Origin: an uncultured Acidobacteriota bacterium
GTDB lineage: Bacteria; Acidobacteriota; Thermoanaerobaculia; Gp7-AA8
Assembly (NCBI GenBank): GCA_937870635.1
Contig: CALMZP010000147.1
Span: forward strand, 62,001-126,000
DNA length: 64,000 nucleotides
Direction: 5' to 3'
The position numbers were made by a program, and so were the translations under genes. Each line of letters opens with the position of its first letter. The stretch's first letter is position 1. Of this stretch, positions 1 through 64,000 are shown piece after piece. The notes under the pieces are model-generated. The model worked only from the letters and a program-made list of their open reading frames with translations. It did not search any database and had not been told where the DNA came from.

Positions 1-2567
1 CCCCCACCCTTCCCACCGACGATCGGCGCGAGCTTCTGGATGAGGATGTTCGCCGGAATCCTGTCGATCAGGTCCTTCGTGACGGCAGTGAGCAGCGTGA
101 CTTTGCCGTCGGTGACGCTGCCGATCACGATCACACCGCTCCTGATTTTTGTGCGGAGCTCGTCGGCGAGATTGCGGAGATCGCCGCCGGCGATGTCGTC
201 GACGCGCTTCGCCATCAGCTTGATACCGCCGACGTCGACCGCCGTGTCGCCGTTGCCGGCGGAGCCGCCGCCGGAGGCCATTCTCATCTTGAGCTGCTTG
301 AGCTCCTTCTCCAGAGCCTTCTGCTTCTCCTGCATCGACCGCACATAGGCCGGCACATCTTCCAGACGCGTGTTGAGCTGCTGCTGCAGCTCGTGCGCGG
401 AATCATCGAGCGTCTGGAAGTACGCGAGCGCGCCGCGCCCGGTGAGAGCTTCCATGCGCCGGACGCCCGCGGCGAGCGAACGGTCGGAAACGATCTTGAA
501 GATGCCGATGTCGCCGGTGCGATTCACGTGACAGCCGCCGCAGAACTCGCGCGAGTAATCGCCGGCCGAGACGATGCGCACGACTTCGCCGTACTTCTCG
601 CCGAACATGGCGACGGCGCCGCTCCGCTTCGCTTCCTCGATCGGCATCGTCTTCTTCACCACGTCGTGGTTCGCGCGGATCTGCTCGTTGACCTGCGCTT
701 CGATCTCTCGAAGCTGCTCGTCGGTGAGCGGCTGATGGTACGTGTAGTCGAAGCGGAGGCGATCGGGCGCGACGAGCGAGCCCGCCTGCTGGACGGTCGG
801 TCCGAGAATGTCCTTCAGCGCCTTGTGCAGAAGATGCGTGGCGGTGTGATTGGCGGTCGTATCGAGCCGTGTCGGAACCGGAACCGATGCGCGAACGGTC
901 GAATCGAGCGACAGCGAGCCTTCGTCAACTCGCACGCGCGACACGATGAGGTCGCCCGCCGGTCTCTGGGTATCGAGCACCGATCCGCGCCCGCCCTCCC
1001 ATTCGAGCGTGCCCGTATCCGCGATCTGCCCGCCTGATTCGGCGTAGAACGGCGTCGGGGAAAGAACGACCTCCGCCTCTGCGCCCTTGGCCAGGGTCCG
1101 CCGCTCTTCACCGTCCACCACGATCGCTTTCACTTTCGCGGGGACGTCGGTGAGCCTGTCATACCCGACGAACTCCACCGCACCCGTCTTCTCGGCGATC
1201 CGCGAGAACGTAGCGGCGTCGGTCGACGACTGAAACTTCGAAGAAGCCTTGGCCTTCGCGCGCGCACCGGCCATCATCGTCTCGAAGCCTTCGCGATCGA
1301 GCGTCACCCCTTCTTCCTCCGCCATTTCGGCGATGAGATCGATGGGAATGCCATACGTGTCGTAAAGGCGGAACACCTCCGCACCGCCGAGCGTGCGTTC
1401 CCCCCGCGCGCGCACTTCGTCGAGAACGGCCCCGACACGCTCCATCCCGGTGGAAAGCGTCCGCGAGAAGCGTTCCTCTTCGGCGGACAGTGTCTTCACG
1501 ATCGCTTCGCGTCGATCGCGAAGCTCCGGATAGGCACTGGCCATCGCAGCGATGACGCTGTCCACGAGGTGCGTGAGGAGGACCGGATTGGGAAGCTTGC
1601 GCCCGAAGCGGATGGCGCGGCGGATGATGCGCCGCAGCACGTACCCGCGTCCTTCGTTCGACGGGATGACGCCGTCGCTGATGAGGAACGACGAGGCACG
1701 GGAGTGATCGCACAGCACGCGCACCGCCGTATCCAGCTCGCTCTCCATCTCCTGCGTGTAGCGATGACCGCTGATCTCGGCGATCTTGGTCATGACCGGG
1801 CGGAAAAGATCGGTGTCGTAATTCGTGGAAGTCTTCTGCAGCACGCTGGCAAGCCGCTCCAGGCCTGCGCCTGTGTCCACGGACGGCGCCGGCAATGGAT
1901 TGAGAACGCCGGTCTCGTCCCGGTCGTACTGCATGAACACGAGATTCCAGATCTCCATCGTGTCGTCGCCGGGACCGTTCACGAGCTCCGGCACATTCTT
2001 CGAGAGATCATCACCTCGGAAATAGTGAATCTCGGAGCACGGTCCGCACGGTCCCGTGTCCCCCATCGACCAGAAGTTGTCCTTCTTGCCGAAGCGCAGC
2101 ACGCGATCGGGAGAAGCGCCCGCCTTGATCCAGAGCTTGACCGCCTCTTCGTCCGCGGGCACGTTGCCGTCGCCTTCGAACACGGTGAACCACAGGCGCT
2201 CGACTTCGAGGCCGTATACCTTCGTCATCAGCTCCCATGCGAAGTTGATCGCGTCTTCCTTGAAGTAATCGCCGAACGAGAAGTTGCCGAGCATCTCGAA
2301 GAACGTGTGGTGGCGCGCCGTGCGGCCGACGTTCTCCAGGTCGTTGTGTTTGCCTCCGGCGCGGACGCATTTCTGCGAGGTCGTGGCGCGGGTGTAATCG
2401 CGCTGCTCACGGCCAAGGAAGACGTCTTTGAACTGGTTCATGCCGGCGTTGGTGAAAAGCAGCGTCGGATCGCCCGCGGGCACGAGGGAGGAGCTGGACA
2501 CGCGGCGGTGCCCCTTCGATTCGAAGTAAGCGAGAAACTTCTCGCGGATATCGCTAGTCGTCGACAA
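1..2567 (-). CDS. alaS: Alanyl-tRNA synthetase, 3' end cut by window edge
   Basis: Charges tRNA-Ala with alanine in the cytoplasm. About 855 codons are visible, running from the class II aminoacylation core through the editing domain to the C-Ala/DHHA1 region; only the last few residues lie outside the window. The editing-site zinc ligands are present: an HTATH motif and a later CGGCH motif. The likely start is TTG at 2565-2567, because an AAGGAG Shine-Dalgarno lies at 2575-2580 with a 7-base spacer and the protein then reads STTSDIREKFLAYFES; the next ATG (MNQFKDVF) is inside the conserved core. This start lies inside the recX 3' end (14-base overlap), so the two genes are probably translationally coupled. 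Confidence 0.96.
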   Translation of the reverse strand, partial: MSTTSDIREKFLAYFESKGHRRVSSSSLVPAGDPTLLFTNAGMNQFKDVFLGREQRDYTRATTSQKCVRAGGKHNDLENVGRTARHHTFFEMLGNFSFGDYFKEDAINFAWELMTKVYGLEVERLWFTVFEGDGNVPADEEAVKLWIKAGASPDRVLRFGKKDNFWSMGDTGPCGPCSEIHYFRGDDLSKNVPELVNGPGDDTMEIWNLVFMQYDRDETGVLNPLPAPSVDTGAGLERLASVLQKTSTNYDTDLFRPVMTKIAEISGHRYTQEMESELDTAVRVLCDHSRASSFLISDGVIPSNEGRGYVLRRIIRRAIRFGRKLPNPVLLTHLVDSVIAAMASAYPELRDRREAIVKTLSAEEERFSRTLSTGMERVGAVLDEVRARGERTLGGAEVFRLYDTYGIPIDLIAEMAEEEGVTLDREGFETMMAGARAKAKASSKFQSSTDAATFSRIAEKTGAVEFVGYDRLTDVPAKVKAIVVDGEERRTLAKGAEAEVVLSPTPFYAESGGQIADTGTLEWEGGRGSVLDTQRPAGDLIVSRVRVDEGSLSLDSTVRASVPVPTRLDTTANHTATHLLHKALKDILGPTVQQAGSLVAPDRLRFDYTYHQPLTDEQLREIEAQVNEQIRANHDVVKKTMPIEEAKRSGAVAMFGEKYGEVVRIVSAGDYSREFCGGCHVNRTGDIGIFKIVSDRSLAAGVRRMEALTGRGALAYFQTLDDSAHELQQQLNTRLEDVPAYVRSMQEKQKALEKELKQLKMRMASGGGSAGNGDTAVDVGGIKLMAKRVDDIAGGDLRNLADELRTKIRSGVIVIGSVTDGKVTLLTAVTKDLIDRIPANILIQKLAPIVGGKGG

Positions 2568-3045
2568 CCGGGATCTCCTTGACCACGCTTTGAACGAGCG
2601 CGGAATCGTAACCTTGGTTCAACAGATACGCGGCCAGTTTCCTTCTCGCCTCGTCCGTCTGGACATAATCCTCGCCGTGCCGGCGGATGAGCAGGCGCCG
2701 CCGCTTCTCGAACAGAGCCACCGCGTCTTCCCGTTCCCTCTCAGGGTTCGAGTTCGCCTGGAGCGCCTGTTTCGCGTCGTCCCGCCCGACGCCCGCCGCC
2801 GCCAGCTCCATGGCGATCTTCCGAGGACCATGATGCTTCTGCTGCTTCGTCCGGACGAACGCCGCCGCGAAACGGCTGTCGTCGAGCCACTTCTCGCGGC
2901 GGAGGCGCTCGATGGTCTCCTCGATCAAAGGCCCGTCGAACTTCTTCGCCTTCAGCTTCCGCCGCAGCTCCGCCTCGCTGTTGAAGCGGTAGTTGAGGAT
3001 GTGCAGCGCCGCGGCGTAGCAGCGTTCGAGGTCGTCGGTGGTCAT
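2554..3045 (-). CDS. recX: Regulatory protein RecX
   Basis: Modulates RecA filament activity in recombination and the SOS response. The 163-aa protein has the expected length and the repeated three-helix RecX units (ALHILNYRFNSEAELRRKL near the N-terminus, then WLDDSRFAAAFVRTKQ, then YLLNQGYDSALV near the C-terminus). It starts at ATG 3043-3045, about 10 bases from a long palindromic repeat (3055-3121); no clear Shine-Dalgarno is visible. Its 3' end carries the ribosome-binding site and start codon of alaS. recX next to alaS is a common bacterial gene order, which supports both calls. Confidence 0.93.
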   Translation of the reverse strand: MTTDDLERCYAAALHILNYRFNSEAELRRKLKAKKFDGPLIEETIERLRREKWLDDSRFAAAFVRTKQQKHHGPRKIAMELAAAGVGRDDAKQALQANSNPEREREDAVALFEKRRRLLIRRHGEDYVQTDEARRKLAAYLLNQGYDSALVQSVVKEIPVVDD

Positions 3046-3054
3046 GTAATGGAG

Positions 3055-3121
3055 GTGGAGCCGCGGGCGATCTCGCCCGCGGAAGCTTCAGAGAACGCGG
3101 GCGAGATCGCCCGCGCTCCAC
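3055..3121. repeat. Palindromic GC-rich repeat, family A
   Basis: GTGGAGCCGCGGGCGATCTC... at the left is answered by GAGATCGCCCGCGCTCCAC at the right. Each half also contains the small palindrome CGGGCGATCTCGCCCG. It fills the gap between the pilT stop and the recX start and could fold in RNA as the pilT terminator or a recX leader hairpin. Related copies lie at 9833-9940, 39978-40051, 51142-51190 and inside two genes. Confidence 0.85.
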
Positions 3122-3128
3122 TTTTCCC

Positions 3129-4313
3129 TCAGACGTTGTTCGAGAAGTCGAACGGCGAATCGTCCGCGAAGGGATCCGAGGCGGCGCCTTCCTTTGCGAC
3201 GGTGAGCTTCGACTCCATCTCTTCGCGCGACATGTCCGCGGTCGACTGGATGCCCTGCAGCTTGAGGCGGAACTCGTCCGGATTCGAGGCCCGGCGAAGC
3301 GCTTCCTCGAGCGTGATGAGGCTGTTCTTGTACAGGTAGTAGAGCGACTGATCGAACGTCTGCATGCCGTACTGCGACGTGCCCTGTGCGATCGCGTCCT
3401 TGATCAGCTTCGTCTTTTCCTTGTTCTCGATACAGTCGCGGATGTACGCGGTCGAGATCAGCACTTCTGCCGCCGGCACGCGGCCCAGGCCATCGGCGCG
3501 CGGCAGAAGGCGGAGAGAGACGACGGCCTTCAAAACCGCCGCGAGCTGCAGGCGAATCTGCTTCTGCTGGTGAGGCGGGAAGACGGAGATGATGCGGTTG
3601 ACCGTCTCCGTCGCGTCCATCGTGTGCAGCGTGGAGAAGACCAGATGGCCCGTTTCCGCCGCGGTGAGCGCGGTCTCGATCGTCTCGTAGTCGCGCATTT
3701 CGCCGACGAGAATGACGTCGGGATCCTGACGCAGCGCTGACCGCAGCGCCTGGGAGAACGTCTTCGTGTCGACCTCGACTTCGCGCTGGTTGACGATCGA
3801 CTTCTTGTCGCGGTGAAGGAACTCGATCGGATCCTCGACCGTCATGATGTGCTCGGTCCGATGGGAGTTGATGTAGTCGATCATCGCGGCGAGCGTCGTC
3901 GACTTGCCCGAGCCCGTCGTTCCCGTACACAGGATCAGCCCCCGGCGCTCCTCGGCGATCTTTTCGAGGACGACCGGAAGCATCAGCTCGCGGATGGAGA
4001 GAATCTTGACCGGGATGACGCGCAGAACCATGCCGACCGTGCCCCGCTGCTGGAAGATATTGCAGCGGAAACGGCCCAGACCCGGGACGGAGTACGCGAT
4101 GTCGATCTCGTAGTTATTTTTGAACTTTTCCTTCTGCCGCGAGGACATGATCGAGAACGCCATGGCGATCGTGTCTTCCTGCATCAGGCGCTTGAGCTCG
4201 ACGAGCGGAAGGAGCTCGCCATCGACACGGATAACGGGGTGGGAACCGACCTTGATGTGAAGGTCGGATGCGCGCCGTTCCGCCGCTATCTTCAGTAGAT
4301 CGTTGATATGCAC
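3129..4313 (-). CDS. pilT: Twitching motility ATPase PilT
   Basis: Hexameric ATPase that powers type IV pilus retraction at the cytoplasmic face of the inner membrane. The 394-aa protein carries an N-terminal PAS-like domain (about 1-100), Walker A GTTGSGKST near residues 131-138, the Asp box, Walker B ILVGEMRD near 200 and the His box STLHTMDA. The C-terminal tail (about residues 355-394) is longer and more acidic than in minimal PilT. The start is GTG, preceded by GAGGAG. It is divergent from the esterase gene across a 50-bp gap. No pilus membrane or pilin genes are adjacent. Confidence 0.95.
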   Translation of the reverse strand: MHINDLLKIAAERRASDLHIKVGSHPVIRVDGELLPLVELKRLMQEDTIAMAFSIMSSRQKEKFKNNYEIDIAYSVPGLGRFRCNIFQQRGTVGMVLRVIPVKILSIRELMLPVVLEKIAEERRGLILCTGTTGSGKSTTLAAMIDYINSHRTEHIMTVEDPIEFLHRDKKSIVNQREVEVDTKTFSQALRSALRQDPDVILVGEMRDYETIETALTAAETGHLVFSTLHTMDATETVNRIISVFPPHQQKQIRLQLAAVLKAVVSLRLLPRADGLGRVPAAEVLISTAYIRDCIENKEKTKLIKDAIAQGTSQYGMQTFDQSLYYLYKNSLITLEEALRRASNPDEFRLKLQGIQSTADMSREEMESKLTVAKEGAASDPFADDSPFDFSNNV

Positions 4314-4363
4314 GGTTTCTCCTCGGGTGTGAACGGTCGATTTTACGTCAGAATGCGCGTCCG

Positions 4364-5032
4364 ATGACCATCAGCCGCCGAAATGACCTTCCATTACTGT
4401 ACGTACTGAAAACGCCCAGCGGACGCCCGGAGAGCGAGGAGATGCCGCTCGTGATCGTGATGCATGGGCGCGGCGCCGATTCGAATGATCTCGCCGACGT
4501 AGCGCCCCTCCTCGACGGGCCATCCGGGTACCGATTCGTGTTCCCGAACGCGCCGAAGCCGTGGGAAGCGGCGCCCGGGATGACCTTCGGGTTCAGCTGG
4601 TTCGATGGCTGGCCGCCGTCCGCTCCTTCGCTCGAGGCTTCGCGCGAGGTGATGTTCCGTTTCCTTGAAGAGGTCACGAAGCTCTACCCCACCCCCGAGG
4701 GCAAGATCGTGATTGCCGGTTTTTCCCAGGGCGCCCTGATGGCGCTCGACGTCGGCCTGCGAACCACGAAGCCGATCGCCGGAATCGTGGCGATGAGCGG
4801 AGGCATTTACGAGGAGAATCTTCCCGACCTGTCAGCGAAGAAGAACCTGCCGGTACTCATCGTTCATGGGACCGCAGACGAGGTCATCCCTCTCCCCGCT
4901 GCCCGCCGCGCCCGCCAGGTTCTCGAACGGCACGGCCTGCACCCCGAGTACGAAGAGTTCCCGATGGGGCATCACGTCACCGAAGATTCGATGGCTGTGG
5001 TCGCTCGATTTTTTCAGCGTTGCCTCGAATAA
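4364..5032 (+). CDS. Carboxylesterase/phospholipase family alpha/beta hydrolase
   Basis: Hydrolyses short-chain esters or lysophospholipid-type substrates; the exact substrate is unknown. The 222-aa alpha/beta hydrolase has the oxyanion segment VIVMHGRGAD (about residue 30), nucleophile GFSQG (Ser121), acid Asp172 in HGTADEVIP and His203/204 in MGHHVTED. Length and motifs fit the Abhydrolase_2 (YpfH/acyl-protein-thioesterase-like) family. There is no signal peptide, so it is cytoplasmic. It is divergent from pilT. Confidence 0.85.
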   Translation: MTISRRNDLPLLYVLKTPSGRPESEEMPLVIVMHGRGADSNDLADVAPLLDGPSGYRFVFPNAPKPWEAAPGMTFGFSWFDGWPPSAPSLEASREVMFRFLEEVTKLYPTPEGKIVIAGFSQGALMALDVGLRTTKPIAGIVAMSGGIYEENLPDLSAKKNLPVLIVHGTADEVIPLPAARRARQVLERHGLHPEYEEFPMGHHVTEDSMAVVARFFQRCLE

Positions 5033-5067
5033 AAATGGCGTGTCGATTGCTTTGAGTGTCATTCAGG

Positions 5068-5769
5068 ATGACTCCAAATAAGAGATCGCTCTCCCTCGCA
5101 ACCGCCCTCCTGGCGGGCTCGGCCATGGTCGCCGCGCCGCGAGCCGAGGCCACCGTGTCGATTGCGGCCTCGTTCGACGAGAAGGTCGAGAACGCCGCGG
5201 CGATCGTCCACGGCCGCGTCGTGAAGCGGGAATCGCGTTATGACGAGGACAAGCGTTTCATCCTCACCTACACCACCTTCGAGGTGGCCAAGACGTTCAA
5301 GGGCGGCACTCCGAATCTCGTCACTGTGGTTACACCCGGCGGCAAAGTCGGCGACGTGCAGATGACGACCATCGGCGTTCCCCAGTTCCGCGAAGGAAGC
5401 GAGAACGTGGTGTTCCTCAAGAACACGAAGCGCGGCCCCACGGTCCTCTACTTCGATCAGGGCGCCTACGACGTCATCAGCGACCGCGGAGAGAAGATCG
5501 TCCGTCCGGTCGCGACCGATGCCGTGACGATCGATGAACAGCGCGGAATGGCCGTCGCACCCGAACTTCCGCAAACGCTCCGGGAGTTCGAGACGGCGAT
5601 CGGCGTTGCGGAACGCCGCGTGCGTCACAATCGCATGGAGCTGCTCGAGAAGCAGCGTCAGGCTGAAGCGTCATCGATCTGGACGACCCTCGAAGAGAAC
5701 AAGTGGCTCGTCTTCATCGCCCTCCTCGGCGTCGCGCTGGCTTCCGTGAAGTTCCTCCGCCGCGGCTGA
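5068..5769 (+). CDS. Hypothetical exported membrane-anchored protein
   Basis: Function not recognised. Starting from ATG 5068 the protein begins with a signal peptide (MTPNKRSLSLATALLAGSAM, cleavage near APRAEA). It then has a beta-rich domain of about 150 residues (AAAIVHGRVVKRES, TFKGGTPNLVTVVTPGG) and a C-terminal transmembrane helix (WLVFIALLGVALASVKFL) ending in RRG. A GTG at 5056 is an alternative start. The architecture suggests a periplasmic domain tethered by its C-terminus, resembling a sorting-tail protein. The stop overlaps the next start (TGATG), so it is probably cotranscribed with the EAL gene. Confidence 0.7.
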   Translation: MTPNKRSLSLATALLAGSAMVAAPRAEATVSIAASFDEKVENAAAIVHGRVVKRESRYDEDKRFILTYTTFEVAKTFKGGTPNLVTVVTPGGKVGDVQMTTIGVPQFREGSENVVFLKNTKRGPTVLYFDQGAYDVISDRGEKIVRPVATDAVTIDEQRGMAVAPELPQTLREFETAIGVAERRVRHNRMELLEKQRQAEASSIWTTLEENKWLVFIALLGVALASVKFLRRG

Positions 5770-6536
5770 TGAGCGGCGATCGCGTCGCGCGGGAAGCCCT
5801 CGATCGAGCGATGGACGAGAAGGAAGACCTTCTCCTCGTCTACCAGCCCATTCATGACGCGCGCACCCGGAAGATCATCGCTGCCGAAGCGCTCTTGCGG
5901 CAGCGCAGGCAGACGGGCGAGATCCGCGAGGCCTCCATCATTACGAAGACGGCCGAGAAGGGCCCTGAGCTCTTCGAGCTCAACTCGATGACCGTTCGCC
6001 GGGCGTTCGCCGATGCGGCGAAATGGATGAAGAAGCACAGCGACATCCGCCTGCACCTCAACCTCTCGCCGCGCGAGTTCGAAGAGAGGGACATCGTCAA
6101 GCGTCTCAAAGAGCTGGTGTCGGACTGCAGGGCCGACATCGAGTTCGTGAACCTGGAGATCACAGAAACCAGCTACATCAAACGGCCCGAAGAAACGATG
6201 AAGGTCCTCTACGACCTGAAAGGTCTCGGCCTGCAGCTCTGGCTGGACGACTTCGGGACGGGACACTCATCGATCACCCACCTGCAGCACTTCCCTCTCG
6301 ACGGCCTGAAGCTCCCGGGCGATTTCATCGCCGGCGTGCCCCGCGACGGCCGCTGCTCCGCAATCGTCCGCTCGATCATCGCCCTCGCGCACGACCTCGG
6401 GCTCTCAGTCGTCGCGGAAGGTGTCGAGAACGAGGAACAGCTGCAATTCCTCCTCGCGCACAAATGCGATTCGATTCAGGGATTTCTGTTCAGTAAGCCG
6501 ATGCCCGTGGAAGAGTTCTTAGTGCTTGGTGCTTAG
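5769..6536 (+). CDS. Stand-alone EAL-domain c-di-GMP phosphodiesterase
   Basis: Predicted to hydrolyse cyclic di-GMP to pGpG. The 255-aa protein is essentially one EAL domain. Catalytic signature residues are present: EALLR, NLSPREF, LEITET, DDFGTGHSS, LKLP (usually LKID), AEGVE and QGFLFSKP. No sensor or membrane domain is visible. ATG 5769 overlaps the upstream stop. The last residues (LVLGA and stop) are encoded by TGCTTGG-type repeat DNA, so the original C-terminus may have been altered by repeat insertion. Confidence 0.88.
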   Translation: MSGDRVAREALDRAMDEKEDLLLVYQPIHDARTRKIIAAEALLRQRRQTGEIREASIITKTAEKGPELFELNSMTVRRAFADAAKWMKKHSDIRLHLNLSPREFEERDIVKRLKELVSDCRADIEFVNLEITETSYIKRPEETMKVLYDLKGLGLQLWLDDFGTGHSSITHLQHFPLDGLKLPGDFIAGVPRDGRCSAIVRSIIALAHDLGLSVVAEGVENEEQLQFLLAHKCDSIQGFLFSKPMPVEEFLVLGA

Positions 6537-6550
6537 TGCAGCTAAGCACT
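6521..6550. repeat. Short TGCTTGG heptamer hairpin spanning two stop codons
   Basis: AGTGCTTGGTGCTTAG is followed, after TGCAG, by CTAAGCAC. The 8-bp stem GTGCTTAG/CTAAGCAC contains the stop codon of the EAL gene on plus (TAG 6534-6536) and of the acyltransferase gene on minus (6542-6544). It is a minimal version of the larger TGCTTGG arrays seen elsewhere in the window. Confidence 0.8.
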
Positions 6551-7255
6551 CAGCCGCAGCTTCCCCTCTTCGGGCGCGTATTCGTCGCGGCGGCGATCGA
6601 GATCCTTCATCACGCTCTTCTTGAAGTTCTCGGGGCCGCCTTCCCGGAGCCGGTCGGCGATGTAGTCCGCGATCTCCAGATTCTCGATCCGCATCCGCAC
6701 GGTCCTGAAGACGTTCGGGATGTGTCCCGGAACCTGCACGTGATGGAGGCCGCCGCTGTATGCGAGCAGCATCCGCCCCTCTCTCACGGCGTTGAGGATG
6801 TCGGCAATGCCCCCGCGCACGGTCATCGGCTTCCCGTGCAGATCGAGGCCGTTCGCACGCTTCATCCGCCCCTCGGGCGCGATGACGATCATCGACTTGG
6901 GATCGATGCGCTGAAGCACGGCGAACCAGGTCTCATCGCGCTCGCGCGTGATCGGGATGACGTGATGCGCCACGAACTTGAAGACGAGCCCTACCAGCGG
7001 CCTGTCGGTCGTCTTGTCCGCCGCGGGCACGACGCCGTGCGCGGCCAGGCGCCACATGAAACTCGTCGGCACGCCGCCGAGGAAGATGGGCTCGAAGAGA
7101 CTGGTGTGGTTGAGGAAGACGACCAGCCGGAGGTCCTTCCACGGATTGGCAGGGGTCGGCCCGAGAAACGCGAAATCGTGCCGATAGAAGATCTTGCTCA
7201 GGTACTTGAGGAAGACCAGGATGGAGAAAACGAGAAGGCTCCGGAGAAAACCCAC
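6542..7255 (-). CDS. PlsC-like lysophospholipid acyltransferase family protein
   Basis: Probably transfers an acyl chain to a lysophospholipid or related acceptor at the inner membrane. An N-terminal membrane segment (FLRSLLVFSILVFLKYLSKI) is followed by NHTSLFEP (acyltransferase motif I, HX4E rather than the usual HX4D) and APEGRMKR (motif III). The frame is open up to 7387, but a start there would lie inside the DUF72 gene. GTG at 7253-7255 (VGFLRSLL) is therefore chosen, 11 bases after the DUF72 stop. Substrate unknown. Confidence 0.78.
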   Translation of the reverse strand: MGFLRSLLVFSILVFLKYLSKIFYRHDFAFLGPTPANPWKDLRLVVFLNHTSLFEPIFLGGVPTSFMWRLAAHGVVPAADKTTDRPLVGLVFKFVAHHVIPITRERDETWFAVLQRIDPKSMIVIAPEGRMKRANGLDLHGKPMTVRGGIADILNAVREGRMLLAYSGGLHHVQVPGHIPNVFRTVRMRIENLEIADYIADRLREGGPENFKKSVMKDLDRRRDEYAPEEGKLRLSA

Positions 7256-7266
7256 GGCGGCGAATC

Positions 7267-7977
7267 TTACACGAGCCTCAGGGCCTGCTTGAACCGCTCC
7301 GCGAAGACCGGACCCTTCCCCTCGTCCTCGTGTTTGAAAAAGACAAACGCATCCGACCACGACTGAGCGGACACCCGCCGTGCCCACGCCGCGATCCCGT
7401 CCGCTTCATACTCGGTCCTTCTCAGTCGAAGGTACCCCCACGTCGCCGTGGGAACGAGGACGCTGTCGGGGTTTTCCGTCTCGTCGGTGTCTGCAGCGCA
7501 GAGAGCGGCGTCGTGGTCGCGAAGGATCGAATAGATCTCCTCGTCGAACCAGGATGCGTGACGGAATTCGAACGCCGCCCGGTGATGCGGAGGAAGCCGT
7601 TTGACGAAATCCCGCAGCTTCTCTGCATCCTTCCTGGCGAACGGCGGAAGCTGAAACAGCACCGGGCCGAGCTTCGTCCCGAGCACGCTGGCCGTGTCGT
7701 AGAGGTAATGAAGATCGTCGGCGACGTCGGTCAGCTTTTTCTGGTGCGTGATGCGCTGCGGCGCCTTCAGCACGAAGACGAAACCTTCAGGCACTTCCGT
7801 CGCCCACCGTTCCACCGTCCTGGCGTCGGGCATCCGATAGAATGTGTTGTTGATCTCGACCGTGTCGAACCGCCCGGCATAGAACGACAGCATCTTCGCA
7901 GCCGGCAGATCATCGGGGTAGAAGGTGCCCTTCCACTCCTTGTAACTGTAGCCGCTCGTTCCGACGAGCACCCGCAT
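7267..7977 (-). CDS. DUF72 family protein (YecE-like)
   Basis: Conserved TIM-barrel-like protein of the DUF72/YecE family; biochemical role not established. The 236-aa protein shows the family hallmarks VGTSGYSYKEWKGTFYP at the N-terminus, FDTVEINNTFYRMP, FVLKAPQRITH, GPVLFQLPP and AAFEFRHASWF. It lies just upstream of the PlsC-like gene (11-base gap), probably in one transcript. Confidence 0.93.
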   Translation of the reverse strand: MRVLVGTSGYSYKEWKGTFYPDDLPAAKMLSFYAGRFDTVEINNTFYRMPDARTVERWATEVPEGFVFVLKAPQRITHQKKLTDVADDLHYLYDTASVLGTKLGPVLFQLPPFARKDAEKLRDFVKRLPPHHRAAFEFRHASWFDEEIYSILRDHDAALCAADTDETENPDSVLVPTATWGYLRLRRTEYEADGIAAWARRVSAQSWSDAFVFFKHEDEGKGPVFAERFKQALRLV

Positions 7978-7991
7978 GCCGCGGGATGCTA

Positions 7992-8312
7992 TCAGACGGT
8001 GATCAGCCGGTTCCGGATGCCGTAGCGGTAAAGACCGAGATTGTCTTCGACGCCGAGCTTGCGCATGAGGCGAGCGCGGTGCGTCGTGACGGTCTTCACG
8101 CTGATGTCCAGCGCCGCCGCGATCGCTTTGAGCCGCTGGCCTTCCAGCATCATGCTCATCACTTCGCGCTCCCGTCGGGAAAGGCGGAGATGAAGGTTCT
8201 CACCCGCGTCCACGCGCTCCAGAACCGACAGCATTTCGGACTTCAGCTTCTCGATTTCGGCCGGGGTCATTCCAGGACGGAGAGACTCGATTTGTTCTCG
8301 TAGGTTTGTCAT
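7992..8312 (-). CDS. Small LuxR-type helix-turn-helix regulator
   Basis: DNA-binding protein of 106 aa with a C-terminal GerE/LuxR HTH (LSRREREVMSMMLEGQRLKAIAAALDISVKTVTTHRARLMRKL, about residues 44-86). The N-terminal 40 residues form a short helical region without a receiver or autoinducer domain. The missing input domain means it is either constitutive or paired in trans with one of the orphan receivers nearby; that pairing is inference. The 63-bp gap between it and mutM carries GGGTGAA and TTCACCC as an imperfect inverted pair. Confidence 0.85.
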   Translation of the reverse strand: MTNLREQIESLRPGMTPAEIEKLKSEMLSVLERVDAGENLHLRLSRREREVMSMMLEGQRLKAIAAALDISVKTVTTHRARLMRKLGVEDNLGLYRYGIRNRLITV

Positions 8313-8375
8313 GGGTGAAACCCTACCTCCGGGCAGCTGGCGGTCCGGTTACTTGGACGAATCGTCAGGTTCACC

Positions 8376-9158
8376 CTACGCCCGCTGGTGGCGGCCGCAG
8401 TGATAGGTGGTACGTCCGAACACGACGGATCTCACGACCGTGCCGCCGCAACGCGGACAGCGAGCACCCGCTTCCCGGTGGTTCAGGAGGTAGGAGCCAG
8501 GGACCTCTCGGCCGGCTTCGTGGCGGGCGATGACCTCCCGCAGGATCTTCCTCATGGCGTGAAGGACGGCTCGCGCCTCGTCGCGATCGATCCGGTCGAC
8601 GGGCCTCCTCGGATGGATGGAGGTCTGAAACAGGATCTCGTCCGCGTAAAGGTTCCCGATGCCGGCGATGATCTCCTGCGACATCAGAAGCGACTTGACG
8701 GCCCCCTTCCTGCGCTCGAGCAGCCGCCGGAAGTCCGCGAGCTTGAACGTCGGGTCGAGCGGGTCGGGTCCGAGGCCGTGTTCGGCGATGAACCGGTCCG
8801 GATCGGACGTCAGATCGACGACGCCGAAGAGGCGCATGTCCTCGAACGCGAGATGCATCCCGTTGGCGAAATCGAAGATCACGCGCGCAAAGCGAGGCTC
8901 GTCCTCGCGGTACGCCGCGAGGTCGCCGGTCATCCCGAAATGGAGATGAAGCCAGGTGCCGCCGGCGTCGGCGAAGAGATGCTTTCCGTGACGTCGCACG
9001 TCACGGAAAGCTCGTCCACGCAAATCTCGGACGAGCCGGTCGGGACGGATGTCTCCAAGGACGCGTTCGTCGCGGACGCGGACCGCGGCGATCTTCTGGC
9101 GGAGCCCGTGACGTCTGAAGTAACGCGAATAGATTTCGACTTCCGGGAGCTCGGGCAT
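8376..9158 (-). CDS. mutM: Formamidopyrimidine-DNA glycosylase / endonuclease VIII family
   Basis: Base-excision repair glycosylase/AP lyase acting on oxidised bases. The N-terminus MPELPEVE gives the catalytic Pro-Glu, Lys59 (RRHGKHLF) is the conserved helper lysine, and GIGNLYADEILF is the conserved H2TH-region motif. The C-terminal zinc finger reads CPRC (234, 237) then CGRH (254, 257), so the fourth ligand is His rather than Cys and the tail is very short. Fpg versus Nei specificity cannot be decided confidently from sequence alone. Confidence 0.88.
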   Translation of the reverse strand: MPELPEVEIYSRYFRRHGLRQKIAAVRVRDERVLGDIRPDRLVRDLRGRAFRDVRRHGKHLFADAGGTWLHLHFGMTGDLAAYREDEPRFARVIFDFANGMHLAFEDMRLFGVVDLTSDPDRFIAEHGLGPDPLDPTFKLADFRRLLERRKGAVKSLLMSQEIIAGIGNLYADEILFQTSIHPRRPVDRIDRDEARAVLHAMRKILREVIARHEAGREVPGSYLLNHREAGARCPRCGGTVVRSVVFGRTTYHCGRHQRA

Positions 9159-9316
9159 GGCGCGGCGGAGTGTACGTCGGCGCGCTGCGCCTGCACCACG
9201 GAGTTCATCGCCGCGGCGGCAACGGCACGCACGACCGCAGCCTTCTGCTGCTTCACCGGTCCCCAGCTTGCGATGGCCAGAATCACCAGGACTGCCGCGA
9301 TCTTGAGGTTCGCCAT
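8930..9316 (-). CDS. Possible small membrane protein overlapping mutM
   Basis: ATG at 9314-9316 is preceded by AAAGGA and opens a 128-codon frame: MANLKIAAVLVILAIASWG gives a single hydrophobic helix, followed by an Ala/Ser-rich tail that runs into mutM in a different frame. Only the first 50 or so codons lie outside mutM. The ribosome-binding site and helix suggest a real short gene, but the long overlap and lack of a recognisable family make this tentative. It could instead be remnant DNA. Confidence 0.3.
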   Translation of the reverse strand: MANLKIAAVLVILAIASWGPVKQQKAAVVRAVAAAAMNSVVQAQRADVHSAAPCPSSRKSKSIRVTSDVTGSARRSPRSASATNASLETSVPTGSSEICVDELSVTCDVTESISSPTPAAPGFISISG

Positions 9317-9433
9317 ACGTTCCTTTGCTTCTGACGGAACATGACGCCGGAGGTTAGCCTGCGTTTCGGTGTTCACCATGAAGTAACCGAGGTGGTGCTG
9401 CCGCGGCACATACGGGATACACTTCGGGCCGGC

Positions 9434-9814
9434 ATGGAGCCCCAGCGGGTGGGACCACATCGGGCGTTGATAGTGGAGGACGATCCGGCGATTCGACGCC
9501 TCGTGGAGAAACTTCTCACGAGGCACCACATCGAGATCGAGACGGCGACCGACGGCAAGATCGCAATCGAGAAACTGCGGGATCAGAAGTACTCGGTCAT
9601 CGTTCTCGACCTGATGATTCCCGAAGCGAACGGTTTCCAGGTCATCGAGTTCCTCAAGCAGTCGGGGCTGCGGACTCCCGTAGCCGTGGTCTCCGCGGTA
9701 TCCCAGCAGGCGCTGACGAAACTCGACCTCGACGTCGTCAAGCTGGTCATCTCCAAGCCCTTCGACGTCGATGAGTTCACGAGGGCCATCCTGGCCCTCT
9801 GCAACGAAAGCTAG
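9434..9814 (+). CDS. Single-domain response regulator (receiver only)
   Basis: Phosphorylatable receiver without an output domain. Acid pocket EDD, phosphoacceptor Asp in LDLMIP, switch residue in VSAVS and Lys in SKPF are all present. The open frame begins at 9341, but homology starts after MEPQRVGPHRALIVEDD, so ATG 9434 is preferred. No histidine kinase is adjacent, so it is an orphan, like three other receiver proteins in this window. Confidence 0.85.
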   Translation: MEPQRVGPHRALIVEDDPAIRRLVEKLLTRHHIEIETATDGKIAIEKLRDQKYSVIVLDLMIPEANGFQVIEFLKQSGLRTPVAVVSAVSQQALTKLDLDVVKLVISKPFDVDEFTRAILALCNES

Positions 9815-9832
9815 GTGGAGACGCGACGCCGG

Positions 9833-9940
9833 GTGGAGCCGCGGGCGATCCCGCCCGCAAGGAGACCGTAGCGGGCGAGATCGCCCGCGGCTCCCCTGAG
9901 ATCGCCCGCGGCTCCACTAGAAATCCCGCCCGCGGCTCCA
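9833..9940. repeat. Cluster of family A palindromic repeats
   Basis: Four half-sites of the GGAGCCGCGGGCGAT type lie in alternating orientation: GTGGAGCCGCGGGCGATC, GCGGGCGAGATCGCCCGCGG, GATCGCCCGCGGCTCCAC and CCCGCCCGCGGCTCCA. They fill the gap between the receiver gene and the DUF2911 gene. The copy number suggests local amplification. Confidence 0.85.
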
Positions 9941-10014
9941 TTCACCTGTCATCGTTCGGTTACGCCCGGCGCGTCCAACCCGTGGCATCATTCGCCGCAC
10001 AACAAGGAGGCTCC

Positions 10015-10545
10015 ATGCGTAAATCAATCTCTCTCACAGCAGCGCTCTGTCTGCTCGCTGCCGTCGCCGTCGCGCAGCACGGCGAAGCGAAGAAACCCCT
10101 CAGCCCGGCCGCGAAGGCCGAGGCGACGATCGGCGGAAAGAACCTGACGATCAATTACAGCGCCCCCTCGAAGCGGAACCGCGTGATCATGGGCGAGCTG
10201 GTCCCATACCACAAGGTGTGGCGCACCGGCGCGAACGCCGCCACCACGCTCAAGACCGATACGGATCTCATGATCGGCTCGCTGCACGTTCCGGCCGGCA
10301 CTTACTCCCTCTTCACGATTCCCGGTGAGAAGGAATGGACGCTGATCGTGAACAAGCAGACCGGCCAGTGGGGCACCAACTACGATGAAGCGCAGGACCT
10401 CGGCCGCGTGAAGATGGCGGTCAAGCCGTCGAAGAGCGTAGTCGAGACGTTCACCATCGGCGTCAAGCCCGGCGATGCGAAGAACGGAACACTGACCATG
10501 GCGTGGGAAAACGTCGAGGCCAGCGTCCCGGTCGTCGTCCACTGA
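10015..10545 (+). CDS. DUF2911 secreted protein
   Basis: Exported protein of unknown function. ATG 10015 is preceded by AAGGAGG; the first 20 residues form a signal peptide (SLTAALCLLAAVAVAQ). The DUF2911 core is clear: ATIGGKNLTINYSAPSKRNR, then VPYHKVWRTGANAATTL, PAGTYSLFTIPGEKEWTLIVNK and the C-terminal strand TMAWENVEASVPVVV. The stop overlaps the start of the amidohydrolase gene (TGATG), so the two exported proteins are probably made together. Confidence 0.92.
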   Translation: MRKSISLTAALCLLAAVAVAQHGEAKKPLSPAAKAEATIGGKNLTINYSAPSKRNRVIMGELVPYHKVWRTGANAATTLKTDTDLMIGSLHVPAGTYSLFTIPGEKEWTLIVNKQTGQWGTNYDEAQDLGRVKMAVKPSKSVVETFTIGVKPGDAKNGTLTMAWENVEASVPVVVH

Positions 10546-11630
10546 TGCGCGGACTTGCATTGCTTCTTCTCGTCGCCGCTGCGCCGCTCGCGGCGCAGCA
10601 GGCGGCGATGTCGATCGAGGAGTACGAGCCGAAATCGACGCTCGTCGTCCCCGAGAATCCACGGCCGCGCGCGAAGTTCCCCTTCATCGACGTGCACGGC
10701 CATCAGCGCCGCGAGATCACGGCCGAAGATGCGCGGAAGCTCGTCGGAGAGATGGATCGCATCAACTTGGGTGCGATGGTGAACCTCAGCGGCGGCAGCG
10801 GCGAAGCGCTCAAGCAGTCCATTGCCAGCCTCCCCGGGCGGTATCCGAAACGCTTCGTGGTGTTCGCCAATGTCGATTTCAGCAAAATCGATGAGCCGGG
10901 CTTCGCCGAGACAGCAGCGCGCCAGCTCGAAGAGGACGTGAAGAATGGCGCGGCCGGCCTCAAGGTCTACAAGAACCTCGGCATGTCCCTCACGGACAAA
11001 TCGGGCAGGCGCATCCCGACCGACGACCCGCGCCTCGATCCGATCTGGCGGAAGGCCGGCGAGCTCGGGATCCCCGTCCTCATTCACACGGGCGAACCGG
11101 CCTCGTTCTGGAAGCCGCTCGACAAATACAACGAGCGCTGGCTCGAGCTGACGCAGTTCCCGCAGCGGCAGCGCTCCGACCCGAAGTACGTATCGTTCGA
11201 AGAAACCATGGGAGAGCAGCACAACCTCTTCCGCAAACACCCGAAGACCAAGTTCATCAACGCCCACCTCGGCTGGCTCGGCCACGACCTCGCCCGCCTC
11301 GGCAGACTCCTCGACGAGCTTCCGAACGTTTACACGGAAATGGGCGCCGTCCTCTACGAGCTCGGACGCCAGCCGCGCGCCGCGCGCGCGTTCCTGATCA
11401 AGTACCAGGACCGCGTGCTCATGGGCAAGGACACGTACAACGCCGACGAGTACACGTACTACTTCCGCGTCCTCGAAACGGAAGACGAGTACTTCGATTA
11501 CTACCGGAAGCGCCACGCCTTCTGGAAGATGTACGGCCTGGGGTTGCCCGACGCGGTTCTCAAGAAGATCTACTACAAGAACGCGTTGAAGCTGATCCCG
11601 GCGATCGACAGGAGCCAGTTCCCGGATTAG
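10545..11630 (+). CDS. Exported amidohydrolase-family metal hydrolase
   Basis: Amidohydrolase_2-type TIM-barrel enzyme of 361 aa with a signal peptide (MRGLALLLLVAAAPLAAQ). Putative metal ligands: the HxH in FIDVHGHQ, Lys in LKVYKNLG, His in VLIHTGE, His in INAHLGW and Asp in MGKDTY. Reaction and substrate are unknown; relatives include decarboxylases and lactonases. It is translationally coupled to the DUF2911 gene and followed by a heptamer inverted repeat and a strong hairpin shared with the convergent pilB-like gene. Confidence 0.85.
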   Translation: MRGLALLLLVAAAPLAAQQAAMSIEEYEPKSTLVVPENPRPRAKFPFIDVHGHQRREITAEDARKLVGEMDRINLGAMVNLSGGSGEALKQSIASLPGRYPKRFVVFANVDFSKIDEPGFAETAARQLEEDVKNGAAGLKVYKNLGMSLTDKSGRRIPTDDPRLDPIWRKAGELGIPVLIHTGEPASFWKPLDKYNERWLELTQFPQRQRSDPKYVSFEETMGEQHNLFRKHPKTKFINAHLGWLGHDLARLGRLLDELPNVYTEMGAVLYELGRQPRAARAFLIKYQDRVLMGKDTYNADEYTYYFRVLETEDEYFDYYRKRHAFWKMYGLGLPDAVLKKIYYKNALKLIPAIDRSQFPD

Positions 11631-11660
11631 AAGCCCTTCTCCCCCAGAGGGTAGGAAGAT

Positions 11661-11750
11661 CGAAATGTTGAATGTTCAATGTTGAATGTTCAATGTTGAA
11701 CGGACACTTTTTCACCATTCAACATTCAACATTCAACATTCAACATTTCG
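11661..11750. repeat. Heptamer inverted repeat, unit TTGAATG
   Basis: The left arm (11661-11700) is about five units of AATGTTG/AATGTTC; the right arm (11711-11750) is the reverse complement CAACATT repeated. CGAAATG and CATTTCG mark the outer ends. The roughly 10-base loop is CGGACACTTT. It lies between convergent genes. Confidence 0.92.
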
Positions 11751-11788
11751 CCGTCCCCCGCAGCCCCCTCATCCGCCGCTCCGCGGCA

Positions 11789-11820
11789 CCTTCTCCCCCA
11801 CTCTGCGGTGGGGGAGAAGG
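11789..11820. terminator. Strong hairpin between convergent genes
   Basis: CCTTCTCCCCCAC and GTGGGGGAGAAGG form a perfect 13-bp stem with a 6-base loop, 12 bases from the stop of the convergent pilB-like gene. There is no clean T-run on either side, so a bidirectional terminator is inferred from position and stem strength. Confidence 0.6.
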
Positions 11821-11831
11821 GGTGAGATGAT

Positions 11832-14147
11832 CTACTTGACCGCGATGGCCCTGGCCTGCTTGTAGTCGACCACACCCTTGAACATCTTCTCGAGGGCGTC
11901 CTGCAGGAGCGTTCGCATGCCCTGGGCCTGGGCGATCCCGCGCAGCTCGTCGATCGGAGCCCGGCGCTGTACGGCGCGCTTCACTTCGTCCGTACCGACC
12001 AGCAGCTCGTGGACGCCCATGCGTCCCTTGAAGCCGCTGTTGTTGCAGTTCGGGCAGCCCTTCGGCCTGTAGAGCGTCAGATCCTTGGTGTAGTCGATCT
12101 CGGTGCGATCGAAGTAATCGGGACCGTAGACGGTCACGATCTCATTGAACTCTTCGACGGTCGGGTGATAGCCCTCTTTGCACTTCGGGCAGAGGGTGCG
12201 CACGAGCCGCTGGGCCATGATGCCGAGCAGCGCGTCGGCGAAGTTGAACGGGTCGATGTTCATGTCGAGCAGGCGCGAGATCGTTTCCGGCGCCGAGTTC
12301 GTGTGCAGCGTGGAGAAGACGAGGTGACCGGTGAGCGACGCCTCGATGCCGATGGCGGCCGTCTCGTGGTCGCGCATTTCACCGACCATGATCACATCGG
12401 GATCGGCGCGCAGGAACGAGCGCATGGCCGCGGCGAACGTGAAGTCGATCTTCGGCTGGACCTGCACCTGGCGGAGGCCTTTCTGCGTGATTTCGACCGG
12501 GTCCTCCGCCGTCCAGATCTTCATGTCCTCGGTGTTGATGAAACCGAGGGCGGAGTGAAGCGTGGTGGTCTTGCCGGAACCGGTCGGACCGACGACCAGG
12601 CAGATGCCGTAAGGCTTCTGGAGGATCGTCTTGAAACTGGCCAGGTTGTAGTCGCTGAAACCCATCTTCTCGATGGGGAGCGGCTTCGAGGCGGCGAGGA
12701 TACGCATGACCACGTCCTCGTTCTGGTTCGCGGTCGGGATCGTCGCGACGCGGAGCTCGATGACACCCTTCGAATACTTGAACCGGATCTTGCCGTCCTG
12801 CGGCTTGCGGCGCTCGGAGATGTCGAGCTTGGCCATGATCTTGAGCCGCTGCACGAGTGCATTCCTGTGCGCGCCGGGAATCTCCATGAACTTCTGGCAG
12901 TCACCGTCGATGCGCAGGCGGATGAGACAGGGATTCTTCGAGCCCTCCGGCTCGACGTGGATGTCCGACGCCCCGCGCGCATACGCCTCGATGATGAGCT
13001 GGTTGGCGAGACGGACGATCCCGGAGTCGGTTTCATCGATCTCCGGCTCGTTGGGATCCTTGGTCTTCTCTTCCTCGACCTCCGCCTCCCCCTCCCCAAG
13101 GGTCTCGATGATCTTGGCCAGATCGGCCTCGCCGACCGTGACCTCCGCGTCGAGCTTCTCCCCGTAGGAGTGTGCGATGTACGCAAGGATGTCGTGCTTC
13201 ACGCCGACGAGAAAGTCGTAGCGCGGTGAGAGGTTCATGGCGCGGATGCCGTCGAGCCTCGTCAGATCCTGCGGATCTTCGACGGCGATGATGAGTATGC
13301 CGGGCCGGCGCTCGACGGGAGCGCAGGCGTACTTCTTCCACATGTCCGAGGGTACGCGTTCCCGAAGGTCGGGCGCGATCTGCTGCTCGCCGTCCCAGTT
13401 GAAATACGGAGTGTTGTAGAAGGCGCCCAGCGACTTGAGCAGCTCCTCCTTGGGGACGTTGTACTCGTCGATGAGCACCTTCTCGACGTTGACGTTGTTC
13501 ACGCGCGCGTTGGAGACCGCGCTTTCAATGTCCTTCTCGGAAACGATGCCCTTGTCCACGAGCTGTCCGAACCGCGAGGGCTTGGAGGTGCGCGCGGCGC
13601 GATGCTGGTTGTAGAAGGCGATGCCGAGGATGCGGCCGATCTCTTCCGCGCCGTCTTCGTCCTGCGCGGTGAAGGCCGGCCCGTGCCGCTTGTTGATCAG
13701 CTGGATGACACCGAGCAGATACTTCTCGAACGCGATGGGAACGGCGAGCACCGATTTCGTGCGGAAGCCGCTCTGCTTGTCCCACCGCTGATCGAAGCGG
13801 AGATTCGGGTGGAACTTCGCCAGCTCGGATGCGTCGTACGCATCCTTGATGTTGATGGTCTTCCTGGAGAGCGCCGTGAATCCCGCGATCGAGGCAAAGG
13901 ACTTGGGGACGCGGATCTCCTTCGGCGCGTCGCCCACCTTCTGGATCGAGTAGAGCTCCTGGTTCTTGGTGTCGACCGCGTAGATCGTCAGCCGCTCGGC
14001 ATCCAGCAGCTCCAGGATCTTGTCCTTGAGCGTCATCAGAATGTGCGGGATCGACTCGGCCGAGTTGACCTGGTTGGTGATCGCCGTGAGCTTTTTTCGA
14101 TACTCGAGCTCGCGCTCCATGGAAGAGGCGGATGCCTGAACGGTCAT
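11832..14147 (-). CDS. pilB: Type IV pilus assembly ATPase with N-terminal GAF domain (PilB-like)
   Basis: Extension motor ATPase for type IV pili (or a type II secretion GspE). The 771-aa order is: GAF domain about 20-185 (LLDAERLTIYAVD, SVLAVPI, LLGVIQLINKR), MshEN/T2SSE N-domain about 195-345, and AAA ATPase about 385-760 with GPTGSGKTT, VIMVGEMRD, STLHTNSAP and a zinc tetracysteine (CPKC...CPNC). ATG 14147 follows GGAGA; longer upstream frames lack support. The GAF domain suggests motor control by a small ligand such as a cyclic nucleotide, which is inference. Its promoter region is shared with the divergent IPT/TIG gene. Confidence 0.92.
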   Translation of the reverse strand: MTVQASASSMERELEYRKKLTAITNQVNSAESIPHILMTLKDKILELLDAERLTIYAVDTKNQELYSIQKVGDAPKEIRVPKSFASIAGFTALSRKTINIKDAYDASELAKFHPNLRFDQRWDKQSGFRTKSVLAVPIAFEKYLLGVIQLINKRHGPAFTAQDEDGAEEIGRILGIAFYNQHRAARTSKPSRFGQLVDKGIVSEKDIESAVSNARVNNVNVEKVLIDEYNVPKEELLKSLGAFYNTPYFNWDGEQQIAPDLRERVPSDMWKKYACAPVERRPGILIIAVEDPQDLTRLDGIRAMNLSPRYDFLVGVKHDILAYIAHSYGEKLDAEVTVGEADLAKIIETLGEGEAEVEEEKTKDPNEPEIDETDSGIVRLANQLIIEAYARGASDIHVEPEGSKNPCLIRLRIDGDCQKFMEIPGAHRNALVQRLKIMAKLDISERRKPQDGKIRFKYSKGVIELRVATIPTANQNEDVVMRILAASKPLPIEKMGFSDYNLASFKTILQKPYGICLVVGPTGSGKTTTLHSALGFINTEDMKIWTAEDPVEITQKGLRQVQVQPKIDFTFAAAMRSFLRADPDVIMVGEMRDHETAAIGIEASLTGHLVFSTLHTNSAPETISRLLDMNIDPFNFADALLGIMAQRLVRTLCPKCKEGYHPTVEEFNEIVTVYGPDYFDRTEIDYTKDLTLYRPKGCPNCNNSGFKGRMGVHELLVGTDEVKRAVQRRAPIDELRGIAQAQGMRTLLQDALEKMFKGVVDYKQARAIAVK

Positions 14148-14296
14148 CGAAGTTTTCTCCAGAAGTCCGGGACTGACTTTGGCCAAAGAATAGCGCGTCC
14201 CGCCGCGAGATACCAACGCATCGCTTCCCAGGCGCGTATATCTGGCATGAACCAACGCACCGGCCGGCGCGTGGATAAAACCAGGAGAACAACACC

Positions 14297-15328
14297 ATGC
14301 GCTTTCGCTCCCTCGTCGTTTTTGTAACGCTTCTCTGCGCGGTCTCCGCCTTCGGCCAGGTCGCTGCCCCCCTCATCCAGAGTGTCACCCCCGCCACCGG
14401 TCCCGTGGCCGGAGGAACGCTCGTCACCCTCACCGGCTTCGCACTCAATCCCTCGTGCGGGGCTTACATGATGGCCTGCCCGGAGCCCGTCGTCCGTATC
14501 GGGGGGCGTCAGGCGCAGATCGTCGAACGCTCGCTCGACCGCCTCGTCGTCATCGCCCCGGCCAACAGCAACGGCCGCGCGGACGTCGAAGTGAAGACCG
14601 CCTTCGGCACCCATGTGTTACCCCGCGGATTCGCCTACGGCGCCACCGATTTCCGCCGCCTCCTTCTCCCCGTCTTCATCGAAGGTGCGGTCGAAGGACA
14701 GGAAGGCTCGCGCTGGGTCACCGAGGTCTCGGGGTTCCATGCCGAAACGGACGTCGTCCGAGTCACCGGCAGCCCTGATGCCGACAGCGGGACCGTCACC
14801 GGCCGCACGGCTTTCACACCGTCAGTCACGACCGCGCGGCAGGGATCGGGGCGATTCATCTATGTCTCTGATGATGCCGCTGATGACGTGAGCCTCAACC
14901 TCCGCGCCCGCGACACCTCCCGCGAAGCCGAGAACCTCGGAACCGAGATTCCGGTCGTCGCCGCGGAACAGACGTTCGCCGGCACGGACATCGTGCTGGT
15001 CAACGTCCCCACACAACCGCAGTATCGCCAGAAGATCCGCATCTACGACTTCGATGGCGAATTCGGCCGCAGCGTCACCGTTCGCATCTACGGAACCGAT
15101 CAGTCGAACCCGATCGTCACCCGCACGCTGACGACCTCCCAGGGAGCAGTCGACGAAGACTATCCGGCGTATCCGGGCCAGGCCGAGATCGATCTCAACG
15201 GCATCGCCGAGCTGGCCGGCCTCGAGCACGTCACCGTGATCATCGAGACGCCCGATGATGGCCGCTGGTGGAGCTTCGCCAGCATCACCAACAACAGCAC
15301 GCAGCTGATCACCACCGTCACGCCGTAA
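14297..15328 (+). CDS. Secreted IPT/TIG-domain protein
   Basis: Extracellular or cell-surface protein with a signal peptide (VVFVTLLCAVSAFGQ) and one IPT/TIG immunoglobulin-like domain (about residues 25-113: IQSVTPATGPVAGGTLVTLTG ... TAFGTHVLPRGFAYG). It ends in a beta-rich region of about 220 residues with no recognised family (SGFHAETDVVRVTGSPD, TVIIETPDDGRWWSF). AGGAG precedes the ATG. It is divergent from pilB with a 149-bp shared region. Probably adhesive or structural; that is inference. Confidence 0.82.
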   Translation: MRFRSLVVFVTLLCAVSAFGQVAAPLIQSVTPATGPVAGGTLVTLTGFALNPSCGAYMMACPEPVVRIGGRQAQIVERSLDRLVVIAPANSNGRADVEVKTAFGTHVLPRGFAYGATDFRRLLLPVFIEGAVEGQEGSRWVTEVSGFHAETDVVRVTGSPDADSGTVTGRTAFTPSVTTARQGSGRFIYVSDDAADDVSLNLRARDTSREAENLGTEIPVVAAEQTFAGTDIVLVNVPTQPQYRQKIRIYDFDGEFGRSVTVRIYGTDQSNPIVTRTLTTSQGAVDEDYPAYPGQAEIDLNGIAELAGLEHVTVIIETPDDGRWWSFASITNNSTQLITTVTP

Positions 15329-15385
15329 CCTTTTCGATGCGGGCGCCGGCTCTTTGCGGGGCCGGCGTCCCATTACGAAAGCCGT

Positions 15386-15543
15386 AGTGCTTGGTGCTTG
15401 GTGCTTGGTGCCTGGTGCGCGACTCGCCAACCACGTCATCCTGAGCCGGCGAAGCGCGGCGAAGGATCTCAGATGCGAAGCTTGCGTTGTTCGAGGCCCT
15501 TCGCTGTCTCCGCAGCTCAGAGGCTGTGAGCGCACCAAGCACT
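15386..15543. repeat. Composite repeat: TGCTTGG arms around a CATCCTGAG module
   Basis: The left arm is AGTGCTTGG plus three further TGCTTGG-type units ending GGTGCGC; the right arm is GCGCACCAAGCACT. Between them lies CGTCATCCTGAGCCGGCGAAG..., half of a palindromic module that is complete at 28524-28622. It fills the gap between convergent genes. Confidence 0.85.
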
Positions 15544-15547
15544 GATG

Positions 15548-15919
15548 CTACCCCGCTGACGCGAGCTTCGCGCCACCGAGCCAGGCCACCGCCGATTCGA
15601 TGTCGTGATAGAAGACCTTGTGTTCGCGTGAAAACACGAACGCGATCTTTGCGCAGAACGCCGTTCCGGCATGACTCACGACCGTCGCGCTGCGGGTGAT
15701 CTTCTTCGCGATCCGCGAATCGAAGCTCTTCATCTCCAGCGCCAGAGCGACCGGCGGCACATCCATCGCCCGCGTGTCGTACAGCACGCTCGGCAACCGC
15801 GCGCGGGCGATCATCGCCTCGATCTGCCGCTCACCATCCTTGACGATCTCCATCGTCATCGCACCGACATACGTCGCGTGGATGACATTGCCCTCGAGAA
15901 CTACAGAAACCGAAGCCAT
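15548..15919 (-). CDS. STAS/SpoIIAA-like small protein
   Basis: The 123-aa protein has the alpha/beta pattern of the STAS/SpoIIAA-like fold: a strand pair (VSVVLEGNVIHATYVGAMT), a helix (KDGERQIEAMIAR), the strand LPSVLYDTRAMD, then ITRSATVVSHAGTAFCAKIAFVF and a final helix with the VFYHDIESAVAWLG motif. It may report or modulate regulatory interactions, but no partner is encoded beside it. Fold assignment rests on pattern only. Confidence 0.6.
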   Translation of the reverse strand: MASVSVVLEGNVIHATYVGAMTMEIVKDGERQIEAMIARARLPSVLYDTRAMDVPPVALALEMKSFDSRIAKKITRSATVVSHAGTAFCAKIAFVFSREHKVFYHDIESAVAWLGGAKLASAG

Positions 15920-16002
15920 GTCGAATCTCTCCCCGAACAGTATGGTACGCCATCGACGTGGCGATGAAGACGGGCTCGCGTGTCATTCGGAAGGCGAAAT
16001 GA

Positions 16003-16086
16003 AATGCAGAATGCAGAATGCAAAATGAGCTACTAGCGATACATCAGCTGTTCATTCTGCATTTTGCATTCTGCATTTTGCATTTG
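16003..16086. repeat. Heptamer inverted repeat, unit ATGCAGA/ATGCAAA
   Basis: The left arm holds AATGCAG, AATGCAG, AATGCAA, AATGAGCT; the right arm holds AGCTGTTCATT, CTGCATT, TTGCATT, CTGCATT, TTGCATT. A 14-base loop lies between. It sits directly after the stop of the second pilB-like gene and upstream of the STAS-like gene, both on minus. Confidence 0.9.
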
Positions 16087-16089
16087 CTT

Positions 16090-17895
16090 TCAGATCCCGG
16101 TCACCCGCACCACTTCCTCGAACGTGGTGATGCCCTCGGCCAGTTTGCGGAGTGCGGACTGCCGCAGCGTGCGCATGCCCCGCTTGATGGCCATGTCCTT
16201 GATCTTCAGGAAATCCTCGGAATGATCGATCAGGTCGCGAATGGCGTTGTCCACCGGCAGAATCTCGAAGATCCCCGTGCGGCCAAAGTAGCCCGTGTTG
16301 CGGCAGCGGATGCACCCTGCCCCTTCCTTGACGATGATCCGCTTCCCCGGCGGCGCCTGGAGATTGAGCATGGCCGCTTCTTCGACAGTGAGCGGCCGGT
16401 TGCGCTTGCAGTCGTCACAGATCTTGCGGACCAGGCGCTGCGCCATCGTGCCGATGACGCTCGAGGAGATCAGGAAGGGCTGGATACCGAGGTCGATGAG
16501 TCGTGTGATCGAGCTGGCCGAGTCGTTGGTGTGGAGCGTCGAGAAGACGAGATGGCCGGTGAGCGCGGCCTGGATCGCGTTCTGCGCGGTTTCCTGATCG
16601 CGGATCTCGCCCACCATGATGATGTCCGGATCCTGCCGAAGGATCGTGCGCAGCGCCGACGCGAACGTGATCCCGATCTTGTTCTGCACCGACGTCTGGT
16701 TGAAGTCGTCGTACACCATTTCGATCGGATCTTCGATCGTGGTGATGTTGATCTCCGGCGACGCCAGGACCTTCAGTGCCGAGTAGAGCGTGACCGTCTT
16801 GCCCGAACCCGTCGGGCCGGTGACGAGAATGATTCCGTGCGGTCGCTCGATCCAGTCGTGGAACGTCTTCAGCTCGTCCTCGTAGAAGCCGAGCTCGGAG
16901 AGGCTCTTGATGAGGATGTCCGGATCGAAGATGCGCATGACCATCTTCTCGCCGAACGCGGTCGGCAGAGTGGAGACGCGAAGCTCGATCTCCTTCCCTT
17001 CGTGTTCCGTCTTGATCCGGCCGTCCTGGGGGCGGCGCTTCTCGGCGATGTCCATGCGGCACATCGTCTTGAGGCGCGACGTGATCGCGAGATTGACGAG
17101 GCGGGGCACGCGCTGAATCTCGTGCAGCACACCATCGATGCGGAAGCGGATCAGCGCCAGCTCTCGCTTCGGCTCGATGTGGATGTCCGAGGCGCGGGAG
17201 TCGTAGGCGTGCTGAAGGAGGTAGTCGACCGCGTTGACGATGTGCTGGTCGCTCGACTCGATGTCGGATCCCGATTTCAGCTTGACGTACTGTTCGAGAT
17301 TGCTGAGATCGATCGCGCCCTTGGTGAGATCGCGCTCCGCCTTGGTGACCGCGCTGCGGAACCCGTACTGCTCGGTGATCACACCCATGACGTCCGACTC
17401 GGCTGAGACGACGAGCTCGATCTCCTGCTTCGCCATGGGGCGATAGGAGTCGATGGCCTGGTTGTCGAACGGGTTGACGACCGCCACGACGAGCTTTCCG
17501 TCGCGGACGGCCACCGGCACCATCCTGTTCTTGCGCGCGAAGGGACGGGAGATCTTCTTCTCGATCATCTCCACGTCGAGCTTGAGGGGATCGACCTTGA
17601 AGAAGGGCAGCCGCGCGTCTTCGGCGATGAGTCTGGCCAGAAGGAAGTCATCGATGCGCGTGGAGTTGCCGCTCGCGTCGGTGAGATTCATCGAGGCGAG
17701 GGCCTTGAACGGGCTGGCATCCTCGTCGGCGCGCCCTTTTGCCTTCGCGTGGGCGCGGAACTGCGCGTCGAGCTTGTCCACCTCGGCCTTCTGGCGCTCG
17801 TCGATGAATCCGGCGTTCTTCAGGAGCTCGCCTAGATACGCGACGGTGATCTCCCGTGACTGCCGCGGGATCGGCACGGAGGTGAGCGTGGACAT
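16090..17895 (-). CDS. Type II secretion/type IV pilus ATPase (GspE/PilB family)
   Basis: Second extension-type motor ATPase, 601 aa, without a GAF domain. Order: N-terminal MshEN-like domain about 10-190, catalytic domain about 220-590 with GPTGSGKT Walker A, IIMVGEIRD Walker B, STLHTNDSA His box, and zinc cysteines CDDC...CIRC. It resembles PilB/GspE more than PilT (Asp-box and tetracysteine present). With two such ATPases in one window, one may serve type IV pili and the other a type II-like secretion system; sequence alone does not say which. Confidence 0.92.
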   Translation of the reverse strand: MSTLTSVPIPRQSREITVAYLGELLKNAGFIDERQKAEVDKLDAQFRAHAKAKGRADEDASPFKALASMNLTDASGNSTRIDDFLLARLIAEDARLPFFKVDPLKLDVEMIEKKISRPFARKNRMVPVAVRDGKLVVAVVNPFDNQAIDSYRPMAKQEIELVVSAESDVMGVITEQYGFRSAVTKAERDLTKGAIDLSNLEQYVKLKSGSDIESSDQHIVNAVDYLLQHAYDSRASDIHIEPKRELALIRFRIDGVLHEIQRVPRLVNLAITSRLKTMCRMDIAEKRRPQDGRIKTEHEGKEIELRVSTLPTAFGEKMVMRIFDPDILIKSLSELGFYEDELKTFHDWIERPHGIILVTGPTGSGKTVTLYSALKVLASPEINITTIEDPIEMVYDDFNQTSVQNKIGITFASALRTILRQDPDIIMVGEIRDQETAQNAIQAALTGHLVFSTLHTNDSASSITRLIDLGIQPFLISSSVIGTMAQRLVRKICDDCKRNRPLTVEEAAMLNLQAPPGKRIIVKEGAGCIRCRNTGYFGRTGIFEILPVDNAIRDLIDHSEDFLKIKDMAIKRGMRTLRQSALRKLAEGITTFEEVVRVTGI

Positions 17896-17905
17896 GGCCG
17901 TCAGT

Positions 17906-19105
17906 TTACGCCGCGTGGACCTGCAGCAGAAAGCCCTTCAGGTACTCGCTCTCCGGGCAGTACAGCGAGACGGGGTGGTCGATTCCAGCCGTCAGCCGCC
18001 GGACGATGGAGATGCGCCGCCGGGCATCGAGGGCCGCGGAGAAAATCACCTTCTGGAAGAGCTCGAGTGACATGTGACCCGAGCAGGAGAAGGTCATCAT
18101 GAATCCTTCGTTCTCGACCATCTTCATCGCGAAAAGATTCACATCCTTGTAGCCGCGCGCGGCGCGCTCCACTTCGCCGCGGTTCTTCGCGAAGGCCGGC
18201 GGGTCGCAGATCAGGAGGCCAGCGGTCTGACCCGCCGAGCCTCGCTCGCGTACGAACCCGAAGGCGTCCCCGACTGTGAAGCGGGCGCGATCTTCCGTTC
18301 CGTTGAGCGCGTGATTGCGCCGGGCAAACTCGATTGCGCCGGCCGATACGTCGACGTTCTCCACGTCCGTCGCGCCCCCGGCCGCCGCGTACACGCCGAA
18401 GGCGCCGGTGTAGGAAAAGAGGTTGATGACGCTCCGGCCGTGCGCGAGATCGCGGGCAATCGATCGGTTCTCGCGCTGGTCGAGGAAGAACCCGGTCTTC
18501 TGTCCTTCGCGAGGATCGACCTCGAAGCGGATACCTCCTTCCTCGATGATCGTGTGCGGCTCCCCTTCTCCTTCCGATTGCGGTTCGAGCGGGAGCTGCT
18601 CGATCTTCCGGGCCGGCAGGTCGTTCTTGAAGTAGATGATGCGCGGCTTCACCGCTTCGCGCAGCGCGTCGACGACCAGAGGTTTCAGTTTCTCGAGCCC
18701 GGCGTTCGCGATCTCGACGACCACCACGTCGCCGTACCGATCCACGACCAGTCCACTGAGCTCGTCCCCCTCGGCGTGAATGAGACGCGCGGCCGTATTG
18801 CCGTCACGGAGAATCGGATCACGCCGGCGAACGGCGGCGATGATGCGCGAGCGCAGCGTCTCGGCGGTCAGAGGCTCATCGTCGAACGTCAGCGCGCGCA
18901 GGCGGATCTGCGAATGCGCCGAATAGAGGCCGGATGCGACACGCCGCCCGCTTGCGTCGACGAGATCGGCGATCGCCGCCGCCGCGGGACCGCTCTCACG
19001 CCCGATCGCGCCGGCAAAGATCCACGGGTGCCGGTGCGCAAGCATCCGCTCCTTCCCCGGCTTGAGCGAGAGCTGGCGGCGATTTTCGGTTGCGAAAAGG
19101 GTCAT
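17906..19105 (-). CDS. rlmI: Class I rRNA methyltransferase, RlmI/RlmKL-like
   Basis: SAM-dependent methyltransferase predicted to make m5C in 23S rRNA. The 399-aa protein has an N-terminal PUA domain (about 10-90, KPGKERMLAHRHPWIFAGAI), an EEHEB-like middle region, and a Rossmann MTase with KTGFFLDQRENR, VINLFSYTGAFGVYAA and catalytic-loop LLICDPPAFAK. All landmarks of the RlmI group are present; the exact target base is inferred. A heptamer array abuts the start codon (3 bases away), leaving no visible Shine-Dalgarno. Confidence 0.85.
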   Translation of the reverse strand: MTLFATENRRQLSLKPGKERMLAHRHPWIFAGAIGRESGPAAAAIADLVDASGRRVASGLYSAHSQIRLRALTFDDEPLTAETLRSRIIAAVRRRDPILRDGNTAARLIHAEGDELSGLVVDRYGDVVVVEIANAGLEKLKPLVVDALREAVKPRIIYFKNDLPARKIEQLPLEPQSEGEGEPHTIIEEGGIRFEVDPREGQKTGFFLDQRENRSIARDLAHGRSVINLFSYTGAFGVYAAAGGATDVENVDVSAGAIEFARRNHALNGTEDRARFTVGDAFGFVRERGSAGQTAGLLICDPPAFAKNRGEVERAARGYKDVNLFAMKMVENEGFMMTFSCSGHMSLELFQKVIFSAALDARRRISIVRRLTAGIDHPVSLYCPESEYLKGFLLQVHAA

Positions 19106-19107
19106 AT

Positions 19108-19387
19108 GAACGATGAAATGAACGATGAACGAAACGAGCCCACGTCACCCTGAGGCGCGAAGACGCCGAAGGGCCTCAAGATGCGTAACCTGACGTCCAA
19201 TGCCCGCGCTTCGCCGGCTCAGGATGACGTGAACAGCGAGCGCCGCGAGCTTCAAGTTCCTTATATGCGTTGCGCCCCCCAACCCCCAGGTCCCTCGCTC
19301 ACGCTCGGGATGACAATCGGTGAGATTCCTTCATCCTTCATCCTTCATCCTTCATCCTTACTTCTCATCGTTCATCGTTCATCGTTC
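19108..19387. repeat. Composite repeat: GTTCATC arms around two palindromic modules
   Basis: Outer arms: GAACGATGAAATGAACGATG at 19108 and CATCGTTCATCGTTCATCGTTC at 19366-19387. Inside are a CACGTCACCCTGAGGCGCG...CGCCGGCTCAGGATGACGTG palindrome (19140-19229), a GGTCCCTCGCTCACGCTCGGGATGAC block (19292-19316) and a CATCCTT tandem (19331-19359). The whole 300-bp divergent gap between the rRNA methyltransferase and YbjN genes is repeat DNA. Confidence 0.85.
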
Positions 19388-19390
19388 GCC

Positions 19391-19396
19391 TATAAT
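19391..19396 (+). promoter_or_regulatory. Consensus -10 hexamer TATAAT, 10 bases before an ATG
   Basis: A perfect TATAAT lies at 19391-19396 and the next gene starts at 19407. Transcription from here would give a leaderless or near-leaderless mRNA. The -35 position falls inside the GTTCATC heptamer array, with no good TTGACA match. Confidence 0.55.
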
Positions 19397-19406
19397 GTGA
19401 GTCCTG

Positions 19407-19898
19407 ATGGCAGCCCGTGAAAAACAGTTCCACACGCAGTGCCAGGAAGAAGTCTACCGCCAGGTGAAGACCTACCTCGACGAGCTCGTCGACGAGCACT
19501 TCGACGACGCCAGCCACTGCGACTTCTACCTCAAATACGGATCGACCGTCCTTGAAATCTCCATCAACCCATGGGAAGAAGATGACGCGGTCATCGAAGT
19601 GCTGGCCTTCTGCGTCAAAGGGTGCCAGCCGACGCTCGAGCTCCTGCAGGAGCTTCTCGAGCTGAACACCGAGATCCTCCTCGGCGCCTTCAGCATGGTC
19701 GGCGACGAGATCTTCTTCTCCCACTCGTTCCTCGGCCGGAGGCTCCGCCCCGAACAGCTCATCGCCTCGCTGGACATGGTGGCCAGCACGTCCGATGAGT
19801 ATGACGAACAGATCGTGTCCAAATACGGCGGCGAGACCGCGCTGGAGCGTCTCCGGGGCCAGCGCCAGCCCCTGATGTCGGGCTCGCCCCACAATTGA
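19407..19898 (+). CDS. YbjN-domain / type III secretion chaperone-fold protein
   Basis: Cytoplasmic 163-aa protein with the alpha-beta(3)-alpha-beta(2)-alpha pattern of YbjN-like proteins: a helical start (VYRQVKTYLDELVDEHFDD), strands TVLEISINPWEEDDAVIEVLAFC, the helix ELLQELLELNTEILLGAFSM, then EIFFSHSFLGRRL and a final helix. Role unknown; related folds chaperone or buffer partner proteins. It lies four bases upstream of, or overlapping, the lipoprotein gene, depending on that gene's start. Confidence 0.65.
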   Translation: MAAREKQFHTQCQEEVYRQVKTYLDELVDEHFDDASHCDFYLKYGSTVLEISINPWEEDDAVIEVLAFCVKGCQPTLELLQELLELNTEILLGAFSMVGDEIFFSHSFLGRRLRPEQLIASLDMVASTSDEYDEQIVSKYGGETALERLRGQRQPLMSGSPHN

Positions 19899-19936
19899 CT
19901 GAACAAGCGGCACATCGATTGCTTTTTAGTGCGGTG

Positions 19937-20563
19937 ATGATGAAGAGAGCGGGAGCGTGGTTGGGCGGTTCTCTCCTTGCGGTCGTGCTCGCTACCGGCT
20001 GCACCGGCGGCCAGGAAAGCACGGCCGCTGAAGAAACGAACCCAGCCGCCAACAGCATCACCGAGTCCGAGCCCCAGGAAAGCGTGAACGCCCGGTCGAC
20101 CCTCAAGTCGATCAGCCCGACGATCCCCCTGTATGCCGGCGCGCGCTATCGCGACGACCTGACCCGCCGCGACGCGGTGATGGTCCGCAGCCGGTACGGA
20201 TCGGAGGCCACGGTCTACACGCTCGCCACCAACGACTCGTTTCCGCAGGTCTACCACTACTACACGACCTACCTGGCGCAGTTCCGCGCCTTCCCCGCGC
20301 AGGCAACTTACCCGCGTGAGGGACAGGACTGGCGAACCCTCGAAGTCGTGCTGAACGAGGCGATGCAGGACCCGTTCATCCCCGGAGCCGCGCTGAACAT
20401 GGCAGGCAAACGGGTGATCCTCCAGGTCGCCGAGACCGAGGCGGAGCCGAAGACCGTGATCCGCTACATCGTTGCGCCGGGTGGCGCCCCGATGGCGCAG
20501 CCCGCCGTCACCGCCGCCGCGGGAGCCGCCGCCGCACCTGCTGGTCCCGAAGCAGCCGAGTAG
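19937..20563 (+). CDS. Lipoprotein of unknown function
   Basis: Predicted lipoprotein: MMKRAGAWLGGSLLAVVLATGC gives a signal sequence with lipobox LATGC (Cys22). A roughly 150-residue domain follows (IPLYAGARYRDDLTR, YTLATNDSFPQVYHYYTTYL, KRVILQVAETEAEPKTVIRY) and a low-complexity Ala/Pro tail. ATG 19937 is preferred; the frame is also open from TTG 19895, which overlaps the previous stop. Family not recognised. UspA follows 20 bases downstream. Confidence 0.72.
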   Translation: MMKRAGAWLGGSLLAVVLATGCTGGQESTAAEETNPAANSITESEPQESVNARSTLKSISPTIPLYAGARYRDDLTRRDAVMVRSRYGSEATVYTLATNDSFPQVYHYYTTYLAQFRAFPAQATYPREGQDWRTLEVVLNEAMQDPFIPGAALNMAGKRVILQVAETEAEPKTVIRYIVAPGGAPMAQPAVTAAAGAAAAPAGPEAAE

Positions 20564-20583
20564 TAGAGTGCTCTTGTCATCCG

Positions 20584-21387
20584 ATGTATCCGTTCCGCCG
20601 GATTCTCATCCCCACGGACTTTTCGACCGCCTCTGAGTGGGTCTTCGATGATGCTGTACGCATCGCCGGCACCACCGGCGCGGAGATCGTCATCCTGCAC
20701 ATCCGGATGACATGGGACAAACATCCGGACGAGCTCCGCTTTCCCGCCGACCCTCAGCTCTATGAATATGCCGAACGGCAGGAGCTCGAGCGCCTGCGCG
20801 ACTTCGTCCGCCGATCGAACGCCTCGGTGACGACACGGCTCGCGGTCAAGCAGGGGCCGCACGCCGGCGAGGAGATCTCCAGGTTCGTCGCCGCGCAGAA
20901 CATCGATCTCGTCGTGATCGCAACCCATGCGCGGCACCACGTGGCGCATCTGCTCATCGGGTCGACGACGCTGTCCATCGTCAACGATCCGACGACGCCC
21001 GTTCTGGCGATCCGCTACGGCATCCGCAAACGCGCGGGAGCCATGAAGAAGATCGTGGTTCCGGTACACCCCGGCCAGACATCCAACGCGGCTCTTGACC
21101 TGGCGCTGGCGGTAAGCGAGTCGCAGGGCGGCGAGCTGCACCTGGTGACGGTGTGTTCGGACGCTGACGCCCCGAAAGCGGAAGCGATGCTTCGGGATCT
21201 ATCGTCGCGCAGCGCCAATGTCCGTCAGGCCATCATCCGAGGCACCGACGTCGAGCGGGAGATCATCCGCCACGCGACGAAGACCGACGCCGACGTGATC
21301 TTCATCAACGCGCGCCAGCAGCTGACGGAGAAGAAGGTCAACATCGTCCGCCACGCGCCGACACCGGTGATGGTCGTCCCGGGATGA
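20584..21387 (+). CDS. Universal stress protein with two UspA domains
   Basis: Tandem UspA protein of 267 aa. Domain 1 (about 3-145): FRRILIPTDFSTASEWVFDDA ... LVVIATHARHHVAHLLIGSTT. Domain 2 (about 153-267): MKKIVVPVHPGQTSNAALDLAL ... DVIFINARQ with a degenerate ATP-loop. The first domain keeps a near-complete nucleotide-binding motif (G-x2-G-x9-G region reading THARHHVAHLLIGS), the second does not. Role in stress survival is inferred from family. Confidence 0.88.
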   Translation: MYPFRRILIPTDFSTASEWVFDDAVRIAGTTGAEIVILHIRMTWDKHPDELRFPADPQLYEYAERQELERLRDFVRRSNASVTTRLAVKQGPHAGEEISRFVAAQNIDLVVIATHARHHVAHLLIGSTTLSIVNDPTTPVLAIRYGIRKRAGAMKKIVVPVHPGQTSNAALDLALAVSESQGGELHLVTVCSDADAPKAEAMLRDLSSRSANVRQAIIRGTDVEREIIRHATKTDADVIFINARQQLTEKKVNIVRHAPTPVMVVPG

Positions 21388-21411
21388 CCGGCCTGTAATC
21401 CCGAAAAGCAA

Positions 21412-21495
21412 CCGCAGAGACGCAGAGGACGCAGAGTGGACGCAGAGCGTTCTGCACTTTCTCTGCGTCCCTCTGCGTCCTCTGCGTCTCTGCGG
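21412..21495. repeat. Long inverted repeat of GACGCAGAG units
   Basis: CCGCAGAGACGCAGAGGACG at the left and CGTCCTCTGCGTCTCTGCGG at the right. The outer stem is 25 bp and perfect, with a further inner GGACGCAGAG/CTCTGCGTCC stem offset by one base. Arms are built of 8-9-base GACGCAGAG-type units. Downstream of the UspA gene, it could act as its terminator. Confidence 0.9.
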
Positions 21496-21535
21496 TGAGC
21501 GTCGGCCGTCCGTCTATCTGTGATGAAATCCGATC

Positions 21536-21746
21536 ATGCTGAACATCCGCCACGCGTCCGAATCTGACCTTCCGCTCAGCGCGGATCGCCCGCGAGCGCG
21601 ACTGCGGCCGCCTGGAATGGTGGGTCCTCGACTGGAACGCCGACGCGATCGCGTTCTACAAGAAGCTCGGCGCCCTGCCGATGGACGAGTGGACGGTGTT
21701 CCGCATCACCGGCAGCGCGCTGGACGACCTGGCCGCGCAGGATTAG
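21536..21746 (+). pseudogene. GNAT acetyltransferase pseudogene with internal deletion
   Basis: The first codons read MLNIRHASESDLPL, a typical GNAT N-terminus. After about 21575 the reading shifts by one frame to RIARERDCGRLEWWVLDWNA, then DAIAFYKKLGALPMDEWT, then RITGSALDDLAAQD and a stop at 21744-21746, a typical GNAT C-terminus. About 85-90 middle residues, including most of the core strands and the acetyl-CoA loop, are missing. It cannot encode a working enzyme. Confidence 0.85.
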
Positions 21747-21803
21747 CGCGGAGCGCGGCAGCCTTGCTGCCGCTCAGGCTGGGCGCAGCTTGCTGCCCCC
21801 GGG
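21747..21803. repeat. GCGGCAGCNTTGCTGCCGC-type palindromic repeat
   Basis: GCGCGGCAGCCTTGCTGCCGC followed by GGGCGCAGCTTGCTGCCCC. The same GCAGCTTGCTGCC core recurs at 24746-24790. Non-coding. Confidence 0.75.
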
Positions 21804-21870
21804 CATGAAGAGGTTCAAGGTTCGAGGGAAGAGCGCGGGAGACGGGGGACGGGGACGGGGAGGGGGACGG

Positions 21871-21970
21871 GGGACGGGAATGGTGAATGTTGAGTGGTGA
21901 ATGGTAAATGGTGAAGGTCGTTCATTCACCATTCACCATTCAACATTCACCATGGACCATTCCCGTTCCC
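21871..21970. repeat. Heptamer inverted repeat, unit TGAATGG/TTCACCA
   Basis: The left arm reads GGGACGGGAATGGTGAATG, then GTTGAGTGGTGAATGGTAAA; the right arm reads TTCACCATTCACCATTCAAC, then ATTCACCATGGACCATTCCC. Period is seven in both arms. A G-rich GACGGGG tract (21836-21870) flanks the left and a TCCCTCTTCTCTCGTCTC tract the right. No gene is visible in the remaining bases up to the tRNA at 22073. Confidence 0.88.
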
Positions 21971-22072
21971 TCTTCTCTCGTCTCGAGGCCTCCAAGACGG
22001 CGGCAGCCAAGCTGGCGCACTCCAACCGGAATGGCCGGCATACCCGCGTGTTATTCTCCCCGCGCTTCCCGT

Positions 22073-22147
22073 GCGGGGTTAGCTCAGCGGTAGAGCATCT
22101 CGCTTACACCGAGGGGGTCGGGGGTTCGAATCCCTCACCCCGCACCA
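22073..22147 (+). tRNA. tRNA-Val (anticodon TAC)
   Basis: Complete cloverleaf: acceptor GCGGGGT/ACCCCGC, D-arm GCTC...GAGC, anticodon stem TCTCG/CGAGG with loop CTTACAC (anticodon TAC at 34-36), T-arm GGGGG-TTCGAAT-CCCTC, discriminator A and encoded CCA. An orphan receiver gene begins 12 bases after the CCA. Confidence 0.97.
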
Positions 22148-22159
22148 ATTGACGTAGCG

Positions 22160-22540
22160 ATGATCTCGTTCTTCAGGCGCAAATCCCGCGTGCTCGTTCT
22201 TGACGACGACGTCTCGATGCAGAAGCTCGTCTCGATGCTGCTCAAACGGGAGGGGCTGAAGGTCGACGTCGTCGACCATGGGAAGCAGGCTGTCGAAGCG
22301 GTCGACCGGACCAGCTACGACGCCATCCTCCTCGACCTGATGATGCCCCACGAAGGCGGCATGACCGTCATCAGTCACCTCAAGGAGAAGAATCCCGAGC
22401 TGCTCAAGCGGGTCATTCTTCTGACCGCGACGCCAAAAGCCGTTCTCAAGGGGATTGCCCGCGACGTGGCCGGCGTCGTGCGCAAGCCGTTCAAGCCCGA
22501 AGAACTGGTGGCGACGGTCCTCGACGTCCTGAAACGCTAA
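22160..22540 (+). CDS. Single-domain response regulator (receiver only)
   Basis: The 126-aa receiver has all pocket residues: LDDDVSM acid cluster, phosphoacceptor Asp in LLDLMMP, Thr in LLTATP and Lys in VRKPF. The short N-terminal MISFFRRKSR is basic. No output domain. It may share a transcript with tRNA-Val. Its TAA stop overlaps the TAG stop of the convergent gene (CTAA). Confidence 0.9.
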   Translation: MISFFRRKSRVLVLDDDVSMQKLVSMLLKREGLKVDVVDHGKQAVEAVDRTSYDAILLDLMMPHEGGMTVISHLKEKNPELLKRVILLTATPKAVLKGIARDVAGVVRKPFKPEELVATVLDVLKR

Positions 22541-22959
22541 ACGGCCAGCTTCTCGTCGAGACCCTGGGGCTCCTCCGGCGGTGCCGATACGTTCTGCACG
22601 CAGCTCTGGATCATGTCTGCGAGCTGCGTGAGGTTGCACGGCTTACGCAGGACGATCTGCACCAGATCGACATCGAGCGATCGCGCGGCGGACGGCTCTC
22701 CGACCATGAGGACGACCGGGCGCGATTCGCGATCCGACTTGCCGAGAAACTCAAGGACGCGCTCGGCTCCCCGGTCAGGCAGCACCAACCCCAGAAGGAC
22801 GACCGCATAGCTGCGCTGCCGCAGCAGGTCGAGCGCAGCGCCGCCGTCATCGACACTGTCGGCGTAGACATTTGCGTCCAGCAGGCGTTTCTGGATCTGC
22901 CGGCGAAGTCCGGGATCGCCATCGGCGAGAAGCACACGGTCGCTGAGAAGCGGGGCCAT
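22537..22959 (-). CDS. Degenerate receiver-domain protein lacking the phosphoacceptor Asp
   Basis: From ATG 22959 (MAPLLSDRVLLADGDPG) the 140-aa protein has a receiver fold: ADGD at the acid pocket, VVLLGLVLPDRG at the phosphorylation strand and VLRKPC near the end. Gly replaces the phosphoacceptor Asp (normally LLDLxLPD), while Lys is kept. It is therefore probably an unphosphorylated, pseudo-receiver binding module. The frame extends upstream to 23268, but that part overlaps the AI-2E transporter gene and looks like shadow. Confidence 0.75.
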   Translation of the reverse strand: MAPLLSDRVLLADGDPGLRRQIQKRLLDANVYADSVDDGGAALDLLRQRSYAVVLLGLVLPDRGAERVLEFLGKSDRESRPVVLMVGEPSAARSLDVDLVQIVLRKPCNLTQLADMIQSCVQNVSAPPEEPQGLDEKLAV

Positions 22960-23003
22960 CGAGCCCGGTCCATCGCAAACGACCTGCCAGTGTGAAAACG
23001 AGC

Positions 23004-24161
23004 TCAGCCGCCCGGTGCAGGGACGGTCGCAACCGTTCGTGCCGCAAACGCCCGCTTGTAGATGTCGAGAATGGTCATGAGCAGCGAAAAGACCAGTGGC
23101 CCGATCACCAGGCCGACGAATCCGAACGCCTGCAGGCCGCCGAGGACGGCGAACAGCAGCGGGATGGCCGGCAGCTGCGCTTTCCCCTGCATGGCCCATG
23201 GCCGCACCACGTTGTCGATGAGCGATACCGGCCCCACGCCCCAGATCGTGAGAAAGACAGCGTGCCACAGCGGGCGGTCACCCATCGTGGACGAGATGTA
23301 GAGAAAGATCGTCGCCGGCACCCACACCACCGCTGCTCCCACCATCGGGAGGAGCGACAGGATGGCCGCGACGGCACCCCAGAATCCCGCGCCGGGCACG
23401 TGTGCGATCGCCAGGCCGATCCCCGTCGCGAAACCCTGCGCGAGCGCGGTCATGATCTGGCCACGGAACGTCGCGTCGACGACATCGCGAAACTTCGCGA
23501 CGAATTCGCGATCGTACCGGTTGGGCAATGGCGACAGTTCCGTCAGCTCGCGGACGATGGCCTCCCCGTGCACATAGAAGAAATACGACGAGAGAAGCAC
23601 GAGAAAGAAACCGATCACCAGGCCGGCCAGTCCGCCGAGGACGGCCGCTCCGTGACGGGCAACCCACCCCGGTATGCGCTGAATGGCTGGAAGGATGAGC
23701 CGCTCGGGACTGATCGAAGCCGGATCGAAATTCGGCGCGATCCGGCGGATGAATTCCAGACGTGACGAGATGTCGATGCGCCGGAGCGTCGCCTGGGCAT
23801 CGCCCGACTGCAGGTTCTCGATCACCGTATTGGCCTGCTGCACGAGAAGGATCGACAGGATCAGCGCCGGCACGAACAGCAGAAAGGTGATTCCCACCAG
23901 CATGATTGCCGCTGACCACTCCGATCGTCCGCGCAGACGGATGCGCACGCGGCGGAAAATGGGGAACGTCAGGATGACCAGGATGGCCCCCAGAAGAACC
24001 GCCGTCATGAAGGGCCAGATGATCAGGAACGAGGCATAGAGAAGCGCCATGGCCAGCACGCCGAGGAAGATGATCGCGCCGACCCGCCATTCTCTCGATC
24101 GCGGCGGGTCGGATGCTGGCGTCGGGCCTGCGGCACCTTCTTCCGGCGTCAGGATGGTCAT
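23004..24161 (-). CDS. AI-2E/PerM family membrane transporter
   Basis: Polytopic inner-membrane protein of 385 aa with the PerM pattern: hydrophobic helices at about 27-75 (IIFLGVLAMALLYASFLI, FMTAVLLGAILVILTF) and 85-110, a soluble middle segment, then the conserved C-terminal helices (GFWGAVAAILSLLPMVGAAVVW, SLIDNVVRPWAM, AFGFVGLVIGPLVFSLLMTI). The substrate is unknown for most members. A homologous gene lies at 37555-38613. Divergent from rfbC with only about 30 bp between starts. Confidence 0.9.
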   Translation of the reverse strand: MTILTPEEGAAGPTPASDPPRSREWRVGAIIFLGVLAMALLYASFLIIWPFMTAVLLGAILVILTFPIFRRVRIRLRGRSEWSAAIMLVGITFLLFVPALILSILLVQQANTVIENLQSGDAQATLRRIDISSRLEFIRRIAPNFDPASISPERLILPAIQRIPGWVARHGAAVLGGLAGLVIGFFLVLLSSYFFYVHGEAIVRELTELSPLPNRYDREFVAKFRDVVDATFRGQIMTALAQGFATGIGLAIAHVPGAGFWGAVAAILSLLPMVGAAVVWVPATIFLYISSTMGDRPLWHAVFLTIWGVGPVSLIDNVVRPWAMQGKAQLPAIPLLFAVLGGLQAFGFVGLVIGPLVFSLLMTILDIYKRAFAARTVATVPAPGG

Positions 24162-24190
24162 GTCACGCGCCGTTGTATCATCCGCGCGCC

Positions 24191-24736
24191 TTGGACGTCA
24201 TCAGGACCGCGCTTCCCGGCGTGTTCATGGTCCAGCCGAGAGTGTTCGCGGATGACCGCGGATATTTTCTGGAGACCTGGAACGCGCCCCGTTTCCGCGA
24301 CGCGGGGCTACCCGACCATTTCGTGCAGGACAACCAGTCCCGCTCCCACGCCGGCGTTCTTCGCGGTCTCCACTATCAGGAGCCGAACGCGCAGGGGAAA
24401 CTCGTCCGCTGCACGCGCGGGGCGATCTGGGACGTGGCGGTGGACATCCGCGTCGGATCACCGACGTTCGGAAAGTGGATCGGCGTCGAGCTCAATGAAG
24501 AGAACAGGATGATGCTGTGGGTCCCGCCCGGCTTCGCGCACGGATTCTGCGCGATGACCGACGACGCGGACGTCCTCTACAAGTGCACGACGCTCTACGA
24601 CCCGAAGTCGGAACGGAGCATTCTCTGGAATGACCCGGCGATCGGGATTCACTGGCCGGTCGCCGCGCCGAAGCTGTCCGCCAAGGATGCGGCGGCGCCA
24701 CCACTCAGCGAGGCGCCGGTTCTGCCACGGTACTGA
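24191..24736 (+). CDS. rfbC: dTDP-4-dehydrorhamnose 3,5-epimerase
   Basis: Third step of dTDP-L-rhamnose synthesis. The 181-aa cupin shows ALPGVFMVQPRVFADDRGYF, catalytic His in GVLRGLHYQ, VRCTRGAIWDVAVDIR, the Tyr/Lys region ADVLYKCTTLYDP, and WNDPAIGIHWP at the end. TTG 24191 (MDVIRTALPGV) matches the family N-terminus; the longer open frame from 24113 would overlap the divergent gene. No other rfb genes are nearby. Confidence 0.93.
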   Translation: MDVIRTALPGVFMVQPRVFADDRGYFLETWNAPRFRDAGLPDHFVQDNQSRSHAGVLRGLHYQEPNAQGKLVRCTRGAIWDVAVDIRVGSPTFGKWIGVELNEENRMMLWVPPGFAHGFCAMTDDADVLYKCTTLYDPKSERSILWNDPAIGIHWPVAAPKLSAKDAAAPPLSEAPVLPRY

Positions 24737-24745
24737 GCCGGAGTG

Positions 24746-24790
24746 CGGCAGCTTGCTGCCCCGTTGCGCGACGCGGCAGCAGGCTGCCGC
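24746..24790. repeat. Palindromic GCGGCAGCTTGCTGCC repeat
   Basis: GTGCGGCAGCTTGCTGCCCC followed by GCGGCAGCAGGCTGCCGCGA. Same family as 21747-21803. Located between the rfbC stop and the tRNA-Asp promoter. Confidence 0.7.
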
Positions 24791-24801
24791 GAGCCTCGAT
24801 A

Positions 24802-24830
24802 TTGACTAACTGCCCGGCGGCCCTTACGAT
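24802..24830 (+). promoter_or_regulatory. Sigma-70 promoter for tRNA-Asp
   Basis: TTGACT at 24802-24807, a 17-base spacer and TACGAT at 24825-24830 match the housekeeping consensus closely. Start of transcription would be near 24837, giving a roughly 54-base 5' leader before the mature tRNA. Confidence 0.75.
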
Positions 24831-24890
24831 GCGCGCCTTCCGGGAATGGAACCCGCCGGAGGGTCGTTAGTCTGGGTCCACACCCTGAGC

Positions 24891-24967
<77 letters not shown>

Positions 24968-24986
24968 AATTTCGAGTGACAATCCC

Positions 24987-25012
24987 AAAGCCGCCACTTC
25001 GGCGGCTTTTTT
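24987..25012 (+). terminator. Rho-independent terminator after tRNA-Asp
   Basis: AAAGCCGCC-ACTTC-GGCGGCTTTTTT: a 9-bp GC-rich stem, 5-base loop and a six-T run, 19 bases after the CCA end. Confidence 0.93.
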
Positions 25013-25014
25013 AC

Positions 25015-25091
25015 GAGTGACGAGTAACGGGTTACGAGTTACGAGCTCGAGTAGCGGTTACCCGTTACCCGTTACCCGTCACTCGTCACCC
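25015..25091. repeat. Heptamer inverted repeat, unit GTTACCC/GTTACGA
   Basis: The left arm reads GAGTGACGAGTAACGGGTTA, then CGAGTTACGAGC; the right arm reads GGTTACCCGTTACCCGTTAC, then CCGTCACTCGTCACC. Period seven, arms in reverse complement with local mismatches. It lies between the tRNA-Asp terminator and the truncated gene at 25113. Confidence 0.88.
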
Positions 25092-25112
25092 GATGTGATG
25101 AGCCGCGGCGAC

Positions 25113-25487
25113 CTACGTCCGGAACCGATCGGGGAACTGTCTGATGATCCCGTCGCTGAGAGCGTCGGCCATCATCATGGCCTGATCGTAGATCTTGTCG
25201 AACGTCGAGATCTCCTCCGTCCAGTTCTTCTTCAGCCGCGCCACGGTGGCCTGCGTCGTCAGAGCGAGGTGCTCGTTCATCATCGACAGGACAGCCGCCC
25301 GCGACCAGTTCGGGTTCGCCCCGCTGAGGAACGTGGCGATATCGGCTGCATTCGCATGCCACCGCCGGTCGGCATCCCCGAGCTTCGCCTGGTCGTTGGC
25401 CTTCGCTGCCTTGACCACATCGACCGCGATCAGGATGTGGTCACGCAGAAGCGCCGCCAGCCGGTCCCCCGCTGCCTGTCCGATGAA
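25113..25487 (-). pseudogene. C-terminal remnant of a secreted conserved protein, head deleted
   Basis: The minus-strand reading runs IGQAAGDRLAALLRDHILIA, then DVVKAAKANDQAKL, DADRRWHANAADIATFLSGA, MNEHLALTTQATVARLKKNW and ends ADALSDGIIRQFPDRFRT and stop. This matches the C-terminal two thirds of a family often mis-annotated as acetylglutamate kinase. The N-terminal part with its signal sequence is missing, and homology stops abruptly near 25487, where an unrelated plus-strand fragment begins. A GTG at 25416-25418 could start a 101-aa product, but no ribosome-binding site is evident. Confidence 0.7.
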
Positions 25488-25760
25488 CGCGTTACGGGCG
25501 ATCTATCGCGATCGCGACCCCGACATCGACGTCGAGCGTCGCGGAAGCGATTACGTCCTCATCGAGCGCAACTGTCCCTTCCTCAACGTGGCGCTCGAGA
25601 GGCCGGGGTTCTGCAGCACGACGGTCAGCACCCTGCGACGTCTCACCGGTTGCGAAGTCGTCCGCGAAAGGCGCTTTCAGGACGGAGACGGCCGCTGCGA
25701 ATTCCATGTCCGTACCGCGGAATCCTCTCCGGAGAGAGCCGCGGTGCGATTCGAACCGAG
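25486..25760 (+). pseudogene. C-terminal remnant of an ArsR/SufR-like regulator, head deleted
   Basis: The plus-strand reading AIYRDRDPDIDVERRGSDYV, LIERNCPFLNVALERPGFCS, LRRLTGCEVVRERRFQDGDG and RCEFHV matches the cysteine-containing C-terminal effector part of COG2345/SufR-type regulators. The winged-helix DNA-binding half is absent. Homology fades after about 25710 and the frame runs on antisense into hsp20, so the natural stop also seems lost. It abuts the minus-strand remnant head to head. Confidence 0.6.
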
Positions 25761-25784
25761 CCACCGCGCACGGGAGATTGAACT

Positions 25785-25810
25785 CCTCCCCCTGTCACTG
25801 CAGGGGGAGG
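25785..25810. terminator. Hairpin downstream of hsp20
   Basis: CCTCCCCCTG-TCACTG-CAGGGGGAGG, a perfect 10-bp stem, lies 10 bases past the hsp20 stop. No T-run, so terminator function is inferred from position. Confidence 0.55.
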
Positions 25811-25819
25811 TGGATCGAA

Positions 25820-26374
25820 TCAGCGGATCTCGATCTTCTTCGATCGCGGCTGCTCCCGCCGCGGCGCATCGAAGGCAATCTCCAGGACACCGTTCTCGAA
25901 CTTCGCGTTCGCCGAATCGGGGTTGATCCCCTCGGGCAGCGGAATGGTGCGGGAGAAGCGGCCGTAGGAGCGCTCACTCCAGCCTGCACGTTCGTCACTC
26001 CGCTCGCTGCGACGCTCACCTTCGATCGTGAGCATGTTGTCCTGCACGTCGATGTGGACGTCGTTCTTGCTGAGGCCGGGAAGGTCCGCACTGACGTGCA
26101 GCTTGCCGTCTTTCTCCCGGACTTCGACCTGCGGCGACCACAGCGACCGGTCGATGTCGCCGAAGAAGGACGTCTCGAAGATCCGGTCGATGTCGCGGCG
26201 CAGGGCGTTCATCATCGAGAACGGGTCGTCCATCCGGAGGAGCCCCAGAGAGGACGGCGAGCGCCGGGCCATGCCGGTGCCGGTGCCGCCTCGAGACTGC
26301 TCCGAGGGACGGTTCCTCTCACGTTCCATCCTCTGCGGCTGTTCGATATCGCGTGACTGTCTTTGTTCAGGCAT
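25820..26374 (-). CDS. Small heat-shock protein (Hsp20/alpha-crystallin)
   Basis: ATP-independent holdase chaperone. The 184-aa protein has a disordered, charged N-terminal arm (about 1-45), a DPFSMMNALRRDIDRIFE segment, then the alpha-crystallin domain (about 80-175): WSPQVEVREKDGKLHVSADLPG, VHIDVQDNMLTIEGERR, FSRTIPLPEGINPDSANAKF, NGVLEIAF. It ends in KKIEIR, the IxI anchor motif. AAGGAGG lies five bases before ATG. No CIRCE or ROSE-type element is evident in its leader. Confidence 0.95.
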   Translation of the reverse strand: MPEQRQSRDIEQPQRMERERNRPSEQSRGGTGTGMARRSPSSLGLLRMDDPFSMMNALRRDIDRIFETSFFGDIDRSLWSPQVEVREKDGKLHVSADLPGLSKNDVHIDVQDNMLTIEGERRSERSDERAGWSERSYGRFSRTIPLPEGINPDSANAKFENGVLEIAFDAPRREQPRSKKIEIR

Positions 26375-26543
26375 AGATCCTCCTTGATCAATGAAGTCAA
26401 AAGAAGGACATGCAAAACGCGTTCAGAGCTGCACGGCTGAAACTGCCACACGCTTTCAGGGATGCCCGCAGACCGGCGCTGCAAAGGCGGGCCAGGCCCA
26501 GCCGGAATCACCGATTACCCTGTAGAATCTGCGCTCTTTTCGC

Positions 26544-28469
26544 ATGCCCAAGTTCTACATCACCACCGCCATTCACTACGTCAACGACGATCCGCACATC
26601 GGTCACATGTACGAGAACATCGTCGCGGACGTCATCGCCCGCCATCGCCGCCGCATGGGCGACGACGTCTGGTTTCTGACCGGAACGGATGAGCACGGAC
26701 AGAAGATCGAGCGCTCCGCGGCGAAGGAGAAGATCCTTCCCATCGAGCTCGCCGACCGCGTGGTCAAGACGCACCACGACCTGTGGAAGCGCCTCAACAT
26801 CAGCCACGACGACTTCATCCGCACGACGGAGTCGCGCCACCGCGTCGGCGTCTATGAGCTCATCGGTCGCATCCAGGAACGCAACCCCGGCGACATCTAC
26901 CTCGGCGAGCACTCCGGGTGGTACTGCCAGAGCGAAGAGACGTTCATCCCCGAGAACCAGGTCAAAGACGGGCTCGACCAGGAAGGCCACAAGGTCGAGC
27001 AGACTACCGAGCGAAACTATTTTTTCAAGCTCTCGGCGTACAGCGACAAGCTCCTCAAACACTACCGCGACAACCAGTCGTTCATCTACCCGCAGACGCG
27101 GATGAACGAGGTTGTGTCATTCGTGGAACAGGGGCTCAGAGACCTGTCGATCTCGCGGACGACCGTGCAGTGGGGCATTCCCTTCCCGGGGAATCCCGAC
27201 CACGTGATCTACGTGTGGATGGACGCGCTCACCAACTACATTTCCGCACTCGGATTCGGCAGCGCGGATGACAAGGCGTACGAAAAGTACTGGCCGGCGA
27301 ACGTGCACCTCGTCGGCAAGGACATCGTCCGCTTCCACGCCGTTTACTGGCCCGCGTTTCTGATGGCGGCGGGCATCGAGCTTCCGAAGCAGGTGGCCGG
27401 ACACGGCTGGTGGCTTCGCGACAACCAGAAGATCTCCAAGTCGCTCGGCAACGTCGTCAGGCCGTACAACATCATCGACGATTTCGGCGCGGACCCGTTC
27501 CGCTACTTCCTCGTTCGCGAGATGGTCTTCGGCCAGGACCAGAACTACTCCGACGAAGCCTTCCTCGGACGCTACAACGCCGATCTCGCGAACGACCTCG
27601 GTAACACGCTCTCGCGCGCGATCAAGATGTCGAGCGACTATTTCGGAGGAAAGACGCCTCCGACGCCGTGCGACGACAACGACCTGCTTCTAGCCGCGGA
27701 AGAACTGATCCCCGAATATTTGCGCGAGATGGATTCGTTTGCGTTCCAGCGGGCGCTCGATGTGGCGTGGCGCCTTCTCGTGGCCATCAACGGGTACATC
27801 GTGAGCCGCGAGCCGTGGAAGAAGTTCAAGGAGACGGGAGCCGACGAATCGCTCTCGCGGATCATCTGGAACGTGCTCGAGTCGCTGCGGATCGTCTGGA
27901 CGATGGTGGCGCCGGTGATGCCGACCGTCTCCCGCGAAGCTCTGACGCGCATCGGCGCCGATCCCGACCTCATTACGAAGGACGCCCTTCGCTGGGGCGT
28001 GCTGCCGAACAACCGTCCCGTACGCGTGACCGATCCGATCTTTCCGCGGATCGACACCGTTGCCTACATTGGAGACCCGAAGAAGATGAGTGAATCGCAG
28101 ACCCCGCCGCCGGTCGAGACCACCCAGGCGGCTCCTCCCGACCTCGCGAAGATTTCCATCGATCAGTTCATGGGCGTGGACCTGCGCGTGGCCGAGATCC
28201 GTGCGGCCGAGAAAGTCGAGAAATCGAAGAAGCTGATGAAGCTCACCGTATTCACAGGCGACAGTGAGCGAACGATCGTCGCGGGCATCGCCACGAAATA
28301 CACGCCGGAGGAGCTCGTAGGCCGCAAAGTCGTGATCGTGGCCAACCTGCAGCCGGCGAAGCTGATGGGGGTCGAGTCGAACGGGATGGTCCTGGCGGCC
28401 TCGATCGACGGCGAGCCATCGCTGCTGAGCGTCGATGCGGGCGTGCCGGCGGGAACGAAAGTGAAGTAG
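26544..28469 (+). CDS. metG: Methionyl-tRNA synthetase
   Basis: Class I synthetase of 641 aa that charges initiator and elongator tRNA-Met. HIGH motif is PHIGHMYEN (about residue 18), KMSKS appears as KISKS (about 295), the anticodon-binding helical domain follows (to about 505), and a linker leads to a C-terminal EMAP-II/OB-fold tRNA-binding domain (about 540-641, MGVDLRVAEIRAAEKVEKS). The knuckle lacks the four-cysteine zinc motif of the E. coli type (WYCQSEETFIPE), fitting the short-insert, T. thermophilus-like class. No strong Shine-Dalgarno precedes ATG 26544. Confidence 0.97.
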   Translation: MPKFYITTAIHYVNDDPHIGHMYENIVADVIARHRRRMGDDVWFLTGTDEHGQKIERSAAKEKILPIELADRVVKTHHDLWKRLNISHDDFIRTTESRHRVGVYELIGRIQERNPGDIYLGEHSGWYCQSEETFIPENQVKDGLDQEGHKVEQTTERNYFFKLSAYSDKLLKHYRDNQSFIYPQTRMNEVVSFVEQGLRDLSISRTTVQWGIPFPGNPDHVIYVWMDALTNYISALGFGSADDKAYEKYWPANVHLVGKDIVRFHAVYWPAFLMAAGIELPKQVAGHGWWLRDNQKISKSLGNVVRPYNIIDDFGADPFRYFLVREMVFGQDQNYSDEAFLGRYNADLANDLGNTLSRAIKMSSDYFGGKTPPTPCDDNDLLLAAEELIPEYLREMDSFAFQRALDVAWRLLVAINGYIVSREPWKKFKETGADESLSRIIWNVLESLRIVWTMVAPVMPTVSREALTRIGADPDLITKDALRWGVLPNNRPVRVTDPIFPRIDTVAYIGDPKKMSESQTPPPVETTQAAPPDLAKISIDQFMGVDLRVAEIRAAEKVEKSKKLMKLTVFTGDSERTIVAGIATKYTPEELVGRKVVIVANLQPAKLMGVESNGMVLAASIDGEPSLLSVDAGVPAGTKVK

Positions 28470-28478
28470 CGCGTTCGA

Positions 28479-28659
28479 CCGTTAACCGTTAACCGTTACA
28501 GCGAATGAGCGTAATCGACCCCCACGTCATCCTGAGGCGCGAAGACGCCGAAGGACCTCGAGATGCCACGCTTGCGCATTTTGAGGTCCTTCGCCGCGCT
28601 TCGCCGGCTCAGCATGACGTGTTTGCCACCGTCTTCGGTTAACGGTTAACGGTTAACGG
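28479..28659. repeat. Composite repeat: GTTAACC arms around a complete CATCCTGAG palindrome
   Basis: Left arm: CGTTAACCGTTAACCGTTA (28480-28498). Right arm: CGGTTAACGGTTAACGGTTA (28636-28656). Between lies CACGTCATCCTGAGGCGCGA...GAGGTCCTTCGCCGCGCTTC...GGCTCAGCATGACGTG (28522-28622), itself an inverted repeat. The right arm supplies the last codons and stop of the DoxX gene. Confidence 0.92.
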
Positions 28660-29055
28660 AACCCGCGCCGCGTACGCCGGCATCTCCCCCCTCACCTCAG
28701 CAAGCTTCGCCAGCGTGAACGCGCCGCAGGCCATGACGAGATCGCGCACGGCGACGTCGAAGAACTGACCGGTAGTGAGGAGCGAGAGAGCGATGGCGGT
28801 CAGCCATCCGGCCACGACGTAGCCACCGAGCCGGGCCAGTCCGGCGAGGATCGCGATGCCGGCAATCATCTCGATCACTCCGGCAACGCGCATCAGAAGG
28901 CCTGCCGGCAGCGGAATCACGCGAAGGACCAGCGGACTGGCGTACTGCTCCCAGTTCGTCAGCAGATTGAAGAACTTATCGAGCCCGGCCAGGAAAGCGG
29001 TCAGACCGAACGCGATCCGAAGGGTCCAGAATGCGGAATTGAGTCGAGTGTCCAT
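28639..29055 (-). CDS. DoxX-family membrane protein
   Basis: Small polytopic inner-membrane protein of 138 aa with four predicted helices (FWTLRIAFGLTAFLAGLDKF, GLLMRVAGVIEMIAGIAILA, GGYVVAGWLTAIALSLLT, FDVAVRDLVMACGAFTLAKL). GLDKFFNLLTNWEQYASPLV and the GVIEMIAG segment fit DoxX/SURF4-like proteins, linked to redox or thiosulfate oxidation in some species. ATG 29055 has AGGAGGT upstream. Its C-terminus (PLTVNR and stop) is encoded by the GTTAACC array. It is divergent from an ECF sigma gene across 86 bp, suggesting co-regulation. Confidence 0.85.
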   Translation of the reverse strand: MDTRLNSAFWTLRIAFGLTAFLAGLDKFFNLLTNWEQYASPLVLRVIPLPAGLLMRVAGVIEMIAGIAILAGLARLGGYVVAGWLTAIALSLLTTGQFFDVAVRDLVMACGAFTLAKLAEVRGEMPAYAARVPLTVNR

Positions 29056-29141
29056 GGGTGTTACCTCCTGCATGATTGGATGGCACCGCATGGATTTCGT
29101 GACACTGTCACCTTTTCCGGCGAACCGCATCCAATGAGCAA

Positions 29142-29825
29142 ATGAGCACCTTCGACTCTGCTGCCTCCCTGCTCGCGGACGACCGCTTGTCCGACGAAGA
29201 GATCGTGACGAGGGTCTGCGCGGGAGAACCTGCACTCTTCGAGCTTCTGGTGCGCCGGCACAACCAGCGGATTTACCGCGCGGCGCGGGCGATCCTCCGC
29301 GTGGACGACGAGGTCCAGGACGTCATGCAGCAGGCTTATCTCAATGCCTATCAGCATCTGCATCAGTTCGCGGGAGGCGCAAAGTTCTCGACGTGGCTCA
29401 CGCGCATCGCGGTCAACGAGGCTCTCGGACGGAAACGGAAGGGTCAGCGTGAAGTTGGCGAAGGAGATGAATCGGCCATGATCAGCCTCGTCGAGAGCAA
29501 CACCCCCGACCCGGAGCAGCAGGCGAACACCGCCGAGCTCCGCACCATTCTCGAGCGTGAAGTCAGCGCGCTCCCCACTTCCTTCCGCGTCGTCATCGTC
29601 ATGCGCGACGTCGAAGGCCTCAACACGACGGAAACCGCCGAGATCCTCGGCATCTCCGAGGATCTGGTGAAGCAGCGCCTACATCGCGGAAGGGCGATGC
29701 TGCGCGACGAACTGATTCGGCGCACAGGCGTCACGCTCGAATCGGCGTTCACGTTCGGAAACGCCCGCTGCGACCGTGTCGTGGCGAACGTGATGGCTCA
29801 GCTTTCCACAATAGTAGTGACATAG
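29142..29825 (+). CDS. ECF-type RNA polymerase sigma factor
   Basis: Group IV sigma factor of 227 aa. Region 2 (about 30-100): ELLVRRHNQRIYRAARAILR, VQDVMQQAYLNAYQHLHQF, FSTWLTRIAVNEAL. Region 4 (about 140-195): LPTSFRVVIVMRDVEGLN, TAEILGISEDLVKQRLHRGR. The extra C-terminal tail of about 30 residues (FTFGNARCDRVVANVM) is unusual. No anti-sigma gene follows; the divergent DoxX gene is the only close neighbour and a likely target. Confidence 0.92.
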   Translation: MSTFDSAASLLADDRLSDEEIVTRVCAGEPALFELLVRRHNQRIYRAARAILRVDDEVQDVMQQAYLNAYQHLHQFAGGAKFSTWLTRIAVNEALGRKRKGQREVGEGDESAMISLVESNTPDPEQQANTAELRTILEREVSALPTSFRVVIVMRDVEGLNTTETAEILGISEDLVKQRLHRGRAMLRDELIRRTGVTLESAFTFGNARCDRVVANVMAQLSTIVVT

Positions 29826-29904
29826 CGGCCTCGTGGAACTAGATTAAGGCCGTCGCTGATCGGAGAACATGCAGCGACCCAGCAGGCGCACTCTAGCGCG
29901 CCGT

Positions 29905-29938
29905 AGCCCTTTCCGCCGGCCACGGAAAGGGCTTTTTT
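29905..29938 (+). terminator. Rho-independent terminator
   Basis: AGCCCTTTCCG-CCGGCCA-CGGAAAGGGCTTTTTT: an 11-bp stem followed by six T. It lies 80 bases past the sigma-factor stop. The intervening 80 bases hold a GTCGCTG...CAGCGAC inverted pair and no gene. Confidence 0.9.
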
Positions 29939-29941
29939 GTG

Positions 29942-30154
29942 AATTCATCCCGAGCGAAAGCGAGGGATCTCCGGTACCACCGGAGGGATGAGGCCCACGA
30001 ACGAAAATCCTTGGAGCGCGGGCGACCTCATTCACCATTCAACATTCCCCGTCTCATGCGACAGAGCACGGGAATGGTGAATGGTGATTTGTGGCTCGAG
30101 GCCAGATCCTGCCGGTGCTTCCGGAGATCCCTCGCTTCGCTCGGGATGAATCCT
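29942..30154. repeat. Composite repeat with reversed nesting
   Basis: Outer arms are a palindromic module: ATTCATCCCGAGCGAAAGCG...CTCCGG at 29941-29972 and CCGGAGATCCCTCGCTTCGC...ATGAAT at 30120-30152. Inside lies a heptamer inverted repeat: CATTCACCATTCAACATTCC (30030-30049) and GGGAATGGTGAATGGTGA (30070-30087). This is the opposite order to the other composites. Confidence 0.85.
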
Positions 30155-30159
30155 CTAGG

Positions 30160-31029
30160 TCACATCCCCATCGGATGCCACACCGTCTTCATCTCCTGGA
30201 ACTCGAAGATGGCGTAGGGCGACTGTGACAGGCGATCGTCGGTCCAACCGATCTCGTCGCCGTCGAAGTGGACGTAGCGTTTCACATTCTCGGCGGCGGC
30301 TTTCTGCACGTCGGCGAGCTTGTCGGGCGTGACACCGGTGGCGTCGATCGCATTCACATCCATATGCGCGGCGAGCCACGGCACGAGCTCGCTCTTGAGG
30401 CCGGAAATGAGATTGACGACGCCCGCAGGAACGTCCGAGGTCTCGAACACTTCTCCGAGCGTGATGGCAGCGAGAGGCCGCGACTCGGACGTGACCGCCA
30501 CGACGGTGTTCCCGCCGACGATGGCCGGCGCGATCCTGCTCACCAGCCCCAGGAGCGCCGGCTCTTCGGGAGCGATGATGCCCGCCACACCGGTCGGCTC
30601 CGGGACCGTGAAGTTGTAGTACGGTCCGGCGACGGGATTCACCGAGCCGAAGACCTGCGGATACTTGTCGCTCCATCCGGCGTAGTAGAGCCAGCGATCG
30701 ATCACGCGCTCGATTTCCTTCCGCGCGTCGGCGGCCGATGATCCCTGGCGGCGCAACTCCTCCGCGAGCTCGCCTGCTCGTGACTCGCAGACCTCGGCGA
30801 TGCGGTAGAGGATCTGCCCGCGGTTGTAGGCGGTCTTGCCGCTCCAGGCCGCGACCGCTTTCCGCGCCGCCTGGACGGCGTTGCGAAGGTCTTTCCGCGA
30901 TCCGCGGCATGCGTTGGCCAGCAGGACGCCTCCCTTGCCGACGACCGGGTACGAGCGACCCGACTCCGTCCGCGGAAACTCGCCGTTGATGAAGAGCTTG
31001 TACGTTTTCTTGACGCCGATTCTTGCCAT
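30160..31029 (-). CDS. Truncated-type aldehyde dehydrogenase family protein (no catalytic domain)
   Basis: The 289-aa ALDH-fold protein is homologous to the NAD-binding half of aldehyde dehydrogenases (KLFINGEFPRTESGRSYPV, YYAGWSDKYPQVFGSVNPV, GVAGIIAPEEPALLGLVSRI, GVVNLISGLKSELV). It has no LELGGK glutamate and no catalytic cysteine region. It ends AIFEFQEMKTVWHPMGM, so it stops cleanly rather than by frameshift. It follows a full-length ALDH and deoC on the same strand and may be a partner subunit of that enzyme (inference). Confidence 0.75.
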   Translation of the reverse strand: MARIGVKKTYKLFINGEFPRTESGRSYPVVGKGGVLLANACRGSRKDLRNAVQAARKAVAAWSGKTAYNRGQILYRIAEVCESRAGELAEELRRQGSSAADARKEIERVIDRWLYYAGWSDKYPQVFGSVNPVAGPYYNFTVPEPTGVAGIIAPEEPALLGLVSRIAPAIVGGNTVVAVTSESRPLAAITLGEVFETSDVPAGVVNLISGLKSELVPWLAAHMDVNAIDATGVTPDKLADVQKAAAENVKRYVHFDGDEIGWTDDRLSQSPYAIFEFQEMKTVWHPMGM

Positions 31030-31036
31030 CTCGTTT

Positions 31037-31138
31037 GTCCTGGTGTCAGGTCTGGAAAAACAACTTTTCTTACAAAACCGGTCTCAGTTCAGGCCACTTT
31101 TGGAAGAAAAGTTGTTTTTCCAGACCTGACACCAGGAC
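31037..31138. repeat. Perfect 35-bp inverted repeat
   Basis: The left arm 31037-31071 begins GTCCTGGTGTCAGGTCTGG and continues through AAAAACAACTTTTCTT. The right arm 31104-31138 is its exact reverse complement. The loop is 32 bases. It lies between the two ALDH genes and could form a very stable RNA hairpin splitting the operon. Confidence 0.95.
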
Positions 31139-31149
31139 ACCTTCCTCGT

Positions 31150-32643
31150 TCAACTCAGCTTGACGTACGGTGCGAGACCATGCAGCCCGCCCTCGCGTCC
31201 GAAGCCTGATTCCTTGTATCCGCCGAAAGGCGACGCCGGATCGAACTTGTTGTACGTGTTCGCCCAGATCACGCCGGCGCGGAGCTTCTGGGCCATCTTC
31301 AGGATGCGCGAGCCCTTTTCCGTCCAGACGCCGGCCGAGAGTCCGTACGGCGTGTTGTTCGCCTTCTCGATCGCTTCTTCCGGCGTGCGGAACGTCAGCA
31401 CCGAAAGCACGGGGCCGAAGATCTCTTCCTGCGCGATGCGGTTCGACTGCGACACACCGGTGAAGAACGTCGGCGCGAACCAGAATCCCTTCGCCGGCAG
31501 CGAGCACGACGACTGGAACATCTCCGCTCCCTCTTCGACGCCGCTGTCGACGAGCTCCTGGATCTTCTCGAGTTGCGCGCGCGAATTGATCGCGCCGACG
31601 TCGGTGTTCTTGTCGAGCGGATTGCCGACCCGCAGCGTGCTGATGCGCTCGCGCAGTTTGCGGATCACCGGCTCGATGATCGATTCCTGCACGAAGAGCC
31701 TCGAGCCTGCGCAGCAGACATGGCCCTGATTGAAGTAGATGCCGTTGATGATTCCCTCTACCGCCTGGTCGATGGGAGCGTCTTCGAACACGATGTTCGG
31801 CGCCTTGCCCCCCAGCTCGAGGGTCAGCTTCGTATCCGTCCCCGACAGCGCCCGTTGAATCTTCTTGCCGACCTCGGTCGACCCGGTGAAGGCGATCTTG
31901 TCGACGTCCTCGTGCGAAACGAGTGCGGCACCCGTCGCCCCTGCCCCGGTGATGATGTTCACCACGCCGGGAGGCAGATCCGCTTCCATCATGATCTCGG
32001 CGAGCATCATCGACGTCAGCGGCGTCGTCTCGGCCGGCTTGAGGACGACCGTATTACCCGCGGCGAGCGCAGGCGCGATCTTCCACGCCGCCATCAGCAG
32101 CGGGAAGTTCCACGGGATGATCTGCCCCGCCACGCCGATCGAGCTGACGTTCCGGTTCGGGAACGCATACTCGAGCTTGTCCGCCCATCCCGCGTAGTAG
32201 AAGAAGTGCGCCGCGGCGAGCGGGATGTCGATGTCGCGCGACTCCTTGATCGGCTTGCCGCCGTTCATCGTCTCGACGACGGCCAGCGCCCGCGACTTTT
32301 CCTGAATCAGCCTCGCGATGCGGAAGATGTACTTCGCGCGCTCGCTCGGCGCGAACTTCTTCCACACCTTCTCGTACGCGCGACGCGCCTCGCGCACCGC
32401 GCGGTCGACGTCCTCGGCGTCCGCTTCCGCCATCTCCGCGAGCGTCGCCTCGGTGGCCGGGTTGATGGTCTCGAACCACTTCTTCGAATGCGGCTCGACG
32501 AACTTGCCGCCGATGAAGAGGTTGTAGCGCGACGCGATCCTGACGTGATCGGTTGCTTCGGGAGACGGCGAATACTCCCAGAGCATCGCCGATGACGCGG
32601 CTCCGGGCTGAAGGCGTTCTCTGGTCTCGAGAGTCGTTGTCAT
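31150..32643 (-). CDS. Aldehyde dehydrogenase (NAD+)
   Basis: Full-length 497-aa ALDH. NAD-binding PWNFPLLMAAWKIAPALAAG, KPAETTPL, FTGSTEVGKK, catalytic Glu in LELGGKAPN, catalytic Cys in GHVCCAGSR and C-terminal FGGYKESGFGREGG are all present. Sitting six bases downstream of deoC, it probably oxidises the acetaldehyde released by the aldolase; the substrate is inferred from context. Confidence 0.93.
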   Translation of the reverse strand: MTTTLETRERLQPGAASSAMLWEYSPSPEATDHVRIASRYNLFIGGKFVEPHSKKWFETINPATEATLAEMAEADAEDVDRAVREARRAYEKVWKKFAPSERAKYIFRIARLIQEKSRALAVVETMNGGKPIKESRDIDIPLAAAHFFYYAGWADKLEYAFPNRNVSSIGVAGQIIPWNFPLLMAAWKIAPALAAGNTVVLKPAETTPLTSMMLAEIMMEADLPPGVVNIITGAGATGAALVSHEDVDKIAFTGSTEVGKKIQRALSGTDTKLTLELGGKAPNIVFEDAPIDQAVEGIINGIYFNQGHVCCAGSRLFVQESIIEPVIRKLRERISTLRVGNPLDKNTDVGAINSRAQLEKIQELVDSGVEEGAEMFQSSCSLPAKGFWFAPTFFTGVSQSNRIAQEEIFGPVLSVLTFRTPEEAIEKANNTPYGLSAGVWTEKGSRILKMAQKLRAGVIWANTYNKFDPASPFGGYKESGFGREGGLHGLAPYVKLS

Positions 32644-32648
32644 ATCGT

Positions 32649-33617
32649 TCAGTCGATCGTGAAGTAGTCACCGCTCTGGTAGGCGCCGGTCTTTTCCTTG
32701 CGCAGCTGCATGAGGATGTCGTTGAGCAGCGTGGACGCGCCGATCCGGAACATGTCGGGATTCATCCACTCGGCGCCGAGGGTTTCATAGAGGAGGACCA
32801 GGTACGAGAGGGCGAGCTTGGCGTTCGAGATGCCGCCCGCGGGCTTCATCCCGATCTTCTTGCCGGTCGCGTGATAGAAGTCACGGATCGCTTCCAGCAT
32901 CACCAGCGTCACGGGGAGCGTGGCGTTGACGGCGACCTTGCCCGTCGAAGTCTTGATGAAATCCGCGCCGGCATACATCGCGATGAGCGAGGCCTTGCGA
33001 ACCTGGTCGAAATTGGCGAGCTCGCCGGTTTCGAGAATCACCTTCAGGTGAGCCGGCCCGCACGCTTCCTTCACCTCGGCGATCTCGTCGAAAACTTTCT
33101 GGTAATCGCCGGAGAGGAATGCGCCGCGATCGATGACCATGTCGATCTCGTCCGCGCCCGCGGCTACGGTGCGCCGCGTTTCCTCCACTTTGATCTCGGT
33201 GAACGTCTGTCCGCTCGGAAAACCGGTCGCGACCGCGGCAACGTGCACGCCGCTGTCGCCGAGGGCTTCCTTCACGAAGGCAACCATCGACGGATAGATG
33301 CAGACCGCGGCGACGTGCGGCACTTCGGGATCCGCCGGGTCGGGACGGACGGCTTTGCGGCAGAGCGCCCACACTTTGCCCCGCGTGTCTTTCCCTTCGA
33401 GCGTCGTGAGGTCGATCATGCTCACCGCGAGCTTGAGCCCCCAGACCTTCGAGTCTTTCTTCAGCGAGCGCTTGGCAAGAGAGGATGCGCGCTCTTCAGC
33501 GGCGACGGCGTCGACGCCGTGCGCCATCTCCAGTGCGTCATTGAGGCTCCGGCGAAACGAGACGGGCGTCAGCGAGCGCCCGGCCGGAGCAAGGACGGTT
33601 TCCGTCATGGGAGGCAT
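32649..33617 (-). CDS. deoC: Deoxyribose-phosphate aldolase
   Basis: Cleaves 2-deoxyribose 5-phosphate into glyceraldehyde 3-phosphate and acetaldehyde. The 322-aa protein has the Schiff-base Lys222 in IKTSTGK, a proton-relay Lys in KPAGGIS, and ADEIDMVIDRGAFLSGD. It is longer than the short bacterial DeoC, with an N-terminal extension of about 60 residues (eukaryote-like type). First gene of the deoC-ALDH-ALDH operon. A 48-bp inverted repeat begins 12 bases upstream of its ATG. Confidence 0.95.
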   Translation of the reverse strand: MPPMTETVLAPAGRSLTPVSFRRSLNDALEMAHGVDAVAAEERASSLAKRSLKKDSKVWGLKLAVSMIDLTTLEGKDTRGKVWALCRKAVRPDPADPEVPHVAAVCIYPSMVAFVKEALGDSGVHVAAVATGFPSGQTFTEIKVEETRRTVAAGADEIDMVIDRGAFLSGDYQKVFDEIAEVKEACGPAHLKVILETGELANFDQVRKASLIAMYAGADFIKTSTGKVAVNATLPVTLVMLEAIRDFYHATGKKIGMKPAGGISNAKLALSYLVLLYETLGAEWMNPDMFRIGASTLLNDILMQLRKEKTGAYQSGDYFTID

Positions 33618-33628
33618 ACGTTAGCACC

Positions 33629-33740
33629 TTTGAGGGTCACGTCTGCACTTCGCACTTTCTCCACGAACGGTAGATCCAGAAGGACTCACCGCGATCTACT
33701 GTTCGTGGAGAAAGTGCGAAGTGCAGACGTGACCCTCAAA
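33629..33740. repeat. Near-perfect 48-bp inverted repeat upstream of deoC
   Basis: The left arm 33629-33676 begins TTTGAGGGTCACGTCTGCAC; the right arm 33693-33740 ends GTGCAGACGTGACCCTCAAA. They match at 47 of 48 positions around a 16-base loop. It occupies the whole gap between the kelch gene stop and the deoC start, so it must overlap either the deoC promoter or the kelch terminator. Confidence 0.95.
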
Positions 33741-33742
33741 CA

Positions 33743-35683
33743 TTACTCCGCGTAAACCGACCAGCGGTTGTCGTCGAAGCGCCACGTATCGGACTGCAGA
33801 TAGCCCGACCAGCCGCCGAAGAGAATCATCCCTTCGGTCGACGGGTCCCATGCCAGGCCGGAGTTCTCACGCGCGAAGGCGGCGCCTTCGGTCGCGAGCT
33901 GGCGCCATGTCGTGCCGTCCCACTCCCATGTGTCGTTGGCGTAGACCTGCTTGTCGAGCTCTCCGGCCTTCTCCAGCTTGAGGCCGCCGAAGAGAATCGT
34001 CCGGTTGGTCTGCGGATTGACGGCCACCTGCGCCCCATAACGGGTCCCGGGCAGCGCGGCCGGCTTGATCTCCGTCCAGGTCGAGCCGTCGAACGACCAC
34101 ATGTCGTTGAAGCGTTCCAGGCGCCCCTGGCGATCCCTCCGTCCGATTCCGCCGAACAGAACCGTCTTCTTGAGGATCGGGTCGTACCAAATGGATGCGA
34201 GCGACCGGTAGTGCGGCCGCTTGCTGGCCTTCACTTCCGCCCACTTCGTACCGTCCCACGTCCAGGTCTTGTTGATGTAGTCGCCCGCGAAGTTCAGGCC
34301 ACCGTACAGAACGGTCTTCTTGAGCTGCTGGTCGTAGACCATGTGGCTGAAGCGCCGTTCTTCGGGAACGTTTTTCAGCTCCTTGAACTCGGTCCAGGCG
34401 GCCCCGTCCCATTCGAAGATCGCCGAATCACCGCACACGACGACGAGCTTCGAGCGATTCGTGTCGAACGCCGCGAGCGGCGACGGGCACACCGGCTGTT
34501 TCTCGACCTGCACGAAGTGCCAGAAGCCATTCTCGAACTTCCAGAGATCGGAATATGAAGACGTCTGCGCCGTACCGCCGATGAGCCAGATCACGTTGTT
34601 GACAGGATCCGTCGCCATCGCAAACAGCGAGCGCGGCGCCGGCGAGGTGATGTCTCGCGGCGGCGTGATCCAGTTGTCTTCACGGTACATCTGCGTCTCC
34701 GCCTGCGGAAACGCCGTGTACGCGAGATTGCCACCGAACAGCACGAGCTCTTTCCACGTCGCGTTGTAAGCGAAGGCAGCGTTCGTCGTGCGGAAGAGGA
34801 TGCGTTCATCGTCTACTTCGGTCCACTTCGCGCCATCCCACGCCCAGGCCTTGTCGGTCGTCGGCGAAGAATTCTGAGGATTGTCGGGCGGCACACAGAC
34901 GCCCCCGATGACGTAGACCAGCTGCTTGTCGGAGTCGTAGGCAATGGAGGACTGGTTGATGCAGGGCGGTAGTTTTTCCGGAGTTTTCTCGTTCCAGGTC
35001 CTGGCCGCCGCGTCGTAGACAAACATCTTCGTGGCGACCTTCTCGTCGTGTCCGAGGAGGATCAGCTCGTTGCGCGCGGTGTCGTAAGCGAGCAGCGGCG
35101 AGCGCATCTGCGGGCCGTTCTCGAGAATCCGCGTCCAGGTCGTGCCGTCGAACTCCCACATGTCGTAAAGGTCGACGATGGACTTCTTGTCTTCGCTCGG
35201 CTTCTGGCCGCCGAAGAGGATCATGCGATCGCGAATCGGATCGAAGGCCGCTCCGGCATGCTGTCGTCCCCCGGGCGCATCCGGTGTCTCGATCTGCACC
35301 CAGTTCCGGTTGAACCAGTCGCCTCGATAGGCCCAGGTGTCGTTCAGCACATCGTTGCCGGCGGCGCCGCCGAAGATGATCGTCTGCTCGCGGTTGGAGT
35401 CGTAAACCATGACGTGCGAGGAGCGTCCCGGCGGGGTGTTCTGGGTGAAACGCCGGATCCACCGCGTGCCGTCGAACTCCCATGTCTCGTTCAGCGAGTA
35501 GGACTGCGCGGTCGCGCTGTCGACGGCCGTCAGCCCGCCGAACATGACCACGCTCTCGACGATCGGATCATGAGCAGCGCGCGACCCGGAGCGGGCCGAG
35601 GGCTGGGCGGCCATGACGGCCGGCACCACGATAAGAAATGAGGCGAGGAACGACGAGATACGTTTCAGCGTCTGAAAGCTCAT
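33743..35683 (-). CDS. Secreted kelch-repeat protein
   Basis: Exported beta-propeller protein of 646 aa. The signal peptide (FLASFLIVVPAVMAAQ) is followed by about ten blocks of the form Gxxx-WEFDGTxWxxI/xxFGG (for example NETWEFDGTRWIRRFTQN, DMWEFDGTTWTRI, KTWTWDGTKWAEV, DTWEWDGTTWRQL), each with a VLFGG/ILFGG strand. Typical kelch/galactose-oxidase propeller; no catalytic Cys-Tyr pair is seen. Role probably binding, ligand unknown. Confidence 0.9.
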   Translation of the reverse strand: MSFQTLKRISSFLASFLIVVPAVMAAQPSARSGSRAAHDPIVESVVMFGGLTAVDSATAQSYSLNETWEFDGTRWIRRFTQNTPPGRSSHVMVYDSNREQTIIFGGAAGNDVLNDTWAYRGDWFNRNWVQIETPDAPGGRQHAGAAFDPIRDRMILFGGQKPSEDKKSIVDLYDMWEFDGTTWTRILENGPQMRSPLLAYDTARNELILLGHDEKVATKMFVYDAAARTWNEKTPEKLPPCINQSSIAYDSDKQLVYVIGGVCVPPDNPQNSSPTTDKAWAWDGAKWTEVDDERILFRTTNAAFAYNATWKELVLFGGNLAYTAFPQAETQMYREDNWITPPRDITSPAPRSLFAMATDPVNNVIWLIGGTAQTSSYSDLWKFENGFWHFVQVEKQPVCPSPLAAFDTNRSKLVVVCGDSAIFEWDGAAWTEFKELKNVPEERRFSHMVYDQQLKKTVLYGGLNFAGDYINKTWTWDGTKWAEVKASKRPHYRSLASIWYDPILKKTVLFGGIGRRDRQGRLERFNDMWSFDGSTWTEIKPAALPGTRYGAQVAVNPQTNRTILFGGLKLEKAGELDKQVYANDTWEWDGTTWRQLATEGAAFARENSGLAWDPSTEGMILFGGWSGYLQSDTWRFDDNRWSVYAE

Positions 35684-35811
35684 CCGGTAGGAAGCCCCTG
35701 TCTGGAGTGTAAGTGCCGACGCTACTTAGTTTGGCGAGGTTGCGAACCTGCCGGTCAGCACACAAATTCCGTTCAGGCTTTCAGACGCGCGGGAGTGGGG
35801 AAAGGTCACGT

Positions 35812-35895
35812 CCGACCTTCGACCTTCGACCTTCGACCTTCGGAGACGAAGCGCAGCTCCGAAGGTCGAAGGTCGAGGGTCGAAGGTCGAAGGTC
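35812..35895. repeat. Heptamer inverted repeat, unit GACCTTC
   Basis: CCGACCTTCGACCTTCGACC (four units) then CTTCGGAG; loop ACGAAGCGCAG; then CTCCGAAGGTCGAAGGTCGA with further units to 35895. The last unit carries the stop codon of the downstream NHLP-like gene. Confidence 0.93.
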
Positions 35896-36121
35896 AGGAC
35901 TTCGGATTCACCCCGTACTGCTCGGCGATCGTGACGAGCTTCTGCTCGACATCACCCTCGCCGAGAGACGTGCGGATTCGCTCGATCTCGGCCATTTCGG
36001 CGTCTTCGAGCGCAAAACCATGGTCACCAAGCGCGCCCTGGGGATTCTCGACCAGGCGGCGGCGAAACTCGGGATGTTCGATCGCGCGCCTGACTACGGC
36101 ACCGATCATCTCGTTGCGCAT
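35894..36121 (-). CDS. Small NHLP-clan (Os1348/nitrile hydratase leader-like) protein
   Basis: The 75-aa protein (MRNEMIGAVVRRAIEHPEFR, RLVENPQGALGDHGFALEDA, EMAEIERIR...) has the leader-like pattern of NHLP/Os1348 proteins seen in RiPP systems. The C-terminal 25 residues (LGEGDVEQKLVTIAEQYGVN) contain no Cys, Ser/Thr-rich or Gly-rich core, and no maturation enzyme is adjacent. It is thus probably a stand-alone relative rather than a working precursor. AGGAGG precedes ATG 36121. Confidence 0.65.
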   Translation of the reverse strand: MRNEMIGAVVRRAIEHPEFRRRLVENPQGALGDHGFALEDAEMAEIERIRTSLGEGDVEQKLVTIAEQYGVNPKS

Positions 36122-36162
36122 ATGTAACCTCCTGCCCTCTCGAAGAGCAAGGGCCGGGCCGG

Positions 36163-37476
36163 TTACAGCCTCCAGCGGACCGTCGCCAGGGTCTCGTCCA
36201 GATCGAGATCGCGCGGCGCTTCGACCTCGTGCATGCTCCGCTCGATTGTCACGTCGATGTTACGCGCCAGGCTGATCCGGACGCCGACGTCCAGCTTCTG
36301 CCACGACCACCAGATACTCGGCGCCGGATGGAGCGCTCCCCGCCCGGCAAACCGATTCAGCAGGTCGCTGTACCGTACGGCCGGCTGGATCGACTGAACG
36401 AGCGCGGTTGGAACCGTGAACCGGTACCCCCCCTCCACCTCCCAGGCCTGACGCTGGAGGCCGGCGAGATGTTGCTTGGTGAACTGGGCGACCGCGGTGA
36501 AGCCGCTCAGCTCTCCATAGAATCGCCCGCCGTACTCCTCTTTCTTGCGACCGGTGAGCGGCACGCCGATTCCCTGGTCGAACGGACCGTTCAGAAGATC
36601 GAGATCTCCGCCGTAAAACGTGCCGGTGAGCTCCACGCCGTCGGCCAGGTCACGCTCGTAATGAAAGAGGATGAGATCGAACCCGGTCGACTGGTCGCCG
36701 TTCGCCCACCGGTAGCCGATGGCCTGTCCGAACTGCATCTGATCGGTATCGAAGAAAAGATCTTCCGTCTCGGCGTTATAGAGGATCGGGAACCCGCTCT
36801 TGAGATCGGGATCGGGATGCGGCTCGAGGAGCTCGGGTATCCCGTTGTCGCCGGCGAGCGCGTTCGGATCGCGGAAGTAGAGTGGATTGCCGTTCGCGCC
36901 CTGCACGCGCCAGTAGAAATTGCGGCCCAATGTTCCGCCGACGATCGCCTGCACGTCCTCGAACCGGTTGAATGACGTCGCGGCGAGTCCGTAACTCTCC
37001 AGCAGCCGCACCGGCTGACGCTCCATTCGCGGCGACTTGCCGGCGAGCACGAAGATCGACGTGCCGTCGGGACGCTCCAGAAACTCGGGCATGTCGCCGA
37101 GGACGAGGAACAGCTCGTCGATGTCGCTCACGCGGTCGTTGCTCGTCGGATTGCGTCGGTACTTGTCAACGCCATGAATCTTCGCGCGCGCATGGAACCA
37201 CGTGCCGTATCCGGCGTCGAGCTGCAGCGTCGCCAGATTCAGCTCCACATGCTGGCCCGGATCGACCGTCTCCATGAATCCTCGCGTCTGCCCGACCGGC
37301 AGGAGGATGTCCGGGAACGGGAACGCCAGCTGGAAGCGCTCGTGATTGCTGTCGCGATAGTTCGCGCGAATCTCGAGGCGATGGCGCAGATCCCACCCCG
37401 GCGTCTGGGCGGACGCGGACGGCAGGAGACAGAGCGCTGCCAGCAACGACAGGACGACAGTTGTTCGGAACGGCAT
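36163..37476 (-). CDS. Outer-membrane beta-barrel protein (alginate-export/porin-like)
   Basis: Signal peptide (VVLSLLAALCLLPSASAQ) followed by about 415 residues of alternating amphipathic strands, such as WDLRHRLEIRANYRDSNHER, ELNLATLQLDAGYGTWFHAR, FYWRVQGANGNPLYFRDPNA, GYRWANGDQSTGFDLILFHY, and a C-terminal strand ending in TVRWRL. Length and pattern fit an alginate-export-like or capsular porin, but the family is not certain. ATG 37476 is chosen because it begins the signal peptide; the frame is open 75 bases further upstream. Confidence 0.78.
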   Translation of the reverse strand: MPFRTTVVLSLLAALCLLPSASAQTPGWDLRHRLEIRANYRDSNHERFQLAFPFPDILLPVGQTRGFMETVDPGQHVELNLATLQLDAGYGTWFHARAKIHGVDKYRRNPTSNDRVSDIDELFLVLGDMPEFLERPDGTSIFVLAGKSPRMERQPVRLLESYGLAATSFNRFEDVQAIVGGTLGRNFYWRVQGANGNPLYFRDPNALAGDNGIPELLEPHPDPDLKSGFPILYNAETEDLFFDTDQMQFGQAIGYRWANGDQSTGFDLILFHYERDLADGVELTGTFYGGDLDLLNGPFDQGIGVPLTGRKKEEYGGRFYGELSGFTAVAQFTKQHLAGLQRQAWEVEGGYRFTVPTALVQSIQPAVRYSDLLNRFAGRGALHPAPSIWWSWQKLDVGVRISLARNIDVTIERSMHEVEAPRDLDLDETLATVRWRL

Positions 37477-37494
37477 GCGAGAAATTGTAGCTTG

Positions 37495-37556
37495 AGTGCT
37501 GGTGCTTGGTGCTTGGTGCTTGGTGCTGCGGGAATCGCGTTCAAGCACCAAGCACT
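37495..37556. repeat. Heptamer inverted repeat, unit TGCTTGG
   Basis: AGTGCTGGTGCTTGGTGCTT and two further units, loop GCGGGAATCGCGTTC, then AAGCACCAAGCACT. The right arm ends in the stop codon of the AI-2E gene. Confidence 0.9.
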
Positions 37557-38613
37557 AATCAACCCGGCGAAGCAGCGTCCCGGCCCGGCCCGCATCCTGG
37601 CGGCGCTCGCGGCGGGAGACGAAGACTTCCTCGAAGGTCACCTGGATGATCGCCGCCACGGGAATGGCGATCACCGCGCCGATGAAGCCGAGGAGCGAGG
37701 CGCCCATCATGAAGGCGATGAAGACGGCGAGCGGCGAGATCGAGACCTTGCTCGACATCACGCGGGGCACGACGATGTAGTTCTCGAACTTCTGAAGCAG
37801 GAAGTAGAAGACCAGCACGGCCCAGAACTGCCACTTCGAATGCAGGATCGCCACGGCGAGCGCGGGAATCGAGCTGACGATCGGTCCGATGACGGGGATG
37901 ACCTCGCCGAACGCGGCGAGTATGGCCAGCGGAAGTGCGTAGGGGATGCCGAGGATGGCCAGGCCGGCGAACGTGAAAATGCCGATGATGGCTGCCAGCA
38001 GCAGCTGCGCCGAGAGCCAGGAGCTCATGCGATGGCCCATGCGGATCAGCGTCCGCAGACGGTCGCCCCGCACTTCGGCGGGATAGACGAGCAGGATCAG
38101 ATTTCGAAGACGCGGCGCGTCGATGAGCATGTACGCAACCATGAAGAGAATCGCGAAGACCGCGCCGATCGCCGTCGCCGCACTGCGCATGTAGCGGAAC
38201 ACGCTCCCCTCCGGCAGATCGACACCGCCGCGCAGCGCTTCCCGCACCGCACCCATCGGGACGTAACGTTCGAGCGGCTGGACGATGTTCGCTTCGATGA
38301 GCGCCGGAAGGTGCGTGCTCAACTGGCGCCAGTCGGAGACGACCCTCGGAACGAGGAAAACGCCGACGGTGATCACGATCAGCAGGAAGGGCAGATAGAC
38401 GATCATCACCGCCGTTCCGCGCGGCATACGCCTCTTGAACCAGAACCGCCACACGACGCGCACACGGCGGACAGCGGGAGCGATCCCCGCCGCCAGTACC
38501 GCCGCGATGAATACGAGCACGAGAATGTCGCGTACCAGCCAGAGGATCAGAAGGATGATCGCCGCGGCGGCGATGATCGCGACCTTTCTGGCGAAGAGGT
38601 CGAGCTCTCTCAC
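37555..38613 (-). CDS. AI-2E/PerM family membrane transporter (second copy)
   Basis: The 352-aa polytopic protein is similar in layout to that at 23004-24161 (VAIIAAAAIILLILWLVRD, LVLVFIAAVLAAGIAPAV at the N-terminus; LLLAAIIGIFTFAGLAILGI, FGEVIPVIGPIVSSIPALAV and SPLAVFIAFMMGASLLGFIG later). Its GTG start overlaps the thioredoxin stop (GTGA), showing translational coupling. Substrate unknown; linkage to thioredoxin is unusual for the family. Confidence 0.9.
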   Translation of the reverse strand: MRELDLFARKVAIIAAAAIILLILWLVRDILVLVFIAAVLAAGIAPAVRRVRVVWRFWFKRRMPRGTAVMIVYLPFLLIVITVGVFLVPRVVSDWRQLSTHLPALIEANIVQPLERYVPMGAVREALRGGVDLPEGSVFRYMRSAATAIGAVFAILFMVAYMLIDAPRLRNLILLVYPAEVRGDRLRTLIRMGHRMSSWLSAQLLLAAIIGIFTFAGLAILGIPYALPLAILAAFGEVIPVIGPIVSSIPALAVAILHSKWQFWAVLVFYFLLQKFENYIVVPRVMSSKVSISPLAVFIAFMMGASLLGFIGAVIAIPVAAIIQVTFEEVFVSRRERRQDAGRAGTLLRRVD

Positions 38614-39044
38614 TTGAGGTACTGCTCGATCGCAGCCTCGATGCGGTTGCGCGGCACCGCGCCGACGACACGGCCCCGCTCCGCCCCATCCTTGAAGAAG
38701 ATCAGCAGCGGAATGCCCTGAACGCCGAACTGCGATGCTGTCCGCGGATTTTCATCGACGTTGAGCTTCGCGAAACGGACATCGGTCCGCTCCGCGGCGA
38801 GCTCTTCGATGACCGGGGCGATCATCCGGCAGGGACCGCACCACGCCGCCCAGAAGTCGACGACGACCGGCCCCTTCGCCATCTCCGTGCGGAAATTCGC
38901 GTCGGTAAACACGACAGGGTGCGCTCCCGATCCAGCCGGAAGAGGCGTCTTGCATTTGCCGCAGACCACGGTCTTGCCGGCAGCGTCCGCGGGAATCTTG
39001 TTCGCCTGCCCGCAAGACGGGCAACGGCGGATTTCACCGTCCAT
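38610..39044 (-). CDS. trxC: Thioredoxin 2 (TrxC-like, zinc-binding)
   Basis: The 144-aa cytoplasmic thioredoxin has an N-terminal zinc ribbon (Cys8, Cys11, Cys28, Cys31) and active site WCGPC (68-72) in the thioredoxin fold, ending LKLN-type strands and GIPLLIFFKDG (cis-Pro). This is the TrxC architecture. It is directly upstream of and coupled to the AI-2E-type transporter. Confidence 0.95.
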   Translation of the reverse strand: MDGEIRRCPSCGQANKIPADAAGKTVVCGKCKTPLPAGSGAHPVVFTDANFRTEMAKGPVVVDFWAAWCGPCRMIAPVIEELAAERTDVRFAKLNVDENPRTASQFGVQGIPLLIFFKDGAERGRVVGAVPRNRIEAAIEQYLK

Positions 39045-39089
39045 GGACGCCGGCTACTGCGAACCGTACGCCACCGTGAGATAACAGAG

Positions 39090-39863
39090 GTGGTGATTCG
39101 AGACGCTTCCCCTTCCGACCTCCCACTAATTCGGGAAATCCTGACCTCGGCGAACGACGCCCCTTACGACATCGCTCCCGTCCTCGAAGAGAAGTGTTTC
39201 GGCCCCGGAGCCTCGGGGCCGCCGCGGGTGAGGCTCTACGAAGCGGCGGGGATCGCTGTGTCGTGCGGTCGATACCTCCGCCTTCTCGCCGTCCTCCCCG
39301 AGCGTCGAGGAGAAGGAATCGGGACGGCCCTCCTGCGGGACTCCGGCCCGGCGATCATCGGCGCTGAACCGGGAAACTACTTTCTGCCCGGCGTCACGGA
39401 ACGCGCCGCCGGATTCTTCACCAGGCGGGGGTATCTCGAAACTGGCGCAACGTGGAATCTGCACGCGGATCTGTGGAGCGCGGGCGACCTCGCCCGCGCC
39501 CCCCGTCCGGACCTCGAAACCCCGATCGACGCCTCATTCCTCGACTTCGTACGCCGCGAGTTCGGCAACGCGTGGGCATTCGAGGTCTCGAAGGCCGCAG
39601 CGGGGTTCTACATCCCGGACGTCGCTTTCGCGGTCATCGAAGCGAACAACCGCGGACTGGGATCCTTCGGCCCGACAGGCGTGGCCAAAGCCCATCGTGG
39701 GAAGGGCCACGGCCGCACGCTCCTTCGGGCGGCGCTCGCCGCACTGGCCCGGCGCGGTTACACGCGGGGCATCATTCCGTGGACGGACGCACTGGACTTT
39801 TACCGCCGCAGTTGTGGCGCAGAACCGGCACACCGGTTCGTGACGTTGAAGGTCAGCCGTTAA
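39090..39863 (+). CDS. Tandem GNAT acetyltransferase
   Basis: Two GNAT domains in one chain. The first (about 1-130) has LPERRGEGIGTALL at the acetyl-CoA loop. The second (about 150-257) has AKAHRGKGHGRTLLRAALAA and LDFYRRSCGAEPAHR. The linker SAGDLARAP is encoded by a family A palindrome (39473-39500). GTG at 39090 is preferred; an upstream frame reaches 38919 but overlaps the thioredoxin gene. The C-terminal VSR and TAA stop come from the start of the GTTAACC array. Acceptor substrate unknown. Confidence 0.8.
   Translation: MVIRDASPSDLPLIREILTSANDAPYDIAPVLEEKCFGPGASGPPRVRLYEAAGIAVSCGRYLRLLAVLPERRGEGIGTALLRDSGPAIIGAEPGNYFLPGVTERAAGFFTRRGYLETGATWNLHADLWSAGDLARAPRPDLETPIDASFLDFVRREFGNAWAFEVSKAAAGFYIPDVAFAVIEANNRGLGSFGPTGVAKAHRGKGHGRTLLRAALAALARRGYTRGIIPWTDALDFYRRSCGAEPAHRFVTLKVSR
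39473..39500. repeat. Family A palindrome inside a coding region
   Basis: GTGGAGCGCGGGCGACCTCG and CCCGCGCC: a degenerate copy of the intergenic GGAGCCGCGGGCGATCTCGC repeat. It encodes the WSAGDLARAP linker of the GNAT protein without breaking the frame. Confidence 0.75.
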
Positions 39864-40142
39864 CCGTTAACCGTTAACCGTTAACCGTTAACCGTTAACC
39901 GTTAACCGTTAACCGTTAACCGTTAACCGTTAACCGTCAAGAAGCGTAATCCGTGGGTCTGTTTCGTCAAGGCTCGATGGAGCCGCGGGCGATCTCGCCC
40001 GCGGGGTGGGGGGGGAAACCGACCTGGCGGGCGGGATCGCCCGCGGCTCCACTGCTAACCCGAAGCCCACGGTTAACGGTTAACGGTTAACGGTTAACGG
40101 TGAACGGTTAACGGTCAACGGTTAACGGTCAACGGTTAACGG
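39858..40142. repeat. Composite repeat: GTTAACC arrays around a family A palindrome
   Basis: The left array 39858-39938 contains about eleven near-identical CGTTAAC units; the right array 40069-40142 contains about ten CGGTTAA-type units in reverse orientation, with GTGAACG and GTCAACG variants. Between them (39978-40051) is GGAGCCGCGGGCGATCTCGC...GATCGCCCGCGGCTCC. The whole gap between the GNAT and PAP2 genes is repeat. Confidence 0.96.
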
Positions 40143-40173
40143 ATCAAGGCAACGTTCGATACACTTCGCGCCC

Positions 40174-40869
40174 GTGAAGAAACGCCCACCACGCAATCCC
40201 AAACGGCGGCAACGCTTCCTGCCACTCGCGATCGGAACGAGCGGCGGCGTCGCCCTCGCTTCGCTCGCTTTCTGGTTCTTCAAGCAGCAGGCCGATCAGG
40301 TCGTCCGCGGGACCGCGGATCGCTACGACACGGCGATCATGAAAGCGGTCCACACGATCGACAACCCGCCGATGCACAACACCATGCACGCGATCACGCA
40401 ACTGGGATCCCATGCAGCGATCGGCTCGGCCGCGGGCATCACGGCCCTTCTCCTTCTGAAGAACGGGCGAAAGCACGACGCCTGGACGATCGTGATCAGC
40501 ACGGGCGGCGCGATGGCGATCAATACGATCCTGAAAAACGTGTTCCAGCGGCAGCGGCCTCAGGAGCTGGCCCGGCGGATCAAGCTGCCGCGCTCCCACA
40601 GTTTCCCGAGCGGGCACTCGCTCCTTTCGGCCGCCACCTATCCGATCGTCGCGCATCATCTCGTCGAACGGCATTCCGTTGCGGTTCAGGCGTTCGCGCA
40701 CAGCCTCGCCGGCATGATCATTCTCAGCGTCGGCTTCTCGCGCGTCTATTTCGGCGTACACTTCCCCTCCGACGTCCTCGGCGGTTTCGCGGCCGGCTTC
40801 GGCTGGCTCGGCCTCACCTCCCTGTCCCACACGTTCGTCGACAAGGCAGAAGGGCGCCTCGAGGCGTGA
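40174..40869 (+). CDS. PAP2-family phosphatase
   Basis: Integral-membrane type 2 phosphatidic-acid phosphatase of 231 aa. The acid-phosphatase motifs are intact: KNVFQRQRP, PSGHS and SRVYFGVHFPSDVLGG. Several hydrophobic helices span the protein. The start is GTG 40174. Substrate could be phosphatidate, undecaprenyl-PP or phosphatidylglycerol phosphate; it cannot be decided from sequence. Confidence 0.92.
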   Translation: MKKRPPRNPKRRQRFLPLAIGTSGGVALASLAFWFFKQQADQVVRGTADRYDTAIMKAVHTIDNPPMHNTMHAITQLGSHAAIGSAAGITALLLLKNGRKHDAWTIVISTGGAMAINTILKNVFQRQRPQELARRIKLPRSHSFPSGHSLLSAATYPIVAHHLVERHSVAVQAFAHSLAGMIILSVGFSRVYFGVHFPSDVLGGFAAGFGWLGLTSLSHTFVDKAEGRLEA

Positions 40870-40911
40870 CCGCCGAAGAATTGCCCAAACGAAAGATCTG
40901 TTGAGAGAACC

Positions 40912-44650
<3,739 letters not shown>

Positions 44651-44652
<2 letters not shown>

Positions 44653-44839
44653 GTGCTTGGTGCTTGGGCTTGGTGCTTGGTGCCGGGACCGCGCCCGCCA
44701 CGTCACCCTGAGCCGCGAAGACGGCGAAGGGCCTCAAACTACGTACGTCGCATCCTGAGGTCCTTCGTCTTCTTCTCAGGATGACGTGACCGCGATCCTC
44801 GCCTCAGGGCGATTCGCCCAGCACCCAGCACCAAGCCCT
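44651..44839. repeat. Composite repeat: TGCTTGG arms around a CACCCTGAG palindrome
   Basis: Left arm AAGTGCTTGGTGCTTGGGCT, then TGGTGCTTGGTGCC. Inner palindrome CGTCACCCTGAGCCGCGAAG...CTTCTCAGGATGACGTG (44701-44788). Right arm CAGCACCCAGCACCAAGCCC at 44819. Begins at the kgd stop codon. Confidence 0.9.
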
Positions 44840-44842
44840 GCA

Positions 44843-44897
44843 ATTAGGCTATTACAACATATTTTCTTGCCTAATAACATCGCATCCAAGCTATGAT
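44843..44897 (+). promoter_or_regulatory. AT-rich promoter with operator-like inverted repeat
   Basis: An AT-rich island in GC-rich DNA. ATTAGGC (44843-44849) and GCCTAAT (44869-44875) form a 7-bp perfect inverted pair. TTGCCT at 44867 (possible -35) and TATGAT at 44892 (possible -10) have a 19-base spacer, slightly long. The next gene starts at 44923 with AGGAGG. The right half-site overlaps the -35, as an activator or repressor site would. Confidence 0.55.
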
Positions 44898-44922
44898 CAC
44901 ATAATTCTATTCAGGAGGATTC

Positions 44923-45750
44923 ATGATCAAAAAGCTTGGAGCACTCAGTCTCGCGGTCATCCTTGGCAGCACCACACTCTTCGCCGGCACCCGTCTCGAT
45001 CCGGTCGGGAACATCGTGATGAGCGATGGCGCCGGCGACACGCTGATCTTCCCCGTCGCGGGAAGCGTGCAGGGACTGAACGGAACCCACTTCCGCACTG
45101 AAGTGACGCTCGCCAACTTCGAGGAGGAGGAGCAGGAAGTTCTCGTGGAGTGGCTCGAGCAGGGCGCGACGGTTCCATTCGCCGCGGTGCGGCTGACGCT
45201 CGAGGCCGGGCGCTATCGCTACTGGGAAGACTTCGTCGCCACCGAGCTTTCGCGGAGCGGCAAGCTCGGCGCGCTGCGCGTCCGCGCGGTCAATACCGGC
45301 ACGACTGTCACGGACACGAATGCGCGGATCAATGGGTTCTCGCGCATCTGGACGCAGCAGCCGAACGGTCCGGGCACGAGCTCGATGGCGCTCGCCCCGA
45401 TCGACGAGACGGATCTCGGCACGATCAATACCGCCACGGCGTTCATCCTCGGTCTGCGCCAGGACGTGCAGTACCGCACGAACGTCGGCATCGTGAACCT
45501 GGCCACCGTCGACCGCGTATTCACGGTCGAGCCGAGGGTGACGTTCGGTGGGAACCCGGCGGCGTTCACCGTGACGGTTCCCGCGCGCTCGATGCAGCAG
45601 GTCAATCTTCCGCAAGGAAATTTCGGTGGCGTCGCGCTGAGGATCACGCCGTCAGCGCCCGGCGCTTGGAGCGCTTATGGCGCCTCGGTGGACAACCAGA
45701 GCGGCGATGGCTGGATCTCGAAGGCTGAGTATTCGGTTCGGCAGCCGTAA
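44923..45750 (+). CDS. Secreted protein of unknown function
   Basis: Signal peptide (GALSLAVILGSTTLFAG) and about 250 residues of beta-sandwich-like sequence (LIFPVAGSVQGLNGTHFRTE, VTLANFEEEEQEVLVEWLEQ, YRTNVGIVNLATVDRVFTVE, GGVALRITPSAPGAWSAYG). Resembles other exported proteins of this lineage with no named family. Strong SD AGGAGG, and a distinct AT-rich upstream region suggests regulated or high expression. Confidence 0.75.
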   Translation: MIKKLGALSLAVILGSTTLFAGTRLDPVGNIVMSDGAGDTLIFPVAGSVQGLNGTHFRTEVTLANFEEEEQEVLVEWLEQGATVPFAAVRLTLEAGRYRYWEDFVATELSRSGKLGALRVRAVNTGTTVTDTNARINGFSRIWTQQPNGPGTSSMALAPIDETDLGTINTATAFILGLRQDVQYRTNVGIVNLATVDRVFTVEPRVTFGGNPAAFTVTVPARSMQQVNLPQGNFGGVALRITPSAPGAWSAYGASVDNQSGDGWISKAEYSVRQP

Positions 45751-45772
45751 CGTGGTGCAGCGGTTTTAGAAA

Positions 45773-45878
45773 GCTGTCATCCGAGCGTCAGCGAGGGACC
45801 TGGGGGGATGGGGGGTGCGAAGATCGATCTTCGCGCCCCCTTCACACCGAGGTCCCTCGCTACGCTCGCGATGACAGC
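45773..45878. repeat. Nested palindrome, GTCATCCGAGCG...CGCTCGCGATGAC module
   Basis: Outer arms GCTGTCATCCGAGCGTCAGC and GCTACGCTCGCGATGACAGC, then GAGGGACCT/AGGTCCCTC; an inner stem GGGGGGTGCGAAGATC/GATCTTCGCGCCCCC sits in the loop. Located between convergent genes. Confidence 0.9.
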
Positions 45879-45884
45879 CGGCCT

Positions 45885-46424
45885 TCACCGATCGCCGTGC
45901 GGCGGAGGCTCTTCGATGGCGGGCTCTTTCGTTTCCGGTTCGGCGGCGGCGGCCTGCACATCGACCGGTTTCGCTTCGGCGACCACCTGGAACTTGACGA
46001 CCTCGGGCGGCGCGACCTCGATCTCCTTCTCCGCGAGCGCCTGCTGTTCGGCGATCTGCTTCGCGGTATCGATCAGAGCCTGCGCGACGGCGTTCACGTC
46101 GAACGGCTTTTTGATCACGCGGCGCACCATCGAATCGTCGAGACTGGCCACATCCCCATTCGCCATGGCCGTCGCAACGAGCACGACCGGCCGCGGATCG
46201 AGAGTGCTGATCTTCTGCAGCAGCTCGTAACCGCTTAGCCGGGGCATCATCAGGTCGATAATGGCGATCGCATAGGGCCTGGCCTGGAGCATCTCCAGCG
46301 CCTGGACGCCGTCGTTCGCGGTGTCGACCTCGAATCCGGCGCGCAGCCCGATGCGCGCGAGCAGCTGGCGGATCGGTTTCTCGTCATCTACGACGAGAAG
46401 CCGCTTCTTGTCACCATTCGCCAC
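45885..46424 (-). CDS. Response regulator receiver with acidic/proline tail
   Basis: Receiver domain (about 8-125) with VDDEKPI, phosphoacceptor Asp in IIDLMMP, Thr-like switch VATAMA and Lys in IKKPF. A roughly 55-residue tail follows (EVAPPEVVKFQVVAEAKPVD, AAEPETKEPAIEEPPPHGDR), low in complexity and likely disordered. No DNA-binding domain. Stop is seven bases from the adjacent palindrome. Confidence 0.88.
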   Translation of the reverse strand: MANGDKKRLLVVDDEKPIRQLLARIGLRAGFEVDTANDGVQALEMLQARPYAIAIIDLMMPRLSGYELLQKISTLDPRPVVLVATAMANGDVASLDDSMVRRVIKKPFDVNAVAQALIDTAKQIAEQQALAEKEIEVAPPEVVKFQVVAEAKPVDVQAAAAEPETKEPAIEEPPPHGDR

Positions 46425-46497
46425 ACCCTATGAGACTGCAAGGCCTGTGCTAAATCGGACAAGCTCTAAATCCTGCCCCGCTCAGCGGTTACCAGCA

Positions 46498-46983
46498 CTA
46501 GACGGTTTGCTTCAGCAAGTCTCGATGCCAGGACTGGCCGGCAGTCTTTTCCCACGACCCCGACCGGACTTCGCCGAGCCTCGACACGGTCGTGTCGAAC
46601 ACGTGCGTATGCATGTCGGCGCTGGCCCGGAATTCGGGTCGGGAGAGGGCGTCCGGGCGGCCGTCACCGTGCCGGAAGAAAACGCGCGCACTGTCGAGGA
46701 TCGTGACTCCGAGCTGGCGCTCAAGGTCGCGGAGCGTGCCGAACATCCTGTCGATCGAGCAGCCGGAAGTCTCCGCCTGCTTGTCGACCGCGATGACGAG
46801 AAAGGACCCTTCGATGAGATCGCGTCCGGCGTGGATCGGTGAGCCGTGCGCAGCCCAGTCCGCAAGGAACCGGTCGACGGTTCCGAGGAAGTGTGCCGCC
46901 TTCTTTTCGTCGAGCGCGGGAGAGATCCCGAAGACCCAGGTCTGCGCTTCATCGGGGAGTGAGGAGAGTTCAATGCGAGGCAT
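46498..46983 (-). CDS. Conserved hypothetical protein
   Basis: The 161-aa cytoplasmic protein contains RFLADWAAHGSPIHAGRDLI, GSFLVIAVDKQAETSGCSID and RVFFRHGDGRPDALSR. The DWAAHG...SGCSID signature matches a small conserved family sometimes labelled ABC transporter ATPase, although no Walker motif is present. Function unknown. It is divergent from the TerB gene with only 28 bp between. Confidence 0.75.
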   Translation of the reverse strand: MPRIELSSLPDEAQTWVFGISPALDEKKAAHFLGTVDRFLADWAAHGSPIHAGRDLIEGSFLVIAVDKQAETSGCSIDRMFGTLRDLERQLGVTILDSARVFFRHGDGRPDALSRPEFRASADMHTHVFDTTVSRLGEVRSGSWEKTAGQSWHRDLLKQTV

Positions 46984-46987
46984 GCCC

Positions 46988-47001
46988 TTAGCGTAAGCTA
47001 A
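46988..47001. promoter_or_regulatory. Small palindrome in a divergent gap
   Basis: TTAGC-GTAA-GCTAA, a perfect 5-bp inverted pair, fills half of the 28-bp gap between divergent genes and could serve both promoters. Weak evidence. Confidence 0.3.
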
Positions 47002-47011
47002 ACTCGCGCCC

Positions 47012-47479
47012 GTGAGCTTTTCGACCCTCGTTCAACGGATCAGGGACGGCCTGTCCGCCGAGCCGGCCACCAGCCAGTCTCACGAGGAGCGGCTCCGGCT
47101 GGCCACGGCCGCGGTCCTTCTCGATATTGCCTATGCCGACGGCACGTTCTCGCCCGCCGAGGGTGGCAACGTCGTGGACTATCTTCAGAAGGCGTTCCGG
47201 TTACCGCCGGACGACGTGCAGGAGCTGATTGCCGCTGCCAGGGAAATCCGCGACCACACGATCGATCATTTCGCGATGACCAATTACATCCGCAAGAATG
47301 TCGCACTCGAGGAGCGGATCGAAATCGTGCGGACGATGTGGCGAACCGCGTACGCCGATGGCAGACTCACCGAATACGAGAACTACCTGATCCGGAAACT
47401 GTCCGACCTCCTGGGTCTCGAGCACCATGTGATGATCGATACCAAAGTCAGCGTCCTGCGGGAGATGGAAGCCCGATGA
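47012..47479 (+). CDS. TerB-family protein
   Basis: The 155-aa all-helical TerB-fold protein, with the acidic metal-site helix pairs (LLDIAYADGTFSPAEGGNVV and MWRTAYADGRLTEYENYLIR). Many TerB-like proteins are membrane-associated stress or surface-sensing factors; no tellurite-resistance genes are present here, so no such role is claimed. GTG start. Its stop overlaps the following start (ATGA). Confidence 0.85.
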   Translation: MSFSTLVQRIRDGLSAEPATSQSHEERLRLATAAVLLDIAYADGTFSPAEGGNVVDYLQKAFRLPPDDVQELIAAAREIRDHTIDHFAMTNYIRKNVALEERIEIVRTMWRTAYADGRLTEYENYLIRKLSDLLGLEHHVMIDTKVSVLREMEAR

Positions 47480-48435
47480 GATTCGCCGCTGCCAGCATCT
47501 TCGCTCTGCTACTCGCGGTGCCGGCCTCGGCGCAGCGGTGGCAGCTGCAGAGCAACTTCTGGGTGAGCCTCCACCAGACCATGCTCGACGCGGCGCAGAA
47601 CGGCAAGGCGCTCGAAGCGCCGATGACCCCCGATGAACGATCGGCGTGGAACAACGCCGTCCACGAATATCGCATCCGCTTTTACGAACGCTCACTGATC
47701 TTCGACGACGAGCTGGTGAAGATCAACGACGGACTCTCATCCGCCGGTGAGCTTCCACCGGAGGGCTTCGCCGAGGTCGTGACGAAAGCTCTTCTCAGCG
47801 CGGCGCCGGTTTACCGGAAGCACCGCTGGGCGACCGACGACCGCACGAACCAGTTCTGGATCTCCATCGCCGAAGGCATGCTCCGCGATACGGGAGAAGA
47901 GCTCGTTCGGGAGCACGCCCGGATCTACGGTGCTCAGTTCCCGTCGCGCGTGACCGTCGATGTCACCCCTGCGGCCGGGCTGCTCGGCGCCTACACCACA
48001 CTCAATTCGAATGGCCTCGTGCACGTCACGATCTCCAGCCGCGATCAGCGTTACCAGGGTTATGCGGCCCTGGAGATGCTCCTGCACGAGGCCTCGCATG
48101 CGGTCGTCGGCGCGACGACGGGCGCGATCGGTTCCGAGATCCAGAACGTGGCGCGCAACAACGGCATGCTCGCGCCGCGCGAGCTGTGGCACGCCATCCT
48201 CTTCTACACGTCGGGCGAGCTCGCGCGCCGCGTTCTGCGCGAGCGTGGCATCACCGACTACGTCCCCTACATCTACAGACAGTCGATGTTCGACCGCGGC
48301 TATCTCGCGTTCAAGCAGCCGCTGGAGACCTTCTGGCAGTCGTACCTCGACGGCCGGATGGACCGCGGCTCAGCGATCACCGCGATCGTCAAGGCAACGG
48401 GAACGCTGCCGCCGGCCCGCGTTCGCGGGTTGTGA
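47476..48435 (+). CDS. Exported zinc metallopeptidase-like protein
   Basis: Signal peptide (FAAASIFALLLAVPASAQ) and a 300-residue domain containing LLHEASHAVVG near residue 205, an HExxH zinc motif (HEASH), and a helix-rich C-terminus (ELWHAILFYTSGELARRVLR, QSMFDRGYLAFKQPLETFW). The third zinc ligand could be a Glu in that segment, but this is not certain. Peptidase activity is inferred from the motif only. Overlaps the TerB gene by four bases. Confidence 0.7.
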   Translation: MRFAAASIFALLLAVPASAQRWQLQSNFWVSLHQTMLDAAQNGKALEAPMTPDERSAWNNAVHEYRIRFYERSLIFDDELVKINDGLSSAGELPPEGFAEVVTKALLSAAPVYRKHRWATDDRTNQFWISIAEGMLRDTGEELVREHARIYGAQFPSRVTVDVTPAAGLLGAYTTLNSNGLVHVTISSRDQRYQGYAALEMLLHEASHAVVGATTGAIGSEIQNVARNNGMLAPRELWHAILFYTSGELARRVLRERGITDYVPYIYRQSMFDRGYLAFKQPLETFWQSYLDGRMDRGSAITAIVKATGTLPPARVRGL

Positions 48436-48440
48436 ACTTG

Positions 48441-48533
48441 ATCCTGAGCGAAGCGAAGGATCTTCGGTGCACCTGCGACGGTCGTGGCTGGATCTTCGTT
48501 CGTGCACCGGAGATCCTTCGCTTCGCTCAGGAT
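48441..48533. repeat. 32-bp near-perfect inverted repeat, ATCCTGAGCGAAGCGAAGGAT module
   Basis: Left arm 48441-48472 ATCCTGAGCGAAGCGAAGGA...GTGCAC; right arm 48502-48533 is its reverse complement with one mismatch. Loop of 29 bases. Lies between the convergent metallopeptidase and agmatinase genes and supplies the agmatinase stop codon. Confidence 0.93.
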
Positions 48534-49576
48534 AGACTTTTGAGCGCGAACCCGATCATTTTGTACAAGAGTCGCGCGCCGACGTTTGCGTCCCACTCCG
48601 TCTCGCCCGGCGAGACTTCGCATAGATCGAGACCGACGATCTTTTTCCCCGACCGTACGATCGCGCGCAGAAGGCCGATCGCCTCGTTCCACGACAGCCC
48701 GCCGGGAACCGGCGTGCCTGTTCCGGGGCAGAGCGTCGGATCGAGGCCATCGATGTCCCACGACAGATAGACCGTCGCCGGCAGCGCAGCCACGATCGAA
48801 TCGGCGATCGACGCGAACGACTCTCCGCGATCTTTCCGCAGTGCGACGTCGGCATCGAAGAACGTCTCGATGCGTCCGCGCGAACCGGCGATCATCTGGC
48901 TCTCCGCGTGGCCGAGATCGCGTACGCCCACCTGCACGAGCTTCCCGACCTTCGGCAGGCGTGTCATGACGTTGTGAAAGATCGAAGCATGCGACCACGT
49001 GAAGCCTTCATATGCGTCGCGAAGATCGGCGTGAGCATCGAGATGCAGGATGCCGAGGCCGGGATAGCGTTCTGAGTAGGCGCGGATCGCGCCGAACGGG
49101 ACAGAATGATCGCCGCCCAGGACGACCGCCATCTTGTCCTGATTGAGAAGGTCGATGGTCTGCTCGTAGACCCACTCATTCACCTTCTCGCCGATCCTGT
49201 TGACCTTCTCCGCGGCGGCACGAGTCTTCCGATCGACGGCGCCCCCTTCTCTGATCACCGGCGCCGCAATCGCTTTCGCCTCACGATTCCACGCGATGAC
49301 TTTGCGGGGAATGTCGAGCATGGCGATTCCCAGCTCGTAGGGACGGCCCGTCTCATGATCGTAAAGATCGACCTGGCGTGACGCTTCGAGCACCGCCTTC
49401 GGCCCTCGCGAGGTGCCGCCGCCATACGACGTCGTCGCCTCGAACGGGACGGGAATGACGATGACTCCGGCGTCGTCCGCCGTGAACGGGAGGCCGTAGA
49501 TGCCGTCGCCGGTCGCGGGAGCATCCGGGTCGAACGCCGGAGCGGCAGCAGCAGAGGGTTTCTTCGGCTTTGGCAC
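48527..49576 (-). CDS. speB: Agmatinase/arginase (ureohydrolase) family enzyme
   Basis: Manganese ureohydrolase of 349 aa: GGDHSVPFG, LHLDAHADLRD, SHASIFHN and SWDIDGLDP carry the metal-binding His and Asp residues, and the C-terminal EVSPGETEWDANVGA is family-typical. The N-terminus has a 25-residue low-complexity extension. The GTG start overlaps the stop of the upstream zinc-ribbon gene (TAGTG). Agmatine is the likely substrate, but formiminoglutamate or guanidino-acids are possible. Confidence 0.9.
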   Translation of the reverse strand: MPKPKKPSAAAAPAFDPDAPATGDGIYGLPFTADDAGVIVIPVPFEATTSYGGGTSRGPKAVLEASRQVDLYDHETGRPYELGIAMLDIPRKVIAWNREAKAIAAPVIREGGAVDRKTRAAAEKVNRIGEKVNEWVYEQTIDLLNQDKMAVVLGGDHSVPFGAIRAYSERYPGLGILHLDAHADLRDAYEGFTWSHASIFHNVMTRLPKVGKLVQVGVRDLGHAESQMIAGSRGRIETFFDADVALRKDRGESFASIADSIVAALPATVYLSWDIDGLDPTLCPGTGTPVPGGLSWNEAIGLLRAIVRSGKKIVGLDLCEVSPGETEWDANVGARLLYKMIGFALKSLS

Positions 49577-49869
49577 TAGTCCCAGTCCATCGGATTGACG
49601 GGCTTCACGTCCGATTTCTCCGCGCGCTGCAGAGCTTCGCGAAACTTCTCTTCCAGGATCCGGGCCCGGTCTTTCTGGCTCTCGATGTTTCTGTCGAAAC
49701 GCCTCGCCGCTTCGCTCTTCTGCGCTTCGAGATTCTGAACCATCGACTCGAGCGATCCGCCCGGTCCCTTCGTCTCCTTCGCTTTGTGCAGGAGCACCTC
49801 ACCGCTCAGGCGGTCGACCACGATCAGCGCGTCGCAGCAGGGACACTGGATCTCGAAATTCTTGGCCAT
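49576..49869 (-). CDS. Small zinc-ribbon/coiled-coil protein
   Basis: The 97-aa protein begins NFEIQCPCCDALIVVD, with a CPCC motif that could bind zinc or act as a redox pair, followed by a charged helix (about 45-85, NLEAQKSEAARRFDRNIESQ) likely to form a coiled coil. No named function. Translationally coupled to the agmatinase gene (TAGTG). Confidence 0.7.
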   Translation of the reverse strand: MAKNFEIQCPCCDALIVVDRLSGEVLLHKAKETKGPGGSLESMVQNLEAQKSEAARRFDRNIESQKDRARILEEKFREALQRAEKSDVKPVNPMDWD

Positions 49870-49982
49870 GGCAGTCGAAGTCTATTTCACTTTCCGGCGG
49901 CGCGGCGGCGCGGTCCCGCGGGGGCGCCGGAGGGACAGTGGTCACCGCGCCTCGGTTGTTCGTTGCCGTACGGAAGTCGTGT

Positions 49983-51101
49983 TCACCCCAGCGCTTCCCT
50001 CAGATCCGCCACGAGATCGTCGGGGTGCTCCAGTCCCACGGACAGCCTCAGAAGATTGGGCGGAGTTTTTGACGCCGGGCCCTCGCTCGACGCGCGATGC
50101 TCGATCAGACTCTCCACGCCTCCGAGCGACGTCGCGCGCGTGAAAAGACGCGTGCGTCCGGCCACTGCCAGCGCCTCTTCCCGCCCCCCCTCCACGAGAA
50201 ACGAGAGCATGCCTCCGCATGCCGACATCTGTCGCCGCGCCACCTCGTGTCCCGGATGCGATGGGAGACCGGGATAGAAAACCTCTGCCACGCGAGCGTG
50301 AGCGCTCAGGAACTCTGCCACCGCGCTCGCATTTTCCGAATGGACACGCATACGCGCCGCCAGTGACCGGATCCCGCGCATGACCAGCCAGGAATTGAAC
50401 GGTGACGCAACGCCGCCGGTCAGCAGCCGTGCCCGCTCGACACGCTCGAAGAGTTCGTCGCGCCGCGCGAACGCGAGCGCGCCGCCCTGCACGTCGCTGT
50501 GACCTCCCAGGTACTTCGTGCTGGAGTGCAGGACGACATCGGCTCCGAGCTCGATCGGCCGCTGAAGGACCGGAGTGGCAAATGTCCCGTCGACCACGGC
50601 GAGCGCGCCGCGCGCATGCGCGAGTTTCACGATCGCCTCGATGTCGACGACCTTCATCAGCGGGTTCGACGGCGACTCGATCCATACCAGTCGTGTCGCG
50701 GGAGTTATCGCGCGTTCCGCGGAAGCGAAACTGGCCATGTCCACGACGCTGACGGTCAGACCCCAGCGCGATGCGAATTCGGTTCCCAGCGCGCGGATGG
50801 CGTAGTAGCAGTCATCGGGCAGGAGAACGTGCGAGCCGGGCGGCATCGCCTGCAGGACCGCGGTCACCGCGGCCATGCCGGAGGCGAACACGAGCGCGGC
50901 CTGGCCAGAGTCGATCGCGGCCAGCGCCGTCTCGAGCCGCTCCTGGGTGGGGTTCCCATCACGGATGTAGCTGAATCCCCGGGGAGTCTCGCCGTCCGCG
51001 GATCGTTCGAACGTCGTGGACAGATGAATGGGCGGAGCGATCGCCCCGGTGAGCTCGTCTACCTCGGAACCGGCGTGAATGGCGATTGTTTCGAAGCGCA
51101 T
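49983..51101 (-). CDS. PLP-dependent Cys/Met metabolism enzyme (cystathionine gamma-synthase/lyase-like)
   Basis: The 372-aa gamma-family transsulfuration enzyme contains YIRDGNPTQERLETALAAID, SGMAAVTAVLQAMPPGSHVL, ESPSNPLMKVVDIEAIVKLA and the PLP-lysine motif HSSTKYLGGHSDV. Could be cystathionine gamma-synthase, gamma-lyase or methionine gamma-lyase; the decisive residues are not conclusive. ATG 51101 is chosen because the family N-terminus MRFETIAIHAGSE begins there; GGAGG lies immediately before it. Confidence 0.88.
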   Translation of the reverse strand: MRFETIAIHAGSEVDELTGAIAPPIHLSTTFERSADGETPRGFSYIRDGNPTQERLETALAAIDSGQAALVFASGMAAVTAVLQAMPPGSHVLLPDDCYYAIRALGTEFASRWGLTVSVVDMASFASAERAITPATRLVWIESPSNPLMKVVDIEAIVKLAHARGALAVVDGTFATPVLQRPIELGADVVLHSSTKYLGGHSDVQGGALAFARRDELFERVERARLLTGGVASPFNSWLVMRGIRSLAARMRVHSENASAVAEFLSAHARVAEVFYPGLPSHPGHEVARRQMSACGGMLSFLVEGGREEALAVAGRTRLFTRATSLGGVESLIEHRASSEGPASKTPPNLLRLSVGLEHPDDLVADLREALG

Positions 51102-51141
51102 CCTCCAAACGTAGCATGGCCCGAACCTTGAAACGCTTTTG

Positions 51142-51190
51142 GTGGGCAACCCCGCCTGCAACGCTCTCCCGGGCGGGGTCGCCCGCGCCA
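51142..51190. repeat. Family A-like palindrome
   Basis: GTGGGCAACCCCGCC and GGGCGGGGTCGCCCGCGCCAC form an imperfect inverted repeat between the PLP enzyme and the REC-GGDEF gene. Confidence 0.6.
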
Positions 51191-51207
51191 CAGCCCTCAA
51201 CAGCTCG

Positions 51208-52221
51208 ATGCCCGATGAATTGTTTCGACGCCGCACGGACCAGGACGCGGGCGATCTGACTCCCCTGCGTGCTCTGGTGGTGGACGATCACGAACGCTAT
51301 CGCAACCACATCGCGAAGCTCGCCTGCGAAGCCGGCTTTGCGGTGACCTCGTGCGCGGATGGAGCCGAGGCGCTGGCGGCGCTGGTTCAGGGTGCTGACT
51401 ATCAGCTGCTGATCATCGACCGCGAGATGCCGCGGGTGAACGGGTTTGCGCTCATCTCCGCGGTGCGCGAGCAAAAGCGGTTCAAGGATGTGTACGCGGT
51501 GATGCTGAGCGCCCGCGAAGACACCGAGACGAAGGTTTCTGCACTCAGTCTCGGGTTCGACGACTACATGGTGAAGTCGGCCGAGGAGGCGGAGATCGCG
51601 GCGCGCCTGAGCGCGGCAAAACGTCTCGTGCTGCGCCAGCGCCGGCTCGACGAAACGGTCCGCGAGCTCTACGGGCTGGCCACGCGCGACGAGCTCACGG
51701 GTCTCTTCAACCGCCGCGTGTTCTTCGTCGAGGCGGAGGCCCTGATCGCCAGCAATGCGGTGGTCAACCTGGTTTTCTTCGACCTCGACCAGTTCAAGAC
51801 GATCAACGATACGTTCGGACATCTGGCCGGCGATCGCATCCTTCGCGATGTCGGCGGGCTGTTTCTTCGCCGGACGCGCCACGAGGACCTCATCGTGAGA
51901 TACGGCGGGGACGAGTTCGTCATGCTCGTGCAGACGCTCTCGCCGCCGGAGGTCGAAGGTCTCGCGGGGCGAATGGCGGCCGAGATCGCCGCGCAGCGCT
52001 GGACGTTCGAAGGGGAGACGGTCGGAATCGGGGTCACGACGGGCATCGCCTGCTCGACGTTCCTCGAGCGCCCGACGCTGTCGCAACTGCTCAATGCCGG
52101 CGACCGCGACCTCTACAAGAACAAGTGGATGCGCCAGCACCCCGACCTCGACCCTTCCCTGTATGAGTACGACCGCGCGCGCGAAGGCCGGCTGGTGGAG
52201 ATCGTCGCGAAGAAGGCTTAA
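51208..52221 (+). CDS. Response regulator with GGDEF diguanylate cyclase domain
   Basis: Makes c-di-GMP under control of its receiver. REC (about 20-150): VVDDHERYR, phosphoacceptor in IIDREMP, Lys in VKSAEE. GGDEF (about 170-320): DELTGLFNRR, FDLDQFKTIND, RYGGDEFVML with an intact RxxD inhibitory site (RHED) five residues before GGDEF. WspR/PleD-like layout with one receiver. ATG 51208 is chosen; the frame is open from 51139. Confidence 0.93.
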   Translation: MPDELFRRRTDQDAGDLTPLRALVVDDHERYRNHIAKLACEAGFAVTSCADGAEALAALVQGADYQLLIIDREMPRVNGFALISAVREQKRFKDVYAVMLSAREDTETKVSALSLGFDDYMVKSAEEAEIAARLSAAKRLVLRQRRLDETVRELYGLATRDELTGLFNRRVFFVEAEALIASNAVVNLVFFDLDQFKTINDTFGHLAGDRILRDVGGLFLRRTRHEDLIVRYGGDEFVMLVQTLSPPEVEGLAGRMAAEIAAQRWTFEGETVGIGVTTGIACSTFLERPTLSQLLNAGDRDLYKNKWMRQHPDLDPSLYEYDRAREGRLVEIVAKKA

Positions 52222-52238
52222 GGGGGTTCATCCCCGTC

Positions 52239-52361
52239 ATTCACCATTCAACATTCCACATTTAACATTCAACATTCCCGTCTCCACGGGTAGGAAACGG
52301 GAATGTTGAATGTTAAATGTTGAATGTTAAATGTTGAATGTTGAATGTTGAATGTTGAAAG
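52239..52361. repeat. Heptamer inverted repeat, unit TTGAATG/TTAAATG
   Basis: The left arm CATTCAACATTCCACATTTA, then ACATTCAACATTCCCGT mirrors the right arm ACGGGAATGTTGAATGTTAA, followed by further TGTTGAA units to 52361. The TTAAATG variant unit occurs at the same distance from the centre on both sides. A block ATGCTTCCGGAGATCCCTCG at 52388 is shared with 30112-30131. Confidence 0.93.
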
Positions 52362-52452
52362 CTTCGCCTTTGGGGTTCATCCTGCCGATGCTTCCGGAGA
52401 TCCCTCGCTACGCTCGGGATGAAGTCTCGCGGTCAACTAGAATGCCACCCGC

Positions 52453-53127
52453 ATGTTCCATCTCGGTTCCATCCGCGGCACCACGATCGCGCTCGACTTC
52501 AGCTTCTTCATTCTCGTGGGGCTGTTCGTCATCACGAGCTACAACCCTGATCTCGGCATCCACTACGCACTGCTGTGGATCCCGATCCTGTTCCTGAGCA
52601 TCCTCATTCACGAGCTCGCGCACGCGGCCATGTTCGGGATCTTCGGCTACGGCTCGAGCCAGATTGTCCTCGGCGGAATCGGCGGGCATACGGTCGCCGC
52701 CGCCCGGCGCGACGCGAAACCTTGGCAGGAGATGGTCATCAGCATCGCCGGGCCGGTATCGAGCTTTCTGCTGGCCTGGCTCATGGTCATGTTGTACCAG
52801 CGGGTCGCGTTCGTCCGGCAGGATCCCATGCTCATCGCGTTCGTTCCGGAGATGATTCGCGCGAATTTCTTCTGGGGCATCTTCAACTGCATCCCGGTCA
52901 CGCCGCTGGACGGCGGCCAGGCTGTCCGGAGTTTCCTCCGCATCTTTCTGCCTGACCGGAAGGCTTTTCCCATCGCAGTCTGGATCGGCATCGTCGTGGG
53001 GGCGGCGGTGGCGATCTATGGGCTGATCGCGCGGCAGATCTTCGTGGCGGTTCTGATCGCCTGGTACGTCTTCATGAACTATCAGCAGTGGCAGTATTAC
53101 CGGGATCACGGAACGCCCGGCGACTAG
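52453..53127 (+). CDS. Site-2-protease-like membrane metallopeptidase (M50)
   Basis: Intramembrane zinc protease of 224 aa with HELAH (His53, Glu54, His57) and NCIPVTPLDGG (Asp153) in two predicted transmembrane helices, and four to five further helices. It belongs to the short Rip-type M50 group without a PDZ domain. Substrate unknown; possible targets are membrane-bound anti-sigma factors. Confidence 0.92.
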   Translation: MFHLGSIRGTTIALDFSFFILVGLFVITSYNPDLGIHYALLWIPILFLSILIHELAHAAMFGIFGYGSSQIVLGGIGGHTVAAARRDAKPWQEMVISIAGPVSSFLLAWLMVMLYQRVAFVRQDPMLIAFVPEMIRANFFWGIFNCIPVTPLDGGQAVRSFLRIFLPDRKAFPIAVWIGIVVGAAVAIYGLIARQIFVAVLIAWYVFMNYQQWQYYRDHGTPGD

Positions 53128-53172
53128 ACCCCGTACAATGTCGGCCGGCGCCCCTCCTGGCACCTCGTTCCG

Positions 53173-56100
53173 ATGGCCACGCATCCCACGCGATCTACCC
53201 GTCCGGGCCTCCTTGACCGCTTGACGGCCTTTCTGCGTCCCGCGAAGGCTGCCCAGGAAGTTCGCACGACGATCGCGATCCTGGAGGCGCAGCAGGAAGC
53301 CACCCTGGACGGAATCCTCGTCGTCGGCAACGATCGGCGCATCCTCTCGTTCAACCAGCGTTTCCTCGAGATCTGGGACATTCCGCCGGCCCTTGCCGCA
53401 TCGAAGGGCGACGAGAGGATGCTCCTTCACGCGTTCGAGCTCGTCGCCGACCGAGAGCGCTTTGCGAGAGGCGTTGACGCGCTGTATGCCGACCCTCTGG
53501 CGATCGCGCAGGACGAGGTCATCGAGCTGAAAGACGGCCGGACGCTGTCGCGAACGACCCTCCCCGTCACCACCAGCGACGGAGACGTGACCGGACGGGC
53601 GTGGTATTTCCGGGACATCACCGATGCGCGCCGGTCGGAAAGACTGCAATCGGCGCTCTTCCGCATCTCGCAACTGTCCCGTGAGTCGCGCGATCTGCCC
53701 GCGTTCTATGCCTCGATCCACAAAGTCGTAGGCGAACTGATGGATGCCACGAACTTCTACATTGCCGAGTACGACGCCGCGGCCGACATTCTCACGTTCC
53801 CCTACTTTGTCGACCAGTTCGATCCGGCGCCGGAGGGACGTCCCCCGGGACGGACGCTCACAGCGTACGTGCTGCGAACGGGAAAGCCGGTGCTCGCGAC
53901 ACCGGAGCGGTTCGAATCGCTCCAGGCACAAGGCGAGGTGGAACTGATCGGAGCGCCATCGGTCGACTGGCTCGGCGTTCCGCTCAAGACCGGTGACCGC
54001 ACCTGGGGCGTCCTCGGCGCGCAGACGTACGACGAGCGGCGGCGATACACGCGGCGCGACGAGGAAGTTCTCCGCTTCGTCTCCGAGCACGTGGCTTCGG
54101 CGATCGAGCAGAAGCGCAAGGAAGAAGCGCTTCGCGAGAGTGAGCTGCGCTACCGGCAGATGTTCGAGAACACCCGGGCGATCCAGCTCATCATCGATCC
54201 GGAGAGCGGCGAGCTCGTCGACGCGAACATGGCCGCCTGTGATTTCTACGGCTACACGGTGGAAGAGCTGCGCCGGATGAAGATCTGGAACATCAACGTT
54301 CTCGGTGAAGAGCGGGTGAAGGAAGAGATGCGCAACGCGGCCCAGCAGGACCGCGGCTACTTCGTGTTCCAGCACATGCGCGCGAACGGCGAGATCCGTG
54401 ACGTCGAGGTCCATTCCGGTCCGATCGAGGTCGAAGGGCGCAGGCTTCTGTACTCCATCGTCCACGACGTGACCGAGCGCAAACGCACGGAGCGCGCGCT
54501 GCAGCAGTCCGAAGAGAAATACCGCAGCATCTTCGACCACGCCTCCGTCGGCATTCTTCAGTCGACGCGCGACGGCCACCTCATCACGGCGAACAGTACT
54601 CTGGCGCGCATGCTCGGATACGCCTCCGTCGAGGAGCTGCTCAAGGTGGATATGGGTCGCGACGTCTGGTACAGCCAGGCGGAGCGCGAGCACCTTTTTC
54701 GGACGTTCGAGCCCCAGGGATACGCGACGGACGTGGAAGTGCGCTGGAAACGAAAGGACGGGACGCCCATCTGGATCCAGTTGAGCGCGCACATCATCCG
54801 CTCTGCCTCCGGTTCAGCGTTTTACGAAGGATTCGTCTACGACATCTCCAACCGCAAATTGGCCGAGGAGTCTTTCGCGGCCGCGAACATGCAGCGCAAG
54901 GCGGTCCTCGATGCAGCCACGCGCGTCTCGATCATCGCCACCGATGCGGCGGGCACCATCACCGTTTTCAACTCCGGCGCCGAGCGTCTCCTCGGATATG
55001 CAGCGGCCGACATGATCGGCACGCGATCCCTGCTGGACATACACGACGCCGGCGAAGTAGCGTCACACGGCGCCGATCTCAGCGCTACGCTTCACCGCCC
55101 CGTCGGTCCGTTCGAGGCTCTCGTCCACGGCGTGACGATGGAGGAAGTCGAAGAGCGAGAATGGACGTACCTGAAAGCGTCGGGCGACCGCCGCACCCTC
55201 CTCGTCTCGGTGACGCCGTTGCGCGGCGACAACGGAGAGATCACCGGGTTCCTCCACGTCGGCACGGACATCACCGAGCGCAAGCAGGCCGAGGAGATGC
55301 TGCGTCAGCAGTCGGCGGCGATGACGGCATCGATGGACGGCATCGGCATCGTGGACGAGCACCTGACATTCACGCACGTCAACGACGCGCTTGCCAAGCT
55401 GTATGGATATCCGCGCGCACAGGCGATGATGGGACACTCCCTCATCGAGTTGTACGAGGGCGCGGACCGCGAGCGCCTCGCCTCGAGCATCGTTCCGGCG
55501 GTCAGGAGCCGGGGCCGCTGGCGCGGCGAAGCGACCGGGCGCCGGCGCGATGGCTTCTCCTTCCCGCAGGAAATCTCACTGACCGCGATCGACGAAGGCG
55601 GGATGGTCTGCGTCGTCCGCGACATCACCGAGCGTACGTACGCCGAAGAGCAGATCAAGCACCTCGCCTATCACGACGCCTTGACCGGCCTTCCGAACCG
55701 CCTGCTCTTCAAAGACCGCCTCACCGTGGCGCTCTCGCACGCGCAGCGCGACAACTCCCGCGTGGCCGTCCTCTTCCTCGATCTCGACCGGTTCAAAGTC
55801 ATCAACGACTCACTGGGGCACAACGTCGGCGACCAGCTCCTGCAGGCAGTATCGACGCGCGTGCAGTCCTGCGTGCGTGAAAGCGACACCGTGGCGCGCC
55901 TGGGCGGCGACGAGTTCACGATGCTGCTCCCCGCGCTCTCCCAGTCCGAAGACGCCGCGGTGGTGGCTCAGAAGGTTCTCGAAGCGATCCGCTATCCATT
56001 CCACATCGAGGGCCGTGAGTTTTTCACGACGACGAGCATCGGTATCAGCATCTATCCGGAAGATGGAACGGACGCGGCGACGCTGATCAAGAACGCCGAC

Positions 56101-56964
56101 ACGGCGATGTATCAGGCCAAGGAACAGGGCCGCGACAACTATCAGCTCTTCAACGCCTTCGTGAACGCCAAGGCGCTCCAGCGCATCGCCATGGAACATG
56201 GTCTGCGCAAGGCGCTCATCAACGACGAATTCGAGATTCACTATCAGCCGATCTTCGATCTTCGCTCCAACCGCATCAGCGGCATGGAAGCGCTTCTTCG
56301 GTGGACGCATCCGGAGATGGGCCGGATCCCGCCGAACGTCTTCATCCCCGTGGCCGAGACAACGGGGATGATGGTCCCGATCGGCATGTGGGTGATGCGC
56401 ACGGCGTGCATCCAGGCCCGGCGCTGGCAGGACGCCGGATTCCGCAATCTCTCGCTGGCAGTCAACCTCTCGGTCACGCAGCTCCAGCAGGCGGACCTGG
56501 TGGAACGCGTCCGAGAGGTGCTCCAGGAGAGCCGCCTGCCGTCCCACCTGCTCGAGCTCGAGATTACGGAGAGCAGCGCCATGCAGAGTCCGGAAACGAT
56601 CGCCCGGACGCTGATGGAGCTGAAGGCGATGGGGATCCGCATCTCGCTGGACGATTTCGGCACCGGCCATTCATCGCTCAGCTACCTCAAGCGCTTTCCG
56701 ATCGACACGCTCAAGATCGACCAGTCGTTCGTCCGCGACATCAACAACGATCCGGATACCGCGGCGATCGTCATCGCCATCATCGCCATGGCGCACAGCC
56801 TCCGCCTGAAGGTGATCGCCGAAGGCGTCGAGCTCACAGACCAGTCGAACTTCCTGAAGAGATTCTCCTGCGACCAGATGCAGGGCTACCTGATCAAGCC
56901 CCCGGTCCCAGCGAGCGAGTTCCTCGATCTGATCAGCCTCGCCGCAAGAGACGCGGTGTCGTAG
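53173..56964 (+). CDS. Multi-sensor GGDEF-EAL c-di-GMP enzyme
   Basis: Cytoplasmic 1263-aa protein. Order: PAS-like (about 30-150), GAF (about 170-315), several PAS domains (about 320-860, including YRQMFENTRAIQLIIDPESG, YRSIFDHASVGILQST and AVLDAATRVSIIATDAAGTI), GGDEF (about 865-1010: DLDRFKVINDSLGHN, RLGGDEFTML) and EAL (about 1025-1263: EALLRWTHPEMG, DDFGTGHSSLSYLKRFPID, AEGVE). Both catalytic motifs are intact. The RxxD I-site is present as RESD. No transmembrane segment is seen, so it senses cytoplasmic signals. Confidence 0.95.
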   Translation: MATHPTRSTRPGLLDRLTAFLRPAKAAQEVRTTIAILEAQQEATLDGILVVGNDRRILSFNQRFLEIWDIPPALAASKGDERMLLHAFELVADRERFARGVDALYADPLAIAQDEVIELKDGRTLSRTTLPVTTSDGDVTGRAWYFRDITDARRSERLQSALFRISQLSRESRDLPAFYASIHKVVGELMDATNFYIAEYDAAADILTFPYFVDQFDPAPEGRPPGRTLTAYVLRTGKPVLATPERFESLQAQGEVELIGAPSVDWLGVPLKTGDRTWGVLGAQTYDERRRYTRRDEEVLRFVSEHVASAIEQKRKEEALRESELRYRQMFENTRAIQLIIDPESGELVDANMAACDFYGYTVEELRRMKIWNINVLGEERVKEEMRNAAQQDRGYFVFQHMRANGEIRDVEVHSGPIEVEGRRLLYSIVHDVTERKRTERALQQSEEKYRSIFDHASVGILQSTRDGHLITANSTLARMLGYASVEELLKVDMGRDVWYSQAEREHLFRTFEPQGYATDVEVRWKRKDGTPIWIQLSAHIIRSASGSAFYEGFVYDISNRKLAEESFAAANMQRKAVLDAATRVSIIATDAAGTITVFNSGAERLLGYAAADMIGTRSLLDIHDAGEVASHGADLSATLHRPVGPFEALVHGVTMEEVEEREWTYLKASGDRRTLLVSVTPLRGDNGEITGFLHVGTDITERKQAEEMLRQQSAAMTASMDGIGIVDEHLTFTHVNDALAKLYGYPRAQAMMGHSLIELYEGADRERLASSIVPAVRSRGRWRGEATGRRRDGFSFPQEISLTAIDEGGMVCVVRDITERTYAEEQIKHLAYHDALTGLPNRLLFKDRLTVALSHAQRDNSRVAVLFLDLDRFKVINDSLGHNVGDQLLQAVSTRVQSCVRESDTVARLGGDEFTMLLPALSQSEDAAVVAQKVLEAIRYPFHIEGREFFTTTSIGISIYPEDGTDAATLIKNADTAMYQAKEQGRDNYQLFNAFVNAKALQRIAMEHGLRKALINDEFEIHYQPIFDLRSNRISGMEALLRWTHPEMGRIPPNVFIPVAETTGMMVPIGMWVMRTACIQARRWQDAGFRNLSLAVNLSVTQLQQADLVERVREVLQESRLPSHLLELEITESSAMQSPETIARTLMELKAMGIRISLDDFGTGHSSLSYLKRFPIDTLKIDQSFVRDINNDPDTAAIVIAIIAMAHSLRLKVIAEGVELTDQSNFLKRFSCDQMQGYLIKPPVPASEFLDLISLAARDAVS

Positions 56965-57009
56965 GTCCAAGGTCCAGGGTCCAAGGGCCAGGGTCCAGGG
57001 TCCAAGGTC
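56964..57009. repeat. Single-orientation heptamer array, unit GGTCCAA/GGTCCAG
   Basis: Six to seven units GGTCCAA, GGTCCAG, GGTCCAA, GGGCCAG, GGTCCAG, GGTCCAA begin directly after the stop codon of the GGDEF-EAL gene. No reverse-complement arm, so this is a half-element. Two bases separate it from the dnaE stop. Confidence 0.9.
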
Positions 57010-57011
57010 GC

Positions 57012-60000
57012 TTAGAACATGTAGTGCGCGCTGGCGTGCACCGCCAGCAAGGCCTCGTTCAGCGCCGGGCCGGGCTGCACGCGGAAGTGGTGATTGAGCT
57101 TCAGCTTCAACTCCCCTGCTTCCGGCACGTCGATCAGCGTGACACTGACCGGAATCTCGCCAGGGTGCTCCTCGAAGATCTCGCGGATTTTCTTCACCGT
57201 GTCCTCGGTGACGCGAGGGTAAGGCACCTGGAGCGAGATCTCTTTGACCTTCTTGTCGCGAATGCCGTCGAGCGGCACGATCTCGAGCGCATTCAGCTCC
57301 GGCGTGATCGGCGACTCGGTGAACGCGGCGGCATGCGATACAAATGACGGTTCTTCCACGATTGCCGCGACGGCGTCGTTGAACGTGTCCGCGGCCAGTG
57401 GAGCGCCTCCGAACAAGCCCAGATTGTTCGTCCGGTCCCCGTATTTCTCGCGCTCGATCTCTTTCGGATCGCGGTCGTCTTCTTCCGCGCCGCTGAAATC
57501 GTCACGGATCTCATACGCCGAGATCCGCGGCCTCGCCTCGGGATGTCCGCCGTACTCGTCGTCGTAGTGCTGGGCGTTCTGCTCGGCGGACTGCAGCGAG
57601 GCGCTGCGGTTGGCCTGCATGCCGCCGGTGTCCTTGACTGCACCGGTCAGGAGCACGGCCACGCCGTTCTCCAGCCATCTGGCGTACTTCGAGTAGAGAT
57701 CGCTGAACACGACGACGTCCACCGACCCGTACTGATCGTCGAGGATGAACTTCGCCATCAGCTTGCCCTCGTTGGGGCCCTTCTTGATCTTCGTCTTCTT
57801 GATCTGCGCGACGATCCCGCCGATGTTCACCACTTCGTCGACGTGACGATGGAGGGTCTCCGTGTTCGCGTTGGAGAAGATCTTCAGCTCCTTCGCGTAC
57901 TTGTTCAGCGGATGGCCGGAGACGTAGAAACCGAGCGTCTCCTTCTCGTAGCGCAGCATCTCCTCCTCCGGCCACTCCAGGGGAAGTGGGGCGCGGGCGA
58001 CCTCGCCCGCGCCTGGCGTGGGCGCAGCGGCCATTCCTCCAAAGCCAAAGAGGCTGCTTTGCCCCTTTTCTTTCGCTTCCTTCGTGCGCTGGGCGCTGTC
58101 CGCCGTCGGCTCGAGCTGCTCGTGCAGAGCGCGGCGGGTCGTGCCCATGAAGTCGAACGAACCGGACTTGATCAGCGCCTCGAGGACCTTCTTGTTGCAG
58201 GCCCGGAGGTCGACCTCCTCGCAGAACTGCAGGAGCGAGGAGAACCGTCCGATCCGGCGGCGCGCTTCGAGCACCGATTCGATGGCGCTCTCACCGACTC
58301 CTTTGACGGCGCCGAGGCCGAAGCGGATGTCGTTGCCGACGACCGTGAAGAACATGTTCGATTCGTTCACGTCCGGCGGCAGGACCTTGATGCCCATCTG
58401 CGCCGCCTCGTGGATGAACTTCACCACCGCGTCGGTGCGGTCCATTTCCGAGCTCATGAGCGCGGCCATGAAATGGCGGGGATAGTGAACCTTCAGCCAC
58501 GCGGTCTGGTAGGCGACGAGCGCGTAAGCAACGGAGTGCGACTTGTTGAAGCCGTATCGCGCGAAGGGCTCGATGTAGTCGAAGATCTCGTTCGCCTTTT
58601 TCTTGTCGTACCCGTTCTTCGTCGCACCGGCGACGAACTTCTCGCGCTCGGCGGCCATGATGGCCACGTCCTTCTTGCCCATGGCCTTGCGGAGAAGGTC
58701 GGCCTGCCCCAGCGAGTAGCCTGCGATCGCCTGCGCGATCTGCATGACCTGCTCCTGATAGACGATGACGCCGTACGTCTCCTCGAGATACGTCTTCATC
58801 GCCGGCACGAGGTACTTCGATTTCGACGTGCCATTCTTGCGGCGGACGTACTCGTCGACCATTCCCGCATCGAGCGCACCCGGCCGATAGAGCGCGTTGA
58901 GCGCGGCCAGGTCTTCGAATTTCGTCGGCCTGGCCTTCCGGAGGAGATCGACCATGCCCCCCGACTCGAACTGGAAAACGCCCTTGGTCCGTCCCTCCTG
59001 GAAGAGGCGGAACACGTCCGGATCGTCGAGCGGAATCGTATCGATGTCGATCTTCGTCCCGTCCTGCGCCAGCGCGCTCTTCACGGCGTCGTCGATCACC
59101 GTGAGCGTGCGCAGCCCGAGGAAGTCCATCTTGAGAAGACCCATCTTCTCGACGACGCGCATGTCGAACTGCGTCACGATTTCATCGCGGTTCGTGCGGT
59201 ACAGCGGCACGTAGTTCGTGACCGGCTCCGGCGTGATGACGACGCCCGCCGCGTGCATGCCGGCGTGACGCGACAGACCTTCCAGCCGCGAACCGATCTC
59301 GATGACCTGCGCCACTTCCTTGTCGTTCCGGATGAATTCCGCCAGCTGCGGCGATTCCTTCGCAGCGGTGGGAAGCGTCACGTCCGGACCGGCGGGAATC
59401 GTCTTGGCGACCTTGTCGACGAGACCGTAGGGCATGCCCAACACGCGGCCGACGTCGCGCACCACCGATTTGGCGGCCATCGTTCCGAACGTGATGATCT
59501 GCGCGACGTTTTCCTTCCCGTACTTGTTGCGCACGTACTCGATCACCCGCCCGCGCCGGTTCATGCAGAAGTCGACGTCGATGTCGGGCATCGAGATGCG
59601 CTCGGGATTGAGGAACCGCTCGAAGAGGAGGTCGTACTCGAGCGGATCGACGTCGGTGATGCCCATCGACCAGGCCACGACCGACCCTGCGGCCGATCCG
59701 CGGCCCGGCCCCACCGGGATTCCGTTGTCTTTCGCGTACTTGATGAAGTCCCAGACCACGAGGAAGTAACCGGGGAAGCCCATCCCCTTGATGATCTCGA
59801 TCTCGCGCTCGAGACGGTCGCGGTACTCCTGCAGATCGTGCTTCGGTTTGCGCCGGATCGCGTCGATCCTTTTCTGCAGGCCCGCTCTCGCCACTTCCGC
59901 GAAATACGTCGCGATGTCCCTGCCCGGCGGCACGGGGAACTTCGGCAGATGATGCCCCGACACGTCGAGGGACATGTTCACGCGGTCGGCGATGCGCACC

Positions 60001-60806
60001 GTGTTCGCCACCGCCTGCGGATACGCCTTGAAGATCTTCTCCATCTCCTCGGCTCCCTTGACGTAGAAGTCGTCGGAGTAGAACTTCATCCGCTTCTCGT
60101 CGCCGAGGGTCTTGCCGGTCCCGATGCAGAGCAGGACCTCGTGGGCGAAGGCGTCGTCCTTGTCGAGATAGTGCGAGTCGTTCGTGGCCACCAGCTGCAG
60201 GCCGACTTCCTCGCCGAGCCGCGCCATCATCGGCACGATCTTCTGCTGGTCGGGGATCCCGTGATCCTGGATCTCGAGGAAATAGTTGTCCGCGCCGAGG
60301 ATTTCCTTGTACTGCCGGGCAGCGTCGCGCGCCTTGCCGTAGTTGCCGCCGGCGAGAGCCTGCGACACTTCTCCTTTGAGACAGGAGGAGAGCACGATCA
60401 GTCCTTCGCGATGTTCGCGAAGAAGCTCCTTGTCGATACGCGGCTTGTAGTAGAAGCCCTCGGTGTATCCCGCGCTGACGAGCTTGACGAGGTTCCTGTA
60501 GCCCTCGTTGGTGGCGGCCAGCACGATCAGATGGTTGTTCGCGCCGGCGTCGGCCTGCTGATCTTCGACGCCGGCCTTGTCGTGCCGGGAGCCGTAGGCG
60601 ACATACATCTCACAACCGATGATCGGCTTGACCTTGTTCGCCTTCATCGCGTTGTAGAACTCGACCGCGCCGAACATGTTGCCGTGGTCGGTGATGGCGC
60701 AGGCCGGCATGCCCAGCTGGGCGACTTTGGCCGCGAGTTTTTCGGGCCGGGTGGCGCCGTCGAGCAACGAGTATTCGGTGTGAAGATGGAGATGAGCGAA
60801 GGACAT
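57012..60806 (-). CDS. dnaE: DNA polymerase III alpha subunit
   Basis: Replicative polymerase of 1264 aa: PHP domain at the N-terminus (FAHLHLHTEYSLLDGATR), palm with the catalytic PDIDVDF, fingers FARYGFNKSHSVAYALVAY, then helix-hairpin-helix (GVGESAIESVLEARR) and a C-terminal OB-fold/tau-binding part. It is longer than typical DnaE1 (about 1,160 aa). Extra length includes a linker APTPGAGEVARAPLPLEW encoded by a family A palindrome (57986-58011) and an acidic tail-proximal insert near residues 1100-1170. Confidence 0.96.
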   Translation of the reverse strand: MSFAHLHLHTEYSLLDGATRPEKLAAKVAQLGMPACAITDHGNMFGAVEFYNAMKANKVKPIIGCEMYVAYGSRHDKAGVEDQQADAGANNHLIVLAATNEGYRNLVKLVSAGYTEGFYYKPRIDKELLREHREGLIVLSSCLKGEVSQALAGGNYGKARDAARQYKEILGADNYFLEIQDHGIPDQQKIVPMMARLGEEVGLQLVATNDSHYLDKDDAFAHEVLLCIGTGKTLGDEKRMKFYSDDFYVKGAEEMEKIFKAYPQAVANTVRIADRVNMSLDVSGHHLPKFPVPPGRDIATYFAEVARAGLQKRIDAIRRKPKHDLQEYRDRLEREIEIIKGMGFPGYFLVVWDFIKYAKDNGIPVGPGRGSAAGSVVAWSMGITDVDPLEYDLLFERFLNPERISMPDIDVDFCMNRRGRVIEYVRNKYGKENVAQIITFGTMAAKSVVRDVGRVLGMPYGLVDKVAKTIPAGPDVTLPTAAKESPQLAEFIRNDKEVAQVIEIGSRLEGLSRHAGMHAAGVVITPEPVTNYVPLYRTNRDEIVTQFDMRVVEKMGLLKMDFLGLRTLTVIDDAVKSALAQDGTKIDIDTIPLDDPDVFRLFQEGRTKGVFQFESGGMVDLLRKARPTKFEDLAALNALYRPGALDAGMVDEYVRRKNGTSKSKYLVPAMKTYLEETYGVIVYQEQVMQIAQAIAGYSLGQADLLRKAMGKKDVAIMAAEREKFVAGATKNGYDKKKANEIFDYIEPFARYGFNKSHSVAYALVAYQTAWLKVHYPRHFMAALMSSEMDRTDAVVKFIHEAAQMGIKVLPPDVNESNMFFTVVGNDIRFGLGAVKGVGESAIESVLEARRRIGRFSSLLQFCEEVDLRACNKKVLEALIKSGSFDFMGTTRRALHEQLEPTADSAQRTKEAKEKGQSSLFGFGGMAAAPTPGAGEVARAPLPLEWPEEEMLRYEKETLGFYVSGHPLNKYAKELKIFSNANTETLHRHVDEVVNIGGIVAQIKKTKIKKGPNEGKLMAKFILDDQYGSVDVVVFSDLYSKYARWLENGVAVLLTGAVKDTGGMQANRSASLQSAEQNAQHYDDEYGGHPEARPRISAYEIRDDFSGAEEDDRDPKEIEREKYGDRTNNLGLFGGAPLAADTFNDAVAAIVEEPSFVSHAAAFTESPITPELNALEIVPLDGIRDKKVKEISLQVPYPRVTEDTVKKIREIFEEHPGEIPVSVTLIDVPEAGELKLKLNHHFRVQPGPALNEALLAVHASAHYMF
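57986..58011. repeat. Family A palindrome inside dnaE
   Basis: GTGGGGCGCGGGCGACCTCG followed by CCCGCG; reads as PGAGEVARAP on the dnaE strand. Nearly identical in core (GCGCGGGCGACCTCGCCCGCG) to the copy in the GNAT gene at 39473-39500. Confidence 0.78.
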
Positions 60807-60953
60807 TCTGGAGCCGGCGGCGACTGTGCCGCCCGCGATCAGTCTAACGGCCGGGACCCTGCTTTTGGCACAAGCTCTTGTGCAGGTGAAGCGCGGCCGA
60901 CCTCGCCCGCGCAGCCTGTCTACGAATGGTAGATTGAAATACGCCGGTTGTGG

Positions 60954-62588
60954 CTACCGCCCACCGCGCCGCAGCGTGCGGCGGCCGCTCGGACGGCGCC
61001 CGAATGCAGCAGGATTGAGCATCGCACCTGCTTCGACCGCGTTCAGGACGCCGTGGCCGAAGACGCTGTCCACTCCTCCAGCCCCCAGATCGGTCGCTTT
61101 CATCTTCAGCGCGTTGATCACGTCCTCCGCTCGCGCGTTCGGCGCGACTGACCAGGCGAGCGCCGCCGCCCCGGCTCCGTGGGGCGCCGACATCGAGGTT
61201 CCGCTCTTCACCATGTAGTCGTCAGGGCGATTCATGACGGTCACGGTCGGGTTCCAGGTGGCGATGAGACGCTCGCCATCGATGTTCCGGAGCGCGATCG
61301 TCACCGGCCACGCGAAGGTATGCGCGTCGGGATCGCCCGCATTGATGAGCGTGAACTGGTTGACGGTGCTCTCCGCGTAATCGACGATCAGGACCGCCGT
61401 CGCTCCCGCCGCTTTCGCGCGGCGCGTCTTGTCGGCGAAGGTGTCCCCGCCCCGGCGGATGATGGCGATGTTGCCCGCGACCGCGGCCGGAAAGTCGCCT
61501 GCGCGGCCAAGGCCGCAGTACACGGCGGTGCCGGTGATGGTTCCGCTGGCGGAGCCCTCGAGCGGAGCACCGCTGTACGCGTCGCTCGGAGCGAACACGC
61601 CGCTCAACACGCCTTCCCCACCTCGCACGCTGGAGAGGACGTCGACGCCCGGAGCGACGGCGCCGAGGTTCGGACCCTGATTCGAAAATTCTGCGTGCCT
61701 CAGCTGATGGTCGACCGCACCGATCGACAGAACTCCCGGATAGGCGCCGGGATACGCGACCGGCATGGCATTCGTTTCCGTCGAATCGTTCCCCGACGCC
61801 GCGACGACCAGAATCCCCTCGGCGATCGCCCGCGCCACCGCTTCCCCTTCGGCGATGTTCCGGAGCTGCGCGCCGATCGAAAAATTGATGATCCAGTTGC
61901 CGCCGAGCGAACGTTTCTGCCCGATCACCCAGTTGATCGCTGACACCAGGAGATCCGTCGTGCCGGTGCCGTCCGGCTTGAGCGCCTTCACGCCCCACAG
62001 TCGCACCTTCGGCGCCACGCCGACGACGCCGATATCGTTGTCGGCCGCGGCGATCGTTCCGGCCACATGCGTCCCGTGGTTGTGATCGTCCATCGGGTCG
62101 GTCGTCAGCGTGAGCGCATTGAAGCCGCCGGCGTAAGCGCCGACGAGATCGGGATGCCGGTAATCGACGCCAGTGTCGATGACGACGACATTGACGTTCG
62201 CGCCGCGCGTGACGCTCCAGGCCTCGCGCGCGCGAACGATGTCGATACCTGGCGGAATCGTCTGCCCGTCGAGATTGCGCAGAGAGTTGACCGCCGCCTC
62301 CGGCGTGACGCCGAGGATGTGGCGGACAGCCACGGGCTCGACGTAGCGAACATTTCCCGACCGCCTCAGCTCCAGCACCTCCGCCTCGGTCAGATCGGCC
62401 GCAAACGAATCGAGATGATTGAAGGTGACAACCCTGCGCTCCTGTGACGACACCTCGATGTCGCGAAGAAGCACACGCGCCTGATCGGCACGGGCACCCC
62501 ATTTCAGTGCGACCACGTAGCGTGCGGTCGCGGCCGAGGCGGCGGAGGCCGCGAGGAAGAGGACGACGGTGGCGGTGAAGAGTCTCAT
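60954..62588 (-). CDS. Subtilisin-like serine protease (S8) with PA insert
   Basis: Exported protease of about 544 aa. Signal peptide (FTATVVLFLAASAASA), inhibitor-like prodomain (RYVVALKWGARADQARVLLR), catalytic Asp in VVVIDTGVDYRHPD, His in NHGTHVAGTIAA, Ser in SGTSMSAPHGAG. A PA domain (about 350-470, GTAVYCGLGRAGDFPAAVAG) is inserted between the His and Ser segments. An in-frame ATG at 62600 is an alternative start. The C-terminal tail is basic (RRPSGRRTLRRGGR). Confidence 0.92.
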   Translation of the reverse strand: MRLFTATVVLFLAASAASAATARYVVALKWGARADQARVLLRDIEVSSQERRVVTFNHLDSFAADLTEAEVLELRRSGNVRYVEPVAVRHILGVTPEAAVNSLRNLDGQTIPPGIDIVRAREAWSVTRGANVNVVVIDTGVDYRHPDLVGAYAGGFNALTLTTDPMDDHNHGTHVAGTIAAADNDIGVVGVAPKVRLWGVKALKPDGTGTTDLLVSAINWVIGQKRSLGGNWIINFSIGAQLRNIAEGEAVARAIAEGILVVAASGNDSTETNAMPVAYPGAYPGVLSIGAVDHQLRHAEFSNQGPNLGAVAPGVDVLSSVRGGEGVLSGVFAPSDAYSGAPLEGSASGTITGTAVYCGLGRAGDFPAAVAGNIAIIRRGGDTFADKTRRAKAAGATAVLIVDYAESTVNQFTLINAGDPDAHTFAWPVTIALRNIDGERLIATWNPTVTVMNRPDDYMVKSGTSMSAPHGAGAAALAWSVAPNARAEDVINALKMKATDLGAGGVDSVFGHGVLNAVEAGAMLNPAAFGRRPSGRRTLRRGGR

Positions 62589-62621
62589 GCGGGTGGGCAT
62601 TAGTTTAGCGATAAGCTCGGC

Positions 62622-62642
62622 TCGTTCATCGTTCATCGTTCG
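62622..62642. repeat. Short GTTCATC heptamer array
   Basis: TCGTTCATCGTTCATCGTTC, two and a half units of the array also found at 19366-19387; here it lies between the GT39 stop and the protease start, with no opposing arm. Confidence 0.85.
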
Positions 62643-62646
62643 TGCC

Positions 62647-64000
62647 TCATCCAAACGATCGCGCTTTCTCCCACAGGACCGGCCAGGGCGCCCGAAGTCC
62701 GCGGCAGAGGAGGACTTCTCCCCCGCTCTCCTCGTTCTCCACTCCGAAGCGATTCTTCACCGTTGCGCGCACATCACATGACTCGAGGAACTCCTCCGCC
62801 TCCTTTTCCGACGCGCCGACGATCACCAGCTGTTCCGGCGGCGGGTTGCCGTAGCCGCGATACCAGTGCGAGTTGACGCCGCTGAGCGCGCGAGGCAGCC
62901 CGAGGGCGGGGCCGTAGAGGTTGATCGCTCCTGCCTCCCCGTAATTCGACGCGAAGATCGCGGTCCGTGCGCGCTCGTCGGGGGGAATCTGCCGATACAC
63001 GCCCGCCACGGTCGACACCAGCTCCTGCCACCCGATCTCTTCGACGAAGTTGTCGTGCACGCGCGTGGTGAGATTCCAGAGCTTGGAATTCACGGGCGGA
63101 ATCGGGAGCATCAGGGCTCCGCTGAAAAGCGCACCGAGAACGACCGCTCCGACGGCGACCGCGAGCGCCGTTTTGTGGGCGATGAACCGCCGCTCCCACA
63201 CCACGGCGCCGCCGGCCAGCAGCATCGGATACGCCGGCCCCATGTAGTACCCGCGGCCTTCCATCACGAGAAACAGAAGCAGCGTCACGAAGAACATCCA
63301 CGCGAGCGCCCGGTATCGCCTGATGAAGAACCACAGCCCCGCGAGCCACCACGGAATCGTGAACATGCTGGCCGGAACGAAGAGCTGTTCGATCAGGAAG
63401 CCCGACGTCCTTCCGAGCCGCACGTCGCGCTCGTGAATGCTCTTCAGGAATTCGAGCGACACGAAATCGTGGCGGTACTGCCAGACGAGATTGGGCATGG
63501 CGATGGTCAGCGACACGCCCACGCCGAGCCACAGCCATGGCGACATGAGGTGACGCCGCAGCGGCGTGAAGACGACGCCCGCAACCAGGCCCGCGACAAA
63601 GAAGACAATGGTGTAGCGCGTGAGCACGCCGGCGCCGATCACGGCCCCGATGGCGATCCACCATCGCGGATCATCCGAGCGAATCACACGAATCATCAGC
63701 CAGGCGACCAGCACCCACCACAGGAAATCGAGTCCGACGTACTGGAGCAGCGCCCCCTGGATCATGGCCAGCGGCGCGACGGCCGTCATCGCCGCGGCCA
63801 GCACCTGCGCGGCGCGGCCGCCGCCGAGGTCGCGGGCCATCAGACCGGCGAGAAGGATGATGAGGCTCTGAGCGAGCGCGGCAGGCACGCGGATGCCCCG
63901 CGGGGACGCACCGAAGAGCTCGAACGCCACTCTCGCCACAGCAGGAGTCAGCGGCGGATAGACGACGTACCCCCAATCGAGGTGCCGCGCGTCATCGATG
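62647..64000 (-). CDS. GT39-type membrane glycosyltransferase, 5' end cut by window edge
   Basis: Polyprenol-phosphate-dependent glycosyltransferase (ArnT/PMT_2-like) of the inner membrane. The visible part begins DARHLDWGYVVYPPLTPAVA, the typical first-loop motif, and is followed by at least eight hydrophobic helices (IILLAGLMARDLGGGR, GVLTRYTIVFFVAGLVAGVV, LGVGVSLTIAMPNLVWQY, FFVTLLLFLVMEGRGYYMGP). The C-terminal 130 residues are soluble (YGEAGAINLYGPALGLPRAL). The sugar acceptor is unknown; the frame is open to the window edge. Confidence 0.85.
   Translation of the reverse strand, partial: IDDARHLDWGYVVYPPLTPAVARVAFELFGASPRGIRVPAALAQSLIILLAGLMARDLGGGRAAQVLAAAMTAVAPLAMIQGALLQYVGLDFLWWVLVAWLMIRVIRSDDPRWWIAIGAVIGAGVLTRYTIVFFVAGLVAGVVFTPLRRHLMSPWLWLGVGVSLTIAMPNLVWQYRHDFVSLEFLKSIHERDVRLGRTSGFLIEQLFVPASMFTIPWWLAGLWFFIRRYRALAWMFFVTLLLFLVMEGRGYYMGPAYPMLLAGGAVVWERRFIAHKTALAVAVGAVVLGALFSGALMLPIPPVNSKLWNLTTRVHDNFVEEIGWQELVSTVAGVYRQIPPDERARTAIFASNYGEAGAINLYGPALGLPRALSGVNSHWYRGYGNPPPEQLVIVGASEKEAEEFLESCDVRATVKNRFGVENEESGGEVLLCRGLRAPWPVLWEKARSFG

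Follow-up and report, generated by a model that had tools for sequence, protein, structure and literature searches.

Dispersed, REP-like palindromes in whose arms one of about 30 heptamers is repeated in tandem appear to have entered the 3' ends of genes in this draft genome, a reading to which we assign a probability of roughly 0.6. Counted in its favor are the exclusivity of period 7 among the arrays, their inverted partners, the match between paired arms, the dependence of density on gap type, the bias toward stops in co-directional gaps, the three-frame pattern of the CCGTTAA arrays and comparisons with empty sites in relatives. Counted against it are the absence of target-site duplication, an excess at convergent stops that depends on the null model, the weakness of the Y1 transposase matches, and the presence of unrelated heptamers at one orthologous junction in several genera.

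A census of 830.6 kb of the genome, in which a hexamer model called 741 genes (88% coding), revealed 183 tandem period-7 arrays, whereas the remaining periods between 4 and 12 yielded five in total. The period-7 arrays, 175 of which are mostly intergenic, fall into 32 unit classes, including GGATTTT, GTTAACC, CATTCAA, GGACCTT and GTGCTTG. An inverted partner was detected within 400 nt for 158 of the 183 (86%), compared with one of 183 random places. In elements with mixed units, agreement between the two arms of one element was 0.97, as against 0.89 with other elements of the same class (P = 0.002); because arms match better within their own element, these data suggest that the arms are copied from, or constrained by, one another. 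Direct repeats flanking the elements were not above those of swapped flanks: neither target-site duplication nor the fixed-length duplication typical of MITEs was detected by this comparison, and insertion generating such duplications was rejected. Three Y1_Tnp (Y1 transposase) matches in the genome are weak (36–39 bits). The 7-nt tandem units are those of heptameric simple sequence repeats; the confinement of such repeats to one or a few units and their lack of an inverted partner were not found here. The longest GTGCTTG array seen in this genome (C109:77023-77099) has about 11 uninterrupted units and is a candidate for length variation. The GTGCTTGG heptamer array also occurs in Pirellulaceae, Hymenobacter, Verrucomicrobia, Streptomyces and others (L031–L110), mostly without an inverted partner, which accompanies the GTGCTTG array in only 16 of 99 cases in other phyla.

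Within the window, the whole 64-kb stretch of DNA that was analyzed, a 32-nt repeat of sequence TTAGTGCTTGGTGCTTAGTGCAGCTAAGCACT occupies positions 6519–6550 between a convergent EAL-domain gene (5769–6536, + strand; a longer open reading frame begins at 5703) and an acyltransferase gene (6542–7387, − strand). It forms a GTGCTTRG-type heptamer hairpin that folds at −17.3 kcal/mol and contains both stop codons. The EAL gene ends L-V-L-G-A-TAG, with its stop at 6534–6536, and the oppositely oriented acyltransferase ends R-L-S-A-TAG, with its stop at 6542–6544, leaving 5 bp between them; the proposal of the initial annotation that the repeat supplies both stops and the last residues was confirmed, the repeat-derived ends being LVLGA-stop and SA-stop. 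Because the pattern GTGCTTRGTGCTTRGTGC has 99 matches in the 4.52-Mb genome and its reversed control none, this small, degenerate copy is a member of a genuine dispersed family.

The EAL–acyltransferase pair is conserved, and in four relatives (G001, G007, G014 and G017) the tails of the two genes overlap by 27–86 bp and no repeat is present. The EAL tails of these relatives read ..EEFVTLLSSHP.., ..EKFVGLLTQSS.., ..DEFQAVLRSGSS.. or ..EQLGDVLQSL-stop, compared with EEFLVLGA-stop here, and the acyltransferase of G007 ends GKLRKIA-stop where that of the window ends GKLRLSA-stop. Since the four relatives overlap tail to tail without the repeat, both tails were replaced here: the EAL tail, after ..PMPVEEF, was exchanged and shortened, and the acyltransferase tail was rewritten from KIA-stop to LSA-stop with its length unchanged. 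At the same junction G010 carries about six tandem copies of a different hairpin unit of roughly 80 bp, built from GGTTGCT heptamers (L184); the gap measures 603 bp in G015 and 734 bp in G008.

The initial annotation extended this pattern to six further genes, whose stops do lie where it placed them (DoxX, 28639; GNAT, 39863; AI-2E, 37555; NHLP-like, 35894; agmatinase, 48527; kgd, 44652). Comparison with relatives, all from other genera and with the nearest genomes at family level, divides these genes into two groups. Repeat-derived last residues and stops were found, as for the EAL and acyltransferase genes, in DoxX, GNAT and the agmatinase. A CCGTTAA hairpin (5' arm 28478–28498, + strand; 3' arm 28636–28659, − strand), with a CACGTCATCCTGAG.. 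REP-like palindrome in its loop, gives the DoxX gene (28639–29073) its LTVNR-stop, about five repeat-derived residues, and a CCGTTAA array of 11.6 copies (39857–39937, + strand), whose inverted partner arm at 40069–40149 (− strand) is 93% complementary, provides about the last residue of the GNAT gene (39090–39863) together with its TAA. The agmatinase gene (48527–49576, − strand) takes its stop and last residues, with length unchanged, from ATCCTGAGCGAAGCGAAGGAT (48441–48533), a REP-like palindrome that is not heptameric, so that its citation as an example of the repeat was mistaken.

In the second group the stop is ancestral. The NHLP-like gene (35894–36121, − strand), with a CGACCTT/AAGGTCG hairpin at its 3' end (35813–35895), differs from its relatives by 0 to +2 residues; the AI-2E gene (37555–38613, − strand), with a GTGCTTG hairpin at its 3' end (37490–37560), ends at the same position in 8 of 10 relatives, and the tail of G002, RAGTLLRRVD-stop, is near-identical; and most relatives of kgd end within one or two residues of it. 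A GTGCTTG-armed hairpin enclosing a REP-like palindrome (44653–44836) lies right behind the kgd stop. The AI-2E stop had been assigned to a TGCTTGG unit and the kgd stop to the first bases of its array; both prove to lie immediately outside the arrays and are not donated by them. Several heptamer hairpins with differing arm units carry the REP-like palindrome CACGTCATCCTGAG..TGACGTG in their loops (28522–28625, 44698–44790 and others), an arrangement suggesting that one element type was inserted into another. Two long, near-perfect, non-heptamer inverted repeats also occupy gene gaps in the window (33629–33740, 48-nt arms, 98%; 31036–31139, 49-nt arms, 92%).

Across the census, the outcome for the C-terminus depends on the extent to which array and gene overlap. 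Where the array covers at least 4 nt ahead of the stop, the protein usually ends in replaced or additional residues, with none to seven extra: C32:145761 ends AAAVNR-stop as against AA-stop in two relatives, C32:143953 is seven residues longer than two relatives, C31:126313 and C32:150139 are longer by one or two, and DoxX, with its added LTVNR-stop, belongs here as well. No net change in length accompanies such coverage at C11:26 and in the acyltransferase, and tails are mixed at C53:24092, C32:89365 and C31:110026. Where the array merely touches the stop, orthologues mostly share the final residue (C31:21641, 7/7 relatives; C31:59731, 4/4; C147:35056, 5/5; C53:44338, 2/2; C11:12407, 3/3; C147:33924, all six loci, some of them duplicates), a group that also includes kgd, AI-2E and the NHLP-like gene, and tails vary at C31:55845, C147:115221, C147:61898 and C12:18721. 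The idea that arrays replace the C-terminus everywhere was rejected: under the refuting condition set by the initial annotation, orthologues ending at the same residue and stop, it fails for kgd, AI-2E and the NHLP-like gene in the window and for six genes outside it.

The placement of the elements is biased with respect to genes. Elements were found at 30 of 113 convergent, 69 of 505 co-directional and 13 of 115 divergent junctions (convergent versus the rest, Fisher P = 0.0006), and array density per intergenic kilobase was 2.62, 2.10 and 0.87, respectively. Array edges are concentrated between −2 and +7 nt relative to stops, with no comparable peak at starts; among the 741 stops, 29 are overlapped by arrays and 67 lie within 10 nt of one, compared with 7 and 15 starts. 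In co-directional gaps, the upstream stop is the closer gene end for 53 of 68 elements and the downstream start for 15 (P = 4e-6), and where at least 40 nt are to spare the median distance is 15 nt to the stop versus 71 nt to the start. Elements at stops in these gaps number 29 versus 16.3 expected under a null without gene invasion. In convergent gaps the result depends on the null: 25 observed versus 16.6 expected at 7 nt and 25 versus 25.7 at 0 nt, a strong excess if elements may invade genes and none if they are confined to the gap. Outright overlap of stops is not above a uniform-placement null allowing 20 nt of gene invasion. The suggestion that insertion is directed to gene ends thus finds moderate support in co-directional gaps and, at convergent stops, only under a null that invades genes, and none in stop overlap; that insertion is tolerated only there is contradicted by the divergent gaps and by eight arrays located off gene junctions.

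The scarcity of elements in divergent gaps and close to starts, the lack of excess stop overlap under the gene-invading null and the fact that C-terminal tails differ among relatives anyway would all follow from neutral insertion anywhere, with selection clearing genes, promoters and ribosome-binding sites so that functionless hairpins are left at 3' ends. We consider this a possible but less favored account, as co-directional elements with room to spare still keep to the stop, the arms co-vary, and element-bearing convergent gaps contain less sequence outside the element (median 9 nt versus 91 nt in element-less gaps, P = 0.04; gaps with at most 15 nt spare, with versus without element, Fisher P = 0.008), the reverse of what length-random insertion would give. 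Strong hairpins at convergent ends recall canonical bidirectional intrinsic terminators built from repeats; a T-tract follows 5 of 67 hairpins and 12 of 339 random intergenic places, no clear excess, and this highly improbable explanation was rejected.

Insertion directed at stop codons, through targeting of translation ends or of the stop sequence, for instance by pairing between stop codon and repeat unit, would account for the edge peak, for GGATTTT-type arrays that repeatedly start at TGA with a shared GA, and for other heptamers at the same stops in relatives. We regard it as unlikely, given that many convergent elements with spare room lie 30–60 nt away from stops and that arrays are present in divergent gaps too. 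The orthologous junctions bear on this point. On the 3' side of the agmatinase stop, CATTCAA arms are found in G002, GACCGCA arms in G016, other heptamer-like repeats in G003 and G012, and REP-like palindromes here and in G010; heptamer-type repeats with differing units thus occupy this junction in at least four relatives, while most orthologous stops have none. At C19:3027, C12:19078 and C32:129606 the genes overlap in some relatives (−24 to −137 bp), and the first two junctions carry other palindromes in some relatives. The case for orthologous junctions as strict hotspots is weak. Simple copying does not account for the unrelated heptamers that occupy a given orthologous junction in different genera. 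A more speculative and rather improbable extension is that a dedicated process in this family, locked to unit length, writes heptamer palindromes at gene ends, with different heptamers arising independently at the same junction across genera and length 7 kept partly because a stop in every frame within 21 nt protects invaded genes.

Several features have precedents. GTAG- and CGTC-superfamily REPs occur where neighboring genes are unidirectional or convergent, less than 20 bp from 3' ends, and GTAG REPs often supply a TAG stop (PMC3733652). The heptamer elements resemble them in being palindromic, intergenic and biased toward 3' ends. In contrast, REPs are palindromes of 20–40 nt with one fixed sequence per family (PMC3733652), whereas the arms here consist of tandem heptamers that fall into 32 unit classes, and several elements, unlike REPs, enclose a REP-like palindrome in their loop; a conserved 20–40-nt palindrome with a GTAG or CGTC tag was not found in the heptamer arms, and only the inner loop palindromes are REP-like. 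The GGGNATC repeats of Xanthomonas and Nostoc are intergenic tandem 7-mers lying mostly less than 50 bp from stop codons on the coding strand, some overlapping them (PMC4692102), as tandem 7-mers lie at and over stops here; they are a single G-rich family studied for G-quadruplex formation, and the available part of the source does not report them as inverted-arm pairs or as many units. Enterobacterial RU-1 elements, small mobile sequences, can eliminate a gene's normal stop and alter its C-terminus when they insert at the 3' end (PMC2759123), similar to the repeat-derived C-termini described here, although RU-1 is longer (127 bp), adds tens of residues and has no heptamer arrays. The TAACTGA repeats of Beggiatoaceae (PMC4679880) are likewise heptamers dispersed in intergenic DNA, but consist of one unit, lie 5' of start codons and are direct, whereas the elements here are inverted. 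A literature search with subscription journals largely outside its reach found no description of heptamer-armed inverted repeats. Stop donation and 3'-end placement are thus already known for REPs; the heptamer-only, many-unit, inverted-arm build is new.

In the preferred reading of dispersed, heptamer-armed palindromes, elements enter short spaces at gene 3' ends, as comparison with relatives lacking them shows. Their distribution shows that survival is highest between convergent and co-directional genes and lowest close to promoters. They are probably transcribed, forming hairpins at the mRNA 3' end that would shield or delimit the message. An element that lands in the last codons would make translation stop at whichever array stop first comes in frame. 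Since 7 is not divisible by 3, a heptamer with a stop word shows a stop in all three frames within 21 nt, and its insertion would therefore trim or extend the protein by only a few residues, as observed for several genes and probably in general. CCGTTAA arrays overlap stops at −6, −6, −6, −8, −13 and −20, mostly one, two or three units deep, depths consistent with an insert beginning CCGTTAA and read in its three frames. An element landing just behind the stop leaves the protein unchanged, as comparison with orthologues shows. The same gene ends with and without the hairpin in sister genera constitute a clean natural experiment, one that bears on the reshaping of protein C-termini by dispersed repeats and on the way these repeats pull apart convergent genes that overlap, and that raises a sharp question: why period 7 only, and through what process.
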